Part shown: piece by piece, positions 1-64,000 of the stretch
How positions within the stretch are numbered: position 1 is the stretch's first letter
Layout: each line of letters opens with the position of its first letter
NCBI GenBank assembly: GCA_945919795.1
Contig: CAMEJJ010000007.1
Span: 1 to 64,000 of the forward strand
DNA: 64,000 nucleotides
Direction: 5' to 3'
Origin: an uncultured Lachnospiraceae bacterium
GTDB taxonomy: Bacteria > Bacillota > Clostridia > Lachnospirales > Lachnospiraceae
Position numbers and translations under genes: made by a program
Notes under the pieces: model-generated
What the model saw: the letters and a program-made list of their open reading frames with translations, nothing else
Told to the model about the DNA's origin: nothing
Database searches by the model: none

Positions 1-12
1 TAAGAAAGTTTG

Positions 13-55
13 AAAAAAGAGTTTGAAGAATAATACATTCTCCAAGCTCTTTTTT
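13..55 (-). terminator. Rho-independent terminator of hsp20
   Basis: Arms AAAAAAGAG and CTCTTTTTT close a hairpin just downstream of the minus-strand hsp20 stop, and a T-run follows on the minus strand. The arms are A/T-symmetric, so it could also act on the plus strand. Confidence 0.7.
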
Positions 56-82
56 CATACAATTAATTCCCAGAATCGGATT

Positions 83-562
83 TTATCCTTCAATCGGAAT
101 GTATTTTTGGTTTTCTATCTGCTGTACTTCTTTCTTTGGAACAGACAGTGTCAAAATACCGTGTTGAAAACTTGCTTTGATATCATTCTGTGTCAACGCA
201 TCACCGACATAAAAACTTCTGCTGCAGGAGCCGCTGTAACGTTCACGCCTTATATATCTTCCGCTCTTTTGTTCTTCTTCCGGTTTTGCTTCATTATTGT
301 CAAATTCTTTGGAAGCACTGATTGTCAGGTATCCCTGATCTAACTCTACAGTCACATCTTCTTTCTTAAATCCCGGAAGATCAATTTCCAATTCATATCC
401 GGTATCCGTTTCCCTGATATCTGTGTTCATAATATTTTTTTCTCTTTGACCGTAAACCTTCTTTTCCAAATTTTTGAATTCGCGATCAAAATCTCTCCAT
501 GGATCATAATAAAAACGATCAAATAAATCAAAGTTATCGTTGAATAAACCAGGTGCTAACAT
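83..562 (-). CDS. hsp20: Hsp20/alpha-crystallin small heat shock protein
   Basis: Small ATP-independent holdase chaperone of 159 residues, the usual family length. The N-terminal arm is rich in Phe and Asp (FDRFYYDPWRDFDREF). The alpha-crystallin domain runs from about residue 45 to 150 and includes the ELEIDLPGFKKEDV strand pair and the GILTLSVPKK signature near the C-terminus. The ATG is preceded by AAAGGAAGG. It is a single-gene unit with its own terminator and a perfect CIRCE operator overlapping the promoter, so HrcA repression is likely. This is notable because groESL in the same window has no visible CIRCE. Confidence 0.95.
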   Translation of the reverse strand: MLAPGLFNDNFDLFDRFYYDPWRDFDREFKNLEKKVYGQREKNIMNTDIRETDTGYELEIDLPGFKKEDVTVELDQGYLTISASKEFDNNEAKPEEEQKSGRYIRRERYSGSCSRSFYVGDALTQNDIKASFQHGILTLSVPKKEVQQIENQKYIPIEG

Positions 563-665
563 AAGTCATCCTTCCTTTCTTTTATTTGAACTTAACATAC
601 ACCATTAACAACTTTGAACCTGGAATGTTTGGGAACTTTTGTTCCTTTTCTTACGTTCTGATAAT

Positions 666-694
666 GTTATAACACTGTTATTAGCACTCGTCAA
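666..694 (-). promoter_or_regulatory. Sigma-A promoter of hsp20
   Basis: Read on the minus strand, TTGACG and TATAAC are separated by 17 bases. The -35 box lies inside the CIRCE element, which is a repressing position. Confidence 0.8.
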
Positions 695-707
695 TAGCGA
701 GTGCTAA
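681..707 (-). promoter_or_regulatory. CIRCE operator (HrcA binding site)
   Basis: A perfect TTAGCACTC-N9-GAGTGCTAA inverted repeat matching the CIRCE consensus. It overlaps the -35 box of the hsp20 promoter. CIRCE is bound by the heat-shock repressor HrcA; hrcA itself is not in the window. Confidence 0.95.
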
Positions 708-821
708 TAATTTTTCTAAAATATTTCTAAACAAAAAATAAACCTCTTTTCGGATTTGTGTCCCCACCATGTATAAACAAAAAGCGCGATATATGGGGTC
801 TGCAGAACGATTAAGCAGAGA

Positions 822-2228
822 CTATAAAAGAAAGCGCAGATATGGGTCAAGTATTTTGATTATCCAACGTTGCAGTCGTATCGCAATGGGAACTTCTCGG
901 GCAAATAGTTTCTCCATTTCCCCATTTTTTAAAACTGCCGGTTCTGCGGACTTCTGATAATATTCCATTGCCGCCCGAAGCTGACTATTTAATTCCTCAC
1001 TATCGATGACCAACATCGTTTCCGTATCCTGATAAGCACTTTTTATATCCATATTAAAAGAACCTATCACGGAAATATGGTCATCAATTGCAATACATTT
1101 ACTGTGATAAGAACGCTCTCCTTCATATTCTGATACTCTTAAACCCGTGGCAAGAATTTCTTCCTTGTGCAAAAGATAATCAACCGATCCAAACGGATTT
1201 CCGTTATTTGCCGCTGAATTTGTCATAAGATAAACATCCGCATCCCCATCACACACTTTTTGTATCATCTCATACATATCCTGATTGAAAATCACATATG
1301 GCGTATGAATCGTAATATTATCCTCTGCTTCTTTCATCAAGGCACACAGTCCGTAAAACACCTGTGGTTCTTTTGCATAAAGTCCTGTCTGCCCGGACAA
1401 CAAAGAAATTTTCTTTGTCGCAACCGTAACAGTTTCATAATCCATCATTTCAAACCAATCCGGATGTTCTTTTTTCATGGTTGCATAGATTTGTCTAAGT
1501 TCCTGATCTGCCCGTCTGACACTTGGCTGACAGTTATCCAAGACATTCTTGTCATGCCATGATTTACAACATTCAAGCTCCCATAAACGATCAAAATATT
1601 CCAAAACTTCATAAACAGAGCTTTCTTTCCCTCCTGTATTATAAACAAGAACATCCGTATCATAATTTTTATAACAATCTTGGTCTCCCAGAAAATAGTC
1701 AAAGGTATTTCTTCCACCAACCAGATAAACCCGTTCATCTGCGACAATACATTTATCATGTAATCTGCTCATTCCTTTCCAAGGCAGAAACAGATTGGCC
1801 TTATTGTATATTTTTATTTCTACATTTTCATGTTTTGCCAGATTAATAAAATATGGGTTTCCCTCCATATTAATCCATGAATTAAACCCATCTGCCAATA
1901 TCTGTATTTGTACGCCTCTGTCGGCTGCTTCCAATAAAGCAGCCAGCATTTGTTTTCCGGAAGTATCTGCCGCAAATGAAAAAGTGGATAACACAATCCG
2001 ATCCTGCGCCTGATCAATCAATCGGATGCGTTCTTTTAGAGCCTCTCCATTGTCAATAATAATTTTTGCCCGATCCGTTCCTTCTTCGGTACCGTAATAA
2101 TCTTTCACAGAAAAATTTTGTTTATATTCTTCACTTACCTCAGGATTTTTTCGGTATGGAAGAGTTCCGCCAATCAAAATATAGCAAAGAAGAAACAGCA
2201 CCAGAACTAAGATATACCTAGTCTTCAT
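822..2228 (-). CDS. PLD-superfamily protein, cardiolipin synthase-like
   Basis: A membrane-anchored phospholipase D superfamily enzyme of about 468 residues. One N-terminal transmembrane helix (ILVLVLFLLCYILIG) is followed by two HKD half-sites, HDKCIVAD near residue 157 and HSKCIAID near residue 385, each followed by a GG/GS-N motif as in two-domain PLD enzymes. I chose the ATG at 2228 rather than the ORF-track start because GGAAAGGAG sits at correct spacing and the ATG overlaps the stop of the upstream CDP-alcohol phosphatidyltransferase by 11 bases. Translational coupling to that gene suggests phospholipid (phosphatidylglycerol/cardiolipin) metabolism. The exact reaction is not proven. Confidence 0.85.
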   Translation of the reverse strand: MKTRYILVLVLFLLCYILIGGTLPYRKNPEVSEEYKQNFSVKDYYGTEEGTDRAKIIIDNGEALKERIRLIDQAQDRIVLSTFSFAADTSGKQMLAALLEAADRGVQIQILADGFNSWINMEGNPYFINLAKHENVEIKIYNKANLFLPWKGMSRLHDKCIVADERVYLVGGRNTFDYFLGDQDCYKNYDTDVLVYNTGGKESSVYEVLEYFDRLWELECCKSWHDKNVLDNCQPSVRRADQELRQIYATMKKEHPDWFEMMDYETVTVATKKISLLSGQTGLYAKEPQVFYGLCALMKEAEDNITIHTPYVIFNQDMYEMIQKVCDGDADVYLMTNSAANNGNPFGSVDYLLHKEEILATGLRVSEYEGERSYHSKCIAIDDHISVIGSFNMDIKSAYQDTETMLVIDSEELNSQLRAAMEYYQKSAEPAVLKNGEMEKLFAREVPIAIRLQRWIIKILDPYLRFLL

Positions 2229-2811
2229 CCCTTTTTTCTCCTTTCCACAATAAGACATGAAATCTTATATATTTTATCCAGGAAATCACCATCACAATCA
2301 TCATGACGACAATCAGAAGTGTTCCTATAAAATAAGAAAGATGTGGAAATAACAATAAAATGAAACAACCGATATCATTGATAGCTGTGCTCAGTTTCCC
2401 ATAACTCTGTGCTCCCATAACAACTTTTTTTCGACGAATCAGCAATAAGCCCATCACTACCATATAGATTTCTTTGATTAGAAACAGCATCAAAAAATAC
2501 AACATAGCCGGATATCTCCATGTGATGACCAGGGCAAGTGCCGCCTGTGTCAGTTTATCCGCAACAGGATCCAATGCTTTTCCAAAATCAGAAACCATAT
2601 CTAACTTTCTCGCTATTTTCCCATCCACTAAATCTGATAAATAAGAAAGCGCCAATACAAAAAAAGCAATTACATAATCTCCCACACTTTCGGCATGAGT
2701 ATATAAAAACAAAAAAAGCGGGAGAAGCAAAATTCTAAAATATCCCAACAGATTTGGAATATTAAAATAAACACTTCTCCGCATTTTATCTATGATACGT
2801 TTCATCTTCAT
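2218..2811 (-). CDS. CDP-alcohol phosphatidyltransferase family protein
   Basis: Integral membrane enzyme of about 197 residues that transfers a phosphatidyl group from CDP-diacylglycerol to an alcohol. The family signature D-x2-D-G-x2-A-R-x8-G-x3-D-x3-D is visible as DLVDGKIARKLDM followed by FGKALDPVADK, with several hydrophobic helices around it. The start at 2811 is preferred because AAGGAGAGA precedes ATGAAGATG; the longer ORF-track start has no such site. It could be a PgsA homologue making phosphatidylglycerol phosphate or a related head-group enzyme. The coupled PLD gene downstream supports an acidic phospholipid role. Confidence 0.87.
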   Translation of the reverse strand: MKMKRIIDKMRRSVYFNIPNLLGYFRILLLPLFLFLYTHAESVGDYVIAFFVLALSYLSDLVDGKIARKLDMVSDFGKALDPVADKLTQAALALVITWRYPAMLYFLMLFLIKEIYMVVMGLLLIRRKKVVMGAQSYGKLSTAINDIGCFILLLFPHLSYFIGTLLIVVMMIVMVISWIKYIRFHVLLWKGEKRDED

Positions 2812-2961
2812 TCTCTCCTTGAATTTTAAACACACCGTCAAATATTTTTGAGTTGAAAGACCATTGTAACACCCACTTGTGCCTGCTTCAAGAAAATCAA
2901 AAGAAAGAAAGTATTAATATTTGATAAAAAACAGAGGTGTACAAGACACCTCTGTTCACCC

Positions 2962-3978
2962 CTACAAAAGCACATCGATAACTGCAGACGGCATTTCGCA
3001 AACCATCCCATTCGGATTTATACTTTCACATGGACTTTCATAAGTACTTCCGAATGTATTATTCATAACCGTTGTCGAATCCTGCTTTTCCAGATATTTA
3101 AAATACGCTTTTAGATATTCATTATCTGCCTTCACAATCTCTTTCATTTCCCTGTTGCGGTGTTTGATTTTCATTTCTTTTAAATCAGCCGGATCCATAT
3201 CTCTTTTTGCCGCAAGTAATGAATCGTTTAATTCATCTATTCCCAATTCAGACATTAGATTCTGCAACTCTTCACTCATTTCATGAAATAACTCCTGCGA
3301 AAGATCTTCCAGAACGCTCGCATTCATTTCCGAGATAGTAATAGGCTCTATCGTTTGTTCAGTTAGTAATTCTTCTTGCTGAAATTCTTCTTGTTGAATA
3401 TCCTCATGTTGCAATTCTTCTCTTTCCAATTCATCTATGGATGTTCGGTCTTTTTCCTGCTCTTCTTCTGTCCGTTCGTCTGATATCTGGCTATCTGCAC
3501 AAAGACCTCCGCAGGCCTTTGCCATCTCTTCTTCCTCTAAATGCTTCACCTTTTTTCGGGCAATCCGCTCCATTGCTTTCGCATGCACAATTGCAGCATC
3601 GATTTCTTCTGAATCATACTTTCCACTCTGCTTTTCCCTCTTCAACCGAAGGACCTCTCTTTTCGCCTGACTGACAACCTGTCTTGCCATAGCTAACGTT
3701 TTACTTCGCATAATTTTAGAAGAAATGTCTTTATAGTGATACTTCAATTTTTTGAGTTTTCCTGATACATCCTTTGACTTTGTTCTCTGTGTTCGTAGCA
3801 ATTCACTATACTTCTGCATATTTGACATATAGGAATCAAAAAAAGAATTCGTATTTGCCTTTTCAGTCTGCCTGCTATAGGAAGTCATTCCGCATTGTTT
3901 CTGCGTTTTGTTCTCTGTGGTATAAAAAGGATTTGATTTTTTTACATATGGATTTTTAAATAAACCAACTGCGTTCAT
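2962..3978 (-). CDS. Hypothetical coiled-coil protein
   Basis: A protein of about 338 residues that I do not recognise. The start at 3978 follows a strong GAGGAGGG site; the ORF track started 14 codons too early, inside a tandem repeat. The N-terminus (MNAVGLFKNPYV) is not a signal peptide. Residues about 60-170 are very rich in Lys, Arg and Glu and probably form a long helix or coiled coil (KAMERIARKKVKHLEEEE). A Glu/Gln-rich repetitive stretch (LQHEDIQQEEFQQEEL) follows, then a second helical region. It lies directly downstream of the DUF6033-like gene and shares its Lys/Glu-rich style, so the two may form a functional pair. Confidence 0.6.
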   Translation of the reverse strand: MNAVGLFKNPYVKKSNPFYTTENKTQKQCGMTSYSRQTEKANTNSFFDSYMSNMQKYSELLRTQRTKSKDVSGKLKKLKYHYKDISSKIMRSKTLAMARQVVSQAKREVLRLKREKQSGKYDSEEIDAAIVHAKAMERIARKKVKHLEEEEMAKACGGLCADSQISDERTEEEQEKDRTSIDELEREELQHEDIQQEEFQQEELLTEQTIEPITISEMNASVLEDLSQELFHEMSEELQNLMSELGIDELNDSLLAAKRDMDPADLKEMKIKHRNREMKEIVKADNEYLKAYFKYLEKQDSTTVMNNTFGSTYESPCESINPNGMVCEMPSAVIDVLL

Positions 3979-4000
3979 ATGTAACCCTCCTCTTTTTCTA

Positions 4001-4120
4001 CTCATATTCTCTAAAATCAATAGTTTGTTCAGCTCTGCTGTTACTATCCTCTGAAATCGATAGTTTGTCCGGCTCTGCTGTTACTATCCTCTGAAATCGA
4101 TATTTTGTCCGACCTTACTT
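4001..4120. repeat. Three 40-bp tandem units duplicating a gene 3' end
   Basis: Units at 4001-4040, 4041-4080 and 4081-4120. The last unit contains the final codons and stop of the DUF6033-like gene (ending NIDFRG). The middle unit is nearly identical and the first is more diverged. The units sit between that stop and the ribosome binding site of the next gene. Confidence 0.85.
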
Positions 4121-4986
4121 TCGCTTTCCGTCATGACACTTTCCAAAGAGTTAGCATATGCATACTTTGCCACCATAGAAACCAAGGCATCCACCGAGTC
4201 AGATTTAAACTCAACATATTCCTTGTTTTCTATTGCGTCTTCTACTGTACTTTCTGCTTTGTCTTCCGTTTTGCTTTCAATCTTATCTGCCGTCTTGTTT
4301 TCTTTCAGTTTTTCAAGTCGCTCTTTTATAGCTTCTTTCTCTGCTTTTTTCTTTTCTTTCAGCTTTGCGGCTTTTTTCTCCGCCTGCTTTTTCTCAAGGA
4401 TTTTTGCCTGCTGTTCATTTGCCTTTTCAATGGTAGCAAAAAATGAGGTCTTTCCGTCAGAAGAAACACTCATACCAAAATTCTTAACATTTGCCCCACT
4501 GCTCACAAGACTATTCTTTGCTTCCTGCAATTTTATTTGCGACATGGCTATGATGCCCTCATATTTTTTCCTATAAGCTTCATCCGTTGCCATTCTTTCC
4601 AGTTTTTCATCATCAATTAATACAACCGGTTTATTCGCATTCCCGTAAGCAGCGGCATTTGCTGCCACCTGGGATTTCATATCTTTACTGACCAGGATGA
4701 AGTCCATGCCATGAAATTTACTTTTCAATTTGTCATAATAATCCTTTGCCTGATCAGAGAGCGATACATCTCCTATTACCGTTCCATACCCTGCCTTTGT
4801 TGTGGGAACAAGCGGACTATTCATCTTTATCGGTTTCCACTCAGATACTTCTACTTCGCCATTACTTTTCGCAGTAGTAGTACTTTGTTCCGTTTCCGAA
4901 CTTTTTTTCGTTTTGTCTGTCTGATAATTGTTGTAAATCTGATTTGTCTGTTGATAACTTGAAACTCCATAGAAATTACTTGTCAT
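4084..4986 (-). CDS. DUF6033-like protein
   Basis: About 300 residues. The central part (GYGTVIGDVSLSDQAKDYY, FHGMDFILVSKDMKSQVAANA) matches my recollection of the Lachnospiraceae family DUF6033, which has no assigned function. The N-terminus is low-complexity (Gln, Asn, Thr, Ser). A long charged helix of Lys/Glu/Ala repeats (KKAAKLKEKKKAEKEAIKER) follows from about residue 205, then a Val/Ala-rich C-terminus. There is no signal peptide. The ATG at 4986 is preferred because it leaves better spacing from GAAAGGAG than the ATG two codons earlier. It probably forms an operon with the coiled-coil gene downstream. Confidence 0.65.
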   Translation of the reverse strand: MTSNFYGVSSYQQTNQIYNNYQTDKTKKSSETEQSTTTAKSNGEVEVSEWKPIKMNSPLVPTTKAGYGTVIGDVSLSDQAKDYYDKLKSKFHGMDFILVSKDMKSQVAANAAAYGNANKPVVLIDDEKLERMATDEAYRKKYEGIIAMSQIKLQEAKNSLVSSGANVKNFGMSVSSDGKTSFFATIEKANEQQAKILEKKQAEKKAAKLKEKKKAEKEAIKERLEKLKENKTADKIESKTEDKAESTVEDAIENKEYVEFKSDSVDALVSMVAKYAYANSLESVMTESESKVGQNIDFRG

Positions 4987-5321
4987 AATCATCTGCTCCT
5001 TTCATAAAACGCCCATGCGAGTAACATGTTGCCCTGCATATTTTGCATAGTACACTTTCATCAAGGATAAAATGATTCATATAAATGCCAAATTCTTTCT
5101 GACACCTACATCAATATATAACAAGTTAAAAAGACTATCTGATATCAGATAGATAGAAAAGAAAACCGTTTTCACTTCATCCTTGAAGTATTTGCGTTTC
5201 AAATCCTTTTGAAACGAATCATTCTTTAAGAACAATATCGGCTTAACGTTTCATATAGTTTATAGCATTTTAAAATTTTCCCTATCTAGCTTGTCCGTCC
5301 CTGCTTTATTAGGGTAGTTGT
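4987..5321. other. Gene-free stretch with small hairpins
   Basis: About 335 bases of AT-rich sequence. It holds the AAAGGAG site of the gene above, an 18-bp perfect palindrome at 5135-5152 and a smaller inverted repeat (GTTTCAAA/TTTGAAAC) near 5195-5216. No open reading frame or RNA gene is recognisable. Confidence 0.7.
5135..5152 (-). terminator. Palindromic hairpin, probable terminator
   Basis: A perfect 18-bp palindrome (CTATCTGATATCAGATAG) followed on the minus strand by TCTTTTTAA. It lies downstream of the Rpn-like gene and fits an intrinsic terminator, though the loop-free stem is unusual. Confidence 0.5.
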
Positions 5322-6383
5322 TTACCAGTATTGTTCTACTTTTGCTTTTGCTTCCGATTCATTAAAACCATATATTGCCATTACCTGTTCAACAGCATCA
5401 ATCATGGCACCATGTCTTTCTTTCCAGTAAGCTGTTACTCCGGCAATTGCTTTTTCAATTTGAAATGTGGTAACGCTCTTGGTTACTTCTTTAGTTACTT
5501 CTTTGGTTACTTCTTTAGTTACTTCTTTAGTTACTTCTTTGGTTACTTCCTCTTTTACACGGTCTGCCACTTCTTTTCCGTATGCAATTTTTTCTTCATA
5601 AATAATACGTCCAACTTTTGTCATTTCCAGTCTCCTCCTTATCTCTTCGGCTACTTCTTCATCAATAATCTTATCCGTAAAACTCAAAACCCCTGCAAAT
5701 AAAAATCGCTGTGTATTCTGCTCTTCAATGCTTTTAATCAACTCGACCATTTTCTTTGCTGCCTCTTTCTGTCGTTCTTTCCCACGATACGCCAGGGGTA
5801 GAATAATCATTTTCATCTGGTCTTCTTCATCCAGCGGTTGTTTTTCTTCCACTTTTTTTAATATTCTCTGATACTCTGCATCTGCATCAATCTCAATCAG
5901 AAATGCTTCCTCTGTAATCAACTGCACCGCTCCAGCCTGTAATGTCGGCTCCGTTGTCCCTCTCCGTACATCCGCAGTATAAATGATAATAATCCGGATT
6001 TTTACTTTCCGTAAATCAACTTTATCCTTTATAAGCCTGCGAAGTACACGTAATACATATCCAAGATATTTTACTTTATTAATATACCGATACCGGCTTT
6101 CATAATCAATGATTGCATAACTTCCGTCCTCCAAAAGGAAAATGTTATCAATCCGCAATTCGTTCAACTCAAGTGACGGTAAATTCGTCGGCATGACATC
6201 CAGTACCTTAGGAATATCCAACCCATAAACATGCAACGATTTTTCCTTCATGGCTTCTCCGAAGATTTTGGAAACGATATCCTTATTTTGATATGCAATA
6301 GCTGTTTTATCCACTTTGGGAGCAGCACGTTTTTTATTCTGTTTGCCTCTTTTCTTTCTTCTGTTTTGTTCTTTTCCATCCAT
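5322..6383 (-). CDS. Rpn/YhgA-like PD-(D/E)XK nuclease family protein
   Basis: 353 residues. A basic N-terminal tail (RRKKRGKQNKKRAAPK) precedes a PD-(D/E)XK-like core around residues 55-150, where ELRIDNIFLLEDGSYAIIDYESR resembles the catalytic D...E-x-[KRS] strands of Rpn (recombination-promoting nuclease) proteins. The middle (MIILPLAYRGKERQKEAAKK) also fits this family. A C-terminal run of six EVTK tetrads forms a charged helix before the last 50 residues. Rpn proteins are DNA endonucleases in E. coli; activity here is inferred. It is a single gene with a GGAGGA site before the ATG. Confidence 0.75.
   Translation of the reverse strand: MDGKEQNRRKKRGKQNKKRAAPKVDKTAIAYQNKDIVSKIFGEAMKEKSLHVYGLDIPKVLDVMPTNLPSLELNELRIDNIFLLEDGSYAIIDYESRYRYINKVKYLGYVLRVLRRLIKDKVDLRKVKIRIIIIYTADVRRGTTEPTLQAGAVQLITEEAFLIEIDADAEYQRILKKVEEKQPLDEEDQMKMIILPLAYRGKERQKEAAKKMVELIKSIEEQNTQRFLFAGVLSFTDKIIDEEVAEEIRRRLEMTKVGRIIYEEKIAYGKEVADRVKEEVTKEVTKEVTKEVTKEVTKEVTKSVTTFQIEKAIAGVTAYWKERHGAMIDAVEQVMAIYGFNESEAKAKVEQYW
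5479..5550. repeat. 12-bp in-frame tandem repeat (EVTK)n
   Basis: Six consecutive 12-bp units encode EVTK in the Rpn-like gene. The unit length is a multiple of three, so copy-number changes would not shift the frame. Confidence 0.9.
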
Positions 6384-6553
6384 AAAATGTCCTCCTTAGC
6401 CTGCAGGAAGCAATCAATTTATAGATGAAACTTTCTCTCATTTCGAAACTTCCTGCCATATTCATAAAAATTGTGAATCTAAAGCACGAATTGTTTCGAT
6501 GGGCATACGCCCGAGATATCAGAATGATATAGATATATCTGTAAAAGATACAG

Positions 6554-6600
6554 ATAAAAAGAAACTTATGCTTTGTAATGAATAACATAGCACAAGTTTC
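6554..6600 (-). terminator. Terminator of the first M56 gene
   Basis: Minus-strand arms GAAACTTGTGCTATG and CAAAGCATAAGTTTC pair with two mismatches and are followed by TTTTTATC. It lies about 75 bases beyond the stop of the M56 gene. The rest of the 290-base gap to the Rpn gene shows no gene. Confidence 0.75.
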
Positions 6601-6676
6601 TTCACAGTTCAACTATAATCGTTATTTCGTTTTTACTTTATAATTATCATTTTTACTTATATCGTTAATTCATTTT

Positions 6677-8800
6677 CTACTTCATTTCATTCATTCCAAT
6701 GATAATCGTTCCGGGTAAGCTATCAGCAGAACTACTGCTATTCAGACTTTTATTTACCTGTTCCCACGTTATATCCGGATCATTTGTCAGAACAATATAC
6801 TGAACCGGATATTTTGCTGATGGATCCTGCCCTACAAGAACCAGTTTATACCTAACTACCATATCACCCTCAACAATGTATTGACCGTTTTCTTCTACGT
6901 AATCAACGCCCATGTTTTCATCACCGGGGTTTGCAACCATAGTACTAATGGGAATGATCTGCTGCATTTCTTCTTCCGCAACCTTTTCCGATTTGGATAT
7001 ATCAATGCTTTCCACCGGCAAAAAATCATTTTCACTTTCTACATCTTTTGTCCATCCAAAAGGAATCCATATTCCGGCTTCTCCCCATGGCCGTATCATC
7101 TTGATTACTCGTATCTGATTGTCTTCCATAAAGGTGATATGAAGTATTTTTTCATTCTCATTTTCACCATCTAAAACTTCTATCGGAATTTTTCTATCGT
7201 TTGGAAGCAGATTTAACAACTCTCTTGCCGCGGTATCCGGTGCAAATAAGTCCTTATACAATGTACTGCTGCTTAGCATTGCATTTTTATTTAATGCTTC
7301 ACCCACTCCATTTTTATTATAATCCATAAAGAACAAGCCGTCTCCATATGCCAAATCAAATTCGCTGCCAAGTACGATATTTTCATATTTATCCGTGCTT
7401 ATCGTTTTCACTATATTTTCTGTTGTCTCGCTATTCTTTTCGAATGTTATATTCTGTCTCCAGACCGTAACATGGGGATCAGAAGTTAATGCATAATAAT
7501 ATATAGTTGCAGCACTGTCACTTATTTTCCCAATACGATACCATTCGTCATTCCAAGGCCAGGGAGATGAAGCTCCAAATACGTATGTTCCATTCACATC
7601 TTCTATTTCTAAGATACTTCTGACATGATCCGAACTGTAATTGTAGATCGTTGCACCGTCTTTGTCACAGAATGCCTTGGCCCACATTTCCACAAACAAC
7701 CGGTTTTCATCAACATGATATTCGTGATCAACGGTTGCATAATTTTCATGAATTTCCTGTTCTTTTTCATTTGATGCAATCTCTTCAAGAGACAATGATT
7801 CTTCCGAGACACTTGTATTTGCATCAGTCGTCTCATTACGATTATTTTCTTCCAATTGGTCATGTTGCTTTGGATTGGTCATAAAACAGACTGCCACGAT
7901 AACCGTTATGAAAATCGAAACAAAAATCATCCAAAACGCCGGCTTTTTATAATTTAGGACAGACTTAACTCTATCCTTTACACTCACTTCACCAAATGCC
8001 ACGGGACAAGCAGATATCATTCTTCTTTGTGAACTGCAATCAAGCAGCACCTGACAATAGTTTGCTTTCCATTCCTTGTCTTTATCCTTCGTCACCTTTT
8101 CATCACAGGCATACTCAATATCTTTACATAGCATGATATAGGAGAGCCAGCAAAGCGGATGAAACCAATATACGGAAAGAAGCAGAAATCCAAGTGGTTT
8201 CCAGATATGGTCTCCTCTTTTTATATGCGTTTTCTCATGCTCAATCACACAGGCATATGCTTCATCATCCATCCCATCCGGCACATAAATACAGAGCTTT
8301 ATGATACCAAGAATAAACGGACTATCGATCGATTTACATTTCATGATTCCTCGATCCAAGGGCTCTGAATTTCTCACTCTGTTTTTAAGCAAAAAAAAGC
8401 TTACCAGTGCATATATCATGAATCCTACCACACCAATGATCCAAACATAGGAGAATAAGATAATAACTATCTGTATCGGATTTATGCTTGCAACTTCTTT
8501 TACTGCAAAATTATCAGCCAGTACCGGATTAATCACTGTATTTATGGATTGTATTCCGGAATCAATCTGTGGAATTTGCGCATATTCAAAATCTGCCGGT
8601 ATGGGCTTTGCACTTGGTATCAGACTAAAAATGCTCTCTATGCTAAAAGGAATGAAAAGTCTGATAGCAACCAATCCCCAAAGCAGGCAATTCATCCATT
8701 TTGGTGCCTTCTTAAACAATAATCGAAAGGCAATGACAGCCAGGATCATCCAACCGGCAACAAGAGCATTATTCAAAATCAAAATAAAAATTTTATCCAT
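6677..8800 (-). CDS. M56 family (BlaR1-like) membrane metallopeptidase sensor
   Basis: 707 residues. Transmembrane helices lie at about 5-25, 35-55, 110-140 and 290-310. A zinc-protease HEKTH motif is at residues 188-192, with the second metal site in DIEYACDEKV. This is the BlaR1/MecR1 layout. In BlaR1 systems a signal activates the cytoplasmic protease and relieves BlaI repression. The C-terminal 390 residues are extracellular but are not a penicillin-binding sensor: no SxxK/KTG transpeptidase motifs are seen, and the ligand is unknown. It lies downstream of a blaI-like gene with a 130-base purine-rich gap (minus strand) and its own terminator. Confidence 0.85.
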   Translation of the reverse strand: MDKIFILILNNALVAGWMILAVIAFRLLFKKAPKWMNCLLWGLVAIRLFIPFSIESIFSLIPSAKPIPADFEYAQIPQIDSGIQSINTVINPVLADNFAVKEVASINPIQIVIILFSYVWIIGVVGFMIYALVSFFLLKNRVRNSEPLDRGIMKCKSIDSPFILGIIKLCIYVPDGMDDEAYACVIEHEKTHIKRGDHIWKPLGFLLLSVYWFHPLCWLSYIMLCKDIEYACDEKVTKDKDKEWKANYCQVLLDCSSQRRMISACPVAFGEVSVKDRVKSVLNYKKPAFWMIFVSIFITVIVAVCFMTNPKQHDQLEENNRNETTDANTSVSEESLSLEEIASNEKEQEIHENYATVDHEYHVDENRLFVEMWAKAFCDKDGATIYNYSSDHVRSILEIEDVNGTYVFGASSPWPWNDEWYRIGKISDSAATIYYYALTSDPHVTVWRQNITFEKNSETTENIVKTISTDKYENIVLGSEFDLAYGDGLFFMDYNKNGVGEALNKNAMLSSSTLYKDLFAPDTAARELLNLLPNDRKIPIEVLDGENENEKILHITFMEDNQIRVIKMIRPWGEAGIWIPFGWTKDVESENDFLPVESIDISKSEKVAEEEMQQIIPISTMVANPGDENMGVDYVEENGQYIVEGDMVVRYKLVLVGQDPSAKYPVQYIVLTNDPDITWEQVNKSLNSSSSADSLPGTIIIGMNEMK

Positions 8801-8930
8801 ATTCTAACCCTTTCCAATCTGCTATCTACTGTCTTCTTTTTCTAGCTTCTTTTCTCTAGCTTTTTTTCTCCGACTTCTTTTCTACTCTTCTGACTTTTTT
8901 CATCTATCTTATTTCCCATGTCTGCTCTCC

Positions 8931-9311
8931 TCATATACTCTCCTCTGTTTGCCCTTCCCTAAAGTCATCAATCATTTTCTGAATTTCATCGACCTCTGAT
9001 TTGGAAAGTTTCTTATTTGATGCAAATGCAGCAATAAAAGCCGGAAGTGATCCATGAAACGAATCATCAACAATTTTCCTGCTCTGCATAGCATAAAATT
9101 CCTGTTTGGATATCAGAGATGTAACCGTTCCCTTTTCATTTTGAAATAATCCCTTATCAATGAGTCTCCTTAAAACCGTATGCGTGGTTGTTCTTTTCCA
9201 CTCAAACTCAACTGCCGCCATTTTCACAAGCTCAGATGATGATACCGGCTCATTCTTCCAAATCATTTCTGCAAATTTGGTTTCTATGTTTCCAAGTTGT
9301 ATTTCTGCCAT
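8931..9311 (-). CDS. BlaI/MecI/CopY family transcriptional repressor
   Basis: 126 residues, typical for BlaI. The N-terminal winged helix (LGNIETKFAEMIWKNEPVSSSELVKMA, then WKRTTTHTVLRRLIDKGLF) includes the wing and recognition helix. The C-terminal half (HGSLPAFIAAFASNKKLSKSEVDEIQKMIDD) is the dimerisation and cleavage region. It is followed by the M56 protease gene, its expected anti-repressor. Two dyads of the TACA-N-TGTA type directly upstream are its likely operators, so the pair should be autoregulated. Confidence 0.93.
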   Translation of the reverse strand: MAEIQLGNIETKFAEMIWKNEPVSSSELVKMAAVEFEWKRTTTHTVLRRLIDKGLFQNEKGTVTSLISKQEFYAMQSRKIVDDSFHGSLPAFIAAFASNKKLSKSEVDEIQKMIDDFREGQTEESI

Positions 9312-9328
9312 TTTGTTTCCTCCTTGCA

Positions 9329-9370
9329 GACTACATTTTGTAGTCTAACATAAGACTACTATTTGTAGTC
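9329..9370 (-). promoter_or_regulatory. Twin BlaI operators
   Basis: Two 17-bp dyads, GACTACA-N3-TGTAGTC at 9329-9345 and GACTACT-N3-TGTAGTC at 9354-9370, with starts exactly 25 bases apart. They lie directly upstream of the blaI start. BlaI/MecI operators share a TACA...TGTA core. Confidence 0.85.
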
Positions 9371-9461
9371 TCGTTTGTCAAGTGTTATTGCACTTTTTAT
9401 TGCTAATCATTGTTTATCTTTTTTATTATATACCCAATCAACTATCATTTCCGGCATTGGG

Positions 9462-9731
9462 ACTACATATGCTTGTAGTCTGTCATGCCAAATGGACTTT
9501 TCTTTGCGCTTTGGGAATACACCTGCTTGTGGCTTGTCATGCCAAACGGACTTTTCTTTACGCTTTGGGACTACATCCGCTTGTGGCTTGTCATGCCAAA
9601 TGAACTTTTCTTTACGTTTTGGGACTACATCCGCTTGTGGCTTGTCATGCCAAATGAACTTTTCTTTGCGTTTTGGGACTACATCCGCTTGTGGCTTGTC
9701 ATGCCAAATGGACTTTATTTCGCGACTTAAG
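9462..9731. repeat. Five 54-bp tandem repeats
   Basis: Units at 9462, 9516, 9570, 9624 and 9678, each 54 bases, with consensus ACTACATCCGCTTGTGGCTT plus GTCATGCCAAATGAACTTTT and CTTTACGTTTTGGG. There are no spacers between units. Because 54 is divisible by three, open frames run through both strands (ORFs 9375-9746 and 9407-9766). I cannot support either as a gene. Each junction carries GACTAC or a variant of it, the half-site of the neighbouring BlaI operators. Confidence 0.95.
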
Positions 9732-9736
9732 ACTAC

Positions 9737-9775
9737 AAAAAGGTGAGTGGCACATCTGCCTCTCACCTTTTCTTT
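9737..9775 (+). terminator. Terminator closing the 54-bp repeat array
   Basis: AAAAGGTGAG and CTCACCTTTT form a stem followed by TCTTTTATTTTT on the plus strand. It would end a plus-strand transcript through the array, but it is nearly symmetric and may act on both strands. Confidence 0.7.
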
Positions 9776-9886
9776 TATTTTTCCATATAAACAATATAGA
9801 CCAAATCTATTACTAATTCATTCCCACTCAATCTCCATAATGTCTACTGTCATTATCACAATCTTATTGTTTGCTTCTTTCTGATG

Positions 9887-10258
9887 CTAATTACGTCGTT
9901 TTTCATCCAATGCTATCCACTCATCCAAAGTAAGCGGCTCATAATCAGAATACATGCAGAAGCAGTTAATCATATTACAGGGAATGCTCTGCTCCTCTCC
10001 CTAGCATTTATTGTCTTGGTATTCCGTGTTATCTCCTGAAACTGCTCTAACAATCTCTGATCCTGTGTGTCATGAACATGGCCATAAAGCATATAGGTCT
10101 TAGGATTACCTTCTTCATCCAAACGATACTGCCCATTATAACACATAATCGGATAATGACATAGAACAACCTTGCGCTTATTATCAGAAAGTTCCTCATA
10201 GGGCTTAATCCAGGTAAACCGGCTGGTCCGAAACTCCGGCTGACGCAAAACCGGCCAT
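9887..10258 (-). pseudogene. Metallophosphoesterase C-terminal remnant, frameshifted
   Basis: Only the last third of a calcineurin-like metallophosphoesterase remains. The minus strand carries KVVLCHYPI and YMLYGHVHDT, the metal-binding His motifs. The N-terminal GDxHG and GNHD halves are absent; homology begins right at the hemZ stop. After TKTINAR the ORF-track frame runs into nonsense, but a one-base shift restores EEQSIPCNMINCFCMYSDYE and a C-terminus ending EWIALDEKRRN. A single-base deletion near 10003 therefore explains the break. Between this and the repeat array, MTVDIMEIEWE can be read before a stop; I cannot assign it. Confidence 0.85.
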
Positions 10259-11758
10259 TTAATCAGCAAAAAGCTTTCGTTTGCGCTCAATCATCTCATC
10301 TATTTTTTCAATGTAAAGCTTCACATCCTTTACATTATCGCACCTCTCGATTCTCCCGTCCGGGAACACTCGCTTGGTAATTGAACCTGCTCCCAGAGCA
10401 ATGATAGTCTGGACTTCCTCCATAATCAAAATATTATAGATTCCATATTTCCCCGGTTTTGCATAACCGACATTTTCAAAATTGCCGGACATATTTTTCT
10501 GGCGATACAGATAATAAGGATCCATTCCCATATCAGTTGCTCCTTTTGCAGCAACTTTCATCATATCATCCGTATTATTCAGGCAATCGATTCCGTTCTC
10601 TTCTACCCACTGTTTTAATTTTGAGGCACGCTTAATAGCAAGCGAATGAACCGTCAACGAATCCGGAGCAAGTTCTTTAATCTGGCGAATCGTCTCGGCT
10701 ACATCCCCCTCATCTTCACCGGGAAGTCCTAAAATCATATCCATGTTGATATTGTCAAAACCAATCTCTTTTGCAAGCCGGTAAGCATCTTTTACCTGAG
10801 AAACCGTATGCTGTCTTCCGATGATTTTTAAGGTTTCTTCTTTCATGGTCTGCGGATTTACCGAAATTCTGCCAACCTTATGTTTATGAAGCACCTGCAA
10901 TTTTTCCTTAGTAATACTGTCTGCCCTGCCGGCCTCAACCGTAAACTCCAAAAGATGGGACAAATCAAAATATTTCTCCAACAAAGAAAGCAGACGCTCT
11001 AACTGCTCTGCGCTCAAAGTAGTCGGTGTACCTCCACCTACATAGACACTATCTAAAATACGGTCTGAAAAAGCCTCAGAAACATAAACCATCTCTTTTT
11101 CCAGACAATCAATATAATTATCCACTTCTTTTTCAAAAGCACAAATCGGATTGGATGTAAAAGAACAGTACAAACATCTAGTAGGACAGAACGGAATACC
11201 GATGTATAAACTATATCCCTGTTCAACATGGAGCTTATTTAATAAATCATGCTCTCTATGAGCAATGTCCGTTGCCAATTTTATTTTTTCATCACTCACA
11301 AAATGATTCTGTTTCATAAAATCGGCAATCTGAGCATCATTCTTTCCGTCTTCTATCATTGTCATAGCAATCTTAGTAGGACGAATACCGGTCAGATTAC
11401 CCCATGGCAGACTTTTTTGATGAATATCACACAGACTTAAATATAAAAACTGCTTAAATTTGTTTTTATCCTCTTTTCGAAGTAAGCCGTTGCTAACTTT
11501 AAAATCATACGGCGCAGTTGCCGTATAGCAATGCGTCAGTCCGTTTTCTTCATCGCTATAAACAATCTGAGGTGGATTTGACAAAAGAGAAATATAAAAC
11601 GTGGTGGGTTGTGCATTCAAAATACAATCTATCAATCCACCTTCTGCATTTTCTTTATCCGGCGTAAGCACCTTCACCGTTTCTTCCGGATAAAAAGCCT
11701 TTACCAGCGAATGAATGTCATATTCCAAATTTGCCACATCTACTTTTACAATCAACAT
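10259..11758 (-). CDS. hemZ: HemZ, radical SAM coproporphyrinogen dehydrogenase-like
   Basis: 499 residues, normal length for HemZ. The radical SAM cluster motif CPTRCLYC is present at about residues 170-180, followed by VYVGGGTPTTLS and the VEAGRADSIT and RISVNPQTM segments typical of HemN/HemZ proteins. The C-terminal LGAGSITKRVF region also fits. HemZ oxidatively decarboxylates coproporphyrinogen III or acts in a related anaerobic haem step, using a 4Fe-4S cluster and SAM. In related Clostridia it sits next to the MBL hydrolase found 500 bases upstream; here two long inverted repeats separate them. Confidence 0.95.
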   Translation of the reverse strand: MLIVKVDVANLEYDIHSLVKAFYPEETVKVLTPDKENAEGGLIDCILNAQPTTFYISLLSNPPQIVYSDEENGLTHCYTATAPYDFKVSNGLLRKEDKNKFKQFLYLSLCDIHQKSLPWGNLTGIRPTKIAMTMIEDGKNDAQIADFMKQNHFVSDEKIKLATDIAHREHDLLNKLHVEQGYSLYIGIPFCPTRCLYCSFTSNPICAFEKEVDNYIDCLEKEMVYVSEAFSDRILDSVYVGGGTPTTLSAEQLERLLSLLEKYFDLSHLLEFTVEAGRADSITKEKLQVLHKHKVGRISVNPQTMKEETLKIIGRQHTVSQVKDAYRLAKEIGFDNINMDMILGLPGEDEGDVAETIRQIKELAPDSLTVHSLAIKRASKLKQWVEENGIDCLNNTDDMMKVAAKGATDMGMDPYYLYRQKNMSGNFENVGYAKPGKYGIYNILIMEEVQTIIALGAGSITKRVFPDGRIERCDNVKDVKLYIEKIDEMIERKRKLFAD

Positions 11759-11798
11759 GATAATACACTCCGTTTTTATTTTGGGTTGTGGTCTGCAA

Positions 11799-11938
11799 GG
11801 AATATATTATCTTTCCCGTGCATAACTAAAGTTGATAAGATAAGTTTGACGTCCTGTCGCGAAGTGCTGATATCTTATCGGAATACTAAGATAAACTAAT
11901 CAACAACGTCAAAATGCACGAGAAAGATAATATATTCC
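11799..11938. repeat. Long inverted repeat A (140 bp)
   Basis: Outer arms of 25 bases (11799-11823 and 11914-11938) pair with one mismatch. Inside are shorter paired blocks (GTTGAT/ATCAAC, GATAAGAT/ATCTTATC, TTTGACG/CGTCAAA), so the whole can fold as a branched hairpin. The arm AATATATTATCTTTCCCG resembles the arm AATATATATCTTTGCCCG of the element at 52.2 kb. No ORF. Confidence 0.85.
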
Positions 11939-12002
11939 ATGCTCAACATAAAAATCAAACTATTCTCATCTAAGTATTTTCATCTAAGTATTTTCATAGC
12001 TA

Positions 12003-12227
12003 GTTGGGTGGAAATATATCTCATGCGAGTTAATTGCAAAGATGCTGCCTTTTGACTTAGTATTTTGGTCTTATTTCAGCAATTCGCAGCACGGATGCTG
12101 CGAAAGGTGCACGTCGGACATGGATGTCCGGGTGCACCGGTGCGTCCGAAGTCAATTCACTTTCCCAAAATACTTAGTCAAAATCAGCATCGAAGCCTTA
12201 ACTCGCATGAGATATATTCCACCCAAC
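12003..12227. repeat. Long nested inverted repeat B (225 bp)
   Basis: Outer arms of 31 and 30 bases (12003-12033, 12198-12227) differ by one bulged A. A second arm pair of about 27 bases (12041-12068, 12165-12191) lies inside. Two further hairpins follow (12083-12104 around CGCAGCACGGATGCTGCG, and 12106-12138 around GTGCAC/GTGCAC with GGACATGGATGTCC). The layout is a long stem ending in branches. ORF-track entries here are shadows. Confidence 0.85.
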
Positions 12228-12253
12228 GTCCCCCCGAAAAATACCCCTACGCA

Positions 12254-12877
12254 TCAGACGCAGGGATTATATTCTTTTTCATGTCCGATGGTAGTCGCTT
12301 CGCCGTGTCCGGGATATACCTTGGTATCGTCCGGAAGTAAAAAGAGTTTTTCCCGGATACTGTGGATGAGTTCAGATGCAGATCCACCCGGAAAATCAAT
12401 TCTACCAACGGATTCCTCAAACAGGGTATCTCCGGCAATCAAGATGCCATCTTCTTCAAAATAGTAGCAGCATCCGCCTTTGGTATGTCCGGGTGTTGCG
12501 ATGACTTTAAATGTCATTCCGGCTTCGGTACAGATATCACCGTCTTTTACAAAATCATCTGCCACAACCGTATAGGCACTTCCAAAAGCTCCGGACAAAT
12601 TGGTCGCAGGATCTTCCAAAAGCTCTTTTTCCACATCTAAAGCATAGACTTTGGCACCGGTCAGATTTCTTAACTCATTGCAACCTTCTATATGGTCAAA
12701 ATGACCGTGTGTCAAGTAAATGGCTGCAATATGAAAACCTGCTTCTGTCAGTTTCTCATAAATATATTCACCTCGATCACCCGGATCAAAAAATATAACG
12801 TCCTTTTTTCCTTCTTCATAAACAAAATAACAATTAGTCGCACATGAACTTAATATAAATTTCCCAATCTTCAACAT
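12254..12877 (-). CDS. MBL-fold hydrolase, glyoxalase II-like
   Basis: 207 residues, a single metallo-beta-lactamase domain. The zinc motif THGHFDHIEG is near residue 57, the second His in ATPGHTKGG near 130, the bridging Asp in AGDTLFEESVGR near 150, and the last His in YPGHGEAT near 192. This matches the short YcbL/YqgX group that hydrolyses thioesters such as lactoylglutathione; the true substrate is unknown. In related genomes it commonly lies between relA/spoT and hemZ. Confidence 0.9.
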   Translation of the reverse strand: MLKIGKFILSSCATNCYFVYEEGKKDVIFFDPGDRGEYIYEKLTEAGFHIAAIYLTHGHFDHIEGCNELRNLTGAKVYALDVEKELLEDPATNLSGAFGSAYTVVADDFVKDGDICTEAGMTFKVIATPGHTKGGCCYYFEEDGILIAGDTLFEESVGRIDFPGGSASELIHSIREKLFLLPDDTKVYPGHGEATTIGHEKEYNPCV

Positions 12878-13194
12878 CTTTTTCCCTCAAATCATTTTAT
12901 TATAGTCTATAGCATTAGCTATTTGGACTTTTTTCATCATACCATATTACACTAAAAAATTATATAATTTCATAAACTTTATTTTTCTCATCATTCTTCA
13001 CGATTACAGATTACATTTCCAATTTCCCATCAATTTTTTCCCAATTACAAATCGGATTTTCTAAAATAATAAAAATGTCGACAAGTAGTATTTATACACA
13101 AATGTGCAAAATGCTACCTGCCGACACCTAAAATATCAAAATTATAACGATAAAATTATGACCTTTTACCCCAACATCATAATGATTTAAGCAC
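12878..13194. other. Gene-free AT-rich stretch with one hairpin
   Basis: No gene is seen. A hairpin at 13076-13126 has arms starting TGTCGACAAGTAG and ending CTACCTGCCGACA, with about three mismatches. A short motif at 13158-13180 (CCTTTTACCCCAACATCAT) recurs elsewhere in the window. Confidence 0.7.
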
Positions 13195-13595
13195 CTATTG
13201 ATTGTTTATGTTCTTTACAAATCTGCAAAAAATATTCATGGGCTTTTGTATACAATCCGTAACTTCCGGATGAAAGGAAATGCCAATCTGATTTCCATAT
13301 TTCACGCCTACAATATTGCCATCCACCTCAGCAATGATCTCTGCATCCGGCCCTGCACTTTCCACAAAAGGGGCACGGATAAATGCCATAGGGATTTTCC
13401 CCACACTTTTACTTCTTCTTCGGTATAAAAGCTACCCAGTTGTCTGCCATAGGCGTTCCGCCTTACCGTAACCGGCAATGTTCCAAAATAGACGTTGTTA
13501 TCATTGGATAACTTTTCTGCTAACAGAATCAATCCTGCACAGGTACCAAGCACCGGAAGTCCCTCTTGTATTTTGGAAAGAATCGGATCAAACAT
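13195..13595 (-). pseudogene. pdxT: pdxT remnant (PLP synthase glutaminase subunit)
   Basis: Two ORF pieces join to one PdxT C-terminal part. The first piece has VLGTCAGLILLAEKLS, the glutaminase nucleophile motif, and runs to GSFYTEEEVK. The second continues MGKIPMAFIRAPFVESAGP to GISFHPEVTD, which carries the catalytic His-x-Glu. They are in different frames, so about one base was lost near 13400. The first 60 or so residues of PdxT, including the GGEST oxyanion region, are missing, and sequence upstream of 13595 is unrelated. No pdxS is present. PdxT normally supplies ammonia from glutamine to PdxS; this copy cannot. Confidence 0.87.
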
Positions 13596-13968
13596 TTGAA
13601 ATCCTCACCAACGGAATTTTATGCGAATGGGCAATTTCCGTTTTTTCTCAATATCCATCACAATGTGCTTATTCTTATTCACACATTCGACACATGGTGT
13701 CGCTCACTCTTTTACACATACAAATATTATAGGTCACTGTCCTGTCTTCAATTTTTACAATTCGCACGATACCACGTCCTTCCTTTTTGTTTTTATTGTA
13801 ATCAACTCATATCTGATTACAAAATTATAATAGCATGGCATTTCGACTTTGTATAATACACAAATCTATTACCCGGTCATAGATATATGCTATATCAAGA
13901 CGAATACTCATATTCGAAGGAAGCATAATTCGTTTCATTGCTTAGCAGGCAGATACAACCGACTTTTG
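13596..13968. other. Gene-free stretch between pdxT remnant and nifU
   Basis: About 370 AT-rich bases. Small dyads are seen near 13689 (CGACACATGGTGTCG) and 13910 (CGAATACTCATATTCG). No gene, tRNA or clear terminator is supported. Confidence 0.6.
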
Positions 13969-14412
13969 TCAATAATCCTCTTCAGGTGCTTCTTCTTTCT
14001 CTCCGATATCGTTTACCGGCTTTTCCAGCCCTTCAATGGTGATGCCATGCTTTTCTGCATAATCCCATAAAGCTGCATGAATTGCCTCCTCTGCCAACAA
14101 AGAACAATGCACTTTAATGGGCGGCAGACCATCCAGTGCCTCCATAACGGCTTTGTTGGTCACCTTTAATGCTTCTTCCACGGTTTTTCCTTTGACTAAC
14201 TCCGTTGCCATACTGCTGGTAGCAACTGCTGCGCCACAGCCAAAGGTCTTAAATTTTGCTTCTTTTATGATACCGTTATCATCAATATCCAGATACATCC
14301 GCATGATGTCTCCGCACTTTGCATTTCCTACCGTGCCTACACCACTTGGATTCTCGATTTCTCCCACATTTCTGGGATTATTGAAATGATCCATTACTTT
14401 TTCACTATACAT
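13969..14412 (-). CDS. nifU: NifU/IscU-type iron-sulfur scaffold protein
   Basis: 147 residues. The three cluster-binding cysteines are visible in GNAKCGDIM (about residue 33), TFGCGAAVATSS (about 58) and VHCSLLAEEA (about 102), as in the IscU/NifU N-terminal fold. An acidic tail (GEKEEAPEEDY) ends the protein. It assembles 2Fe-2S or 4Fe-4S clusters from sulfur delivered by the cysteine desulfurase encoded just upstream. The two genes form an operon with a 120-base gap, under an IscR-like regulator next door. Confidence 0.95.
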   Translation of the reverse strand: MYSEKVMDHFNNPRNVGEIENPSGVGTVGNAKCGDIMRMYLDIDDNGIIKEAKFKTFGCGAAVATSSMATELVKGKTVEEALKVTNKAVMEALDGLPPIKVHCSLLAEEAIHAALWDYAEKHGITIEGLEKPVNDIGEKEEAPEEDY

Positions 14413-14535
14413 AAACTGTGATCCTCGTTCTTTCTGTTAATCGCTTTTTTCTACCATCGATATTACATGAATATCAATTTTGAATTTCCACAAATTCTTC
14501 CATATTTCTTTTAGAATACTTTTAGAATATCTGCT

Positions 14536-15726
14536 TTATTTCTGGTGTTTTACAAAGTCTTCATATAAGGGTGACATTCCCCTCAATCTCTCGATGATTT
14601 CTTTTAACCGGTCAACGGTAAAATCAATTTCTTCTTTTGTTGTTTTCTCGGATAACGTAATTCGCAATGACCCATGAGCAATTTCATGAGGCAGTCCGAT
14701 AGCCAATAATACATGTGACGGGTCTAACGAGCCGGATGTGCAGGCAGAGCCACTGGATGCACATATTTTCTGCTGATCCAATAAAATCAACATCGATTCT
14801 CCTTCAATAAAACGGAAGCAGAAATTTGCATTATTTGGAAGACGCTTCTCTCTTTCCCCATTCAGTCTGGCATAAGGGATTTCATTTAAAACACGCTCTA
14901 TGAGATGATCCCGAAGTTTTGTTTCATAAGCAATACGCTTGTCCATATCAGCAAAAGCTAACTCTGCAGCTTTGCCAAAGCCAACGATTCCCGGAACATT
15001 ATGTGTTCCCGCTCTTCTTTGTCTCTCCTGGGCGCCCCCATGGATAAAAGAACGGATTTTTACGCCCTTTCGGATATACATAAGACCAACGCCCTTCGGT
15101 CCGTTCAGTTTATGTCCGCTGGCACTCAACATATCAATATGCATTGCCTCCACATCAATCGGAATATGTCCGAATGCCTGTACCGCATCTGTATGGAACA
15201 GAATGCCATGTTCTTTGGCAATGGCGCCAATTTCTGCGATGGGCTGGATCGTTCCGATTTCATTATTGGCCGTCATGACGGAAATCAGGATGGTATCCGG
15301 TCTGATGGCTTTTTTCAATTCATCCGGTTTTACCGTTCCATATTCATCCACATCCAGATAAGTCACTTCAAAACCTTTTTTCTCTAAATACTCGCAGGTA
15401 TGGAGGATTGCATGATGTTCAATCTTTGTGGTGATGATGTGTTTTCCCTTATCCTGATAAGCCTCGGCTGTTGCCTTTAATGCCCAGTTATCCGATTCAC
15501 TTCCGCCACCGGTAAAATATATTTCATCCGCCCGCGCATTGATGCCCTGCGCCATAATGCCTCTGGCTTTGTTCACAGCCTCACTTGCTTTTCCTGCAAA
15601 TGTATAAATGGATGACGGATTCCCATAATATTCCGTAAAAAATGGTGTCATGGCTTCCAAAACCTCCGGATAAACCTGAGTGGTTGCCGCATTATCTAAA
15701 TAAATGATTTTGTCTGTATCTGACAT
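14536..15726 (-). CDS. nifS: Cysteine desulfurase NifS
   Basis: 396 residues, class V aminotransferase fold. The PLP-binding lysine is in SASGHKLNGPKGVG (about residue 200), the His of the active site in KIEHHAILH (about 103), and the catalytic Cys in ASSGSACTSG (about 325), the short-loop type with SGSAC that pairs with NifU. It removes sulfur from cysteine for cluster assembly on NifU. The start follows AGAAGG. It is the first gene of the nifS-nifU operon and has a strong promoter overlapping a likely Rrf2 site. Confidence 0.96.
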   Translation of the reverse strand: MSDTDKIIYLDNAATTQVYPEVLEAMTPFFTEYYGNPSSIYTFAGKASEAVNKARGIMAQGINARADEIYFTGGGSESDNWALKATAEAYQDKGKHIITTKIEHHAILHTCEYLEKKGFEVTYLDVDEYGTVKPDELKKAIRPDTILISVMTANNEIGTIQPIAEIGAIAKEHGILFHTDAVQAFGHIPIDVEAMHIDMLSASGHKLNGPKGVGLMYIRKGVKIRSFIHGGAQERQRRAGTHNVPGIVGFGKAAELAFADMDKRIAYETKLRDHLIERVLNEIPYARLNGEREKRLPNNANFCFRFIEGESMLILLDQQKICASSGSACTSGSLDPSHVLLAIGLPHEIAHGSLRITLSEKTTKEEIDFTVDRLKEIIERLRGMSPLYEDFVKHQK

Positions 15727-15769
15727 TTCAAAACCTTCTTTCTATTTCCTAGTGGTTTGCTCGGATATT

Positions 15770-15807
15770 ATTATACTACGCCTAATCCTATTGTCAAGCT
15801 AGGAATT
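15770..15807 (-). promoter_or_regulatory. nifS promoter with candidate Rrf2/IscR operator
   Basis: On the minus strand TTGACA (15792-15797) and TATAAT (15770-15775) are 16 bases apart. A dyad TCCTA-N9-TAGGA overlaps the -35 box and is a plausible site for the Rrf2 protein encoded just upstream. Confidence 0.75.
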
Positions 15808-15824
15808 AAACGAATTAAACAAAT

Positions 15825-16259
15825 TTATATCGTATATTGATCTACCTTTTCTGCCTGCCACTCCAAAAGATCAGCCAATGTAATACTGTCCACGACTCCG
15901 TTGATGGCATCATTGATCTTTTCATAAATTCGGACCGTAACACATTCTGCTCTTCTGTCGCACTCCATTCCTTCATCACCGACACAGCTTACCGGTGCAA
16001 GGTCTCCTTCTGTCTGACGCAAAATCATGCCAACCGTATAATCCTTGGGCTCTTTTTTTAACATATAACCGCCCTGTGCGCCTCGGATGCTACGTACAAA
16101 TCCTGCCTTATTTAAAAGTGCGATAATCTGCTCCAGATATTTTTCCGATATCTGCTGCCTCTTGGCAATATCCTTGATGCTGACAGGTTCTCCTGTGTTG
16201 TAAGTTGCCAAATCCAGCATTAATCTCAATGCATATCTTCCCTTTGTTGAAATCTTCAT
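15825..16259 (-). CDS. iscR: Rrf2 family regulator, IscR-like
   Basis: About 144 residues starting MKISTKGRYALRLMLDLA. I place the start at 16259, where ATG overlaps the TGA of tcdA (ATGA); the ORF track began 43 codons upstream inside tcdA. The winged helix (KDIAKRQQISEKYLEQIIALLNKAGFVRSIRGAQGGY) is typical. Three cysteines (SCVGDEGMECDRRAEC) match the IscR 2Fe-2S ligand pattern, so it likely senses cluster status. It is followed by nifS-nifU, whose promoter has a matching dyad. Confidence 0.93.
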   Translation of the reverse strand: MKISTKGRYALRLMLDLATYNTGEPVSIKDIAKRQQISEKYLEQIIALLNKAGFVRSIRGAQGGYMLKKEPKDYTVGMILRQTEGDLAPVSCVGDEGMECDRRAECVTVRIYEKINDAINGVVDSITLADLLEWQAEKVDQYTI

Positions 16260-17062
16260 TCCTTTTCTCTCCTTACTCGTTGCATAGCCTCTGCTGTCAG
16301 GTCTTTGATCACTTCTCCGGCGATAATCAGTCCCACTACCGAAGGTACAAATGCTGTGGAACCGGGAATGTCTCTCCGCTCCGTACACTTACGTTCCGCA
16401 CCGGGCGGACAGAGGCAGTTTGTTCTGCAGCTGATCGCCATGTCCTCAATCGGTCGAAGAGGTTTTTCCTTGGAATAAACCACCTTCAAATGCTTCACGT
16501 TTCTTTTTTTCAATTCCCGCCGCATAACCTTAGCAAGCGGACAGACAGAGGTTTCGTAAATATCTGCCACCTCAAATCCCGCCGGATTCAATTTATTTCC
16601 GGCTCCCATACTGCTGATAATCGGAACACCCGCACTCTGTGCTTCTAAAACCAGTGCAATTTTTGCCGTTACCGTATCTACTGCATCTACCACATAAGAA
16701 TACTTGGTAAAATCGAACGAATCCTTATTATCTGGCAGAAAAAAACATCTGTGCTCATAGACTTTTGCATCCGGATTAATATCCAATATCCGTTCCTTCA
16801 TCACTTCGGTTTTATATCTGCCAACCGTTTTTCTGGTCGCAATCAGCTGTCTGTTGAGATTGGTCAGACAAACCTTGTCATCATCGATGACATCAATCGC
16901 TCCAACACCGCTTCGGACCAGTGCTTCCACAACATGACCGCCTACACCGCCGATTCCAAAAACCGCAACTCTGGAAGAAGCAAGAATATCCATTGCCTCT
17001 TTTCCAAGCAAAATTTCTGTTCGCGAAAACTGATTTAACATGTATTCATCCTGCCTATTCAT
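16256..17062 (-). CDS. tcdA: tRNA threonylcarbamoyladenosine dehydratase
   Basis: 268 residues, ThiF/MoeB/E1-like. The nucleotide-binding GIGGVGGHVVEALVRSG is near residue 35, DDDKVCLTNLNRQ near 62, and DAVDTVTAKIAL near 127. Cysteines in SCRTNCLCPPGAERKC toward the C-terminus are characteristic of the TcdA (CsdL/YgdL) group. It cyclises the t6A37 modification of tRNA in an ATP-dependent step. In other bacteria the gene often lies near cysteine desulfurases, as here. Confidence 0.9.
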   Translation of the reverse strand: MNRQDEYMLNQFSRTEILLGKEAMDILASSRVAVFGIGGVGGHVVEALVRSGVGAIDVIDDDKVCLTNLNRQLIATRKTVGRYKTEVMKERILDINPDAKVYEHRCFFLPDNKDSFDFTKYSYVVDAVDTVTAKIALVLEAQSAGVPIISSMGAGNKLNPAGFEVADIYETSVCPLAKVMRRELKKRNVKHLKVVYSKEKPLRPIEDMAISCRTNCLCPPGAERKCTERRDIPGSTAFVPSVVGLIIAGEVIKDLTAEAMQRVRREKE

Positions 17063-17067
17063 AAAAT

Positions 17068-18234
17068 CTATATCTGCATTTTCTTCTTCATATCCGCTAA
17101 TCTGTCAAGAGCTTTATTCAGTGTCTCATCCTGCTTTGCAAAATGAAAACGGATATAACGGTTTTCGGGCTCTTTAAAGAAACTGGATCCGGGTACCGCA
17201 CCCACGCCAACTTTTCTAGCCAAATCTTCGCAGAAATCCAGATCGCTTTCATATCCAAACTCACTGATATCAACCAGGACATAATAAGCACCCTGGGGAT
17301 TGGTAAATTTTAACCCAATATTCTGCAATCCACCGGTAAACAATTCTTTCATATGGGTATAATGTGCCTGCAGCCCTTGATAATAGTCGTCACCGAATTG
17401 CAAGCCTACAACCGCAGCTTCCATCAATGGTGCCGCAGCTCCCACCGTCAAAAAATCATGTACTTTTTTGACTCGGTCAACGATTTCGCGAGATGCCATG
17501 ACATAGCCCAGTCTCCATCCTGTAATGGAATACGTCTTGGACAGAGAATTACAGATGATTGTCCGCTCTCTCATACTCGGCAATGTCGCAATGCAGGTAT
17601 GTACATGCGGTGCATAGACAATATGCTCATACACCTCATCCGTAATGACATAAATATCATATTTGATTGCAAGCTCTGCAATGATCTTTAATTCCTCATA
17701 AGTAAATACTTTTCCACACGGATTGGAGGGATTGCACAAAATCAAAGCTTTGACCCCCGGCTGTTTGACCGCATCCTCCAAAACATCTGCATCAAATGCA
17801 AATGTCGGTGGTTTTAACGGCACATAAATCGGCTCGGCACCGGAAAGAATGGTATCCGCTCCGTAATTTTCATAAAACGGCGAAAAAATGACAACTTTAT
17901 CACCGGGATTGCACACGGACATCATCGCTGCCATCATAGCCTCAGTGCTACCGCAGGTAACAACAATTTCTTCATCGGGATTTACCTTCATCCCATAGAA
18001 ATGCTCCTGTTTTTTCGCCAATGCCTCCCTGAAATTCTGGGCTCCCCATGTCAGCGCATACTGGTGTGGTCCAATACCTGCCACCTCAGAAAGTTTATCG
18101 GTAATCTCTTTGGGCGGATCAAAATCCGGAAATCCCTGAGATAAGTTAATTGCTCCGTACTGTAAAGAAACTCTTGTCATTCTGCGGATTACCGAATCGG
18201 TAAATCCGGCGGTTCTTTCGCTTAAGTTTTTCAT
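17068..18234 (-). CDS. PLP-dependent class I/II aminotransferase
   Basis: 388 residues. Clear motifs: NLSQGFPDFDPP at the N-terminus, CNPSNPCGKVFTYEEL near residue 168, ITDEVYEHIVY near 200, and the PLP-lysine in SLSKTYSITGWRLGY near 235, with the substrate-carboxylate Arg in NRYIRFHFA near 365. It belongs to the AspC/PatA-like group of broad aromatic or aspartate aminotransferases; substrate cannot be fixed from sequence. It ends 5 bases before tcdA starts, so the two are probably cotranscribed. Confidence 0.9.
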   Translation of the reverse strand: MKNLSERTAGFTDSVIRRMTRVSLQYGAINLSQGFPDFDPPKEITDKLSEVAGIGPHQYALTWGAQNFREALAKKQEHFYGMKVNPDEEIVVTCGSTEAMMAAMMSVCNPGDKVVIFSPFYENYGADTILSGAEPIYVPLKPPTFAFDADVLEDAVKQPGVKALILCNPSNPCGKVFTYEELKIIAELAIKYDIYVITDEVYEHIVYAPHVHTCIATLPSMRERTIICNSLSKTYSITGWRLGYVMASREIVDRVKKVHDFLTVGAAAPLMEAAVVGLQFGDDYYQGLQAHYTHMKELFTGGLQNIGLKFTNPQGAYYVLVDISEFGYESDLDFCEDLARKVGVGAVPGSSFFKEPENRYIRFHFAKQDETLNKALDRLADMKKKMQI

Positions 18235-18312
18235 AAAGCTACTCCTTTGATACCATTTTTTTCATTCCGTTTTACATGTTCTGTATGTCAATAAACACAC
18301 TATTTCCTAAAA

Positions 18313-18933
18313 CTATATGTAATATTCAATCGTCTTATCCGCAGTCAGTCTGGTTTGTTCATTGAATAACAAAACCGCCTCTCTGTTTTCCATGGGTCCT
18401 AATGCATAAATCTCGAGATCCTCTTGATTAAAATAAGCCTCCGGCACAATTCGATTATATGCAAAAGGATGCTCTTTATCCAAGAGGATATCTTCCTGTG
18501 GAAACGACTCATCCCGGTAATAAGGATCAAACATATAAACTAAGCCGTCCTTTTCTCCGGTAAGCAAGACATAATGAGCTTCATCATAAAACAACCGCAC
18601 TACTACAGCTCCATGATGATGAAGGGCATCATTGATTTCGCTGCCTTTGCCCAGATATACATTTCTTCCGGACAAATACCGGCTTGTTACCGGAAGCTGG
18701 CCAATCCTGCCAAAGCCATTGAGCCAGTTACTCAAAAACATCATGGCAGCCATAGATGTTCCGCTCTTTCCGGGAACACCCTCGATGCTATAGCAGTCCA
18801 GACAATATAACATAATGTTGCGGATAACCTCCGGCGGTATATCTTCCCTCGGAAACAAAAAGCTGATTGCGTCAAGCATTGCGGTAGGTCCGCAGTCATA
18901 TTCCGATAATTGATAATGCAGTGGATTTTTCAT
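18313..18933 (-). CDS. Peptidase C39-like protein
   Basis: 206 residues. It starts with QLSEYDCGPTAMLDAISFLF, the Cys motif of papain-fold C39 peptidases. The His and Asp partners are probably in EAHYVLLTGEKDG (about 120) and YMFDPYYRD (about 133). There is no signal peptide and no ABC transporter domain, so it is not a bacteriocin exporter by itself. C39-like proteins of this size are often uncharacterised cysteine-protease-fold proteins. It is preceded by a gene-free 190 bases and lies upstream of the aminotransferase. Confidence 0.7.
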   Translation of the reverse strand: MKNPLHYQLSEYDCGPTAMLDAISFLFPREDIPPEVIRNIMLYCLDCYSIEGVPGKSGTSMAAMMFLSNWLNGFGRIGQLPVTSRYLSGRNVYLGKGSEINDALHHHGAVVVRLFYDEAHYVLLTGEKDGLVYMFDPYYRDESFPQEDILLDKEHPFAYNRIVPEAYFNQEDLEIYALGPMENREAVLLFNEQTRLTADKTIEYYI

Positions 18934-19123
18934 AAATAATCCTTTCTATATTTCCTATCGTTTTGGTATGATATATATATTAAAAAATACTACCACCAGA
19001 CTAAGCTGTCAACCATAAACAAACCGAAGCACCACATCAAAAACACCCAAAACAAAATACCGAAACAAAACAAATCACTCGGAATCCAGGTAATCATTTA
19101 TAGAAAACATTCCTAAACTTTAC

Positions 19124-19762
19124 CTAAAATATCGCCCTTATCACCATACCGGTCACGATTACGGCTGTAGCCATGATTGCAAGAACAAACAGAATAAGCA
19201 ATGCAATGGTCATCTTCACACATTTTTTCTCTTTTAAAGCAAGAACCATAATAGAAATCACATCCGCCGTGAAGAAAAACTGGCAAATACCGGCTATTAC
19301 AGATAAGACTTTTCCATGAACACCCTGCTTACAGGATTTTACGATATATCCTATTGAATGAGGTGCTGCACCCACCATAGCAATCCATCCCAATGTCGAA
19401 AGCATTGCCGCCATTACAGGCCCCACAAATACCATAATAACAACCGGAGTAAACATGAGTAATATCATAACTGCAATACACAAACCTCCAATGATATAAA
19501 ACGGTATTAGAGCATATTTAATAAAAACAGCACAGTTTAACAACTGTACCCGCTCTATTCTATTTCTGCCCCCAATCACGACAAAGAGATTAATCAGTCC
19601 AAAAGCAAACGGTATCAAAAGCGGCCATATGCTAATATCCTGTTCGCCAGTTGTATTTTGGCTCATTCCCCCAAATATTACCGGAAATAAATATACTGCT
19701 GCCACATACAAGACAGCCAATATGTATATTGGATGAAATCCTCTTTTTGCTTTGTTTTCCAT
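19124..19762 (-). CDS. Hypothetical multi-pass membrane protein
   Basis: 212 residues with about six hydrophobic segments (for example IYILAVLYVAAVYLFPVIF, LLIPFAFGLINLFVVIG and ALLILFVLAIMATAVIVTG). I do not recognise the family. The start follows GGAGGAAAACAAAAT. It is flanked by a gene-free region and by the ParB-like unknown gene, with no clear operon partner. Confidence 0.65.
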   Translation of the reverse strand: MENKAKRGFHPIYILAVLYVAAVYLFPVIFGGMSQNTTGEQDISIWPLLIPFAFGLINLFVVIGGRNRIERVQLLNCAVFIKYALIPFYIIGGLCIAVMILLMFTPVVIMVFVGPVMAAMLSTLGWIAMVGAAPHSIGYIVKSCKQGVHGKVLSVIAGICQFFFTADVISIMVLALKEKKCVKMTIALLILFVLAIMATAVIVTGMVIRAIF

Positions 19763-19865
19763 ATTTTGTTTTCCTCCTCATGGTAACCTTTATATAGATT
19801 TTCTATCCTCTCTATGTATTCCGCCGATATATATGTCACTTTTTTCCATAAAGACCGAAATTAAG

Positions 19866-19935
19866 GTCAAAAGGCATTTTGCCCATGATACCTGCACATT
19901 GCTTCGCACTTTGTGCTTTCACAATCCTATAAGTA
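19866..19935. repeat. Dispersed short repeat copy
   Basis: GTCAAAAGGCATTTTGCCC is followed by ATGATACC, a segment around GCTTCGCACTTTGTGCTTTC, and ACAATCC. The same series, with small changes, occurs at 36.3 kb. It lies in the 3' flank of the unknown gene. Confidence 0.6.
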
Positions 19936-21201
19936 TTCAAGTATCTTTTCCCCGACTGCCGGAAAATCACTTTCACATTCCACCATAAAATCAATCAGAT
20001 AATTTTCCAGTTCTGTATCTCTTGGCAGTTTCATCAACTCATCCAGTATCGCTTCTGCCATTCCCGGATTATGGTATCTTGGCAAAAAGGTATAAGAACA
20101 TCTTTGTAAAAAGAAATCTCCGATTTCAAACAATCTCTTATGCTGCAGCCCACCCATTGCCTTTATCAATGTAATGATTTCATCTATTTGACAGACATCC
20201 TGCTCTGATACGATTCGGTCTAGTCTCTCATCTGAGATTTCTCCTGCTGCATCAATGCACGAAATCTCATCAACACTTGGATAATAGGATGCTAAAGCAT
20301 CACTATCATAAGGGAATTTTTCTTCCGGCACCGATATCATACGGTTGATGTTTTCCATTTCGGCTTCAGAAATCTTTTCAACCATTACCTTTGGTATATC
20401 ATCAATTCCATATTCATCACACGCAAAACGCATATCACCGGCCGCAATATATGAGCGAAACTTCCCGTTTCCCTGACCAAAGCGCTGCAGATAACAAGGC
20501 ATGATAACAAATGCATTTACCTTTTTATGTTCAAGAGCCGCTGCCATAGCTTTATGATGGCCATCTATTAGTGCAGTCATATAGCCGTCCATATAATAAG
20601 CTAAAGCTCTGCAACCTATATGTTCCCTATAATAGTCCACCCGGCTTTTATTCAGATTTTTGATGGACTGTGTTGCAATAGTAAAATACGGCCGCAATAA
20701 GCCCCATTCACCATCTCCCCTGTAATATAGACACGAACCGGGCATAGGCTGATTACTGTCAGGCACATTCCAAAATAAGTGACCATTCCCATCCGTTGGA
20801 TACAATTCCGTATCCAATATTACATAATAGTTGTCCCTAAGCAACCCTAAAATCGGAACTATTTCATTGAAAGCATCAGCAAAAGATACCTCTCCTTCAT
20901 TCAGCTTCTCAACATGAAATTCACCCTTTCCTAGCTGATAACCACTTCGCACTATTTTTTCACAAGTTGGGCAAAAATACTCGTATCCCTGTAGTTGGAG
21001 CAGAGGCTTTCCGTCAAACATCAGTGTAACATAAGTTTTCTCTCCCGGTTCCTCTGAAAAGTTTTCCACCAGCAGATCCTTTCCTCCTGTTACACGGATG
21101 AGTGCTCCGGGCGCATAAAAATCCTCATCCCTTTTATCCCATTTTGTAATAATATCAATCTGCGGCAAGGGTTCTTTTTTTCTTTTCCATTTTTCAAACA
21201 T
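19927..21201 (-). CDS. Unknown protein with ParB-like DGHHK motif
   Basis: About 424 residues if started at the ATG at 21201, which has GGGAG at good spacing. The ORF track extends 20 codons further to a GTG at 21261, so the start is uncertain. A CPTC pair (residue about 75) could bind zinc. TALIDGHHKAMAAALEHKKV near residue 205 resembles the xDGHHR signature of ParB/Srx-fold proteins. The C-terminal 150 residues are acidic. It lies downstream of the HigBA-type pair on the same strand, 30 bases after the antitoxin. I cannot assign a function. Confidence 0.6.
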   Translation of the reverse strand: MFEKWKRKKEPLPQIDIITKWDKRDEDFYAPGALIRVTGGKDLLVENFSEEPGEKTYVTLMFDGKPLLQLQGYEYFCPTCEKIVRSGYQLGKGEFHVEKLNEGEVSFADAFNEIVPILGLLRDNYYVILDTELYPTDGNGHLFWNVPDSNQPMPGSCLYYRGDGEWGLLRPYFTIATQSIKNLNKSRVDYYREHIGCRALAYYMDGYMTALIDGHHKAMAAALEHKKVNAFVIMPCYLQRFGQGNGKFRSYIAAGDMRFACDEYGIDDIPKVMVEKISEAEMENINRMISVPEEKFPYDSDALASYYPSVDEISCIDAAGEISDERLDRIVSEQDVCQIDEIITLIKAMGGLQHKRLFEIGDFFLQRCSYTFLPRYHNPGMAEAILDELMKLPRDTELENYLIDFMVECESDFPAVGEKILEYL

Positions 21202-21290
21202 ATCACGACTCCCAAATACTGCCTTCAACTGACCAGTCTTATTCATTTCTCCGGTAACCACATAAAAGTAGATGTTCCAAAGTTTACGAG

Positions 21291-21578
21291 CTACAATAGG
21301 CGCTTAGGCACAAATTCCAATTTGACTACCATACCCATTCCTTCCGCTAATCTTTGTAGTGTTGATAACGCTGGATTCGCATTACCTGTCTCTATTTTGC
21401 TAATATCTGCCTGGTTGATTCCGGTTTTTTCAGCAAGTTCTTTTTGTGTCATATGGCTTTCTTTTCTTGCTTTTACTAAACTTTTTGCCAGACTATATTC
21501 ACATTCAGAAGCATCCCACTCTTTTCTAAATTCCTCATCTTTAAGTTGTTCATCCAGATACTTTCTAAAATCGCTCAT
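21291..21578 (-). CDS. higA: XRE-family antitoxin (HigA-like)
   Basis: About 95 residues. The helix-turn-helix is MTQKELAEKTGINQADISKIETGNANPALSTL, near residues 45-75, in a short protein with an acidic N-terminal helix. I prefer the ATG at 21578 because the toxin stop codon overlaps the ATG used by the ORF track. The toxin gene comes first, the usual higBA order. It should neutralise the toxin and repress the shared promoter. Confidence 0.9.
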   Translation of the reverse strand: MSDFRKYLDEQLKDEEFRKEWDASECEYSLAKSLVKARKESHMTQKELAEKTGINQADISKIETGNANPALSTLQRLAEGMGMVVKLEFVPKRLL

Positions 21579-21583
21579 AAAAA

Positions 21584-21937
21584 TCATTCCTCTCCATTTT
21601 CTTTCAGATAATAATCTGCTCTATAAGCCTTTGCTTTTTCTATTTCTCTTACGGGTGTTTTCTGCGTCTTTTTTGTAAAACCATGAGTCAGAATAGCTGT
21701 ATTTCCTTTAATAAAAAAGTAAAGAACTCGTGTAATATCGGATCCTGAAATGGAACGCAATTCAAATATTCCTTCTCCAAGAGGGCTGGAATATGGCAAT
21801 CTAAGCTCATTTCCAAATTCTTCTAATAGCATAATTGACCGTAAGGTCTTTGCCCTCAGCTTCGGTGACAACGAATCTAAATATTCCCTGACTGGACATT
21901 TTCCATCACTTTTATAATAAAAATCTACATTTATCAT
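21584..21937 (-). CDS. higB: RelE/HigB-type toxin
   Basis: About 117 residues. PVREYLDSLSPKLRAKTLRSI, then ELRSISGSDITRVLYFFI and ILTHGFTKKTQKTP, are diagnostic of the phage-derived Gp49/HigB branch of RelE toxins, ribosome-dependent mRNA interferases. The ATG at 21937 follows AAAGGA; the ORF-track start two codons earlier is TTG. It is coupled to the antitoxin gene by near overlap, with a palindromic operator just upstream. Confidence 0.9.
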   Translation of the reverse strand: MINVDFYYKSDGKCPVREYLDSLSPKLRAKTLRSIMLLEEFGNELRLPYSSPLGEGIFELRSISGSDITRVLYFFIKGNTAILTHGFTKKTQKTPVREIEKAKAYRADYYLKENGEE

Positions 21938-21959
21938 ATGCAAATTCCTTTCTTATAAT

Positions 21960-21979
21960 ATATGGGACATATCCCATAT
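21960..21979 (-). promoter_or_regulatory. Palindromic operator of the HigBA pair
   Basis: ATATGGGACATATCCCATAT has 8-base perfect arms with a 4-base centre and lies 23 bases before the toxin start. It is a good candidate for antitoxin binding. The rest of the 290-base gap up to the M56 gene shows no gene. Confidence 0.75.
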
Positions 21980-22236
21980 GTGTCAAGTAAAAAACTATCA
22001 TTGTCGAACAAAATTCGACTAGAAGTGCTAACTATTTTTAATTTTATAAAATGGAATTCTTCGACCGAATGGTCTGAAATTTAGAATTTCAAGATAAGTA
22101 GAGTATACATGAGAGAAACTCAATTGGCAAGCTCATTTTTATATTCAGATTGAATATCATTTTAAGAATGAAAAAAGAGCACCCACTTAAAAGTAGATGC
22201 TCCAAAGTTTGCAAAAGCTAATTTACATATTTCTCT

Positions 22237-23775
22237 TTATGGTATCCAATATCTGATAACCTGCACAATCTTTTCCTGTCTGACAGTAACGATTGTATTA
22301 TAACAGGTAAAGTTTGTGTCTTCTCCCTGCAAAGCAGCCTGTAACCCTGTCACATCCGTTACAACCCCATCAGGCTCCTTACTTTCATCCATATGATCCT
22401 CAAATGTCACATCATCAGCCAACGGAATGGTAATGGTTCCTACCGGATAGTAAATAGGATAATCATTGACTGTAACGGTCCGATACAGTCCATCTTCTTC
22501 CATAAGTTCAATACCATTATTTTCAACACCGCCATTAATGGTGATATAGCCACTTTCTTCATCTTTTTCCAGACTTTTCACCTCTACGATTTCATTACAA
22601 AATTGTATTTTGCTTCCCTCAGTCAACCCGGTAATTGCATCCGGTTCATAACGGTCATACTCATAGACTTTTACGTTTAATGTATAGCCGTCTGCTGTCT
22701 TTTCCAGACTATCTGCACTAAATTCTACAGAATATCCGCCATCTGCCAAGGCATCCTCTGCACTTGTAAGCGGATATAAAGGTTGTATTTCCTTTTTTGT
22801 TTCATTTTCCGTTGTTGCAGACGTTGCGCAGGCAGTCGTTACGGATGCAACTAATACAACTCCAATAAGAACTGATATGAAAGAGTTTTTTTTCATCTTC
22901 ATAATCGCCGTAATCCTTTCTTCAATCGCATTTTTACTAAAATTATTACACAAAGGTGTCATTCCGCTTTTGACGGTTTCCATACGAATCAGTGTTTTTG
23001 CATATCCCGATTTGGATTTCTCACCAAATCCACGCACGACACATTCATCGCAAGACAATTCCATATCCCGATTAACCAAAATATACATAGCCCAGACGAA
23101 GGGATTAAACCAATGAACACATAATACAGCCGTTGTAAGCAATTTGGAAAGTGCATCAAATCGTCTGATATGTATATATTCATGCAACAAAACATATTGT
23201 AAAGCTTCTTTGTTATCCCAATCCGTTTTTTGAGGCATCAATATAACCGGTCGCAATATGCCATATGTAAGAGGTGCAAAAATCCGATCGGACTGGCGTA
23301 TTTCCATTTTTCTGTAAAGCGGATGCTCTCTCTTCCAATTTGTTATAAATTCATTCCTTACAGGTAAAGAAGTCCGAAATTCTAAATAACATTTTACATA
23401 TGCTAAAGAAAAAAATATCAGACAAGCTACAGCACCAATTCCCCATATAATCACCCATATTGATATCGTCGTACCAATACTCTGCCCTGCTCCTATCGGA
23501 TTATGCACCGGCCTGACATTTCTTATCGGTACATTCGGCATAACCTGTAATACCGGTGTTTTTTCAAGAATTTCTGATGGTGTATAATCTTTTACCAGCG
23601 AATACAAACTATAAGGCGATGGAATAGAAAAGGGTATGCATAATCTTAGCAGCACCACATCCCACATGATTAAGAATATCTTTTTGGGTAACCGGTTAAT
23701 CATGACAGCTCTTATGATCACAATTGCTAAAATCATAATTGCACCTGAAAAACTCATCTGGACCAAACTCATCAT
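22237..23775 (-). CDS. Second M56 family (BlaR1-like) membrane metallopeptidase
   Basis: About 512 residues. Four N-terminal membrane segments surround a cytoplasmic zinc-protease loop with YVLLHEYIHIRRFD (HEYIH) near residue 200 and the second site in MELSCDECVV. A further membrane helix (FISVLIGVVLVASVTTACA) precedes an extracellular C-terminal part of about 200 residues unlike that of the first system and without penicillin-binding motifs. The start at 23775 follows GAGGTG. It overlaps in function with the adjacent blaI-like gene; the stop of that gene lies 8 bases upstream. Confidence 0.87.
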   Translation of the reverse strand: MMSLVQMSFSGAIMILAIVIIRAVMINRLPKKIFLIMWDVVLLRLCIPFSIPSPYSLYSLVKDYTPSEILEKTPVLQVMPNVPIRNVRPVHNPIGAGQSIGTTISIWVIIWGIGAVACLIFFSLAYVKCYLEFRTSLPVRNEFITNWKREHPLYRKMEIRQSDRIFAPLTYGILRPVILMPQKTDWDNKEALQYVLLHEYIHIRRFDALSKLLTTAVLCVHWFNPFVWAMYILVNRDMELSCDECVVRGFGEKSKSGYAKTLIRMETVKSGMTPLCNNFSKNAIEERITAIMKMKKNSFISVLIGVVLVASVTTACATSATTENETKKEIQPLYPLTSAEDALADGGYSVEFSADSLEKTADGYTLNVKVYEYDRYEPDAITGLTEGSKIQFCNEIVEVKSLEKDEESGYITINGGVENNGIELMEEDGLYRTVTVNDYPIYYPVGTITIPLADDVTFEDHMDESKEPDGVVTDVTGLQAALQGEDTNFTCYNTIVTVRQEKIVQVIRYWIP

Positions 23776-23782
23776 TTTCACC

Positions 23783-24142
23783 TCATTCCAATTCTTCAAC
23801 AATCTTTTTCAGTCGGCTAATTTCATCAGAAGAAAGGTTCTTTCTTCCAAGCAGAGCTGCAAATAGTTTGTCAACAGAGCCATCATAAATTTTATCAATC
23901 AATTCATTGGTCTCTGCCTCCTGCACATCCTCTTTGGGAATCAGTGCATGGCACATAAAATTGGGTTCTGAACGCTCAATCGCATTTTTCTTTATGCATC
24001 TTTTGATCAAGGTATAAGTTGTGTTGATATTCCATCCGACTTCCTCTTTGAGCACATCTGAAATATGCTTTGCTGTAGTATCCCCTTCACGCCAGAGCAC
24101 ATCCATAACCTTTAATTCCGAATCAAAAAGTTTTACTGTCAC
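23783..24142 (-). CDS. Second BlaI/MecI family repressor
   Basis: 119 residues. LFDSELKVMDVLWREGDTTAKHISDVL and WNINTTYTLIKRCIKKNAI form the winged helix. The C-terminal part DGSVDKLFAALLGRKNLSSDEISRLKKIVEE is the dimerisation region. It is the partner of the M56 gene that follows and has its own operators with a different core from the 9.3 kb system, so cross-talk is unlikely. Confidence 0.93.
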   Translation of the reverse strand: MTVKLFDSELKVMDVLWREGDTTAKHISDVLKEEVGWNINTTYTLIKRCIKKNAIERSEPNFMCHALIPKEDVQEAETNELIDKIYDGSVDKLFAALLGRKNLSSDEISRLKKIVEELE

Positions 24143-24158
24143 TTACCTTCTCCTTTAT

Positions 24159-24201
24159 ACTACTGCAGTAGTTTATATTCACATACTACTGCGATAGTAT
24201 G
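24159..24201 (-). promoter_or_regulatory. Twin operators of the second BlaI
   Basis: Dyads ACTACTGCAGTAGT (24159-24172) and ACTACTGCGATAGT (24185-24198, within a longer CATACTACT...AGTATG) are spaced 26 bases start to start, directly upstream of the repressor gene. Confidence 0.85.
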
Positions 24202-24240
24202 TGAATGTCAATACATTTTTCCAAAACGATTTACTGGCAG

Positions 24241-24376
24241 TTAAGGTCTAAACGTCCGCAAAGCCTCTATGGTTTGTTCAATCAGTTCATCCAAAGACCA
24301 TCCTAACATATCGGCGCCTCTTTGAATAACCTCTCTGGAGCAGCCTGCTGCAATAATAAACGGGGTGATAATCACC
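24241..24376 (-). pseudogene. C-terminal remnant, HD-hydrolase-like
   Basis: Too short for the ORF track. The minus strand reads IIAAGCSREVIQRGADMLGW and on to IEQTIEALRTFRP then TAA, with coding character and no stop back to the relA terminator. From memory, C-termini of this kind end HD-domain hydrolases in Clostridia; this needs a database search. The 5' part is absent, and the readable frame begins inside the relA terminator hairpin. Confidence 0.5.
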
Positions 24377-24380
24377 CCGT
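24352..24380 (-). terminator. Terminator of relA/spoT
   Basis: ACGGGGTGA-TTA-TCACCCCGT followed by TTATTATT on the minus strand. The relA stop codon lies within the stem. Confidence 0.85.
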
Positions 24381-26702
24381 CGTTCTTTCAATATCTATCA
24401 CACTGTCAATGTTTCTCAGTTTATCAATGGTATGATTTAATTCTTCTCTGCTTCCGATATAGAAAGAAGCTGCCATGGTTGCAATTCCCTGCTTGCTTGT
24501 CTTGGTATTCATACTCATGATATCAATATTCTTCTCAGTCAGGGCTCTGGAAACATCGGCTAACAGACCATTTCGATTGTGTGCATAAATCACAATCTCG
24601 GCAAGATACTTGCCACGGGTTTCCTCGCTTCCCTCCTGCCAGTCTGCATCAATCAGTCTGGCACGGTCTATCTCTGGCAGATTAATCACATTTACACAGT
24701 CCGTACGATGAATGGAAACGCCACGTCCTCTCGTCACAAAACCGATAATTTCATCACCCGGAACCGGCGAGCAGCACTTGGAAAAACGAACCGCAACATC
24801 GTCTACTCCTTTTACCACGATACCGCTCTGCGTCTTTCCTTTGGGGAGCATCATCTGATAAGCATCCCGTTTACTATCAATATCCTTAAGAACATCTGCA
24901 TCCGATACCTCTACCGGATGATCCTTATCGTAGAGTTCTTTCATCTTGTTAGCAATCTGTCCTTCTTTAAGCGCGCCATGTCCAATGGCAGCCAGAACGG
25001 ATTCCCAGTCTTTAAAGCCGTATTTTCGCATAACGGCTTCCATATAATCAGGACGAAGAATACTGACCGGATCCAAACTTTTTGCCTTGCAATATCCCAT
25101 CAAAAGTTCTTTTCCTTTTACAATATTCTCATCCTTAAACTCATTTTTAAACCACTGGTTAATCTTATTTTTGGCCTGTGTGGACTTCACAAGAGATAAC
25201 CAGTCACGGCTTGGTCCCGGCGAATTATTACTTGTGATAATTTCAACCTTGTCACCGTTTTGCAGTTCATAATCAAAGTTTACAATATTACCGTTTACTC
25301 TGGCACCGACCATCTTATTTCCGACAGCCGAATGAATGCAATAGGCAAAATCAATTGGTGTAGAACCTGCCGGCAGGTTTTTGACATCTCCGTTTGGTGT
25401 AAAGCAGTATACATTATCGGCAAACAAGTCCAAATCACTCTTTAACAAGGTCATAAATTCCTTGTTATCATCCGTATCCCTCTGCCACTCCAAAATCTGT
25501 CTTAACCAGGCAAGCTTTTCCTCTTCACCGGTCGATATCTTTTTACCATCCGATGCTTCTTTGTATTTCCAATGCGCAGCGATACCGTATTCTGCGGTAC
25601 GGTGCATGTCGTAGGTTCTGATCTGAATCTCAAATGGTTGTCCGGCAGAACCAATTAAAGTCGTATGCAAAGACTGATACATATTGGCCTTTGGCATTGC
25701 AATATAATCTTTAAAACGACCCGGAATCGGTTTATAAATCTCATGAATTACACCCAGCGCCGCATAACAGTCTTTGACCGAATCCACAATAATACGGACT
25801 GCAAATAAATCATAAATCTGTTCCAGCGACTTATGCTGGTTTTTCATTTTTTTATAAATACTGAAAAAGTGTTTCACACGGCCGTCAATTTTGGCCTCAA
25901 TTCCGGCATTTGAAATATGTTCACTGACTTCATCCACAATGCTCTGGACATATTTTTCACGTTCACTTCTGCGAATCGCAATCTTATCAACCAGATCATA
26001 ATAGACATCCGGCTGCAAATATTTTAAAGAAAGGTCATCTAACTCTACCTTGACCTTGGAAATACCCAGACGCTGTGCAATGGGGGAATAAATATCCAAA
26101 GTTTCTCTGGCTTTTTCCTGCTGCTTTTCCGGAATCATATGATCCAGAGTACGCATATTATGCAGTCTGTCGGCAAGCTTAATCAGAATAACACGGATAT
26201 CCTTGGCCATTGCCAGAAACATTTTTCGCAGATTTTCTGCCTGCAGTTCCAGTTTATCTCCGTCATATTGCAAACGGCTCAGCTTCGTAACGCCGTCCAC
26301 TAAAAGCGCAACATCGCTGCCAAATTGTTCTTTGATTTCCTCAGTTGTAAAAATCGTATCCTCGACCACATCATGCAAAAGACCGGCAGCAATTGTTTCC
26401 TTGTCCATTTCCAGGTCTGCAAGTATAATTGCCACACATAACGGATGAATAATATAAGGCTCTCCTGACTTTCGAACCTGATTGCGATGTGCATCATCCG
26501 CAAGGCGATAAGCCTTTTCAATCAGGCTGATATCATCACTTGGATGATATTTGCGCACACGAACAATCAGATCCTTGTAAAGTTCCTCCGGACTGGTATA
26601 TTCTTCAATCGATTCAATACGTCCGTCGTCAATGACAAGCTCTGTTTTTTTTGCTTTTCCTTCTGTTTTCAAAATATGATCCTGCAGGATACTGTCAGCC
26701 AT
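24372..26702 (-). CDS. relA: Bifunctional (p)ppGpp synthetase/hydrolase
   Basis: About 776 residues, the long Rel/SpoT type. The hydrolase domain has an intact HD site (LLHDVVEDT near residue 100). The synthetase domain has the RFKDYIAMPKANMYQSLHT substrate loop near 320. A TGS domain (VYCFTPNGDVKNLPAGSTPIDF), a conserved-Cys region (SKCCSPVPGDEI) and a C-terminal ACT domain (NRNGLLADVSRALTEKN) follow. Both activities look intact. I place the start at 26702 (MADSIL) downstream of GGGGAAG; the ORF track begins eight codons earlier. Strong promoter and upstream repeats are described separately. Confidence 0.96.
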   Translation of the reverse strand: MADSILQDHILKTEGKAKKTELVIDDGRIESIEEYTSPEELYKDLIVRVRKYHPSDDISLIEKAYRLADDAHRNQVRKSGEPYIIHPLCVAIILADLEMDKETIAAGLLHDVVEDTIFTTEEIKEQFGSDVALLVDGVTKLSRLQYDGDKLELQAENLRKMFLAMAKDIRVILIKLADRLHNMRTLDHMIPEKQQEKARETLDIYSPIAQRLGISKVKVELDDLSLKYLQPDVYYDLVDKIAIRRSEREKYVQSIVDEVSEHISNAGIEAKIDGRVKHFFSIYKKMKNQHKSLEQIYDLFAVRIIVDSVKDCYAALGVIHEIYKPIPGRFKDYIAMPKANMYQSLHTTLIGSAGQPFEIQIRTYDMHRTAEYGIAAHWKYKEASDGKKISTGEEEKLAWLRQILEWQRDTDDNKEFMTLLKSDLDLFADNVYCFTPNGDVKNLPAGSTPIDFAYCIHSAVGNKMVGARVNGNIVNFDYELQNGDKVEIITSNNSPGPSRDWLSLVKSTQAKNKINQWFKNEFKDENIVKGKELLMGYCKAKSLDPVSILRPDYMEAVMRKYGFKDWESVLAAIGHGALKEGQIANKMKELYDKDHPVEVSDADVLKDIDSKRDAYQMMLPKGKTQSGIVVKGVDDVAVRFSKCCSPVPGDEIIGFVTRGRGVSIHRTDCVNVINLPEIDRARLIDADWQEGSEETRGKYLAEIVIYAHNRNGLLADVSRALTEKNIDIMSMNTKTSKQGIATMAASFYIGSREELNHTIDKLRNIDSVIDIERTTG

Positions 26703-26751
26703 ACTTTCCACTTCCCCAGTCTTCAATCTTTTGCAAAAAATATGATGATAT

Positions 26752-26793
26752 CAGGGTCAAAAGGTCATACGTTTGGCCTTTGCCCCAACATAA
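26752..26793 (-). repeat. Hairpin in the relA leader, dispersed repeat family
   Basis: Minus-strand GGGGCAAAGGCC pairs with GACCTTTTGACCC with G-U and single mismatches. The loop is short, and a TTTTTT tract follows about 14 bases later, so weak attenuation is possible. The CCTTTTGnCCCCAACAT motif recurs at 13.16 and 51.57 kb. Confidence 0.5.
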
Positions 26794-26798
26794 AAAAC

Positions 26799-26827
26799 AT
26801 TATAGTATCATTTCATACATTCGTCAA
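26799..26827 (-). promoter_or_regulatory. relA promoter
   Basis: TTGACG-N17-TATAAT on the minus strand, giving a leader of about 90 bases before the preferred ATG. Confidence 0.85.
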
Positions 26828-26830
26828 TTT

Positions 26831-26922
26831 ACGATCATTTTGTGAAAATCAATACACGATCATTTTGTGAAAATATATCACAATCGGTTCGTACTAATTA
26901 TTTACAATCATTTCGTGCAAAT
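26831..26922 (-). repeat. Direct repeats upstream of the relA promoter
   Basis: ACGATCATTTTGTGAAAAT occurs at 26831-26849 and 26856-26874 (25 bases apart) and in a diverged form, ACAATCATTTCGTGCAAAT, at 26904-26922. They begin just upstream of the -35 box, where an activator would bind. Confidence 0.85.
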
Positions 26923-26954
26923 AATTCATGCGAATTACCCATTTAATAAGCTGA

Positions 26955-27854
26955 TTACTGCGGCTTATATCCTTCATTTTCAAACTCGTCTTTTACATGA
27001 AAGGCAATTCCCACAGTTCTTGGCCCAGCATTTGCGGCAACGGCAGCACCAATCGGATAATATCCTTCCGGTCCGTAACCTGTAATATCACGCATCAGTT
27101 CCTCAGCAGCCTTTACTGCAGAAGGTTCATTTCCATAAATAATACTGTAAGGTGTTCCCGGCTCCATATCGGCAATGGTCAGTTCTACCATGCGCGGAAT
27201 AATCTTAACTTCACCACGCACCTTTGCTCCGGTCACCAACTGATTATGATATATTTTCATAATCGGTTTCAAATTCAGACGGTCACCAACAAAGGCGGCC
27301 GCAGAAGGAATACGTCCGCTTTTTCCGGCATATTTTAAAGTATACATACCAAAATACACTTTTCTGCGGGGCAGCTCATAGGTTAAATACTCCAGTATTT
27401 CCTTTAGTTCTTTTCCTTCTTTTACCATTTTTGCCGCTTCTATGACCGGTTGTCCGTACTGCGCGGAATATCCCATACCATCATAATTATAAAAATGGAT
27501 TTTTCCTTCATATTCGGGATATTCTTCATAAAACAAATCCTTTGCCATTAATGAATTTGCAAAAGTAGAACTTCCCTGGGAATTGATTAAAACCAAAACC
27601 ACATCCGTATATCCGGCTTTTGCTGCTTCTAAATAAAATTCCTGAAATTCAAACGGGGTAATCTGTGATGTTTTCGGAATTTCATCATGCTCTGCCATCA
27701 AATCATAAAATCCTTCCGGTGTAAAATCTTTGCGGCTTATATAAGACTGATCGCCAATCATAATGGTGAAAGGCAGAATCTTAATCCCAAGTTCTTTTTC
27801 TATTTCTTCCGAAATATCACTTGCCGAATCGGTCGCAATTAAAATTTTTTCCAT
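26955..27854 (-). CDS. DegV family fatty-acid binding protein
   Basis: 299 residues. The signature ATDSASDISEEIEKELGIKILPF opens the protein. Other DegV features are VLVLINSQGSSTFANSLMA and the C-terminal GPRTVGIAF. DegV/FakB proteins bind a fatty acid and present it to a fatty acid kinase (FakA). No fakA is in the window. The start follows AAAGAGGT. It is a single gene between groEL and relA. Confidence 0.9.
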   Translation of the reverse strand: MEKILIATDSASDISEEIEKELGIKILPFTIMIGDQSYISRKDFTPEGFYDLMAEHDEIPKTSQITPFEFQEFYLEAAKAGYTDVVLVLINSQGSSTFANSLMAKDLFYEEYPEYEGKIHFYNYDGMGYSAQYGQPVIEAAKMVKEGKELKEILEYLTYELPRRKVYFGMYTLKYAGKSGRIPSAAAFVGDRLNLKPIMKIYHNQLVTGAKVRGEVKIIPRMVELTIADMEPGTPYSIIYGNEPSAVKAAEELMRDITGYGPEGYYPIGAAVAANAGPRTVGIAFHVKDEFENEGYKPQ

Positions 27855-28026
27855 AAAAATTACCTCTTTTTTATTTTTGTCAGATGACGATACAAAACGC
27901 TGTCACCGCCCAAAAGTGCCATCAAAAGACAGTTCTATTTTAACATTATACAACATTTTCGCAACTGTTTATTCAAAATATGACGATTGATATTCGCAAC
28001 ACCACACTGCTCCTGCATTTTTAAGC

Positions 28027-28060
28027 AAAAAAATGCCGTAAGCAAAAGCTTACGGCATTT
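28027..28060 (-). terminator. Terminator of groESL
   Basis: AATGCCGTAAGC and GCTTACGGCATT form a 12-bp stem with a 4-base loop, followed by TTTTTTT on the minus strand. It lies about 60 bases beyond the groEL stop. Confidence 0.92.
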
Positions 28061-28122
28061 CATGATTATGATAATCTTCATTAATTCTATTTCAAATTTC
28101 TGTTTTGAACTTTCGGATGATA

Positions 28123-29757
<1,635 letters not shown>

Positions 29758-29872
29758 CTAATTTTATTCTTTCAAAATATTTACTTTTCATTTCAATTTT
29801 TTGATATCAAAATGTTTTCATTAAAAATTATATCAAAAATAATATCTTTTAAATCTTCTGTTCATCCAAAAA

Positions 29873-30148
29873 CTATGCTTCAATAATTGCTAAAACATCT
29901 TTCTGTGAGCAGATAATCACAGTCTCATCACCGTCTTTGATTTCGGTACCTGCATATTTTGAATAAATTACCTTATCTCCAACCTTAACTTCCATTTTTA
30001 CATCTTCGGTTCCGGGACCAACTGCAACAACTTCTGCCTGCTGCGGTTTCTCTTTGTCGGCACCGGGTAAAACGATACCGGATTTGGTTGTTTCTTCTGC
30101 TGCGAGAGGTTTCAAGACAACTCTTTCGCCAAGTGGTAATAATTTCAT
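29873..30148 (-). CDS. groES: Co-chaperonin GroES
   Basis: 91 residues. LLPLGERVVLKPLAAEETTKSGIVLPGADKEKPQQAEVVAVGPG contains the mobile loop. The C-terminal DETVIICSQKDVLAIIEA is normal. The ATG follows GGAGG. It is the first gene of groESL, with an ordinary sigma-A promoter upstream and no CIRCE element. Confidence 0.97.
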   Translation of the reverse strand: MKLLPLGERVVLKPLAAEETTKSGIVLPGADKEKPQQAEVVAVGPGTEDVKMEVKVGDKVIYSKYAGTEIKDGDETVIICSQKDVLAIIEA

Positions 30149-30270
30149 GATAAAAGCCTCCTTAAAAATATGTATTGATTAAAATAATCTTTGGTTTGCT
30201 TTTGATACGCCGACATCTGTTTCCTGCCGGCTTTTCTTTTGTACGGATCCGTTTTCATCTTTCAAATTCA

Positions 30271-30299
30271 TTTATATACTTCACAGCGTATTTTTTCAA
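30271..30299 (-). promoter_or_regulatory. groESL promoter without CIRCE
   Basis: TTGAAA-N17-TATAAA on the minus strand, about 120 bases before the groES ATG. The 300 bases between groES and the HAD gene contain no TTAGCACTC or GAGTGCTAA half-site. A stem GCCGGCA/TGTCGGC in the leader (about 30209-30231) is the only structure seen. Confidence 0.7.
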
Positions 30300-30447
30300 C
30301 TGATTTTTTATAACTTTATCATAAAATAATTATAAACAAATATAAATAAAATTTAAATTGTTGGAAATATATGGTGTTTTCTACACGACATTTACGGATT
30401 ACTAATTAAAAATACGGATTAAAATTGCTGATTATTTAATTTCTGGA

Positions 30448-31257
30448 TTAAAATAAATCAAAATGTTTCAATGCATGATAAATTCCGTCATCATAGAGAT
30501 CTTTTGTAATATAATCTGCGTTCTTTTTGGCAATCTCGGTTCCGTTCCCCATACAAATTCCTATCCCGGCAGCCCTTAACATATCCACATCATTGATACT
30601 GTCTCCTACTGCTATGGAATCGCGGATGTCAATACCGATCTGATTACACATCCGTTCCATCCCTTTTGCCTTATGACAGCCTTTCGGAACTATTTCCGCA
30701 ACCCTAAAATCGTGAACCAACACCTCATAATCCGAACGGAACAAATCATACAACGGTTCGTTACTGATCCCGTTTTTTTCCGCCAGACTAACCTTATTGG
30801 CTTCCACTTTTCCAAAATGCTTCATTGCATACTGCACCGAGATAAAACGTTCCTTCAGCATGTTTTTTACTAACTGCACATACCAATCATCGGGATTATC
30901 CTCAAATGTCACTTCATCATAATAGATATATTCGGTACCTTCTAAAATATACATGGTATCGTATCTCCGAAAAATTTCATACATCTTTTGTAGCTGTGCA
31001 TCGGAGAGATGGTCATCAAAAACCATATGATTGTCTAATTCGCCATAAGCGCCACAGGCTCCCACAACTCCGTCAAATCCGATGTCCAAAATCGGATTTT
31101 GAGGTATCATGGCACGGCTTCTGCCTGTACAGACAAATGCTTTATGTCCGTTCTCCTGTATTTTTCTGATTGCCTCTATCGTTGATTTGGGAACCCCTTT
31201 ATTCTGTATAAATAAAGTACCGTCAATATCAAAAAACACGGCTTTCATATTCTTCAC
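30448..31257 (-). CDS. Cof-type HAD-IIB phosphatase
   Basis: 269 residues. Motif I is FFDIDGTLF at residue 8, motif II VCTGRSRAM near 42, motif III KGCHKAKGMERM near 195, and motif IV VGDSINDVDML near 217. This is the IIB cap type of haloacid dehalogenase phosphatases, mostly acting on sugar phosphates or flavin intermediates. The substrate is unknown. One of three such domains in the window. Confidence 0.9.
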   Translation of the reverse strand: MKNMKAVFFDIDGTLFIQNKGVPKSTIEAIRKIQENGHKAFVCTGRSRAMIPQNPILDIGFDGVVGACGAYGELDNHMVFDDHLSDAQLQKMYEIFRRYDTMYILEGTEYIYYDEVTFEDNPDDWYVQLVKNMLKERFISVQYAMKHFGKVEANKVSLAEKNGISNEPLYDLFRSDYEVLVHDFRVAEIVPKGCHKAKGMERMCNQIGIDIRDSIAVGDSINDVDMLRAAGIGICMGNGTEIAKKNADYITKDLYDDGIYHALKHFDLF

Positions 31258-31291
31258 TCCGTTTATTTGTTGGGCTCATTGTTTACAACAG

Positions 31292-31317
31292 AAAGAGACC
31301 GGCTAAACGGTCTCTTT
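31292..31317 (-). terminator. Terminator of the HAD/GGDEF interval
   Basis: AAAGAGACCG-TTTAGC-CGGTCTCTTT on the minus strand. It separates the GGDEF-like gene at 31341 from the HAD gene that follows. Confidence 0.75.
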
Positions 31318-31340
31318 ACAAAGTCCTTTTATCCGAAATA

Positions 31341-32255
31341 TTATGCTTTTTCCAATCGCTCACGATATCCGGGAGCATTCTTTATTTCAAATTTGTTGTT
31401 GAACATTTCATATTCCGCATCGGAAAGTAAATCCTGTAATTTTTGTTCCACATTGTATTTTAGAACAAAACCACACGCCACACTCGGTGCCAGGTGTTCA
31501 TCTTCAAACTCCAGGCATTTTTGCTGGACACGTGCACAGTAATCCTTTGCTTCGTCATCCTCTGCCATTGGGATTAAGATATTGAAAAAATCTCCGCCGC
31601 ACCGTCCTATGATGTATTCCGGCTTTGCCTCTTCTTTTAAAATATTGGCAACGACCTGTATCAGACGGTCACTTTCCTCATCACCGAAGTGATCATTCAC
31701 ATATTTCCAGTCATTGATGTTGGCACATACTACTGCAACAGGAATAACTTGGGAACGATCGACCACACGCAGTTTATTATCAAAATGAGTACTGTTTAAC
31801 ACTCCTGTGAGAGCATCTTCTTTTTGTCCGTGTTTTACCTGATACTGCTCTTTTTCCAGACGCTTTTCCAAATCATCCACATATAGAGAAAGCTCTGCTG
31901 ACTCATATGTCTTTTCTGCCTGTTTTGTAAGTGCGATAACCAAATTATCAACCAGATTTTTCTTATCTAAATCCGTCATCTCTTCATCTTTTAAATATAA
32001 ATGAGCTATCGTACGATTTTGTACCTTAATCTTATTGCCGGGCTCATGCTCCGTATCCGGCTTAAACCCAACAAAGTTGCCCATGCTAACCGTTTTTTCT
32101 CCATGACGGTCAGTCAAAAGCAGGCTAATCCCGGTCGTTCTATGTAAGCTGTCAAGATAATCCGACAACGCACCGATATCAAAAATCTGATCCAGCGAAT
32201 AATTGCGGATATTTTCTTTCAGACGTTTTTCCAAAGGTATAAGTCCAAATGCCAT
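31341..32255 (-). CDS. Degenerate GGDEF-domain protein
   Basis: 304 residues. Residues about 22-110 look like a small-ligand sensor of the PocR type (LDSLHRTTGISLLLTDRHGE). A coiled linker follows, then a GGDEF domain from about 145 (DALTGVLNSTHFDNKL, NDWKYVNDHFGDEESD). The active-site signature is GGDFF, with the essential Glu replaced by Phe, so diguanylate cyclase activity is unlikely. It may bind GTP or c-di-GMP, or act as a regulator. There is no membrane segment. Confidence 0.8.
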   Translation of the reverse strand: MAFGLIPLEKRLKENIRNYSLDQIFDIGALSDYLDSLHRTTGISLLLTDRHGEKTVSMGNFVGFKPDTEHEPGNKIKVQNRTIAHLYLKDEEMTDLDKKNLVDNLVIALTKQAEKTYESAELSLYVDDLEKRLEKEQYQVKHGQKEDALTGVLNSTHFDNKLRVVDRSQVIPVAVVCANINDWKYVNDHFGDEESDRLIQVVANILKEEAKPEYIIGRCGGDFFNILIPMAEDDEAKDYCARVQQKCLEFEDEHLAPSVACGFVLKYNVEQKLQDLLSDAEYEMFNNKFEIKNAPGYRERLEKA

Positions 32256-32554
32256 AAACCAATTCCCTCTCTTTTAAAACTTCCCAATTCTGCTGCAATC
32301 CCCCAAATGAATTGCAAATACAATCTGATTATAGCTTTTTTCCTATCTTTTGTCTAGCACCGTGGCTGCTGCATATCTTAAAAAAGTTAAAAAAAGTTCG
32401 TTTTTTTCAAAACCTAGTTTTCTTTTGATTTCATGTGTGCTAAAATATTGACATATAATTAGAATAGTTATCAATGATATATTCGGATTGCTACAACACT
32501 TTACAATCTAAGCAATCTTCGAACTTTTATAAAATCCGAAAGGAGGAATTTCCT

Positions 32555-32743
32555 ATGGATATTCCCGCATTATCAATGGCAATGTCACAAAGCAACATCA
32601 TGAACAGCGTCGGTATTGCAATGCTGGACAAATCACTTGAACTAAATCAGAACATTGGCGATCAGCTTATTTCTGCTATCGATTCTTCCATGGAATTATC
32701 TGTAAATCCTCATATCGGATCTAATTTTGATGTATCCGTTTAG
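32555..32743 (+). CDS. yjfB: YjfB family small motility-associated protein
   Basis: 62 residues starting MDIPALSMAMSQSNIMNSVG, which matches the YjfB family of putative motility peptides. I set the start at the ATG after AAAGGAGG; the ORF track begins 27 codons upstream without a ribosome binding site. It is divergent from the GGDEF-like gene. The family is associated with flagellated Firmicutes, suggesting a motile host. Confidence 0.8.
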   Translation: MDIPALSMAMSQSNIMNSVGIAMLDKSLELNQNIGDQLISAIDSSMELSVNPHIGSNFDVSV

Positions 32744-32827
32744 CACAAATTGCGGATATATAATTTAACTCTCTTTTTGCATTTCATGAGTCAATAATAG
32801 CCCATGCATTTTTTGCTAGGATTCTTT

Positions 32828-32872
32828 ATTGTAGGGATACATATTCTAGGAATGCATATTGTAGGAATACAA
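32828..32872. repeat. Three 15-bp tandem repeats
   Basis: ATTGTAGGGATACAT, ATTCTAGGAATGCAT and ATTGTAGGAATACAA lie in tandem upstream of the cyclase gene. No other feature is seen in this 170-base gap. Confidence 0.75.
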
Positions 32873-32913
32873 GTATTAATTGAGGGTAATACACAAGCAG
32901 AAAGTATTCAACT

Positions 32914-34038
32914 ATGGGTGGATTGAGACGGTTATTTCAAAATATTCAATTAATTCTGACCGGTGAAAAAACAGTTTCCGAACTAGATAAATACCGGTTT
33001 ATTTCTGTTGTTCTTGCAGTTATCCATATCGCTCTTTGCATTTGCTTTTACTTTTTTGAATATTCCATTTTGTTTATTTACAATATCTTTGCCGTTATCC
33101 TCTATTTGGTCATGGGTTTTAAATTCACAGCACAGCGTAAATATGCACTCATGTATTATTGTTGTTATGCAGAGATTACTTTTTTTGCATCCTTTGCCAC
33201 ACTTTTGGCCGGTTGGGACTGGGGATTTATGATCTATCTGATTGCACTGACTCCTGTTTCTTTTTATCTGGCTTACTCTTCCCCACAATTTGGACATGGT
33301 ATCAAAAAACCTTTTTTCTTTGTACTGTTGTCCATGGTCGTTTTTGTTTTAACACGTGTTTTATCTGCGAATATCACGCCCCTTTATACAAAGTGTATTT
33401 TCGATCCGCATATGACCCTCATGTACAGTATCAATGCCATTATCGGTTTTTTAGGGTTGCTGCTTTTTTCTATTTTGTTTACGATTGAGATCCGGCAAAA
33501 TGAGATTCGTCTGGAAGAACAATATACTTTATTAGAATCCGTATCGAGTAAGGATCCGCTAACGGGCTTGTTTAATCGTAGAAGCATGGACAAATATTTG
33601 ACAACCGCTTTGGAACAATCCAAGGGTGTCGGCCTTGTTTTTTCTATCATTTTGGGTGATATTGATGATTTTAAACGGGTTAATGATACTTACGGACACA
33701 ATATTGGAGATCAGGTTTTAGTGCAGGTTGCCAAAAAGATTTCCGAAAATGCCTCGGAAGGTTGCCGGATATGCCGTTGGGGCGGTGAAGAAATTCTCAT
33801 TTTTATACCGGAAAACGAAACAGTTACCAACGAAGTCGCTGAGAAAATCCGACAGTCCATCGAACAGATTCGGGTTCCTTATGGCACAGATTTTGTCAGT
33901 GTGACCATGACGTTCGGCATAGCAGAATATAGTCCGGGATTACCGCTCAACAAGCTGGTATCCACTGCAGACAACCGTTTATATTACGGCAAACGCCACG
34001 GTAAAAATCAAGTTGTAAATGCGATACCGGATGAGTAG
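32914..34038 (+). CDS. Membrane diguanylate cyclase
   Basis: 374 residues. Six predicted membrane helices occupy residues about 25-200. A GGDEF domain follows (SSKDPLTGLFNRRSMDKYL, ILGDIDDFKRVNDTYGHNIGD). The signature is GGEEI, which keeps the catalytic acidic pair, so c-di-GMP synthesis from GTP is likely. No EAL domain is present. The neighbouring yjfB points to motility or attachment control. Confidence 0.9.
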   Translation: MGGLRRLFQNIQLILTGEKTVSELDKYRFISVVLAVIHIALCICFYFFEYSILFIYNIFAVILYLVMGFKFTAQRKYALMYYCCYAEITFFASFATLLAGWDWGFMIYLIALTPVSFYLAYSSPQFGHGIKKPFFFVLLSMVVFVLTRVLSANITPLYTKCIFDPHMTLMYSINAIIGFLGLLLFSILFTIEIRQNEIRLEEQYTLLESVSSKDPLTGLFNRRSMDKYLTTALEQSKGVGLVFSIILGDIDDFKRVNDTYGHNIGDQVLVQVAKKISENASEGCRICRWGGEEILIFIPENETVTNEVAEKIRQSIEQIRVPYGTDFVSVTMTFGIAEYSPGLPLNKLVSTADNRLYYGKRHGKNQVVNAIPDE

Positions 34039-34152
34039 ACACATTAAAATGGGGTGGTATGTGTTTACACCTTCAATAATTATAAACCAAAATATTTCTC
34101 AGACAGATTTTATTCCTTGCAAAAAATGCCCTACCTATGTTATATTGATGAT

Positions 34153-34250
34153 AGAAAAAGGGAAAGCTAGAGAAGCGGCTACCCTCAAGTAATAAGCATA
34201 CTGTTTTTACAAACAGCCGTCACTACTGCGAATAGTGGCGGCTATTTTCG
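34153..34250 (+). ncRNA. Antisense RNA antitoxin of a type I system
   Basis: A plus-strand promoter TTGCAA-N18-TATATT (34117-34146) is followed by about 100 bases ending at the shared hairpin at 34215-34243 with a T-rich tail. The transcript has no ORF and runs convergent to the 31-codon toxin gene, overlapping its stop codon and 3' end. This is the arrangement of RatA against TxpA in Bacillus subtilis. Ends are estimated. Confidence 0.75.
34215..34243. terminator. Bidirectional terminator of the type I pair
   Basis: AGCCGTCACTA-N7-TAGTGGCGGCT with one internal mismatch. On the plus strand ATTTT follows and on the minus strand GTTTGT, so it can end both transcripts. Confidence 0.8.
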
Positions 34251-34337
34251 TTTTCCCTTGAAAATCGTGTAACACAATCCAACAAGGGCGCAAATGAATA
34301 TTCCAATCTGAATTAAATCAGTATATGTAACATACAT
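34242..34337 (-). CDS. Small hydrophobic toxin (putative holin-like, TxpA type)
   Basis: 31 codons, too short for the ORF track. It begins MYVTYTDLIQIGIFICALVG, continues with a hydrophobic core and ends in a basic FKGKRK tail. This is the pattern of the 'putative holin-like toxin' family, which inserts in the membrane. AAAGGAGGG lies 8 bases before the ATG, and upstream CCCTC segments in the leader can pair with it to hold translation down. The convergent RNA would repress it by pairing at the 3' end. Confidence 0.87.
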   Translation of the reverse strand: MYVTYTDLIQIGIFICALVGLCYTIFKGKRK

Positions 34338-34423
34338 TGGCAACGCCCTCCTTTCTTTCGTCTAGAGGGTTAGCCCCTCCGAAAAAAGAGGGTAAGCCGC
34401 CCGGCTCTCTAGTTTCCCATACA

Positions 34424-34455
34424 ATTATAATATCATTGTGAGTCGTTCCTTTCAA
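34424..34455 (-). promoter_or_regulatory. Promoter of the type I toxin
   Basis: TTGAAA-N17-TATTAT on the minus strand; a TATAAT three bases closer to the gene is an alternative -10. The leader is about 80 bases and self-complementary. Confidence 0.65.
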
Positions 34456-34593
34456 TCAAAACTACTACTATCCACGATAACAATCTTGCTTATTTTATAC
34501 GTAGCGGTAGTTTTTCTTGAAAACTTGGCGTTTTTATGTATAATTAAAATGTATGTCTAACTTTAAAAAATATAGAAAAACAGAGGTTTTACA

Positions 34594-36231
34594 ATGATTA
34601 GTGCAAATAACGTAACGTATAGAGTAGGCAAGAAAGCCTTATTTGAAGATGTAAATATCAAATTTACAGAAGGAAACTGCTATGGACTGATTGGTGCCAA
34701 CGGTGCAGGCAAATCAACCTTTTTAAAGATTTTGTCCGGTGCTTTAGAAACCACCAATGGTGAGATTGTGATTACGCCCGGTCAGCGTCTTTCCGTATTG
34801 GAACAGGATCATTTCAAATATGATTCCTACCCCGTTATGGATGTTGTCATCATGGGCAATGCCAGATTATATGAAATCATGAAAGAAAAAGAAGCCATCT
34901 ATGCCAAAGAAGACTTTTCGGACGAAGATGGTATCCGTGCCAGTGAATTAGAAGGTGAATTTGCCGAGATGGACGGTTGGGACGCTGAGACCAATGCTGC
35001 CATGCTGTTAAATGGTCTGGGAATCGAGACCGAACTTCACTACAGCATCATGAGTGACTTAAACGGTAGTCAGAAAGTGAAAGTCTTATTGGCAAAAGCT
35101 CTATTCGGCAATCCGGATATTCTTCTTTTGGATGAGCCTACTAACCATTTAGATTTAGATGCAATCGCATGGTTAGAAGACTTTTTGATTGACTTTGACA
35201 ATACCGTCATCGTAGTCTCCCATGACCGTTATTTCTTAAACAAAGTATGTACGCATATTGCCGATATTGATTATGGCAAAATCCAGTTATATGCCGGCAA
35301 CTATGATTTCTGGTACGAATCCAGCCAATTACTGGTAAAACAGATGAAAGAAGCCAATAAAAAGAAAGAAGAAAAAATCAAAGAGTTACAGGAATTCATC
35401 TCCCGTTTCTCTGCCAACGCTTCCAAATCTAAGCAGGCAACCTCCCGTAAACGTGCATTGGAAAAAATTGAGTTGGATGACATCAAGCCTTCCAGTCGTA
35501 AATATCCCTACATCGATTTCCGTCCCGACCGTGAAATCGGCAACGAAGTTTTATCGGTAGAAAACCTGACGAAAACCATCAACGGTGAAAAAGTGTTGGA
35601 TCACATCTCCTTTATTTTAGGACATGATGATAAAGTTGCTTTTGTTGGCGGTAATGAATTAGCCAAGACAACTCTATTTAAAATTCTAATGGGAGAATTA
35701 GAACCGGACGAAGGTAGCTTTAAATGGGGCGTTACCACTTCACAGGCTTATTTCCCCAAGGACTCAACCAGCGAATTCGACAATGATTACACCATTGCCG
35801 ACTGGCTGATGGGTTACTCTCCCGTAGATGATATTACCTATGTACGCGGTTTCTTGGGACGTATGTTGTTTGCCGGCGAAGACGGTGTCAAAAAAGTCAA
35901 AGTCTTATCCGGTGGTGAAAAAGTAAGATGTCTGCTTTCCAAAATGATGATTAGCGGTGCTAACTGCCTGATTTTGGATGAACCTACCAACCATCTGGAT
36001 ATGGAAAGCATCACCGCTTTAAACAACGGTCTGATTAAATTCCCCGGCGTTGAGCTTTTTGCCTGCCACGACCATCAATTTGTACAGACAACTGCCAACC
36101 GTATTATGGAAATCCTTCCAAACGGCACTTTGGTTGATAAAATCACAACCTATGACGAATATCTTGCAAGTGATGAAATGGCAAGAAAACGTACCGTCTA
36201 TACAGCCAATACAGAAGACGACAACAATTAA
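34594..36231 (+). CDS. ABC-F family ATPase (YbiT-like)
   Basis: 545 residues, two ABC domains and no membrane domain. The first Walker A is GANGAGKST (residue about 36) with LLDEPTNHLDLDA. The second is GGNELAKTT, a variant seen in the YbiT group, with LILDEPTNHLDMES. The linker (VKQMKEANKKKEEKIKELQEF) between domains is the ABC-F P-site tRNA interaction motif. ABC-F proteins act on the ribosome, as translation factors or in antibiotic protection; nothing here indicates resistance specifically. Confidence 0.93.
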   Translation: MISANNVTYRVGKKALFEDVNIKFTEGNCYGLIGANGAGKSTFLKILSGALETTNGEIVITPGQRLSVLEQDHFKYDSYPVMDVVIMGNARLYEIMKEKEAIYAKEDFSDEDGIRASELEGEFAEMDGWDAETNAAMLLNGLGIETELHYSIMSDLNGSQKVKVLLAKALFGNPDILLLDEPTNHLDLDAIAWLEDFLIDFDNTVIVVSHDRYFLNKVCTHIADIDYGKIQLYAGNYDFWYESSQLLVKQMKEANKKKEEKIKELQEFISRFSANASKSKQATSRKRALEKIELDDIKPSSRKYPYIDFRPDREIGNEVLSVENLTKTINGEKVLDHISFILGHDDKVAFVGGNELAKTTLFKILMGELEPDEGSFKWGVTTSQAYFPKDSTSEFDNDYTIADWLMGYSPVDDITYVRGFLGRMLFAGEDGVKKVKVLSGGEKVRCLLSKMMISGANCLILDEPTNHLDMESITALNNGLIKFPGVELFACHDHQFVQTTANRIMEILPNGTLVDKITTYDEYLASDEMARKRTVYTANTEDDNN

Positions 36232-36236
36232 TACCA

Positions 36237-36279
36237 TTAGCTTTGACATTGCTTCGAAAGGAAGGATGCTCAAAGCTAA
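36237..36279 (+). terminator. Hairpin terminator of the ABC-F gene
   Basis: TTAGCTTTGA and TCAAAGCTAA arms followed by TTTTA, just after the stop codon. The loop is long (23 bases). Confidence 0.65.
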
Positions 36280-36282
36280 TTT

Positions 36283-36360
36283 TATGATACCAGTATCTTT
36301 TGCCCCATGATACCAACGAATTGCTACGCACTTTGTGCTCTCGCAATCCCTGGTATCATA
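36283..36360. repeat. Inverted repeat, dispersed family copy
   Basis: TATGATACCAG and CTGGTATCATA arms enclose TTTTGCCCC and GCACTTTGTGCTCTCGCAAT. The inner sequence recurs at 19.87 kb. Confidence 0.7.
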
Positions 36361-36394
36361 ATATACAAATTGTAACAAAAGGAATTATGCCAAT

Positions 36395-38065
36395 ATGAGA
36401 GCAGTCGACTTACACACACATTCAACCAAATCAGATGGAAGTTTTACCCCAACAGAACTGGTCGAATACGCAGTCAAAAAAGGGTTAGCAGCTATTGCAC
36501 TCTCCGACCATGACACGACAGAGGGAATTGATGAAGCTTTTGCTGCGGCAAAGGGAACGAATCTCGAAATCATACCCGCCATTGAATTTTCCACAGAATA
36601 TGAAGGCAGGGATATTCACATCTTAGGTCTGTATATCAATCATCATAGTGAACATTTTGAGGAATATCTTCAGGATTTCCGCGATGCCAGAGATGCCCGC
36701 AATCAAAAGATGTGTGAAAAACTGGCAGAACACGGAATTGATATCTCCTACGAACAATTATGTCGAAAATATGAAGGTTCCGTATTGACTCGTGCTCATT
36801 ATGCGGCATATTTATTAGAAATCGGAGCTGTAAAAAGCAGAAATGAAGCATTCGAGCGTTATATCGGCGACCATGCCCCCTGCTTTGTACCTCGCCACAA
36901 AGTTACGCCCATGCAGGCAGTTGAACTGATTCTACGCGCCGGCGGTGTTCCTATACTGGCTCATCCCATTCTCTATCACTTAAGTAAGGCAAAGTTGGAG
37001 CAGCTTATCACCGACTTAAAGGCAGTCGGATTAGTTGGCATAGAAGCTATTTACTCTACTTACAATTCATCGGAAGAACGACAAATTCGCCATTTGGCAG
37101 ACAAATACAACCTACTAATATCCGGTGGTTCCGATTTTCATGGTGTCAACAAGCAAAAACTGGATTTAGGCACAGGTTACGGTCACCTCTTCGTTCCCGA
37201 AGATGTATTGGACAATATCAAGAAATACCGAAGAGAACATGGAAAATACAAGGACCGTATCATCTTTTCCGATATGGACGGAACTCTTTTGGATGACGAA
37301 AAAAATCTTTCGCCCGAAATCCATGATGCCATCCTGAATTTTACATCACAAGGTGGGAATTTTGTACTCTCCAGCGGAAGACCACTTGCAAGTATTTTAG
37401 AAACAAGAGACAGACTGGGACTTGCTCTGCCCGGCACCTATATTATTTCTTACAACGGTGCATTGGTCTATGACTGTGAAAACGAAAAACCGGTCTTAGA
37501 ACGTCGTATTCCCTTTGAATATGTAAAAAAAGTATTGGAAACAGCTAAAGAATGTGGTGTTCATGCACACACTTATAATAAAAATACCATTATTTCCCCT
37601 GCCGATAATGAAGAACTGGCCTATTACCGTATTCACATCCATATGCCGGCCATCATTACCGATGATGTCGTTGCAGCACTGGAAGAAGAACCCTTCAAAC
37701 TCCTTTTGGTTCATTTAAAGGAAGATGGTAAATTAGAAGATTTCCGAAAAGCATTGGTTCAAGTTGCAAAAGGAAAACTGCACACCTTCTATTCCTCTCC
37801 TTTATATTTGGAATGTTGTATGGCAGATGCCTCCAAGGGCAATGCCGTCCGGTTTTTATGCGATTATCTCGGCATTGACATTGCGAATTCTGTTGCAGCA
37901 GGTGATGCTGCAAATGATATTTCCATGTTGGAAGCCGCCGGAATTGGTGTCTGTATGGTAAACGGAACAGAAGACACAAAAAAAGCCGCTGATTATATCA
38001 CGAAAGCGGATAATAATCATAACGGCTTTTTAGAAGTCTTACGTCTGGCGACTACAACGAATTAG
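36395..38065 (+). CDS. PHP domain fused to a Cof-type HAD phosphatase
   Basis: 556 residues in one uninterrupted frame. Residues 1 to about 280 are a PHP domain with DLHTHSTKSDGSFTP, LSDHDTTEG, PAIEFSTEYEG, ILAHPILYH and SGGSDFHG, all the metal-binding motifs. From about 290 to the end is a complete HAD-IIB domain with FSDMDGTLLDDE (motif I), SSGRPLASIL, and AAGDAANDISMLEAAG (motif IV). The PHP half resembles the YciV/RNase AM 3'-5' nucleoside bisphosphate phosphatases. The fusion suggests two successive phosphate removals on related substrates, but the substrate is unknown. Confidence 0.88.
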   Translation: MRAVDLHTHSTKSDGSFTPTELVEYAVKKGLAAIALSDHDTTEGIDEAFAAAKGTNLEIIPAIEFSTEYEGRDIHILGLYINHHSEHFEEYLQDFRDARDARNQKMCEKLAEHGIDISYEQLCRKYEGSVLTRAHYAAYLLEIGAVKSRNEAFERYIGDHAPCFVPRHKVTPMQAVELILRAGGVPILAHPILYHLSKAKLEQLITDLKAVGLVGIEAIYSTYNSSEERQIRHLADKYNLLISGGSDFHGVNKQKLDLGTGYGHLFVPEDVLDNIKKYRREHGKYKDRIIFSDMDGTLLDDEKNLSPEIHDAILNFTSQGGNFVLSSGRPLASILETRDRLGLALPGTYIISYNGALVYDCENEKPVLERRIPFEYVKKVLETAKECGVHAHTYNKNTIISPADNEELAYYRIHIHMPAIITDDVVAALEEEPFKLLLVHLKEDGKLEDFRKALVQVAKGKLHTFYSSPLYLECCMADASKGNAVRFLCDYLGIDIANSVAAGDAANDISMLEAAGIGVCMVNGTEDTKKAADYITKADNNHNGFLEVLRLATTTN

Positions 38066-38090
38066 TAAATTCTACATCAAAATATCTAAA

Positions 38091-38121
38091 AAGGATAGCT
38101 GTTTTACGAGCAGCTATCCTT
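38091..38121. terminator. Bidirectional terminator between convergent genes
   Basis: AAGGATAGCTG and CAGCTATCCTT form an 11-bp stem followed by AATTTT, between the plus-strand PHP-HAD gene and the minus-strand operon. Confidence 0.85.
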
Positions 38122-38155
38122 AATTTTATCAATATCTTTTCTGTTTTTGTTTTGC

Positions 38156-38419
38156 CTATCCCTCAACAATCAAATATCTTCCGTCTCCGACTGCAAACAC
38201 TTCATCGGCTTCCACAATTCCATCGGCATCCATATTTTCCATATCAACACCTTCTTCATCAAAATATTCCCATACTTCTTCTTTGGAATTGACCACTAAA
38301 GCCATGCACTCCTCCAAATAATTCTTTGCCTCCTCCGGGGTTTGCGCAACCGGTTCCGGGTACAGTTTTAACTGATTCTCCAAAAAACATTGTAATACTT
38401 TTTCATCAAAATCCGGCAT
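38156..38419 (-). CDS. Small acidic protein of unknown function
   Basis: 87 residues when started at the ATG at 38419, which follows AAAGGAG and overlaps the last codons of the HAD gene by 14 bases. It is acidic throughout (EEGVDMENMDADGIVEADEVFAVGDGRYL). I recall similar short proteins downstream of HAD genes in Lachnospiraceae but cannot name a function. The overlap points to translational coupling. Confidence 0.7.
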   Translation of the reverse strand: MPDFDEKVLQCFLENQLKLYPEPVAQTPEEAKNYLEECMALVVNSKEEVWEYFDEEGVDMENMDADGIVEADEVFAVGDGRYLIVEG

Positions 38420-39248
38420 AATCTTTCTCCTTTTCCATGTAATTATCATAAAATGCCTGCAAAATCTGCCATACGCCCTTATCCTTCCATCCGGGGCAAA
38501 TATGTTTTGCCGCCTTTTTCACATTGTCAACAGCATTTTCCACGGCATAACTTTCTTCTGCTGCCATAATCAGGCCCAGATCATTATCATTATCGCCAAA
38601 GACCATGGTCTCTTGTGGCAAAATTCCAAGTTCTTTTTGAATCTTTCGTAATGCATTTCCCTTATCAACCGAAAAATCCATGAAATCCACCCATTCCTCT
38701 CCGGCCATGGTCGTTTTGACCCGATCCTTCCATTTGGGAATTAAAATCTGTTCTCCGATGTTTCGGATACTGCCTTTTTTGTAAACAGCAAGCTTTAAAA
38801 ATTCTTCATCCTCTGCCAGAATATCATCCGTCAGGGTCACATCATTCCGATAAGAATCGGTAATTAGGCGAATAAAATCCTCATCCTTGGATTCTAAATA
38901 ACAGCCATGAGAGGTCGATGCCACAACATGGCATTCCTCCGGATACAGCGTACGTAAGTCTGCCATAATTTCTTCCACATCACTTTTTTCCATCTTTGTA
39001 ATGGAAAAATTCTCCGCCGCCAATAAAATATGCGCACCGTTTTCCGCAATATAATCCAGTTTTCGGTTAACAGGCGCAAACATCTTGCGAATGCTCCCGT
39101 ACTGTCTTCCGCTGGCAATCACAAATCGGATTCCCTGATCGCTTAACTTTTGTATAATATCAATCATTTCATCATACATCTGTGGCGAAGAATCTTTAAC
39201 CAGTGTTCCATCCACGTCTGTTGCAATTAATTTAATCTTGGTATTCAT
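38406..39248 (-). CDS. Cof-type HAD-IIB phosphatase
   Basis: 280 residues. ATDVDGTLVKDSS is motif I at residue 9, ASGRQYGS motif II near 45, KGNALRKIQ motif III near 200, and FGDNDNDLGL motif IV near 226. It belongs to the same broad group as the HAD at 30.4 kb but has low similarity. It is followed by an overlapping small acidic gene. Substrate unknown. Confidence 0.9.
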   Translation of the reverse strand: MNTKIKLIATDVDGTLVKDSSPQMYDEMIDIIQKLSDQGIRFVIASGRQYGSIRKMFAPVNRKLDYIAENGAHILLAAENFSITKMEKSDVEEIMADLRTLYPEECHVVASTSHGCYLESKDEDFIRLITDSYRNDVTLTDDILAEDEEFLKLAVYKKGSIRNIGEQILIPKWKDRVKTTMAGEEWVDFMDFSVDKGNALRKIQKELGILPQETMVFGDNDNDLGLIMAAEESYAVENAVDNVKKAAKHICPGWKDKGVWQILQAFYDNYMEKEKDYAGF

Positions 39249-39309
39249 AAAAAAGATCTCCTAATGAGTGCCATTCTAGCATGAGCATTTGTGAAAAATA
39301 GTCAATATT

Positions 39310-41499
39310 TTATTCTTCATGATGTGTAGCCGGCACAAATACCCGTTCTTTTAACGGATCCTCTTCGGCTTTTTTCGTTTCTTCCATTGCTTCTTTGCAG
39401 AAATTTGCCTGTGCCCCGAAAAGCTCTTTTCCGCGACGGTCTATTCGATCATAATTTCCATCCTTATCCAAAAGCTGAGCCTTCATGGTATCTTTCAATA
39501 GACAGTTTAAAATATGCTGTACTTCTTCCTTCAAATCCAGCTGCTCAATGGGAAACAGTATTTCCACACGGCGGTTTAAATTACGCGGCATCCAGTCTGC
39601 GCTGGCAAGGTAATATTCCGGATTTCCACCGTTTTCAAAATAAAAGATACGACTATGCTCTAAGAAAGTTCCCACAATGGAACGAACCGTAATATTTTCG
39701 GATACTCCGGGAATGCCGACCTTCAAACAGCAAATTCCCCGGACAATCAACTCGATTTTAACTCCTGCCGAACTTGCCTGATACAAAGCCTCTATAATGT
39801 CTCTATCACAAAGAGAATTCATCTTGGCTACAATTCTTGCCTCATTCCCCTGCTTTGCCTGTTCGATTTCACGGTCTATCAAATATAAAAATCTGTTTTT
39901 TAACCACAGCGGTGCAAGTGCCAGCTTATTCCAGCTTCTTGGCTCGGAATAACCGGAAAGCATGTTGAATACCGCCGTTGCATCTTCTCCTATATCTTCG
40001 CGACAGGTTAAAAGTCCGAGATCCGTATACAGCTTTGCAGTCGCATCGTTGTAATTACCGGTTCCCAAATGAACATAACGGCGAATTCCATCCTCTTCCC
40101 TGCGGACTACCAGTGTGATCTTACTATGGGTTTTTAATCCGACAAGTCCGTAAATAACATGGCAGCCTGCTTTTTCCAGTTTCTTTGCCCATACAATATT
40201 ATTTTCCTCGTCAAAACGGGCTTTCAATTCCACCAGAACCGAAACCTGTTTTCCATTTTCAGCCGCATGAGCCAAAGCCGCTATAATAGGCGAGTTGCCA
40301 CTGACACGATACAAGGTCTGCTTAATGGCAAGCACCTGCGGATCTCTTGCAGCATTTTTTATAAAATCTACCACCGGAGAAAAGGTCTGATAAGGATGGT
40401 GTAGCAGGATATCCTGTTTGCGAATCTGCTCAAAAATATCACATTCGGGCGGAAGCTTCTGTACCGGCTGCGGAATATAAGGTTTTTCCTTCAGCTCATC
40501 AAAGCCGTCCAACCCGTACAATTTCATCAGCACGGTTAAATCCAACGGTCCGTTGATATAATAGATTTCTTCTTCAGAAACATTCAGTTCCTTGCGGATA
40601 ATACGGAGTAATGGCTTATCAATACCGTCCTCAACCTCTAACCGGATAGCCTCTCCCCACTGCCGCTTTTTCAACTGCTTCTCAATCTCTTTTAACAGAT
40701 CTTCCGCTTCATCTTCTTCGATGGAAAGATCCGCATTTCGCATAACGCGGAATGGATGAACACTTAAGACATCATAATTTAAAAAGAGTTTTTCAATATT
40801 TCTCTCAATGATTTCTTCCAAAAAGATGAAAGTCCGCTGTTGTTGTTCCGGAATTTCAAAAATACGTGGCAAAACACTGGGAACCTGAACAGTTGCAAAT
40901 TCGATTTCGTCATCTTTACCGTCTTTTAATCCTTTTGCGTTTCCTTTGTCTTCCTTAACGGCCTTTTCTTCTTTTATACCTTTTTTTCGAACCAATGCGC
41001 CCAAATTGAGGGATTTATTGCGGATTAACGGAAACGGTCTTGATGAATCCACGGCCATGGGCGTTAAAACCGGATATACCGTATCTTCAAAATAAGCATC
41101 GACAAACTCAGCCTGCTTTTTCGTCAGATTTTCATGGTGCGTAATAATCTGAATCCCGTTTAGAGACAACTGCGGCAAAAGGCTCCGGTTATACGTAGAA
41201 TACTGCATATTTACCAGCGCATGTGTCTCTTTATTAATCGCCTCAAGCTGTTCTAACGGCGTCATACCTGCAATATCTTTTTTGTGATATTTGGCATGTA
41301 CCATATCCTTTAAGGAAGCCACTCTGACCATGAAAAATTCATCCAGATTGGAGGCTGTGATACTCAAAAATTTTAGTCTTTCAAATAACGGATTTTCTTT
41401 ATCCCTTGCTTCATACAGAATTCGATAATCAAATTTTAACCAGCTCAATTCGCGGTTCTCATAATACTTCGGATCCTGGAAATTAATCTCGCTTGCCAT
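39310..41499 (-). CDS. ppk: Polyphosphate kinase 1
   Basis: 729 residues, the PPK1 length. The N-terminal domain starts YENRELSWLKFDYRILYEA and includes SNLDEFFMVRVASL. Catalytic His candidates are in KTHSKITLVVRREEDG and in FLEHSRIFYF, with HLGTGNYND before the active site. It makes inorganic polyphosphate from ATP. An acidic and basic low-complexity insert (KGIKEEKAVKEDKGNAKGLKDGKDDE) near residue 180 is unusual. It forms an operon with ppx just upstream, an antagonist pair controlling the polyphosphate pool. Confidence 0.95.
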   Translation of the reverse strand: MASEINFQDPKYYENRELSWLKFDYRILYEARDKENPLFERLKFLSITASNLDEFFMVRVASLKDMVHAKYHKKDIAGMTPLEQLEAINKETHALVNMQYSTYNRSLLPQLSLNGIQIITHHENLTKKQAEFVDAYFEDTVYPVLTPMAVDSSRPFPLIRNKSLNLGALVRKKGIKEEKAVKEDKGNAKGLKDGKDDEIEFATVQVPSVLPRIFEIPEQQQRTFIFLEEIIERNIEKLFLNYDVLSVHPFRVMRNADLSIEEDEAEDLLKEIEKQLKKRQWGEAIRLEVEDGIDKPLLRIIRKELNVSEEEIYYINGPLDLTVLMKLYGLDGFDELKEKPYIPQPVQKLPPECDIFEQIRKQDILLHHPYQTFSPVVDFIKNAARDPQVLAIKQTLYRVSGNSPIIAALAHAAENGKQVSVLVELKARFDEENNIVWAKKLEKAGCHVIYGLVGLKTHSKITLVVRREEDGIRRYVHLGTGNYNDATAKLYTDLGLLTCREDIGEDATAVFNMLSGYSEPRSWNKLALAPLWLKNRFLYLIDREIEQAKQGNEARIVAKMNSLCDRDIIEALYQASSAGVKIELIVRGICCLKVGIPGVSENITVRSIVGTFLEHSRIFYFENGGNPEYYLASADWMPRNLNRRVEILFPIEQLDLKEEVQHILNCLLKDTMKAQLLDKDGNYDRIDRRGKELFGAQANFCKEAMEETKKAEEDPLKERVFVPATHHEE

Positions 41500-41510
41500 C
41501 TTATTTCCTC

Positions 41511-43052
41511 CTATACGCGTCTCTTCTGCTTAATCACAGGCCGGACACTGTATACTTCTTCAAAAAATTTTGCTCTGGCAGTTAATAAACCTGTCTCTAA
41601 GGTAATATCTTCGGTTGTATCAACCGTAATCACGAGCTGATCGTCCTTGAGACTGGTCTTGACATTCTGAAACTTCTGCTTATGACTTCGATCCAGTCCG
41701 TTTGCCACACGCAAAATAGCGGTCAGCTTTGCAATCATCAGATATGCTTCTCTGCTTAACGTCGTATGTTCACCCAGCTTTTCATAATACTCAAATTCAT
41801 CCCGGTTGTATTTTGCCACATAAGCAACCATTTCACGCTCTGTATGAGACAGACCAATGATTTCCGTGGCCATGATAATCCGGAAACTGCATTCTCCGAC
41901 ATCCGTCTGTGAAATATATTTTCCGCAGTCATTGAGCTGTGCCGCAATCTGTAACAACAACCGCTCACGCTTTCCAAGTCCGTGCACCTTTTTCATCGTA
42001 TCAAAAATAGACACCGCTAACTGCTCAATGCTTTCATTTCGCTTTCTGCTGCACATATAACGTTTGCTGATTGTCTGTGTCGATGCAATAATATCCTTTT
42101 CAAAATCATGGGAAATCGTAATCAGATTATTTTTCTGTGCATATTCATAGGCAATTCCATCACAAAGCGTTGTTCCGGGTGCCCAGATGTGGCTTGCGCC
42201 GGTAACTTCCATAATCCGTTTTATTAAAACCGCACTGTAAAACATCAAAGAAGCATGTTCTTCGGATATTTCCAAAGCCAGACTACAGTCAATCCGGTTT
42301 TTGTGACTGACTTCATCCATGAACTTTTGATAATCGTCATAATCAATTTCTCCCGGAACTTTACAGATTTTATTTTTCTGCAACACAACAGAAAGATAGT
42401 CATCCACGACAATCAGGTTCTGGATTTCACGCTCTTTTAAATACATTTTTTTGAATAACGAAAACTGATTGTTTACCATCTCTTCAATCAACTTTTCAGA
42501 CTGTCCGCTTCGTGGCGCAAGTGCTTCGAGACGCTCCCTAAGACGCATAACACCAAGACGCATATTTTGTGTGGTGACCAGTGAATCCTTTTCAAAGAGT
42601 GAAATCTGAACACTTCCGCCACCAATATCCAGTATGGCACAACCACCTTCGATACACTTATCAAAAGCCTCTCCTTTGGTTGCGATTGCCTTATAATTTA
42701 AAAAGCGCTGCTCCGAGTTACTGATGACATCCACGGTCATACCGGTCCGGTTTTTAATCTGATCTAATACAATCAGTGTATTTTCTGTTTCCCGGATGGC
42801 ACTCGTACCATATGCCTTATAAGCATCAACCTTGTATGTTTTCATAATTTCTTTGAAATCACGAAGCGTATCACACAGTTCATCCATTTTTTCGCGGGAA
42901 AGCTTGCCTGTCTTGTACGAATCCACACCCAGTGCCAGTCGGTGATTGATACAGTCGATTTCCTTAATCCCGGATTTGGACGAGATTTCAAATATTTTCA
43001 TCGTCAGTTCATAGGAACCGACATCGATTGCCGCAAATAGTTTTACTGCCAT
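41511..43052 (-). CDS. ppx: Exopolyphosphatase, Ppx/GppA family
   Basis: About 513 residues from the ATG at 43052, which has GAGGT upstream; the ORF-track start is seven codons earlier. The Ppx/GppA ATPase-fold motifs are visible: AAIDVGSYELTMKI, YGTSAIRE, ILDIGGGSVQISLF and GAPGT-like WAPGTTLCDG. The C-terminal part has an HD-like helical domain (LLQIAAQLNDCGKYIS, LSHTEREMVAYVAKYNR). It degrades polyphosphate or pppGpp. Its stop is 11 bases before ppk. Confidence 0.93.
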   Translation of the reverse strand: MAVKLFAAIDVGSYELTMKIFEISSKSGIKEIDCINHRLALGVDSYKTGKLSREKMDELCDTLRDFKEIMKTYKVDAYKAYGTSAIRETENTLIVLDQIKNRTGMTVDVISNSEQRFLNYKAIATKGEAFDKCIEGGCAILDIGGGSVQISLFEKDSLVTTQNMRLGVMRLRERLEALAPRSGQSEKLIEEMVNNQFSLFKKMYLKEREIQNLIVVDDYLSVVLQKNKICKVPGEIDYDDYQKFMDEVSHKNRIDCSLALEISEEHASLMFYSAVLIKRIMEVTGASHIWAPGTTLCDGIAYEYAQKNNLITISHDFEKDIIASTQTISKRYMCSRKRNESIEQLAVSIFDTMKKVHGLGKRERLLLQIAAQLNDCGKYISQTDVGECSFRIIMATEIIGLSHTEREMVAYVAKYNRDEFEYYEKLGEHTTLSREAYLMIAKLTAILRVANGLDRSHKQKFQNVKTSLKDDQLVITVDTTEDITLETGLLTARAKFFEEVYSVRPVIKQKRRV

Positions 43053-43085
43053 TTTTATGTACCTCTTTTCCAATGAACGAACCCA

Positions 43086-44210
43086 TTAATAATTTCCGAG
43101 AATTTTCATATTTCGCGCTTCATCCCTTAAACCGCGTAGCGCATTCTTAACAGCTCCATCTGCCAGATTTCCTTCAAAATCAACAAAAAAGCGGTATTCC
43201 CAGTTGCGCTCTTCAATCGGGCGGCTTTCAATTTTACACAAATTCAGATTATTATAAATAAAATGAGAAAGCATATGATAAAGCGATCCGCTTTCATGCG
43301 GAATCTCAAAACAGATACTGATTTTTTTGGCATCCTTTAAAAATACTTTCTGATTGGTAACAATGATAAATCTGGTGGAATTGGTATCAGATTGGTTAAC
43401 TCCCTTTTTTAATATATCCAGACCATAAATTTCACCGGCATACGCACTGGCAATGGCAGCCTGTGTCTTATCCTCATCCTTAACAACTTTTTGTGCCGCA
43501 AAGGCATTATTTTGCATGCTGATCTGCTTCCAGTTATGCTCGCTTAAAAATCTGGCACTCTGCATCAGAGACTGTGGATGTGAATATACCGTCTTGATAT
43601 CCTCCATCGTCGAGCCCGGAACACCCAACAGACAATGCTCAATTTTAATAATCTGCTCTCCCACGATGTAATTTTCAAATTCCACAAGCAAATCATACAC
43701 TTCGCTAATGATTCCTGCCGTTGAATTTTCGATGGGTAAAACAGCAAAATCAGCACTCCCCTCTTCAATAGCAGACATGGCATCGCGAAAAGTATTTACA
43801 TGAAAGCTCTGTATCTTATCTCCAAAATATTGAACCATGGCAGCCTGTGAATAGGCACCTTCTGCTCCCTGAAAAACCACACGGACCTTTCCATCATCCA
43901 GACTGTCCACTCCCATAAAAGGCAGTCTGCCGATGCTACCGTGTTCCGCTAAAATCTGATACTGCAGTTTCCTGCTTACCGACATAATCTGCTCAAACAA
44001 TTCCTCTACTGCGCGACTTGTAAAATCACTGGTGGTCAACGCTTTGACCTTGCGAATTTTTTCTTCTTCCCTGACACGGTCAAATACCTTTTTCCCATTC
44101 TCTATTTTATATTCAGCAACCTGCTTACAGATGTTAACGCGTTTTTCATAAAGTTCAACAATCTGTTTGTCAATCACATCAATTTCATCCCGTAATTGTA
44201 ATAAATCCAT
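43086..44210 (-). CDS. pheA: Bifunctional chorismate mutase/prephenate dehydratase
   Basis: 374 residues, the P-protein. Residues 1-90 are the AroQ chorismate mutase (LRDEIDVIDKQIVELYEKRV). Residues about 108-285 are prephenate dehydratase, with VVFQGAEGAYSQAA, VLPIENSTAGIISEVYDLL and NSTRFIIVTNQ (the Thr-Arg-Phe active site). Residues about 295-374 are the ACT domain, containing HESGSLYHMLSHF and CKIESRPIEERNWEY, which binds phenylalanine for feedback inhibition. It makes phenylpyruvate. Grouped with ppx-ppk without an obvious functional link. Confidence 0.97.
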   Translation of the reverse strand: MDLLQLRDEIDVIDKQIVELYEKRVNICKQVAEYKIENGKKVFDRVREEEKIRKVKALTTSDFTSRAVEELFEQIMSVSRKLQYQILAEHGSIGRLPFMGVDSLDDGKVRVVFQGAEGAYSQAAMVQYFGDKIQSFHVNTFRDAMSAIEEGSADFAVLPIENSTAGIISEVYDLLVEFENYIVGEQIIKIEHCLLGVPGSTMEDIKTVYSHPQSLMQSARFLSEHNWKQISMQNNAFAAQKVVKDEDKTQAAIASAYAGEIYGLDILKKGVNQSDTNSTRFIIVTNQKVFLKDAKKISICFEIPHESGSLYHMLSHFIYNNLNLCKIESRPIEERNWEYRFFVDFEGNLADGAVKNALRGLRDEARNMKILGNY

Positions 44211-44215
44211 CTTCT

Positions 44216-44391
44216 GTCTCTTTTCTGTTTCATTTTGTTTTTCTGTTCTATTCTATATTTCTGTTTTATTCTGTTTTCTGTTCTATTTTATTTCATTCTA
44301 TCTCATTTTATTGTGCTCTGTTCATTGCTCTGTTGCCATATCCCCAACACGTGCTACTCACATCATATATAATGCATTGTATATATGATGT
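44216..44391. other. Low-complexity intergenic stretch with a palindrome
   Basis: On the minus strand it is a run of near-repeats of the type GAATAGAACAGAAAA. It is bounded by an 11-bp inverted repeat (CATCATATATA/TATATATGATG) at 44362-44391. No ORF is credible. Confidence 0.6.
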
Positions 44392-44394
44392 GTA

Positions 44395-45429
44395 TCATTT
44401 CTTTTTCAGCGCAGCTTCTTCTGCAGCCGTAAATGTCTGGACACCGCCTCCGCTTAATACATTGTATTGATACATCGGTGTTGAAAGTCCGAACTCTGAA
44501 AAATAGAAGACGCCGCCCGCTACTCCGAAGTTTGTGTAGTTACCTTCTGCTAACTCCATGGGTTCACTGCCGTCTGCGCGGATTTGCATCAATGCAGGTT
44601 CTGTCTTGGAATTTTTCTGATAGAAAATATAATCTCCGCAGCAAATAAAGGTATCACAACGGTCATCAGTTATTTTTTCTGCCTCTCCTGATGCGATATT
44701 GTAACGATACAAGCAGTAATCATCATCAATATTCATAAAATAGATATATCCGTTCTGGTAATCCGGATTCCAGATATTTCCATCATAGATCATTTGGGAA
44801 GTCTTAGATTTCGGATCATAAACATATAAATAATGATCCCCTTCTTTTCCGTTATAATAAATCTTTCCGTCATAGACACAGGCAGGATTGGCATCAAAAC
44901 CCATCACTTTTTCCGTTTCCTTATTTCTGGTATCCATCCTTTGTAACGATATTCCATCCTGATTATCATACCGCTGATAAAACAAGTCATTATCAATCAG
45001 CTGAACGACACCACATGTCACTTTTTCCATGCACTTTGTTTTATTTCCTTTTTTATCCGTCCTGTACAATCCCAGCATGGAAACCTTAAAACCTCCCATT
45101 CCGGTAACAGAGGACAGATTGTTGATAAAATAATAAACATAGTTTTTATCAACATTGATATAGGATACCGGACTGTCGGTAAGGCATTTTGCACCCGTTC
45201 CATCAAGATCCATGACATATAGACGGTTGTTATCATACGCATTAGCAAAAAACAACTTTCCGTCCTTTTCACAAAACATTCCGCCGTTATTCAGATTGCC
45301 GGTTGTATTTCCTACCGTTCCCTCCGGATTGGAATGCAGATAATCCTTAAAGGTATTATACGCAATACCACCGCCAAGTCCCAAAACAATCACACCGATA
45401 ATTAGGATTAATTTGATTTTGTCAGACAT
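44395..45429 (-). CDS. DUF5050 family anchored beta-propeller-like protein
   Basis: 344 residues. An N-terminal membrane helix (LILIIGVIVLGLGGGIAY) is followed by repeated short blocks such as GKLFFANAYDNNRLYVMDLDGT and KIYYNGKEGDHYLYVYDPKS, typical of DUF5050 and beta-propeller-like repeats on the cell surface. The start overlaps the folB-folK stop by 22 bases and follows AAGGAG, so it is the last gene of the folate operon, though a folate role is not evident. Confidence 0.8.
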   Translation of the reverse strand: MSDKIKLILIIGVIVLGLGGGIAYNTFKDYLHSNPEGTVGNTTGNLNNGGMFCEKDGKLFFANAYDNNRLYVMDLDGTGAKCLTDSPVSYINVDKNYVYYFINNLSSVTGMGGFKVSMLGLYRTDKKGNKTKCMEKVTCGVVQLIDNDLFYQRYDNQDGISLQRMDTRNKETEKVMGFDANPACVYDGKIYYNGKEGDHYLYVYDPKSKTSQMIYDGNIWNPDYQNGYIYFMNIDDDYCLYRYNIASGEAEKITDDRCDTFICCGDYIFYQKNSKTEPALMQIRADGSEPMELAEGNYTNFGVAGGVFYFSEFGLSTPMYQYNVLSGGGVQTFTAAEEAALKKK

Positions 45430-46235
45430 AAGTTCTCCTTCATATCTTTCATTGTCAGCCGGTAGACCGGATGTACAAATCCCGGTGCAATTTCCGCCAT
45501 GGGGATTAGCACAAAATCACGATTTTTTATATCAATATGAGGAATGGTCAGATATTCATCCTCTAAGATCATCTCATCATAGAATAAAATATCCAGATCC
45601 AGTGTCCGGTTTCCCCAATGAGCTGTTCTAACTCTACCTGCCTTTTTCTCAATTTCATGACATATACGCAGCAATTCATAAGGTGTTAAAAGCGTCTTGA
45701 CTTTTATCACACCATTTAAAAAAGCTTCGGTTGCGACATCCCCATAAGCTTCTGTCTCAATAATTTCCGAAGTACGCAAAACATAGATGTCATTTTCATT
45801 TTCCAGCATTTCCAATCCCTGTCTGATATATTCCTCACGATCTCCAAGATTGGAACCAAAGGCAATATAGGCTACATGCCACCCTCTTTTTACCGTCACA
45901 GAGACATCTTCAAAAGGTAAGGGAATTGGTGCCTGCGGTTTGCTTACCTTTAAGGTGACAGAATGAACCAACGGATATTTTAATAAAATCTCCCTTGCCA
46001 GATTTTCCACAACCGCTTCGAGTAGCTTAAAGGTGTTCTTTTTCATAAATTTGTCTATAAACATACTGACAGAACCATAATCTACCGATTCGGACAATTC
46101 ATCTCGCAAACCGGCTTCTCTGGTATCAACATCCAATATGGCACTGACATAAAAATTCTGTCCCTGTGCCGATTCCTCGGGATACACCCCATGATGTGCA
46201 AAAACTTTTAACCGGTCAATTCTGATTTGATCCAT
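45408..46235 (-). CDS. folK: FolB-FolK fusion (dihydroneopterin aldolase/HPPK)
   Basis: 275 residues. Residues 1-118 are dihydroneopterin aldolase (IRIDRLKVFAHHGVYPEESAQGQNF, with the catalytic Tyr/Lys region VTLKVSKPQAPIP). Residues about 120-275 are hydroxymethyldihydropterin pyrophosphokinase (YIAFGSNLGDREEYI, and GNRTLDLDILFYD with the metal-binding Asp pair). Together they convert dihydroneopterin to the pyrophosphate used by FolP. FolP lies 19 bases upstream. Confidence 0.96.
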   Translation of the reverse strand: MDQIRIDRLKVFAHHGVYPEESAQGQNFYVSAILDVDTREAGLRDELSESVDYGSVSMFIDKFMKKNTFKLLEAVVENLAREILLKYPLVHSVTLKVSKPQAPIPLPFEDVSVTVKRGWHVAYIAFGSNLGDREEYIRQGLEMLENENDIYVLRTSEIIETEAYGDVATEAFLNGVIKVKTLLTPYELLRICHEIEKKAGRVRTAHWGNRTLDLDILFYDEMILEDEYLTIPHIDIKNRDFVLIPMAEIAPGFVHPVYRLTMKDMKENLCLTKSN

Positions 46236-46253
46236 AAAAACACACCCCTTTCA

Positions 46254-47063
46254 TCATGAATGTAAAATTGCCTCTGTCATGCGAATAGCTCTGACATTTT
46301 CCTTAATATCATGAACACGGACAAAACCTGCACCCTTCATCACTCCGATGACGGTCGTTGCAAGTGTTCCCTCCACACGGGAATCCGCCGGCAAATCCAA
46401 AGTCAGACCAATCACAGATTTTCTGGAGGTTCCTAAAAGAATCGGTAGTCCAAACGAATGCAGCTCCTCCAGTTTGTTGATAATCTCCAAATTATTTTCA
46501 TAGGTCTTTCCAAATCCCACACCCGGATCAATACAAATATCGGAATAGGGAATTCCTGCGTTTTGTGCAATCTTCAATGTCTCTTCCAAATCCCGTAAGA
46601 CATCCTGCATAAAATTCTGATAATCCGGTTTTTGCCTGTTGTGCATCAGACAACAGGTCATTTTATTTTTGGCAATAACCTCTGCCATCCTTGCATCATA
46701 TTTTAATCCCCAGATGTCATTAATCATGTCGGCGCCTGCCTTAATTCCGGCTTCTGCCACCCTGCTTTTATAAGTATCCAGAGAAATCGGAATATCAAAT
46801 CTCTGACGCAGTGCTTCGATAACCGGAACCACTCTTTCTATTTCTTCTTCATCAGACAACAAGGTATATCCTCCCGGTCTTGTTGACTCGCCTCCGACAT
46901 CCAGAATATGTGCACCGTCCAGAATCATTTCCTCAGCATGGAACAACGCTTTATCCAAATTATTCCATTTACCACCGTCGGAAAAAGAATCCGGGGTGAC
47001 ATTTAAAATTCCCATAACATAACAGTGATGATCTGTATCGAATATTTTGTCTTTTATTATCAT
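46254..47063 (-). CDS. folP: Dihydropteroate synthase
   Basis: 269 residues. VMGILNVTPDSFSDGGKW and HILDVGGESTRPG are the two family signatures; GADMINDIWGL and IDPGVGFGKTYENN are also present, and the C-terminal RVHDIKENVRAIRM closes the fold. It joins hydroxymethyldihydropterin pyrophosphate with p-aminobenzoate and is the sulfonamide target. No insertion typical of resistance is seen. Confidence 0.97.
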   Translation of the reverse strand: MIIKDKIFDTDHHCYVMGILNVTPDSFSDGGKWNNLDKALFHAEEMILDGAHILDVGGESTRPGGYTLLSDEEEIERVVPVIEALRQRFDIPISLDTYKSRVAEAGIKAGADMINDIWGLKYDARMAEVIAKNKMTCCLMHNRQKPDYQNFMQDVLRDLEETLKIAQNAGIPYSDICIDPGVGFGKTYENNLEIINKLEELHSFGLPILLGTSRKSVIGLTLDLPADSRVEGTLATTVIGVMKGAGFVRVHDIKENVRAIRMTEAILHS

Positions 47064-47204
47064 TCTAACTATTCTCTCTTTATTTATCTATAACATCCAC
47101 TATCAGTTCATTTTACATTCACGTCACTTTCATGCCGTTTCTTTTTTTGTACTGAACATTTTTGTGACATTTCATGCGATTAAAGTTGTTTTTTGTATTT
47201 CATT

Positions 47205-47762
47205 CTACTCATGCAGCATCTGATAAAAACTGTTCTGAAGCTTTTCATCATCTGCAAAAGCACCACGTGTCACGATGGTAACCGTTTTACTTCCCGGCTT
47301 TTTCACACCTCTCATCGTCATGCACATATGCTCTGCCTCTATCATGACCATCGCACCTTTAGCATGTAATTCCTCCATCAGGGCATCCGCAATCTGCGCA
47401 CCCATCTTTTCCTGAATCTGAAGACGCTTGGCATATACTTCAACCGTACGCGCAATCTTGCTTAAACCCACAACCTTTCCGCTTGGAATATAAGCCACAT
47501 GTGCTTTTCCGTAAAAAGGCATCAGGTGATGCTCACACATAGAATAAAAAACAATATCTTTTTCCAATACAATTTCATTGTGTCCGGCTGTAAATGTCTT
47601 TTGTAAGTGTTGTGAAGCACTCTGATCCATACCGGAAAAGATTTCTTCATACATACGTGCAATCCGGTCTGGTGTATCAAGTAAGCCTTCCCGATTAACA
47701 TCTTCTCCAATTCCTTCCAATAAAAGGACAACTGCTTCTTTAATTTTCTCTTTATTTACCAT
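47205..47762 (-). CDS. folE: GTP cyclohydrolase I
   Basis: 185 residues. [42 protein letters not shown] and [15 protein letters not shown] carry the zinc Cys/His ligands and catalytic His. It opens the folate pathway by making dihydroneopterin triphosphate from GTP. The start overlaps the folC stop by 11 bases. A 140-base gap without features separates it from folP. Confidence 0.97.
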
Positions 47763-49083
47763 GGGAGTCTCTCCTCGTCCATTTGTGTTCTTGTATAATT
47801 GCCTTTAATTCCCCCAGATAAGAAAGAGAACCAAAAGCGATGATGACACAGTCCCTGCCACCCATCAGATATGCCATTTCAACCGCCTCAAACAATCCGT
47901 CCGCCGCCGTAACATTGGGATGATATAAAGATACCGCCCGGGCTAACTCATAAGCATCCATCGCCCTTGCATTGTGCGGTGTTTTCACTGTAATAATTCC
48001 ATCTGCCAACGAATAGGTTTCGCGGATTATTTTGTCATATTCCTTATCTTTTAATACACCCATTATATATATTATTTTCTTATTTGTAAACGAAGGACGC
48101 GCTTTATAAAAAGCTATGGTTTTTGCCAATTCCACAGCTGCATCTTCATTGTGTGCACCGTCAATATAGACATCCGGTTTTGTAGCAATTTTTTCAAATC
48201 GCGCCGGCCAGACAATCTGTGCAAATGCTTTTTTCAGCTTTTCCTCCGGTATCCTAAAACCGTATGCTTCTTTCAGACAATCCAAAACCTCTAATGCCGT
48301 CGCCGCATTCAGGAGTTGATATGTGCCACACAACGATAGGAGTATTTTTTTATGTTGCCTGTAATTTAACGTCATCCCTTTTGATGAGATCTGCAACATA
48401 TTTGCTTTTTCTGTATCTACAACAAAAAGCTCTGCTCCCTGCTCCTCTGCCGCTTTTTTGATTACATCCATTGCCTCCGGTTTTTGAGGATAAGAAACAA
48501 CCTTACCGCTTTTTTTGATGATACCGGCTTTTGCTGCGGCAATTTCCGAAAGATTTTTTCCTAAAAACTGCATATGATCCATACTGATGGAACTGATGAC
48601 ACTAACAAGGGGATTTTGAATAATATTGGTTGCATCGGTCAGCCCCCCCATTCCGGTCTCTAAAACCACAACATCACATTCCTTTTCCTTAAAATACAAA
48701 AAGGCTAATGCCGTTTCAAATTCAAACGGTGTCGGATGTGCACATCCCTCCTCAACCATTTGGTCACAAACTTCTCTTATGCGCTCCACGTATTCACACA
48801 ATGTTTTTTTGGAAATCATTCTACCGTTGATGCAAAAACGTTCTCTGTAATCGGATATGGTCGGTGAAATATATCTGCCCGTCTTGTACCCGCATACGGT
48901 AAGCGTTTCACTGACCATGGCAATGATACTGCCCTTCCCGTTTGTACCGGCAACATGAATGAATTTCAAATCATCCTGCGGATTCCCCAGTCTTCTGCAC
49001 AACTCTTTCACACTGTCAAGTCCCAGATGACTTCCCAGTGCCTGCAATGATTCAATGTATTCAAAAGTTTCTCTTTCCGTCAT
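47752..49083 (-). CDS. folC: Bifunctional folylpolyglutamate/dihydrofolate synthase
   Basis: About 443 residues from [13 protein letters not shown]; the ORF-track start is 16 codons further up. [19 protein letters not shown] is the ATP-binding P-loop; [22 protein letters not shown] and [15 protein letters not shown] are the Mur-ligase-type motifs. It adds glutamate to dihydropteroate and folates. It is the first gene of the folC-folE-folP-folBK cluster. The missing step, dihydroneopterin triphosphate dephosphorylation, has no gene here. Confidence 0.95.
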
Positions 49084-49146
49084 TTCTTCAAATCCTTTAT
49101 CAAAAAAGAAAGGGGCCTGCAAAATATGCAAAGCCCCATTGCTTTC

Positions 49147-49527
49147 TTAAAATGCATCATCTATTTCATCATCCAAATCATCACCATGTGCAATATTTTG
49201 CGTATTCAGGGTTCTGCGTTTCATTCTCTGCTCTTCGGACTCTTTCAAAATAAAATCTTTGATGGCACGTGCATTTTTGATATGAATCAGTTTCAAATGA
49301 TGATGTGTTGTATCTCCGGTAAAGCATACAACCGTACCAAGACCAAAAATTCTTTCCATCAGGGAAGTCTCTAACTGAACATCCGTAACCTTGTACATAT
49401 AGCAGTCATCCTCCAGCGTTTTGAGAAGTCCCGCTTTAATATTAATCACATCTTCTTTTATGGTATATACGGTAAATGTCCATGGCAGACCAAACAATAA
49501 TAATCTTTTTCTTTCTCTGAATTCCAT
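49147..49527 (-). CDS. PH-domain (bPH2-like) protein
   Basis: 126 residues from the ATG at 49527, which follows [52 protein letters not shown] has the strand pattern and YxIxxDxIxI start of YdbT-type bacterial PH domains. The C-terminal tail is acidic ([11 protein letters not shown]). No membrane helix. Upstream of folC on the same strand. Function unknown; the fold is inferred. Confidence 0.7.
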
Positions 49528-49685
49528 CAAAATATCCTCCTGTATCATGGCAATGTATCTTCGTTGCTATTTAAACTATACTAGTATTATTCTATCATAT
49601 TAATACTATTTTTGCCACAATTTGATTCGCTTTGTTCCTTTGTATTTGATTCACTTTGTTTACTTTGGTCTGATTTATATTTCCC

Positions 49686-49919
49686 TTTTCAGATTTGTAT
49701 TCTCAATATATATCTTTGTCCGCTGGCTTTTACAAGGTTTCGTGTTTTTCTTAGCGGCATATGCGAACAAAAATAATGACCGGTTTCAACTGTCTGAAGA
49801 CGAAGTCTGAGTTTTGAAACCGGTCATTTAATCATACTTTGTGAGCATGTCGCTTAGAAAAACTAGAAACCGAAGTACGAAGCAGACAAAGATATATATT
49901 GAGAACACAAATCCGAAAA
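49686..49919. repeat. Nested palindromic element C (234 bp)
   Basis: Outer arms of 35 bases (49686-49720 and 49885-49919) pair with two mismatches. Inner arms TTCTTAGCGGCAT and ATGTCGCTTAGAA pair with a G-U. The centre is AATGACCGGTTTC and GAAACCGGTCATT around AGAC-GAA-GTCT. Related to the elements at 52.2 and 58.0 kb. It lies between divergent genes. Confidence 0.9.
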
Positions 49920-49950
49920 AAGTAAATTCTTATTTTCTGATTTTTTGATT

Positions 49951-49976
49951 GAATACCATATCTAGATATGGTATTC
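49951..49976 (+). promoter_or_regulatory. 26-bp perfect palindrome upstream of nitroreductase
   Basis: A perfect dyad centred on ATATCTAGATAT with outer arms GAATACC/GGTATTC. It ends 34 bases before the ATG and overlaps a possible TTGATT-N16-TATGGT promoter, so a repressor site is likely. Confidence 0.7.
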
Positions 49977-50010
49977 TAAGAAAAATGTAAACGCAAACGG
50001 AGGTATTTTC

Positions 50011-50553
50011 ATGACAGCAAAAGAATGTATTTTAGGTCGCCGCAGCATTCGCAAATTCAAAGCAGATGCAGTAGATCATGAGTTATTAAAACAAATTGTT
50101 GAAACAGCTTCTTATGCTCCCAGTTGGAAGCATACCCAGATTACCCGTTATATTGTTGTAGAAGGTGTCTTAAAAGATAAAATTGCTACAGAAGGTACCA
50201 CCATCTATCCGGGAAATGGAACAATTATCCAAAATGCACCCGCATTGGTTGCTGTAACCGTTATCAAAAACAGATCCGGTTATGAAAGAGACGGTTCTTT
50301 CTCAACCGACAGAGGTGATGGCTGGCAGATGTACGATGCCGGTGTTGCATCCCAGACTTTCTGTTTAGCAGCTCATGAAGCAGGTCTTGGAACCGTTATC
50401 ATGGGATTGTTTGATCGTTCCACCGTTGAAGCACTCTTACAATTACCTGAAGATCGGGAATTGGTAGCTTTGATTCCAATCGGATATCCTGACATCGAGC
50501 CGGAAGCACCCAAAAGAAAACCGGTTGATGATTTAGTTTCATTTATCAGTTAA
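50011..50553 (+). CDS. Nitroreductase family protein
   Basis: 180 residues, FMN-dependent fold. It starts CILGRRSIRKFKADAVDHEL with the R-S-x-R FMN-binding motif; YAPSWKHTQITRY, DAGVASQTFCLAAHEAGLGT and IGYPDIEPEAPKRKP fit the family. It reduces nitro groups, quinones or flavins using NAD(P)H. A perfect palindrome upstream suggests a dedicated regulator. A terminator follows before pyrB, so it is monocistronic. Confidence 0.9.
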   Translation: MTAKECILGRRSIRKFKADAVDHELLKQIVETASYAPSWKHTQITRYIVVEGVLKDKIATEGTTIYPGNGTIIQNAPALVAVTVIKNRSGYERDGSFSTDRGDGWQMYDAGVASQTFCLAAHEAGLGTVIMGLFDRSTVEALLQLPEDRELVALIPIGYPDIEPEAPKRKPVDDLVSFIS

Positions 50554-50557
50554 TTTT

Positions 50558-50590
50558 AAATCGAAGGGAATTTATTTCTCTTCGATTTTT
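50558..50590 (+). terminator. Terminator of the nitroreductase gene
   Basis: AAATCGAA and TTCGATTT arms followed by TTT, between the nitroreductase stop and pyrB. Confidence 0.8.
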
Positions 50591-50653
50591 TATGGAAAAT
50601 AAAACAAATTACTCATCTTTATAAAAAAACAAGGAAAGAAAGCGAGGAAAAGT

Positions 50654-51565
50654 ATGAGACATCTAATGAATCCTCTGGATTTTACAGTCGAGGAATTGGA
50701 CAAGCTATTTGATCTTGCCAACGATATCGAAAAAAATCCGGAAAAGTACAGCGAGAAATGTAAAGGAAAGAAAATCGCAACCTGTTTTTATGAACCGAGT
50801 ACCAGAACCAGACTTAGTTTTGAATCTGCCATGATCAATTTAGGTGGCAGTGTCATTGGTTTCTCTGATGCAAATTCATCTTCCGCATCTAAAGGCGAAA
50901 GCGTATCCGATACCATCCGCGTTATTTCCTGCTTTGCAGATATCTGCGCGATGCGTCATCCAAAGGAGGGTGCTGCCATGGTTGCCGCCTCCAAATCTTC
51001 TATTCCGGTTATCAATGCCGGAGACGGCGGACACCAGCATCCCACCCAGACATTGACGGACATGCTGACCATAAGGAGCCTGAAAGGAAGATTAAACCAT
51101 TTTACCATTGGTCTTTGCGGCGATTTAAAATTCGGACGCACCGTACACTCTCTGGTAAATGCGCTTTCCCGCTATGATGATATTCATTTCATCTTTATAT
51201 CACCGGAAGAACTTCGTATCCCCGACTACATCCGGGAAATGTTATCCGAAAAAGGTATTTCTTATCAGGAATATATTAAGTTGGAAGACTGTATCGGCGA
51301 TCTCGACCTCTTATATATGACCAGAGTTCAGAGAGAACGTTTCTTCAACGAAGAAGACTATGTCAGATTAAAAGACTTCTATATTTTGGACAAAAACAAA
51401 ATGAGTATGGCAAAGGAAGATATGCTGGTACTCCACCCTCTTCCCCGTGTAAATGAAATTTCTGTAGAAGTGGATGATGATCCCAGAGCCGTATACTTTA
51501 AACAAGTTCAATACGGTGTCTATGTCCGAATGGCACTCATCCTGACACTACTTGAGTTAGCATAA
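50654..51565 (+). CDS. pyrB: Aspartate carbamoyltransferase catalytic subunit
   Basis: 303 residues. [21 protein letters not shown] is the carbamoyl-phosphate motif; [17 protein letters not shown] and [12 protein letters not shown] are also typical, with [16 protein letters not shown] supplying the shared active-site loop. It forms carbamoyl-aspartate in pyrimidine synthesis. The regulatory subunit pyrI is 62 bases downstream, so the enzyme is of the class B (allosteric, PyrBI) type rather than the PyrR-regulated Bacillus form. Confidence 0.98.
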
Positions 51566-51571
51566 GCCATC

Positions 51572-51602
51572 GGGACCAAATACCTTTTGTTCCCAACATC
51601 AT
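51572..51602. repeat. Short hairpin repeat between pyrB and pyrI
   Basis: GGGACCAAA and TTTTGTTCCC pair. It is followed by AACATCAT, as in the dispersed CCTTTTGnCCCCAACATCAT family. Confidence 0.55.
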
Positions 51603-51627
51603 ATATTCATGGTAAGGAGAATGAAAC

Positions 51628-52062
51628 ATGTTAAATGTAGGAAAAATAGAAGAAGGTTTTGTACTTGACCACATTCAGGCCGGAAAAAGCCTTTCATTAT
51701 ATCATCATTTAATGCTGGATAAGCTGGATTGTACCGTTGCCATCATTAAAAATGCAAAAAGTAATAAAATGGGCAAAAAAGATATCCTGAAAGTAGAATG
51801 CGATATCAATATGCTGGATTTGGATGTCCTTGCTTTTATTGACCATAACATTACCGTCAATGTCATTAAGGACGGAGAAATTGTTGATAAGAAAGAACTG
51901 GTACTTCCAAAAGAAATAAAGAATGTCATCAAATGTAAAAATCCCCGCTGCATCACCTCAATCGAGCAGGAATTACCGCACATCTTCATACTGACGGATG
52001 AAGAAAAAGAAATCTACCGTTGTAAGTATTGTGAAGAAAAATACGGAGAAAAAAGATTGTAA
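51628..52062 (+). CDS. pyrI: Aspartate carbamoyltransferase regulatory subunit
   Basis: 144 residues. The N-terminal allosteric domain starts LNVGKIEEGFVLDHIQAGKSL and binds nucleotides. The C-terminal zinc domain has CKNPRC and CKYC, four cysteines binding Zn. It pairs with PyrB for CTP/ATP control of the enzyme. A 461-bp palindromic element begins 17 bases after the stop. Confidence 0.97.
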   Translation: MLNVGKIEEGFVLDHIQAGKSLSLYHHLMLDKLDCTVAIIKNAKSNKMGKKDILKVECDINMLDLDVLAFIDHNITVNVIKDGEIVDKKELVLPKEIKNVIKCKNPRCITSIEQELPHIFILTDEEKEIYRCKYCEEKYGEKRL

Positions 52063-52078
52063 TAGAAATTCTTTTTTA

Positions 52079-52539
52079 TAATTGTGTAACTGAGAAACAT
52101 GCAGAAAGCGCAAATATATGAAGCTTTTGACCTTAGATGCAGACTTTTTTCTCTGCCGTCATTTCTCACTATTTATTATTCGCAACTTTGGGGACATAGC
52201 CAGTCGCCCTAACAGAAATATATATCTTTGCCCGAGGAATTTGGCGAGGTTTCCTGACATTTCTTAGCGGCATAAGCGAACAAAAATAATGCCCGGTTTC
52301 AACTGTTCGAAGACGAAGTCTGAGTTTTGAAACCGGGCACTTAATATATACTTTGTGAGCATGCCGCTTAGAAATGCCGGAAACCGAAGTATGAATCGGC
52401 AAAGATATATATTTCTGTAAGGGTGACTGCCATCCCACAAAGATTGCGAACCTTGTGAGAAACGCGGCAGAGCGTCTGCATAATCGGTCTGCAAGCTTTA
52501 TATATTTGCACTTTCTGCATATTCTCAGTTACACAATTA
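52079..52539. repeat. Giant nested palindromic element D (461 bp)
   Basis: Outer arms of 48 and 47 bases (52079-52126 and 52493-52539) pair with few mismatches. A middle region pairs through GATGCAGAC and GTCTGCAT and TTTCTCAC/GTGAGAAA. Core arms AATATATATCTTTGCC and GGCAAAGATATATATT lie at 52212-52233 and 52396-52417. The centre matches element C and ends in AGAC-GAA-GTCT. It lies between the pyrI stop and terminator. ORFs called on it are shadows. Confidence 0.93.
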
Positions 52540-52556
52540 AATAATAAAATAATTTA

Positions 52557-52580
52557 CCCGGCAGAAACCTGCCGGGTTTT
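52557..52580 (+). terminator. Terminator of the pyrBI operon
   Basis: CCCGGCAG-AAAC-CTGCCGGG followed by TTTT, 17 bases beyond the giant palindrome. Confidence 0.95.
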
Positions 52581-52641
52581 AAAATGTTTAACACACTTTG
52601 AAATAAAAGATAATACCAAGCACTGCCTCCAAAATGCCTAT

Positions 52642-52795
52642 ACTAAGATGTCCTTACCTAATGTCAATTCCTGCTGTCTAACCCATGATGTCAATGCCAA
52701 GATGTCTATTCCACGATGTCAGTTCCTGTTGTCCTGCTCGTTGCAAATACGAAGATGTCTTTTACTATGATGACTGAACCAAGATGTCACGGCAG
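52642..52795. repeat. Degenerate array of 13-15 bp units
   Basis: About ten imperfect units of the form GATGTCnnTTCCnn on the plus strand, for example GATGTCTATTCCAC and GATGTCAGTTCCTG. Stops occur in all frames. It lies in the 380-base gap between the pyrBI and abiE terminators. Confidence 0.75.
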
Positions 52796-52839
52796 CCTTC
52801 CGTTCTGATGTAAAACATGATGTGAAAACCGACGAAAAA

Positions 52840-52867
52840 AGGCACTTTGTCCACGGACAAAGCGCCT
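52840..52867 (-). terminator. Terminator of the abiE operon
   Basis: AGGCGCTTTGTCC and GGACAAAGTGCCT form a stem with one internal mismatch, followed by TTTTT on the minus strand. Confidence 0.87.
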
Positions 52868-52956
52868 TCGCTTTAGGTATTATTCTTTATTCATGTTTAG
52901 TATAAGTGATATCATTCCGTTTGTCAATAAAAAATCAGTAAAATTTCATTTTTGTA

Positions 52957-53859
52957 TTATTTTTCCTCCCATGATTTTGAATCATGCTTCCAAATTTTCA
53001 TAAACTTTTCATTGTGATTTATTGCATCAACCATTGGTTCTACAAATACTCTAATCTGATCAATTGTTTCTTTTAGAGTAACATCTATCTGTACTTTCTT
53101 TTTCTTCGCAAAAGACTTCCACCGGGACTGTCTGACCGGATCTGATGCATAATCATCTTCAAATGCCGCAATATCATCAAATGATGTATGGCGATGACCA
53201 AACGTCTCTTTACATGCCTCCATTAACTCGGAACCATCTATATCATATTTCCCTGATAAAATATATATATCGTAATAATCCTTAAATCTGCTATTGTCAT
53301 ATCCAAGAGATACAATCGCCTCAAATTTTTCTGCTATGCTGGAACTCAATGAATATGCATACACTTTTGGATTTTCTTCACTCAATATAACCGGGAAATC
53401 CATCACAACCCGCTTGGGATAAATAACATCGCCAAACCCTACATCAATCGACACCTGTATCTTTGTACGGTCAAGATATGCGTCTATCGTCACATTGACA
53501 CCATGGTAATCCTTAAATTCAGTAATACTTTTGACACTTAAGGAATCAAGGTCATACCGAAGTGGATCATCCAATCTCATCGAAAAGATATCACAAAACA
53601 CTTCTTTCATTTGGTCAATATCATTGCTGATACCTTGTGCAAGTAAATCAATATCTGTAGTTGCTCTTGCAAATTCACCATCCATCAGTGCATACAAGAA
53701 AATGCCACCCTTTAATGTGAAATTCTCAACATGGTTTGACTTTGTCAGCCGCATAATGGTTCTCTCTAATCCATAAGCAATCAGAACATCCTGCATTGTT
53801 CTTCCTGTTTCTTTTGCTATATTTTTTAATCTTGCCTTTACCGACTCTGCATTTCTCAT
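52957..53859 (-). CDS. abiEii: AbiEii nucleotidyltransferase toxin
   Basis: 300 residues. The nucleotidyltransferase core FTLKGGIFLYALMDGEFARATTDIDLLAQG carries the GG and D-x-D motifs near residues 48-75. SIAEKFEAIVSLG and SRFKDYYDIYIL are the later AbiEii/AbiGii motifs. AbiEii proteins are type IV toxins giving abortive phage infection. The start overlaps the abiEi stop by four bases. All core residues seem present. Confidence 0.92.
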   Translation of the reverse strand: MRNAESVKARLKNIAKETGRTMQDVLIAYGLERTIMRLTKSNHVENFTLKGGIFLYALMDGEFARATTDIDLLAQGISNDIDQMKEVFCDIFSMRLDDPLRYDLDSLSVKSITEFKDYHGVNVTIDAYLDRTKIQVSIDVGFGDVIYPKRVVMDFPVILSEENPKVYAYSLSSSIAEKFEAIVSLGYDNSRFKDYYDIYILSGKYDIDGSELMEACKETFGHRHTSFDDIAAFEDDYASDPVRQSRWKSFAKKKKVQIDVTLKETIDQIRVFVEPMVDAINHNEKFMKIWKHDSKSWEEK

Positions 53860-54449
53860 AGGAGCACCTCCAGATATGTGCTAAGTATCTTTTCACACCG
53901 AAGCTCTTTAGCATAGCGGTGGAGCTTATTCAGATTTCTCTCTTTCCTCGCCAGATAATTGACTAAAACCTCTTTCGTTTCTTCGATTCCAACTTTATTC
54001 CGATAAAAAAGAATATCTGCAACCGTCTTTTCCATGTCATAAATCCGGAAACCATTCCTTCCCTCCGTAATGGTTTCGATTCCCAGTTCATATCTTTTTT
54101 TTGAATAATACACCACATTAAACTTTGGAAAATCCGGTACTGTAGACACCTTTTTTCGTCTTTCAATCGCAACATCCACAGCATCCGGCCAGTAGGTTGT
54201 CAGTCCATAATACCTTGCAGCACTCATCTGACAGACTACCCCATCCGGCGCATATGCTGTCACATAAAAAAAGTCAGATTCTTCACCTTCGTATGTTGCA
54301 TTCTCATATACACTGCTATTCAATTTGATAAGTGTTCCGGCTTTCACAAGCTTCTTTATTCCATAAAAACTAACACCAAGTTCATTTAACTGCTTTGTTG
54401 TAAAAAACATTTGCTCAGTTGGAAGCTGATAATCAAGTATTTTTGGCAT
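53856..54449 (-). CDS. abiEi: AbiEi-type antitoxin
   Basis: About 197 residues from the ATG at 54449, which follows GGAGGG. The N-terminal winged helix is FTTKQLNELGVSFYGIKKLVKAGTLIKLNSSVY. The middle and C-terminal region (GRNGFRIYDMEKTVADILFYRNKVG) is the conserved AbiEi domain. It represses its own promoter and opposes the nucleotidyltransferase toxin. It comes first in the operon, as usual, with an inverted repeat at the promoter. Confidence 0.9.
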   Translation of the reverse strand: MPKILDYQLPTEQMFFTTKQLNELGVSFYGIKKLVKAGTLIKLNSSVYENATYEGEESDFFYVTAYAPDGVVCQMSAARYYGLTTYWPDAVDVAIERRKKVSTVPDFPKFNVVYYSKKRYELGIETITEGRNGFRIYDMEKTVADILFYRNKVGIEETKEVLVNYLARKERNLNKLHRYAKELRCEKILSTYLEVLL

Positions 54450-54460
54450 AAAAATCCCTC

Positions 54461-54496
54461 CATGTTCATCATACAACATGCATTATTTATTTTCAA
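54461..54496 (-). promoter_or_regulatory. abiE promoter with inverted repeat operator
   Basis: TTGAAA-N17-TATGAT on the minus strand. CATGTT-N8-AACATG (54461-54480) covers the -10 box and start region, a plausible AbiEi autoregulation site. Confidence 0.75.
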
Positions 54497-54576
54497 TATT
54501 TTTCTGCACAAATGTATTTACGCAGTCTAATATTAAAATTAAAGCATCTACTATATTATTATATCCATGGAAGTGT

Positions 54577-54915
54577 TTATTCATAAAAGAAAAGGGTATT
54601 CATCCCTTTTTCTAAAGGAAAATACCCTTTTCTGGTATACAGAGTTTTTACTCTTCGTCTTTTAGCTTTTTCTTCACCACAAGGAATACACCCCTTAATA
54701 TCATATCTCCTAACCTTGTAGAATGCGAATGCATTGCACAGATATTGCATATAATTACCAACTGTCGTATGGTGTATCTTCTCCTGCATGCTTCCCAGAG
54801 TATTGGTAATGTTACGCGCAGATGAAAGATTCGACACATTATCCATAAGAAAATCCACAATTCTATCCATCAGCTGCGTATTTCTTATCTTGTATTTTTT
54901 GCGTATATCACGCAC
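54577..54915 (-). pseudogene. Fragment of a DUF4143-type AAA ATPase
   Basis: 112 residues. LMDRIVDFLMDNVSNLSSARNITNTL, TTVGNYMQYLCNAFAFYKVRRYDIKG matches the middle of AAA-family ATPases with DUF4143. The P-loop half before it and the nuclease-like C-terminal half after it are missing, and the tail (CIPCGEEKAKRRR) departs from the family. It starts next to an inverted repeat at 54921-54961 (CTATTAGCCAAAA arms) and ends over another at 54590-54631 (AAAAGGGTATT arms), so the deletion junctions lie at hairpins. Confidence 0.75.
54590..54631. terminator. Hairpin at the end of the ATPase fragment
   Basis: AAAAGGGTATT and AATACCCTTTT form an 11-bp stem, with T-rich sequence on either strand. It probably works as a terminator on both strands. 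Confidence 0.6.
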
Positions 54916-54920
54916 TATCT

Positions 54921-54961
54921 CTATTAGCCAAAATCAATATTTTTTCATTTTTGGCTAATAG
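54921..54961. repeat. 13-bp perfect inverted repeat
   Basis: CTATTAGCCAAAA and TTTTGGCTAATAG flank 15 bases between ttcA and the ATPase fragment. Confidence 0.85.
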
Positions 54962-54994
54962 GATACAGATTGAAGTTTGAATCATATTACTTGA

Positions 54995-55735
54995 CTATTT
55001 TCCCGATAGCACATCTTTTATCTCACGACAAGTAGATTTTCCCCACTCCGGGATTGTTCCGTCACAGATTGCAGTCATCATACGTCTTTTCACACCAGGT
55101 GCATGCCGATTCATTTCGTTCAATAATTCTCTCACATAACTTCTTTCAGAAGTATGGTCAAACGGACAGGGATTTGCAGTAACCGGAAGATGATATTTGT
55201 TTTGAAATCCTACAGCTTCTGCCTGCGACACAAAAACAAAAGGTCGGATTAGTTCCATGTCCATATCCTCCCATTTTGTTTTGGGCCAGAATGTGGAAAA
55301 GCGCCCTTCATAAATTAAGGATAACATCATGGTTTCAACCACATCATCCATGTTGTGTGCAAAAGCAATTTTGTTACAGCCAAGAGCCTTTGCTTTCTCA
55401 TTTAGAGCACCTCTGCGCAATCTGGCACATAAGGAGCAACCTTCTGTTTCAATCATCTTATAAATATCTGTCTTAACAATATAGTATTCGACCTCGAGCT
55501 CTTTGCATAGCTTTTCAATCTCTGATAAATCAAATCCGTCATATCCTAAATCAACCGTTATTGCCACCAGCTCAAATGTCCGTGGATAAAAGCTTCGCAA
55601 ACCGGCAAGCGCGTAGAGTAATCCCAGAGAATCCTTTCCACCGGAAACTCCAAGAGCCACTTTATCACCGTTTTCTATCATATGATACGTATCCAGTGCC
55701 TGTCGGACTTTACTGTACAATTGCTGTAATTTCAT
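54995..55735 (-). CDS. ttcA: tRNA 2-thiocytidine synthetase TtcA-like
   Basis: 246 residues. The PP-loop ATPase motif GVSGGKDSLGLLYAL is near residue 30. CSLCARLRRGAL near 106 is the CxxC with the RRG motif of TtcA. HNMDDVVETMMLSL follows. ATP-dependent thiolation of tRNA C32 using a sulfur carrier such as the nifS product is likely. A second Cys pair is not obvious in the fragment near the end (ANPCPFD). Start after TTGTA... has no strong ribosome binding site. Confidence 0.85.
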   Translation of the reverse strand: MKLQQLYSKVRQALDTYHMIENGDKVALGVSGGKDSLGLLYALAGLRSFYPRTFELVAITVDLGYDGFDLSEIEKLCKELEVEYYIVKTDIYKMIETEGCSLCARLRRGALNEKAKALGCNKIAFAHNMDDVVETMMLSLIYEGRFSTFWPKTKWEDMDMELIRPFVFVSQAEAVGFQNKYHLPVTANPCPFDHTSERSYVRELLNEMNRHAPGVKRRMMTAICDGTIPEWGKSTCREIKDVLSGK

Positions 55736-55755
55736 CCTGCATCTCCGATTCTATA

Positions 55756-55899
55756 TTATTTCATCTTTGATTTTGTATTATTTCTGTCCAGAATCCGCAT
55801 AAAAGAAATAATCTTTTCGATATCCTGCGTCAGTCTTGGAGCTGTAATCTTAATATCGGTATCCGGATATTTTTCATCAATATCTAACTCGATTTTCAT
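55756..55899 (-). pseudogene. LytTR-family regulator N-terminal remnant
   Basis: 47 codons, too short for the ORF track: MKIELDIDEKYPDTDIKITA then a stop after NNTKSKMK. The start resembles the N-terminus of short LytTR response regulators (MKIELDIDEKY). The DNA-binding LytTR domain that should follow is missing. Sits just upstream of ttcA on the same strand. Confidence 0.6.
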
Positions 55900-55980
55900 T
55901 TCGTTCAATCCTTTTCATTTCGTCCGATTCTTTTATTTTACTTCAAGCATTTTCTTTTCTTTTACTTCAAGCGTTTACTT

Positions 55981-56154
55981 TTATTCCAATCCTTTTCTTT
56001 TGTATACGAATGAGAAGAGAAATACTAACACTACAGCATTTATCAAAATAATCCATACTGCATTTTCCGGCATATCCGAAAATGACATTTTCTCTAAAAT
56101 ATTTTTTAACTGTTCCGTGTAAAAAATCTTTGCAACCTTTGCAATTTTTTCATT
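55981..56154 (-). pseudogene. C-terminal remnant of an ABC-2 permease-like protein
   Basis: The minus strand reads NEKIAKVAKIFYTEQLKNIL, then a hydrophobic AVWIILINAVVLVFLFSFVY and KRKGLE before TAA. The pattern of one last membrane helix and KRKG tail looks like the end of an ABC-2 type permease. A TGA stops the frame upstream and no ATG fits. I cannot confirm the family. Adjacent 55920-55980 has a duplicated TTTTACTTCAAGCG segment. Confidence 0.4.
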
Positions 56155-56191
56155 TCATATCTTTTATGTCTCATATCTGTTGTGTTTTTAT

Positions 56192-57082
56192 TTATCTATT
56201 CTTAATTTCAATACGATCCAGAATACCTTGTACGCTCACATTTTGGTGTGTCAAATACATTCTGGTAACATCTTCAATAAAGCCTCTGTCTGATTTCGTT
56301 TTTTTCTGTATCTTGTCAATGGAATATCCTCTGTCTATGTACTTCATAATTCTTTGCACCAGAGCATAGCGTTCTTTTTCTTCTTTATCCGTTTTGCTTT
56401 TATCTACTTTATCTGTTCTTTCTGTGCCGGTTTTGCCTTTGCCATTCCCATTTTGCAAAATTCGTTTATTTTCATCGTCCATATCATAATCTGTAGAAAC
56501 ATCCATGACAGCTGCTTTCGCATGTCCATAGTAAATCTTTTTCGGATTACGCTCTAATAACAGCTCCCAGCTCTTTGCAATCTGTGTTCCTTTGTGCATT
56601 TCCAACTCATAAAGTGGATTCAAATCTCCTACCAAAAGTACACCTTCATCCAGACATAGCGATATACTGTCATCACTGTGTCCGGGCGTATATAGAATTT
56701 CTCCATCAATGCCGATTTTCTTCAAAAAATCTCTGCTTTCGGCAATTGTAATCAGTTGTATTTTACTATCATCAATCGGTTTAAAGTTTTTTCTTTTATC
56801 TTTTGCAAATACAGAATCCGAACTATGAATAAACGCCTCCTGCACATCCGCCACAACAATGGCAATCCCCAAATCCGCAATTTCCTGCGCGATTCCCATG
56901 TGGTCCGGATGAAAATGAGAAATAAACAAATATTTGATATCCTGTGCACGGATCTCTTTTTCACCCAATTCTTTGCAAAACAGTGAAAATGTCCCGGCCC
57001 AATCGGTATCAAAGAGAATATATCCATCATTTCCCTTTATCAGATATGTATTTGTATTTGAATATTTTAATTCTGTTATCAT
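56192..57082 (-). CDS. MBL-fold metallo-hydrolase with C-terminal extension
   Basis: About 296 residues from MITELKYSNTNTYLIKGN. SHFHPDHMGIA is the HxHxDH zinc motif near residue 57, YTPGHSDDSISL and VGDLNPLYE follow, with KIYYGHAKAA near 195 completing the site. The last 90 residues, after the MBL domain, hold a Lys/Glu-rich stretch and a possible helix-turn-helix-like segment (YIDRGYSIDKIQKKTKSDRGFIEDV). Substrate is unknown. It lies just after the lipoprotein gene. Confidence 0.85.
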   Translation of the reverse strand: MITELKYSNTNTYLIKGNDGYILFDTDWAGTFSLFCKELGEKEIRAQDIKYLFISHFHPDHMGIAQEIADLGIAIVVADVQEAFIHSSDSVFAKDKRKNFKPIDDSKIQLITIAESRDFLKKIGIDGEILYTPGHSDDSISLCLDEGVLLVGDLNPLYELEMHKGTQIAKSWELLLERNPKKIYYGHAKAAVMDVSTDYDMDDENKRILQNGNGKGKTGTERTDKVDKSKTDKEEKERYALVQRIMKYIDRGYSIDKIQKKTKSDRGFIEDVTRMYLTHQNVSVQGILDRIEIKNR

Positions 57083-57090
57083 ATGCAAAC

Positions 57091-57879
57091 TTATTCCAAT
57101 TCTGCGCCTTCTTCTTCGTAACAGGTCAAATCCAGAATATCCGGATTCGAAACATCAAGCCTGCCGTTTTCCAAAGATAAAGAAGGATGATATATCATTT
57201 CTTCATGATCACCGGTTACGGATATTTCTAAATTGGAAACAATGTCACTCTCGTTTCCACGAACCAAAATCACTTCTCCGGGCTTCCCCGCAAACAAAAG
57301 CTTTCCTCTTTTTGGCATGCCGTCATCGGTATCGTCTCCCCACACCTGTTCAAAAACCGATATCTCATCGTCTTCACAGGCCGGTATCAGTAAATATACT
57401 TCTTCTCCCGGCTGCTCTATATAGGGACATTGTTCAATCTCACGCATAAATTCATACTCATAATAAAACTCACCGGCTCCCTGCAGCACATTTTCTTTTG
57501 TACTCTCAGAATATTCGCCTTCCCATCCAAGGAAAAATACCCCAAGTATTACCTGATCCGTTTTTAAATCCTGCTGCAGAGCAATCAGGGATTCTTCTGC
57601 AGTTTCACTCCAGGTATTGGAACCTTCTCTGTCGCTCTCTGCTTTTTCCGCTTCTTCTGAAGTTTGATTATCTATATCTGAATCTTCATTTTGATTCTCA
57701 ACAGCTAACTGTTCATCTGTTTGTTGTTCTTTGGTGTTATCTGCTTCTGCTCCGGCTGTATTGTCTGCTTCGGCTGTGTTTTCAGCGCCTGCTTGCGTTG
57801 TGCCTGTGCATCCTGCCAGCATTAACAACATTGACAGCAAAGCACATGTAGTTAACATAACTTTTTTATTTTGTTTCAT
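57091..57879 (-). CDS. Lipoprotein of unknown function
   Basis: About 262 residues from MKQNKKVMLTTCALLSM, after AGGAG. The lipobox LAGC is at about residue 22-25. A long Glu/Asp/Gln/Asn-rich linker (ENTAEADNTAGAEADNTKEQ) follows and then a folded part with acidic character. It is probably anchored to the outer face of the membrane. The MBL hydrolase starts 9 bases after it. Function unknown. Confidence 0.75.
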   Translation of the reverse strand: MKQNKKVMLTTCALLSMLLMLAGCTGTTQAGAENTAEADNTAGAEADNTKEQQTDEQLAVENQNEDSDIDNQTSEEAEKAESDREGSNTWSETAEESLIALQQDLKTDQVILGVFFLGWEGEYSESTKENVLQGAGEFYYEYEFMREIEQCPYIEQPGEEVYLLIPACEDDEISVFEQVWGDDTDDGMPKRGKLLFAGKPGEVILVRGNESDIVSNLEISVTGDHEEMIYHPSLSLENGRLDVSNPDILDLTCYEEEGAELE

Positions 57880-57991
57880 ATTCCCCATCTCCTGTTCACT
57901 TTTATATTTTGGATCTGAAGCTGTTCTCTCCCTGTCAGCCCAAATCGGCTTCCTCTCATGCTTTGGACCTACAAGAATTATCATCGCTTAT

Positions 57992-58076
57992 GCCACGGCA
58001 TATGTAAACAAAAAGAAATACCCGGTTTCAACTTCTTAAAGACAAAGTCTAAGTTTTGAAACCGGGCATTTAATAG
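57992..58076. repeat. Element E, core-only copy of the palindromic family
   Basis: CCCGGTTTCAACTT and TAAGTTTTGAAACCGGGC pair around AAAGAC-AAA-GTCT and are followed by ATTTAAT. The outer stems seen in elements C and D are absent or strongly diverged. It lies between the lipoprotein and the shorter G3E GTPase. Confidence 0.85.
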
Positions 58077-58121
58077 ATACTATATCATTTCCTGTTTGGC
58101 CACCTTGAATCCAATAGAATA

Positions 58122-59057
58122 TTAGACAAAGGAAATCACTTCATTTTTGGGTTTCACTGTTTTTTCTACGCTGACTGCATGGAGCACAGGACCTTCTTTT
58201 CCATAATCCTCAAAATACTCAATTGCAACCTTTGCCGTAATTTTAATCCAGCTCTTCTGCTCGAGTTCAATTTCCTTATCATATTTGCAGGCATAACCTA
58301 AAAATGCCATATCATCTGCACAACAGGTCATTGCCATACGACCCGGGACAAAGTAACCTTTGGGGAATTTAGGTGGATGCAATACATTTGCCACAAATTG
58401 AATAGTTTTCCCCTCATACCTTTCCATATTATCCAAAATATCAATGTACCAAAAGCCATATCCGGTATCATCCAGAATAATTGGATCAGTATTCAGGTCA
58501 TAAGGCAAATCCTCTTCCAATGTCACATTCATTTCCCCTGTGGCATTTTCAAAAATAATTTCGGCCTGCTGATTAAGCGCTTTGATATTTCTCTTATATC
58601 CGGCAATTTTATCTTCCATGCCGTCACAACGATTCATAATAATCAGTTCTGAACCCCTAATTTGATCTGCCACAAGAGATTTCATATTGGTAAAATAGTT
58701 TGCAAACGTCTGACCGTTGATCATGGTAATTTGCTGTTCCATTTTCCAATGCCAGGGGAATTTTACATTTTTCAAACTCCACATACCGTTAAATTCAATG
58801 ATAATACGACCGGGCTTATGCTTCTTTTCCAAGGCAATGAGGTTTTGGGATGTAAAATCTTCTTCATCCTCTATGACCTCCATGATTGTACGGCTCTTTT
58901 TCAAAAGTCCGCTGTCATATTCATTTTCGCCTTCCTCACATACAATCAGAAGTGTATTCTTTCTACTTTGAAAATAAGGCTGACTTATGGTATACGTAAT
59001 AAATTCCGTTTTTCCACTATCCAAAAAACCATTAATTATATAAACAGGAATCATCAT
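58122..59057 (-). CDS. G3E (CobW/YjiA) GTPase, short form
   Basis: 311 residues. GFLDSGKTEFITYTI is the Walker A, and VCEEGENEYD replaces the usual NEFGEIGID. IIEFNGMWSL corresponds to the EPSG position. The base-specificity motif reads NRCD rather than NKxD. It lacks the CxCC metal motif of the second protein. C-terminal part is the CobW C-domain. Likely a metallochaperone-type GTPase, with a possible altered nucleotide preference. The second G3E gene is directly upstream. Confidence 0.8.
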   Translation of the reverse strand: MMIPVYIINGFLDSGKTEFITYTISQPYFQSRKNTLLIVCEEGENEYDSGLLKKSRTIMEVIEDEEDFTSQNLIALEKKHKPGRIIIEFNGMWSLKNVKFPWHWKMEQQITMINGQTFANYFTNMKSLVADQIRGSELIIMNRCDGMEDKIAGYKRNIKALNQQAEIIFENATGEMNVTLEEDLPYDLNTDPIILDDTGYGFWYIDILDNMERYEGKTIQFVANVLHPPKFPKGYFVPGRMAMTCCADDMAFLGYACKYDKEIELEQKSWIKITAKVAIEYFEDYGKEGPVLHAVSVEKTVKPKNEVISFV

Positions 59058-59113
59058 TCTTCTCCTCTGATACTTACCAGGCTTTACTCTCCAAAACCTT
59101 TTAAAAATTCATC

Positions 59114-60364
59114 TTATGCACCAAATAATTCACGAATGGCTTTCTCATTAATCTTGGAACCGATGACACAAATCTTACCGGTTGTCTCTGCACTTCCATC
59201 TCTGATTTCGCTCTCACCCGGAACATGATCAAAATGAATGAAACTGTCACCGTCTGTCGGAACCATTCCTTTTGCACGAAGAATCATACCATACTTATCG
59301 CCATCTTCCAATGCATCCAGGCATGCCTGTATTTGTTCCTTTGTAAATTTGCTGGAAGTTTCAATACCGACACTGGCAAAAACTTCATCTGCATGATGAT
59401 GGTCATGATCGTGACAGCCACATGTGCAATCCGGTCCATGATCGTGATGATCGTGATCATGGTGGTCGTGATCATGGTGGTCGTGTTCATGATGATCATG
59501 GTCATGGTGGTCATGGTGGTCGTGTTCATGATCGTGGTGGTCGTGGTCGTGGTCATGGTGGTCATGGTCATGATGATCGTGGTCATGGTCGTGGTGGTCG
59601 TGGTCATGGTCGTGGTGGTCGTGGTCATGGTGGTCGTGTTCATGATGATCATGGTCGTGATCATGACAACCGCATGTGCAGTCCGGTCCATGGTCATGGT
59701 CGTGATGCTCATGATCATGTTCATACGCTTCCATAACTTCCTTCATGAGTTCAGCTTCTAAATCTTTTGCATTTTCTATTGTTTCTAATATTTTGATACC
59801 TTCCAACTTATCCCAAGGTGTTGTAATGATGGATGCTTTGGCATTGTGCTCACGAATTAATGCTACACATGCATTAATTTTTTCATCACCCATCTCACCT
59901 GTTCGGCTCAAAATAATCGTTCCTGCATGTTCAATCTGATTAGCAAAAAACTCACCAAAGTTTTTCAGGTATGTCTTGCATTTTTTTGCATCAACAACTG
60001 CAACCGCACTGTTTAAATGAACACCTTCATCAGCTGTTGCACCTTCTACCGCGCGCATGACATCAGATAATTTTCCTACGCCTGAGGGCTCAATTAAAAT
60101 ACGATCCGGATGATATTGATTCAACACCTCTTTTAATGCAGTACCAAAATCACCGACCAAAGAACAGCAGATACATCCCGAATTCATTTCCGTAATATTA
60201 ATTCCGGCATCCTTTAAAAATCCACCGTCAATACCGATTTCACCAAATTCGTTTTCGATTAATACAACCTGCTCTCCTTTTAATGCCTCATTCAGCATTT
60301 TTTTGATAAGCGTTGTTTTACCGGCTCCCAAGAAACCGGATACAATATCAATTTTTGTTGCCAT
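59114..60364 (-). CDS. G3E (CobW/YjiA) GTPase with His/Asp-rich domain
   Basis: 416 residues. GFLGAGKTTLIKK is the Walker A, ENEFGEIGIDGGFL follows, and SGCICCSL supplies the CxCC metal site. ILIEPSGVGKL and ILSRTGEM follow. Between about residues 215 and 325 is a run of HDHDHEHD repeats bracketed by two copies of GPDCTCGCHDHD, likely a metal store. The C-terminal CobW domain (ILRAKGMVPTDGDSF) is complete. Zinc or nickel delivery is likely; the metal is not proven. Confidence 0.92.
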   Translation of the reverse strand: MATKIDIVSGFLGAGKTTLIKKMLNEALKGEQVVLIENEFGEIGIDGGFLKDAGINITEMNSGCICCSLVGDFGTALKEVLNQYHPDRILIEPSGVGKLSDVMRAVEGATADEGVHLNSAVAVVDAKKCKTYLKNFGEFFANQIEHAGTIILSRTGEMGDEKINACVALIREHNAKASIITTPWDKLEGIKILETIENAKDLEAELMKEVMEAYEHDHEHHDHDHGPDCTCGCHDHDHDHHEHDHHDHDHHDHDHDHHDHDHDHHDHDHHDHDHDHHDHEHDHHDHHDHDHHEHDHHDHDHHDHDHHDHGPDCTCGCHDHDHHHADEVFASVGIETSSKFTKEQIQACLDALEDGDKYGMILRAKGMVPTDGDSFIHFDHVPGESEIRDGSAETTGKICVIGSKINEKAIRELFGA

Positions 60365-60403
60365 TTATATCACCTTTCCTTTAAAACAATGAAAATTTTA
60401 GCA

Positions 60404-60436
60404 AAACATTTTGCAACAAAAACATTTTGCAACAAG
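60404..60436 (-). repeat. 16-bp direct repeat upstream of the G3E gene
   Basis: AAAACATTTTGCAACAA is repeated with a 16-bp period, about 40 bases upstream of the start codon. A metal-responsive repressor such as Zur is one possible reader, but the sequence is not a clear Zur box. Confidence 0.6.
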
Positions 60437-60572
60437 ATGATTTCGCTAACTGTATTAGTATAGCACAATTTAAAAAGAATAGTTTCATTTTACAAAAATT
60501 TTATTTCTTCCTAAAGCATTCAAAATCCGCCCTAATCAAGCTACTTTCTCATACCACATTGATTCTTTTCAT

Positions 60573-61325
60573 TTATTTTATCACCAATTCCACAGGGCAA
60601 TGATCCGAACCTTCTATGGAAGTATGAATATCAGCGCTAACCAGTCGGTCTTTGAGACTTTCCGAAACCACAAAATAGTCGATACGCCATCCGGCATTCT
60701 TTGCTCTTGCCTGAAAACGGTATGACCACCAGGAGTAAATATCCGTCTTATCCGGATAGAAATAACGATATGTATCAATCATTCCCGAATTAAGTACACG
60801 AGAAAATGCGGCTCTTTCTTCATCCGTAAAACCGGCATTATGATGATTTGTTTTCGGATTCTTTAAATCGATCTCGTTGTGTGCCACGTTTAAATCCCCT
60901 GCATAAATCACAGGTTTTGTTTCTTCTAATTTTTTTACATATGCAAGAAAATCTTTTTCCCATTCCATCCGATAGTCCAGACGTGCCAGCTCATTCTGGG
61001 AATTCGGAACATAAACGGTGATAAAAAAGAAATCCTCAAATTCCGCCGTAATGACACGTCCTTCATGATCATGCACATCCACACCAATTCCGTAAGTTAC
61101 ATTCAGTGGCTCTTTCTTTGTAAAAAGAGCGGTTCCTGAATAGCCTTTCTTGTCAGCATAATTGTAGTACTGATGATATCCCGGCAAATCTAAATCAAGC
61201 TGACCTGCCTGCATTTTTGTTTCCTGTAAGCAAAAAATATCCGCATCCAGTTTCTGAAAAATCTCCAAAAATCCCTTTCCCACACATGCTCTTAAGCCAT
61301 TTACATTCCATGATATCAATTTCAT
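60573..61325 (-). CDS. xth: Exodeoxyribonuclease III
   Basis: 250 residues. SWNVNGLRACVGKGF and FCLQETKMQAGQLD start the AP-endonuclease fold; YAGDLNVAHNEIDL, AGFTDEERAAFSRVL and SWWSYRFQARAKNAGWRIDYFVVS, then EGSDHCPVELVI, give the metal and catalytic residues. It cleaves at abasic sites and degrades one strand from 3' ends. It is monocistronic near hflX. Confidence 0.96.
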   Translation of the reverse strand: MKLISWNVNGLRACVGKGFLEIFQKLDADIFCLQETKMQAGQLDLDLPGYHQYYNYADKKGYSGTALFTKKEPLNVTYGIGVDVHDHEGRVITAEFEDFFFITVYVPNSQNELARLDYRMEWEKDFLAYVKKLEETKPVIYAGDLNVAHNEIDLKNPKTNHHNAGFTDEERAAFSRVLNSGMIDTYRYFYPDKTDIYSWWSYRFQARAKNAGWRIDYFVVSESLKDRLVSADIHTSIEGSDHCPVELVIK

Positions 61326-61366
61326 CTTTTGTTTTCCTTTCCATCTTCATTTTTTTACGTTTTCAT

Positions 61367-62632
61367 TTAGAGCTTATATTTCCCGCACTTCCCGGACATT
61401 CTGGCATCCAGAAATGCTTTTACATAGATGCCGTTTTCGCGATAATCACATTCTAAAATCTGTGCATTCTGACGAAGCATGTTCAAATCTTTGCCGGCAT
61501 CATAAGGAAGCAAAAGTTCATATATTTCTCTGCTTCCGAATAATTGTTTTTCAATCACCAAAAGCAAATCTTCGATCCCAATTCCTTTGCCTGCTGCCAG
61601 AAATACTTTATTATCCTTAACCTGCGGATAGTTGATATCTGCATTATGCATTGCAACCAAATCCATCTTATTATAAAGATAAAGCATAGGAATTTTTCCT
61701 GCTCCCAATTCTTCCAAAGTGTCTTTTGTCACTTTCATATGTTCGCGATAATGCGGATCAGAAAAATCAATAACCTGTAAAAGCAGGTCGGCATTTTTTA
61801 CCTCTTCCAATGTTGAACGAAATGCCTGAACCAGATTATGCGGAAGTTCATTGATGAACCCAACGGTATCAGATAATAAAAAGCTTTTTCCGTCTTCACG
61901 ATTTACTTTTCGAACCATAGTCTCCAAAGTAGCAAACAACATATCTTTTTCCAAGACCTGCTTTTCTTCTTCACTATCGCAATAGGTCAGTAAAGCATTC
62001 ATAACCGAAGACTTTCCGGCATTGGTATATCCCACCAGACTGACAAGAGGAATTGCATTTTTTTGTCTGGCTTTTCTCTGGGTGTTTCTGTCCTTTTCAA
62101 CTTGGGCAAGTTCTCTTCTAAGCGTAGCCAGTCTTTGCTCGATATGCCGGCGGTCCAATTCCAATTTTTTCTCGCCGGCACCTTTATTACTCATCGCACC
62201 GCTGGCACCGCCCTGCCTGCTTAGAGCATCATGCAGTCCAACCAGTCTCGGAAGGGCATATTGCAAAGCTGCCACATCAACCTGCAACTTTGCTTCTCTG
62301 GTATGTGCTCTTTTTGAAAAAATTTCCAAAATCAAGGTTGTCCGATCCATAATCGGCATATGAAGTTTCTGCTGCAGATTTCTAAGCTGCATGGGAGAAA
62401 GCGCATTATCGAAAATAATCAGATCCGCATCTGTTTCCTCTGCCAGCATTTGGAGCTGTTCCACTTTTCCGGTTCCAATATAAAATGCTTTGTTAACCGC
62501 CTGGGCATGCTGTGTCAGCTCGCCGACAACTTCCAATTCGCAAGCTATTGCTAACTCTTCCAATTCTTCCATAGAATGTGCAAAATCCCGATGTGTTCCT
62601 AAATCAAGACCTACTATAATTGCTTTTTCCAT
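61367..62632 (-). CDS. hflX: GTPase HflX
   Basis: 421 residues. The HflX N-terminal domain (GKVEQLQMLAEETDADLIIFDN, then RDFAHSMEELEELA before it) precedes the GTPase with LVGYTNAGKSSVMNALL, DTVGFINELPHNLVQAFRSTL and LYLYNKMDLV. The Gly-rich linker is GGASGAMSNKGAGEKKLELDRRHIE. It acts on stalled 70S/50S ribosomes. It lies three bases after a DUF3298 remnant. Confidence 0.96.
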   Translation of the reverse strand: MEKAIIVGLDLGTHRDFAHSMEELEELAIACELEVVGELTQHAQAVNKAFYIGTGKVEQLQMLAEETDADLIIFDNALSPMQLRNLQQKLHMPIMDRTTLILEIFSKRAHTREAKLQVDVAALQYALPRLVGLHDALSRQGGASGAMSNKGAGEKKLELDRRHIEQRLATLRRELAQVEKDRNTQRKARQKNAIPLVSLVGYTNAGKSSVMNALLTYCDSEEEKQVLEKDMLFATLETMVRKVNREDGKSFLLSDTVGFINELPHNLVQAFRSTLEEVKNADLLLQVIDFSDPHYREHMKVTKDTLEELGAGKIPMLYLYNKMDLVAMHNADINYPQVKDNKVFLAAGKGIGIEDLLLVIEKQLFGSREIYELLLPYDAGKDLNMLRQNAQILECDYRENGIYVKAFLDARMSGKCGKYKL

Positions 62633-62635
62633 AAA

Positions 62636-62755
62636 TTAATCCAAATCCATTTCCAAATCTTCGTATAGAACAGTAGCCTTAACAAATCCCATTCCATAGT
62701 ATGATAACTCATAAGGTATAAAATGACATGTAATTCCATCCTTAGTCAGATAAAA
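62636..62755 (-). pseudogene. DUF3298-like C-terminal remnant
   Basis: About 39 codons in the same frame as thiN, directly after the thiN stop: FYLTKDGITCHFIPYELSYY, then KATVLYEDLEMDLD and TAA. The run FYLT-DG-...F-PYE...Y-G is the pattern of the C-terminal DUF3298 fold. Everything before it is missing. It looks like the last piece of a lost gene fused behind thiN, and is too short for the ORF track. Confidence 0.7.
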
Positions 62756-63568
62756 TTATGCTTTCTCATAAATCAATAAAAGAGCTCCGTCCTGCACTTC
62801 AATCAATGCATCTTGTCCAATAAATGAATTGCTGATACCAAGAGCCACTTCTGATGTCAAACTTCCCTCATATTCATATTTTAATCCTTGAATCTTAACC
62901 ATATCAGCCTTATCACTCAGACAGATGACAGATAAATCTCCCGTCATGGCCGCAGAAAAACGTTTACATCCGCGCCACAATATTTCCATGCGAATTCCAT
63001 CCCCCATCATGCGAATATTACATCCTTTTTTTGCATAGTGGTGCATGAGCTGAATATTGGCAAGTGTATGGGAAATACGGGCTCCTCCATAACCGCCATA
63101 CAGCATCATATCCGTATAGCCAAGTTCAAATGCTTTTGCAACGGCTAAAGCCATATCGGTATCATCCTTTTCTACCGGAACTTTTTCGTGTTCAATCCGA
63201 TTGATTTCATTCCAAAAATCCGTTGGTAATTCATCATCCCCTTCAGATAGTGAATCCAGATCACCAATCCAAAAATCCGGACGCATATGGTGGTCAAGCA
63301 AAAATTTCAAACCTCCGTCTGCAGCAATCACATAAACATCCTTTTTTAAACTATTTTCCTTGCAGGCTTTTGCACAGGCACTGCATTTATGATGACACTC
63401 TGATGTTTCTTTTGTCATTTCTGCCGTCTCTTCCAGCACTTCATTTTCATATCCGGCCCATTTTAAAAGGCTCAGTAGCTGGCAAACTTCCTTTCCCATA
63501 GGTGCAGCACCAATTAAAATAGCCTGTTTATATTCTGCGTCTGTTTTTTCCATCCTTACCTTACTCAC
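62756..63568 (-). CDS. thiN: Thiamine pyrophosphokinase-like protein with Cys-rich insert
   Basis: 270 residues. The ADGGLKFLLDHHMRPDFWIGDLDSL and EKDDTDMALAVAKAFELGYTDMMLYGGYGGARISHTLANIQL segments are the substrate and ATP sites. An unusual insert before them has SECHHKCSACAKACKE, a possible metal-binding cluster of Cys and His. The C-terminal half (TGDLSVICLSDKADMV and the following domain) fits ThiN. It makes thiamine diphosphate. The first part (AILIGAAPMGKEVCQLL) precedes the insert. Confidence 0.88.
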   Translation of the reverse strand: MSKVRMEKTDAEYKQAILIGAAPMGKEVCQLLSLLKWAGYENEVLEETAEMTKETSECHHKCSACAKACKENSLKKDVYVIAADGGLKFLLDHHMRPDFWIGDLDSLSEGDDELPTDFWNEINRIEHEKVPVEKDDTDMALAVAKAFELGYTDMMLYGGYGGARISHTLANIQLMHHYAKKGCNIRMMGDGIRMEILWRGCKRFSAAMTGDLSVICLSDKADMVKIQGLKYEYEGSLTSEVALGISNSFIGQDALIEVQDGALLLIYEKA

Positions 63569-64000
63569 TTTTTCTCGGTTTACATAATTTTAGCATCTCA
63601 TTTTTCAAAACTGCCAGAGCTTTCCCTACCAAGACTGAAAATGCAATGGCAGCAACAACATACAAAGCTTTCATTTCCGGCAATCCTTTGGGCAGATATA
63701 AATACCAGATATCACCATAAAATGCCGTATAATCAAAATCAGCAAATATACCGAACAGCCGGTTCAAAAAAGCAAATATACATTTTAGTAATAATATACC
63801 CGTAAACTGGTGAAACATAATATCCCATGTATAATTTCCTAAAAGTGACAGCAGACGAATGGGACTGTCAAATTTTTCCAGTTGCCGTGAAACCGTTAGC
63901 CAGAATGTAATTCCGATGACTGCGCTTAAATAGGTTGCAAAAACACCAAACGGATAATCACAGGTAGATGGAATAGCATAGACAACTCGTCCAAAATATC
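63561..64000 (-). CDS. Acyltransferase 3 family protein, 5' end beyond the window
   Basis: The track gives only 85 residues from an internal Met, but the frame stays open to 64000 without a stop (IFGRVVYAIPSTCDYPFGVF and TYLSAVIGITFW, then RLLSLLGNYTWDIMFHQF). Multiple hydrophobic helices and the GNYTWDIMFHQF signature, which resembles the yTxxIYLxH of acyltransferase 3, suggest a membrane O-acyltransferase. It overlaps thiN by 8 bases. Family is tentative. Confidence 0.55.
   Translation of the reverse strand, partial: YFGRVVYAIPSTCDYPFGVFATYLSAVIGITFWLTVSRQLEKFDSPIRLLSLLGNYTWDIMFHQFTGILLLKCIFAFLNRLFGIFADFDYTAFYGDIWYLYLPKGLPEMKALYVVAAIAFSVLVGKALAVLKNEMLKLCKPRKSE

Follow-up and report, generated by a model that had tools for sequence, protein, structure and literature searches.

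Two long palindromes, A and B, lie between the hemZ-like gene and the gene for an MBL-fold hydrolase, and these probably represent a head-to-head pair of a MITE-like element carrying the TwoAYGGAY RNA, each copy of which is likely to provide a CsrA site. This reading draws on observations made in the window (the whole 64-kb stretch of DNA that was analyzed) and in related genomes, namely, membership in one RNA family, the number of copies, polymorphic sites, a covarying structure, target duplications (TSDs) in one related genome, conserved loops, and a csrA-restricted distribution; what we infer from them is that copies are transcribed and bind CsrA, with whatever effect this may have on hemZ. 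A and B are members of a known family, TwoAYGGAY (RF01731; Weinberg et al. 2010, PMC2864571), which has been presented in the literature as a structured RNA with no assigned function. What is added here is that the family is transposable, that its arms covary, and that its range is largely limited to genomes with csrA. The features of the locus are as follows.

10259 to 11758, minus strand: hemZ-like gene, named as in the original prediction, downstream of the insertion; a conserved neighbor of the MBL gene in the genus
11783 to 11949 (approximate ends), minus strand: element A, assigned as a TwoAYGGAY copy that has lost an internal segment (junction close to 11847/11848) from a profile match, intact orthologues, and alignment
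11799 to 11823: left outer arm of A, from the inverted-repeat search
11914 to 11938: right outer arm of A, from the inverted-repeat search
12003 to 12227, plus strand: element B, a complete TwoAYGGAY hairpin with outer arms, from the Rfam match and fold
12003 to 12033: left outer arm of B, not covered by the Rfam model, from the inverted repeat, arm comparison, and covariation
12034 to 12198, plus strand: RF01731 TwoAYGGAY core of B (98.1 bits against a gathering score of 43, E 4.4e-16)
12083 to 12104, plus strand: apical hairpin 1 of B, loop ACGGAT at 12091-12096
12106 to 12138, plus strand: apical hairpin 2 of B, loop ATGGAT at 12120-12125 (GGACATGGATGTCC)
12198 to 12227: right outer arm of B, from the inverted repeat, arm comparison, and covariation
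12254 to 12877, minus strand: MBL-fold hydrolase gene, upstream in the operon (open reading frame)

The MBL and hemZ genes are co-directional, both on the minus strand, and the two palindromes that the original prediction placed between them are real and far beyond chance. A (11799-11938) is a 140-bp palindrome with 17 exact base pairs at its ends and 38 nucleotides matching at 84%, and its RNA fold of -57 kcal/mol (z = -8.9) is far better than those of shuffled sequences. The outer arms of B (12003-12033/12198-12227) pair over 21 exact base pairs with one bulge and are accompanied by a second stem (12050-12068/12165-12183; 19 nucleotides, 95%) and two inner hairpins; its fold of -122 kcal/mol (z = -16.8) was equalled by none of 200 shuffles. 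In an exact inverted-repeat scan of the 64-kb window (arms of at least 13 bp, partners within 500 bp), arms of at least 15 bp occurred only at A, at B, and at two further palindromes, C and D, including a wider flanking repeat of D and an inner stem of C.

Searching the whole window against Rfam returned a single family, TwoAYGGAY, matching the core of B. The score places B in the family, the model ends short of its outer arms of approximately 30 bp, and the two AYGGAY-loop hairpins that characterize TwoAYGGAY are present as ACGGAT and ATGGAT. A scored below the RF01731 cut-off because of an internal deletion, its apical tip being largely deleted. In two close species, G002 and G003, the orthologue of A occupies the same site, is intact, and matches RF01731 with 99.8 bits. 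When strand-turned, A aligned with left-type copies along the arm, the basal stem, and into the beginning of hairpin 1, after which the internal deletion follows, and a profile built from 24 B-type copies of its own genome matched A at 1.3e-14. These alignments indicate that A is an internally deleted TwoAYGGAY copy on the strand opposite to B. Since A and B share a family and lie on opposite strands, they form one head-to-head pair of one family; the one point on which the original prediction was wrong is that A belongs with B and not with C and D. Their earlier description as dispersed repeats with relatives holds: the genome has 31 RF01731 matches, copies number 0 to 31 per genome across nine members of the genus, and approximately 14% of the sampled genomes of its own family are positive. 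Matches of A to microRNA families were to eukaryotic hairpin models, far below the cut-offs, and were disregarded.

Comparison of the insertion site across the genus showed that the MBL-hemZ gap is 495 to 559 bp in this genome (G000), G002, and G003, with the pair inside, versus 17 to 169 bp without the pair in G001, G004, G005, G007, and G008; in G006 the two genes nearly adjoin. Empty sites between hemZ and the MBL gene, which had been put forward as a check, are therefore provided by six other genus members. At a site on contig C23 the whole unit is absent from G007. At another, on C15, the left hairpin is absent in G003 and most of the right hairpin is absent in G002, partial losses of the kind that palindromes, being prone to deletion, are expected to undergo.

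The direct evidence that the element moves, inserting with duplication of its target, comes from the complete genome G193, which belongs to a different family of Clostridia and in which 27 left ends were found by pattern, along with many full copies. The G193 elements end in CTKYRATTCGTAATAT and its complement as inverted repeats (TIRs), and are flanked by target duplications, for example, ATCATATAA, TTAACCTAT, ATCGCTTAT, and ATGGAATGG, mostly of 8 to 10 bp with a mode of 9. The inverted-repeat ends and 9-bp target duplications identify the element as a MITE; the family as a whole displays dispersed non-coding copies (31 in the genome of the window), TIRs with TSDs (in G193), and empty sites. 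The copies in the genus of the window are old and have no clear TSD, and at this locus none was seen flanking either A or B or the two together. The ten candidate end regions read in G193 yielded no transposase that shares these ends. Duplications of 9 bp and ends starting with CTG occur in IS4-group elements (IS10 and IS50), which is a lead only. One G193 element of approximately 600 bp (L206 381-1000) has a second TwoAYGGAY-like hairpin nested within the first. The element resembles bacterial MITEs such as Correia elements and ERIC in being short, non-coding, intergenic, and high in copy number, with TIR ends and a 9-bp TSD (G193), but unlike them it includes an RNA domain that resembles a protein-binding site, is conserved, and is constrained in a strand-specific way.

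Pairing of copies is nearly strict. By hand count, 29 of 30 neighboring pairs less than 1 kb apart in the genus were head to head, many of these pairs being orthologous among the three close species, and head-to-head pairs also occur in other genera. The spacers of eight pairs are unrelated and share only chance 9- to 11-mers, which disfavors composite transposition of a whole pair with its spacer; the pairs are therefore probably not copies of one composite, and the head-to-head arrangement is explained neither by simple duplication nor by a composite that moves as a unit. REPINs and BIMEs likewise form inverted pairs of palindromes between genes, but the hairpins described here are much larger and have TSDs in a relative. 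Extra pieces at two pairs, a close copy of the left arm immediately beyond the C31 pair (L005 ~1400-1500) and a partial second copy within the spacer of the C5 pair (L007 ~1700-1930), show local rearrangement around the palindromes. Two copies with near-identical arms lie 8 kb apart at G000:C8:28067-36241 (L047), and the same copies are only 1.3 kb apart at the related site G002:C44:48498-50145 (L048); a large gene for a Sel1-like repeat protein is part of the extra DNA at the former.

Copies of the element fold as hairpins of approximately 230 nucleotides, whose outer arms vary between copies and are complementary within each. In an alignment of 24 copies from the own genome, 94.1% of cells were paired and 46 of the 57 pairs had double changes; none of 500 shuffles scored as high, and sliding the partners by one to three columns destroyed the signal. 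All 19 pairs of the outer arms, beyond the Rfam model, had double changes, and the median arm match score was 25 within a copy, compared to 7 between copies and 6 for shuffled arms. Such complementarity could reflect either selection on the RNA fold or palindrome repair, in which template switching equalizes the arms. The conserved loops favor selection on RNA folding over repair, at least in the core.

Paired A(N)GGA hairpin-loop sites, as are found in CsrA-binding RNAs, were present in the sense strand of 25 of 30 copies from the own genome, while 26 of 30 had no A(N)GGA loop in the antisense strand. The loop variants were CAYGGAYG, CAAGGAUG, and CAGGAUG. In other Clostridia families, where the arms are unrelated, paired GGA loops were kept in nearly all of 20 copies. 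The CsrA site has a GGA in a loop and the consensus RUACARGGAUGU. The TwoAYGGAY loops match this pattern, and by this analogy TwoAYGGAY RNA is predicted to bind CsrA. The same binding was predicted in 2014 (Gardner and Eldai, PMC4333381), and our literature search found no experimental test of it after that prediction.

The gene csrA was present in all 21 TwoAYGGAY-positive genomes of a 150-genome sample of the own family versus 59 of the 129 others (46%, p = 4.5e-7), and in 24 of 28 positives versus 71 of 263 others in the class sample (27%, p = 1.5e-9); outside the own family, the figures were 20 of 24 versus 66 of 257 (p = 3.3e-8), all three p values being without correction for phylogeny. 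Among the class positives that are at least 90% complete, 21 of 22 have csrA. The four positives in which no csrA was found are incomplete (G334, G375, and G414, 80 to 88% complete) or very fragmented assemblies (G432, 95% complete, approximately 400 contigs). TwoAYGGAY is thus found almost only with csrA in the Clostridia genomes sampled, which is new here. The host csrA (G000:C13:24123) lies between fliW and flagellin. Because csrA travels with these flagellar genes, motility is a confounder, and either it or common descent could underlie the co-occurrence. Several csrA-positive relatives (L148, L149, L150, L151, L153, and L157) have a csrA-like gene near a tyrosine-recombinase-like open reading frame of approximately 195 residues; this gene is a divergent paralogue in most and adjoins a flagellin gene in most cases, and the arrangement is possibly a switchable flagellin cassette.

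We propose that the element is a non-autonomous, MITE-like unit whose body is a long hairpin tipped by the two TwoAYGGAY GGA-loop hairpins. The pair would have entered the MBL-hemZ operon in an ancestor of the three close species, and A would then have lost its apical part in this genome. On sense transcription, the arms may fold a copy into a rigid rod presenting two A(N)GGA loops, which would most likely bind one CsrA dimer, so that each copy would act as a local CsrA site in an mRNA or as part of a distributed CsrA sink. In the MBL-hemZ mRNA the truncated A is in sense and B is in antisense, the head-to-head arrangement allowing only one sense copy; B is therefore not expected to act on hemZ through CsrA unless it is transcribed from the other strand. 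That the whole family is a transposable carrier of CsrA-binding RNA, spreading CsrA sites or a sink and persisting only in CsrA hosts, is an extension that we put forward tentatively, at somewhat short of even chances. The published TwoAYGGAY RNA and the copies described here share the core structure, the two AYGGAY loops, and an occurrence in Clostridia; here, the core sits within a longer hairpin that is transposable, has outer arms covarying beyond the model, is flanked by TSDs in a related genome, stands almost always in head-to-head pairs, and is largely limited to genomes with csrA. Since 2010 TwoAYGGAY has stood as a probable RNA with no assigned function; it is now seen to be mobile, densely covarying, and almost confined to genomes with csrA, and these properties make CsrA binding directly and cheaply testable. 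Given the predicted binding, it would be a tangible example of how transposons can spread the sites of a global posttranscriptional regulator.

The copies could instead be selfish DNA only, the hairpin being a transposition substrate or stabilized palindrome and the GGA loops serving a transposase or replication rather than CsrA. The TSDs and TIRs fit this alternative, as do the frequent internal deletions, typical for palindromes, and the intergenic scatter of all 21 units, which are often less than 100 bp from a gene at both ends and have no fixed relation to gene starts. However, the apical A(N)GGA loops are kept while stems change, in distant families too, and GGA is strand-asymmetric; together with the strong restriction to csrA genomes, these features make a purely selfish element unlikely.

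A second alternative, to which we give slightly less weight, holds that paired copies are free-standing CsrB-like sponge RNAs transcribed outward from the spacer. At the time of the 2014 prediction, CsrA sponge RNAs were known from Gammaproteobacteria only. Compared by features, the element is like CsrB, CsrC, and RsmZ in its paired GGA loops, which have the form CA(N)GGAUG and are closed by stems, and the two GGA hairpins per copy, the many copies, and the outward head-to-head orientation would suit such a role. Unlike those RNAs, it has two sites per copy and many genomic copies, and no dedicated promoter or terminator was seen. In consensus scans, the pair spacers, which lack common sequence, contained no more divergent promoter-like matches than shuffles did, and no intrinsic terminator followed A or B.

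The original prediction had also allowed that A and B are only alternative terminators of hemZ and the MBL gene. We consider this, or a role as attenuators, improbable and reject it: the hairpins are very stable and lie between co-directional genes, but neither is followed by a T-run, the only terminator-like match (12243-12267) lies outside both at the MBL 3' end, and the family occurs at many unrelated loci and is missing from this site in other species.

That A belongs with D in one superfamily and B stands apart, as first proposed from the short arm resemblance AATATATTATCTTTCCCG / AATATATATCTTTGCCCG, can be dismissed with near certainty, since the profile of B-type copies matches A and not C or D, the intact A orthologues are RF01731, and the A/D likeness (score 13 to 15) is no better than that of A to some TwoAYGGAY arms (15). 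C (49691-49915) and D (52201-52430) represent a separate family of palindromic repeats of approximately 206 to 225 bp, with at least 40 copies in the genome and no Rfam match. Elsewhere in the window, at 9407-9766, a short open reading frame consists of tandem 18-residue repeats (FIWHDKPQADVVPKRKEK); it coincides with a DNA tandem repeat and may be no gene.
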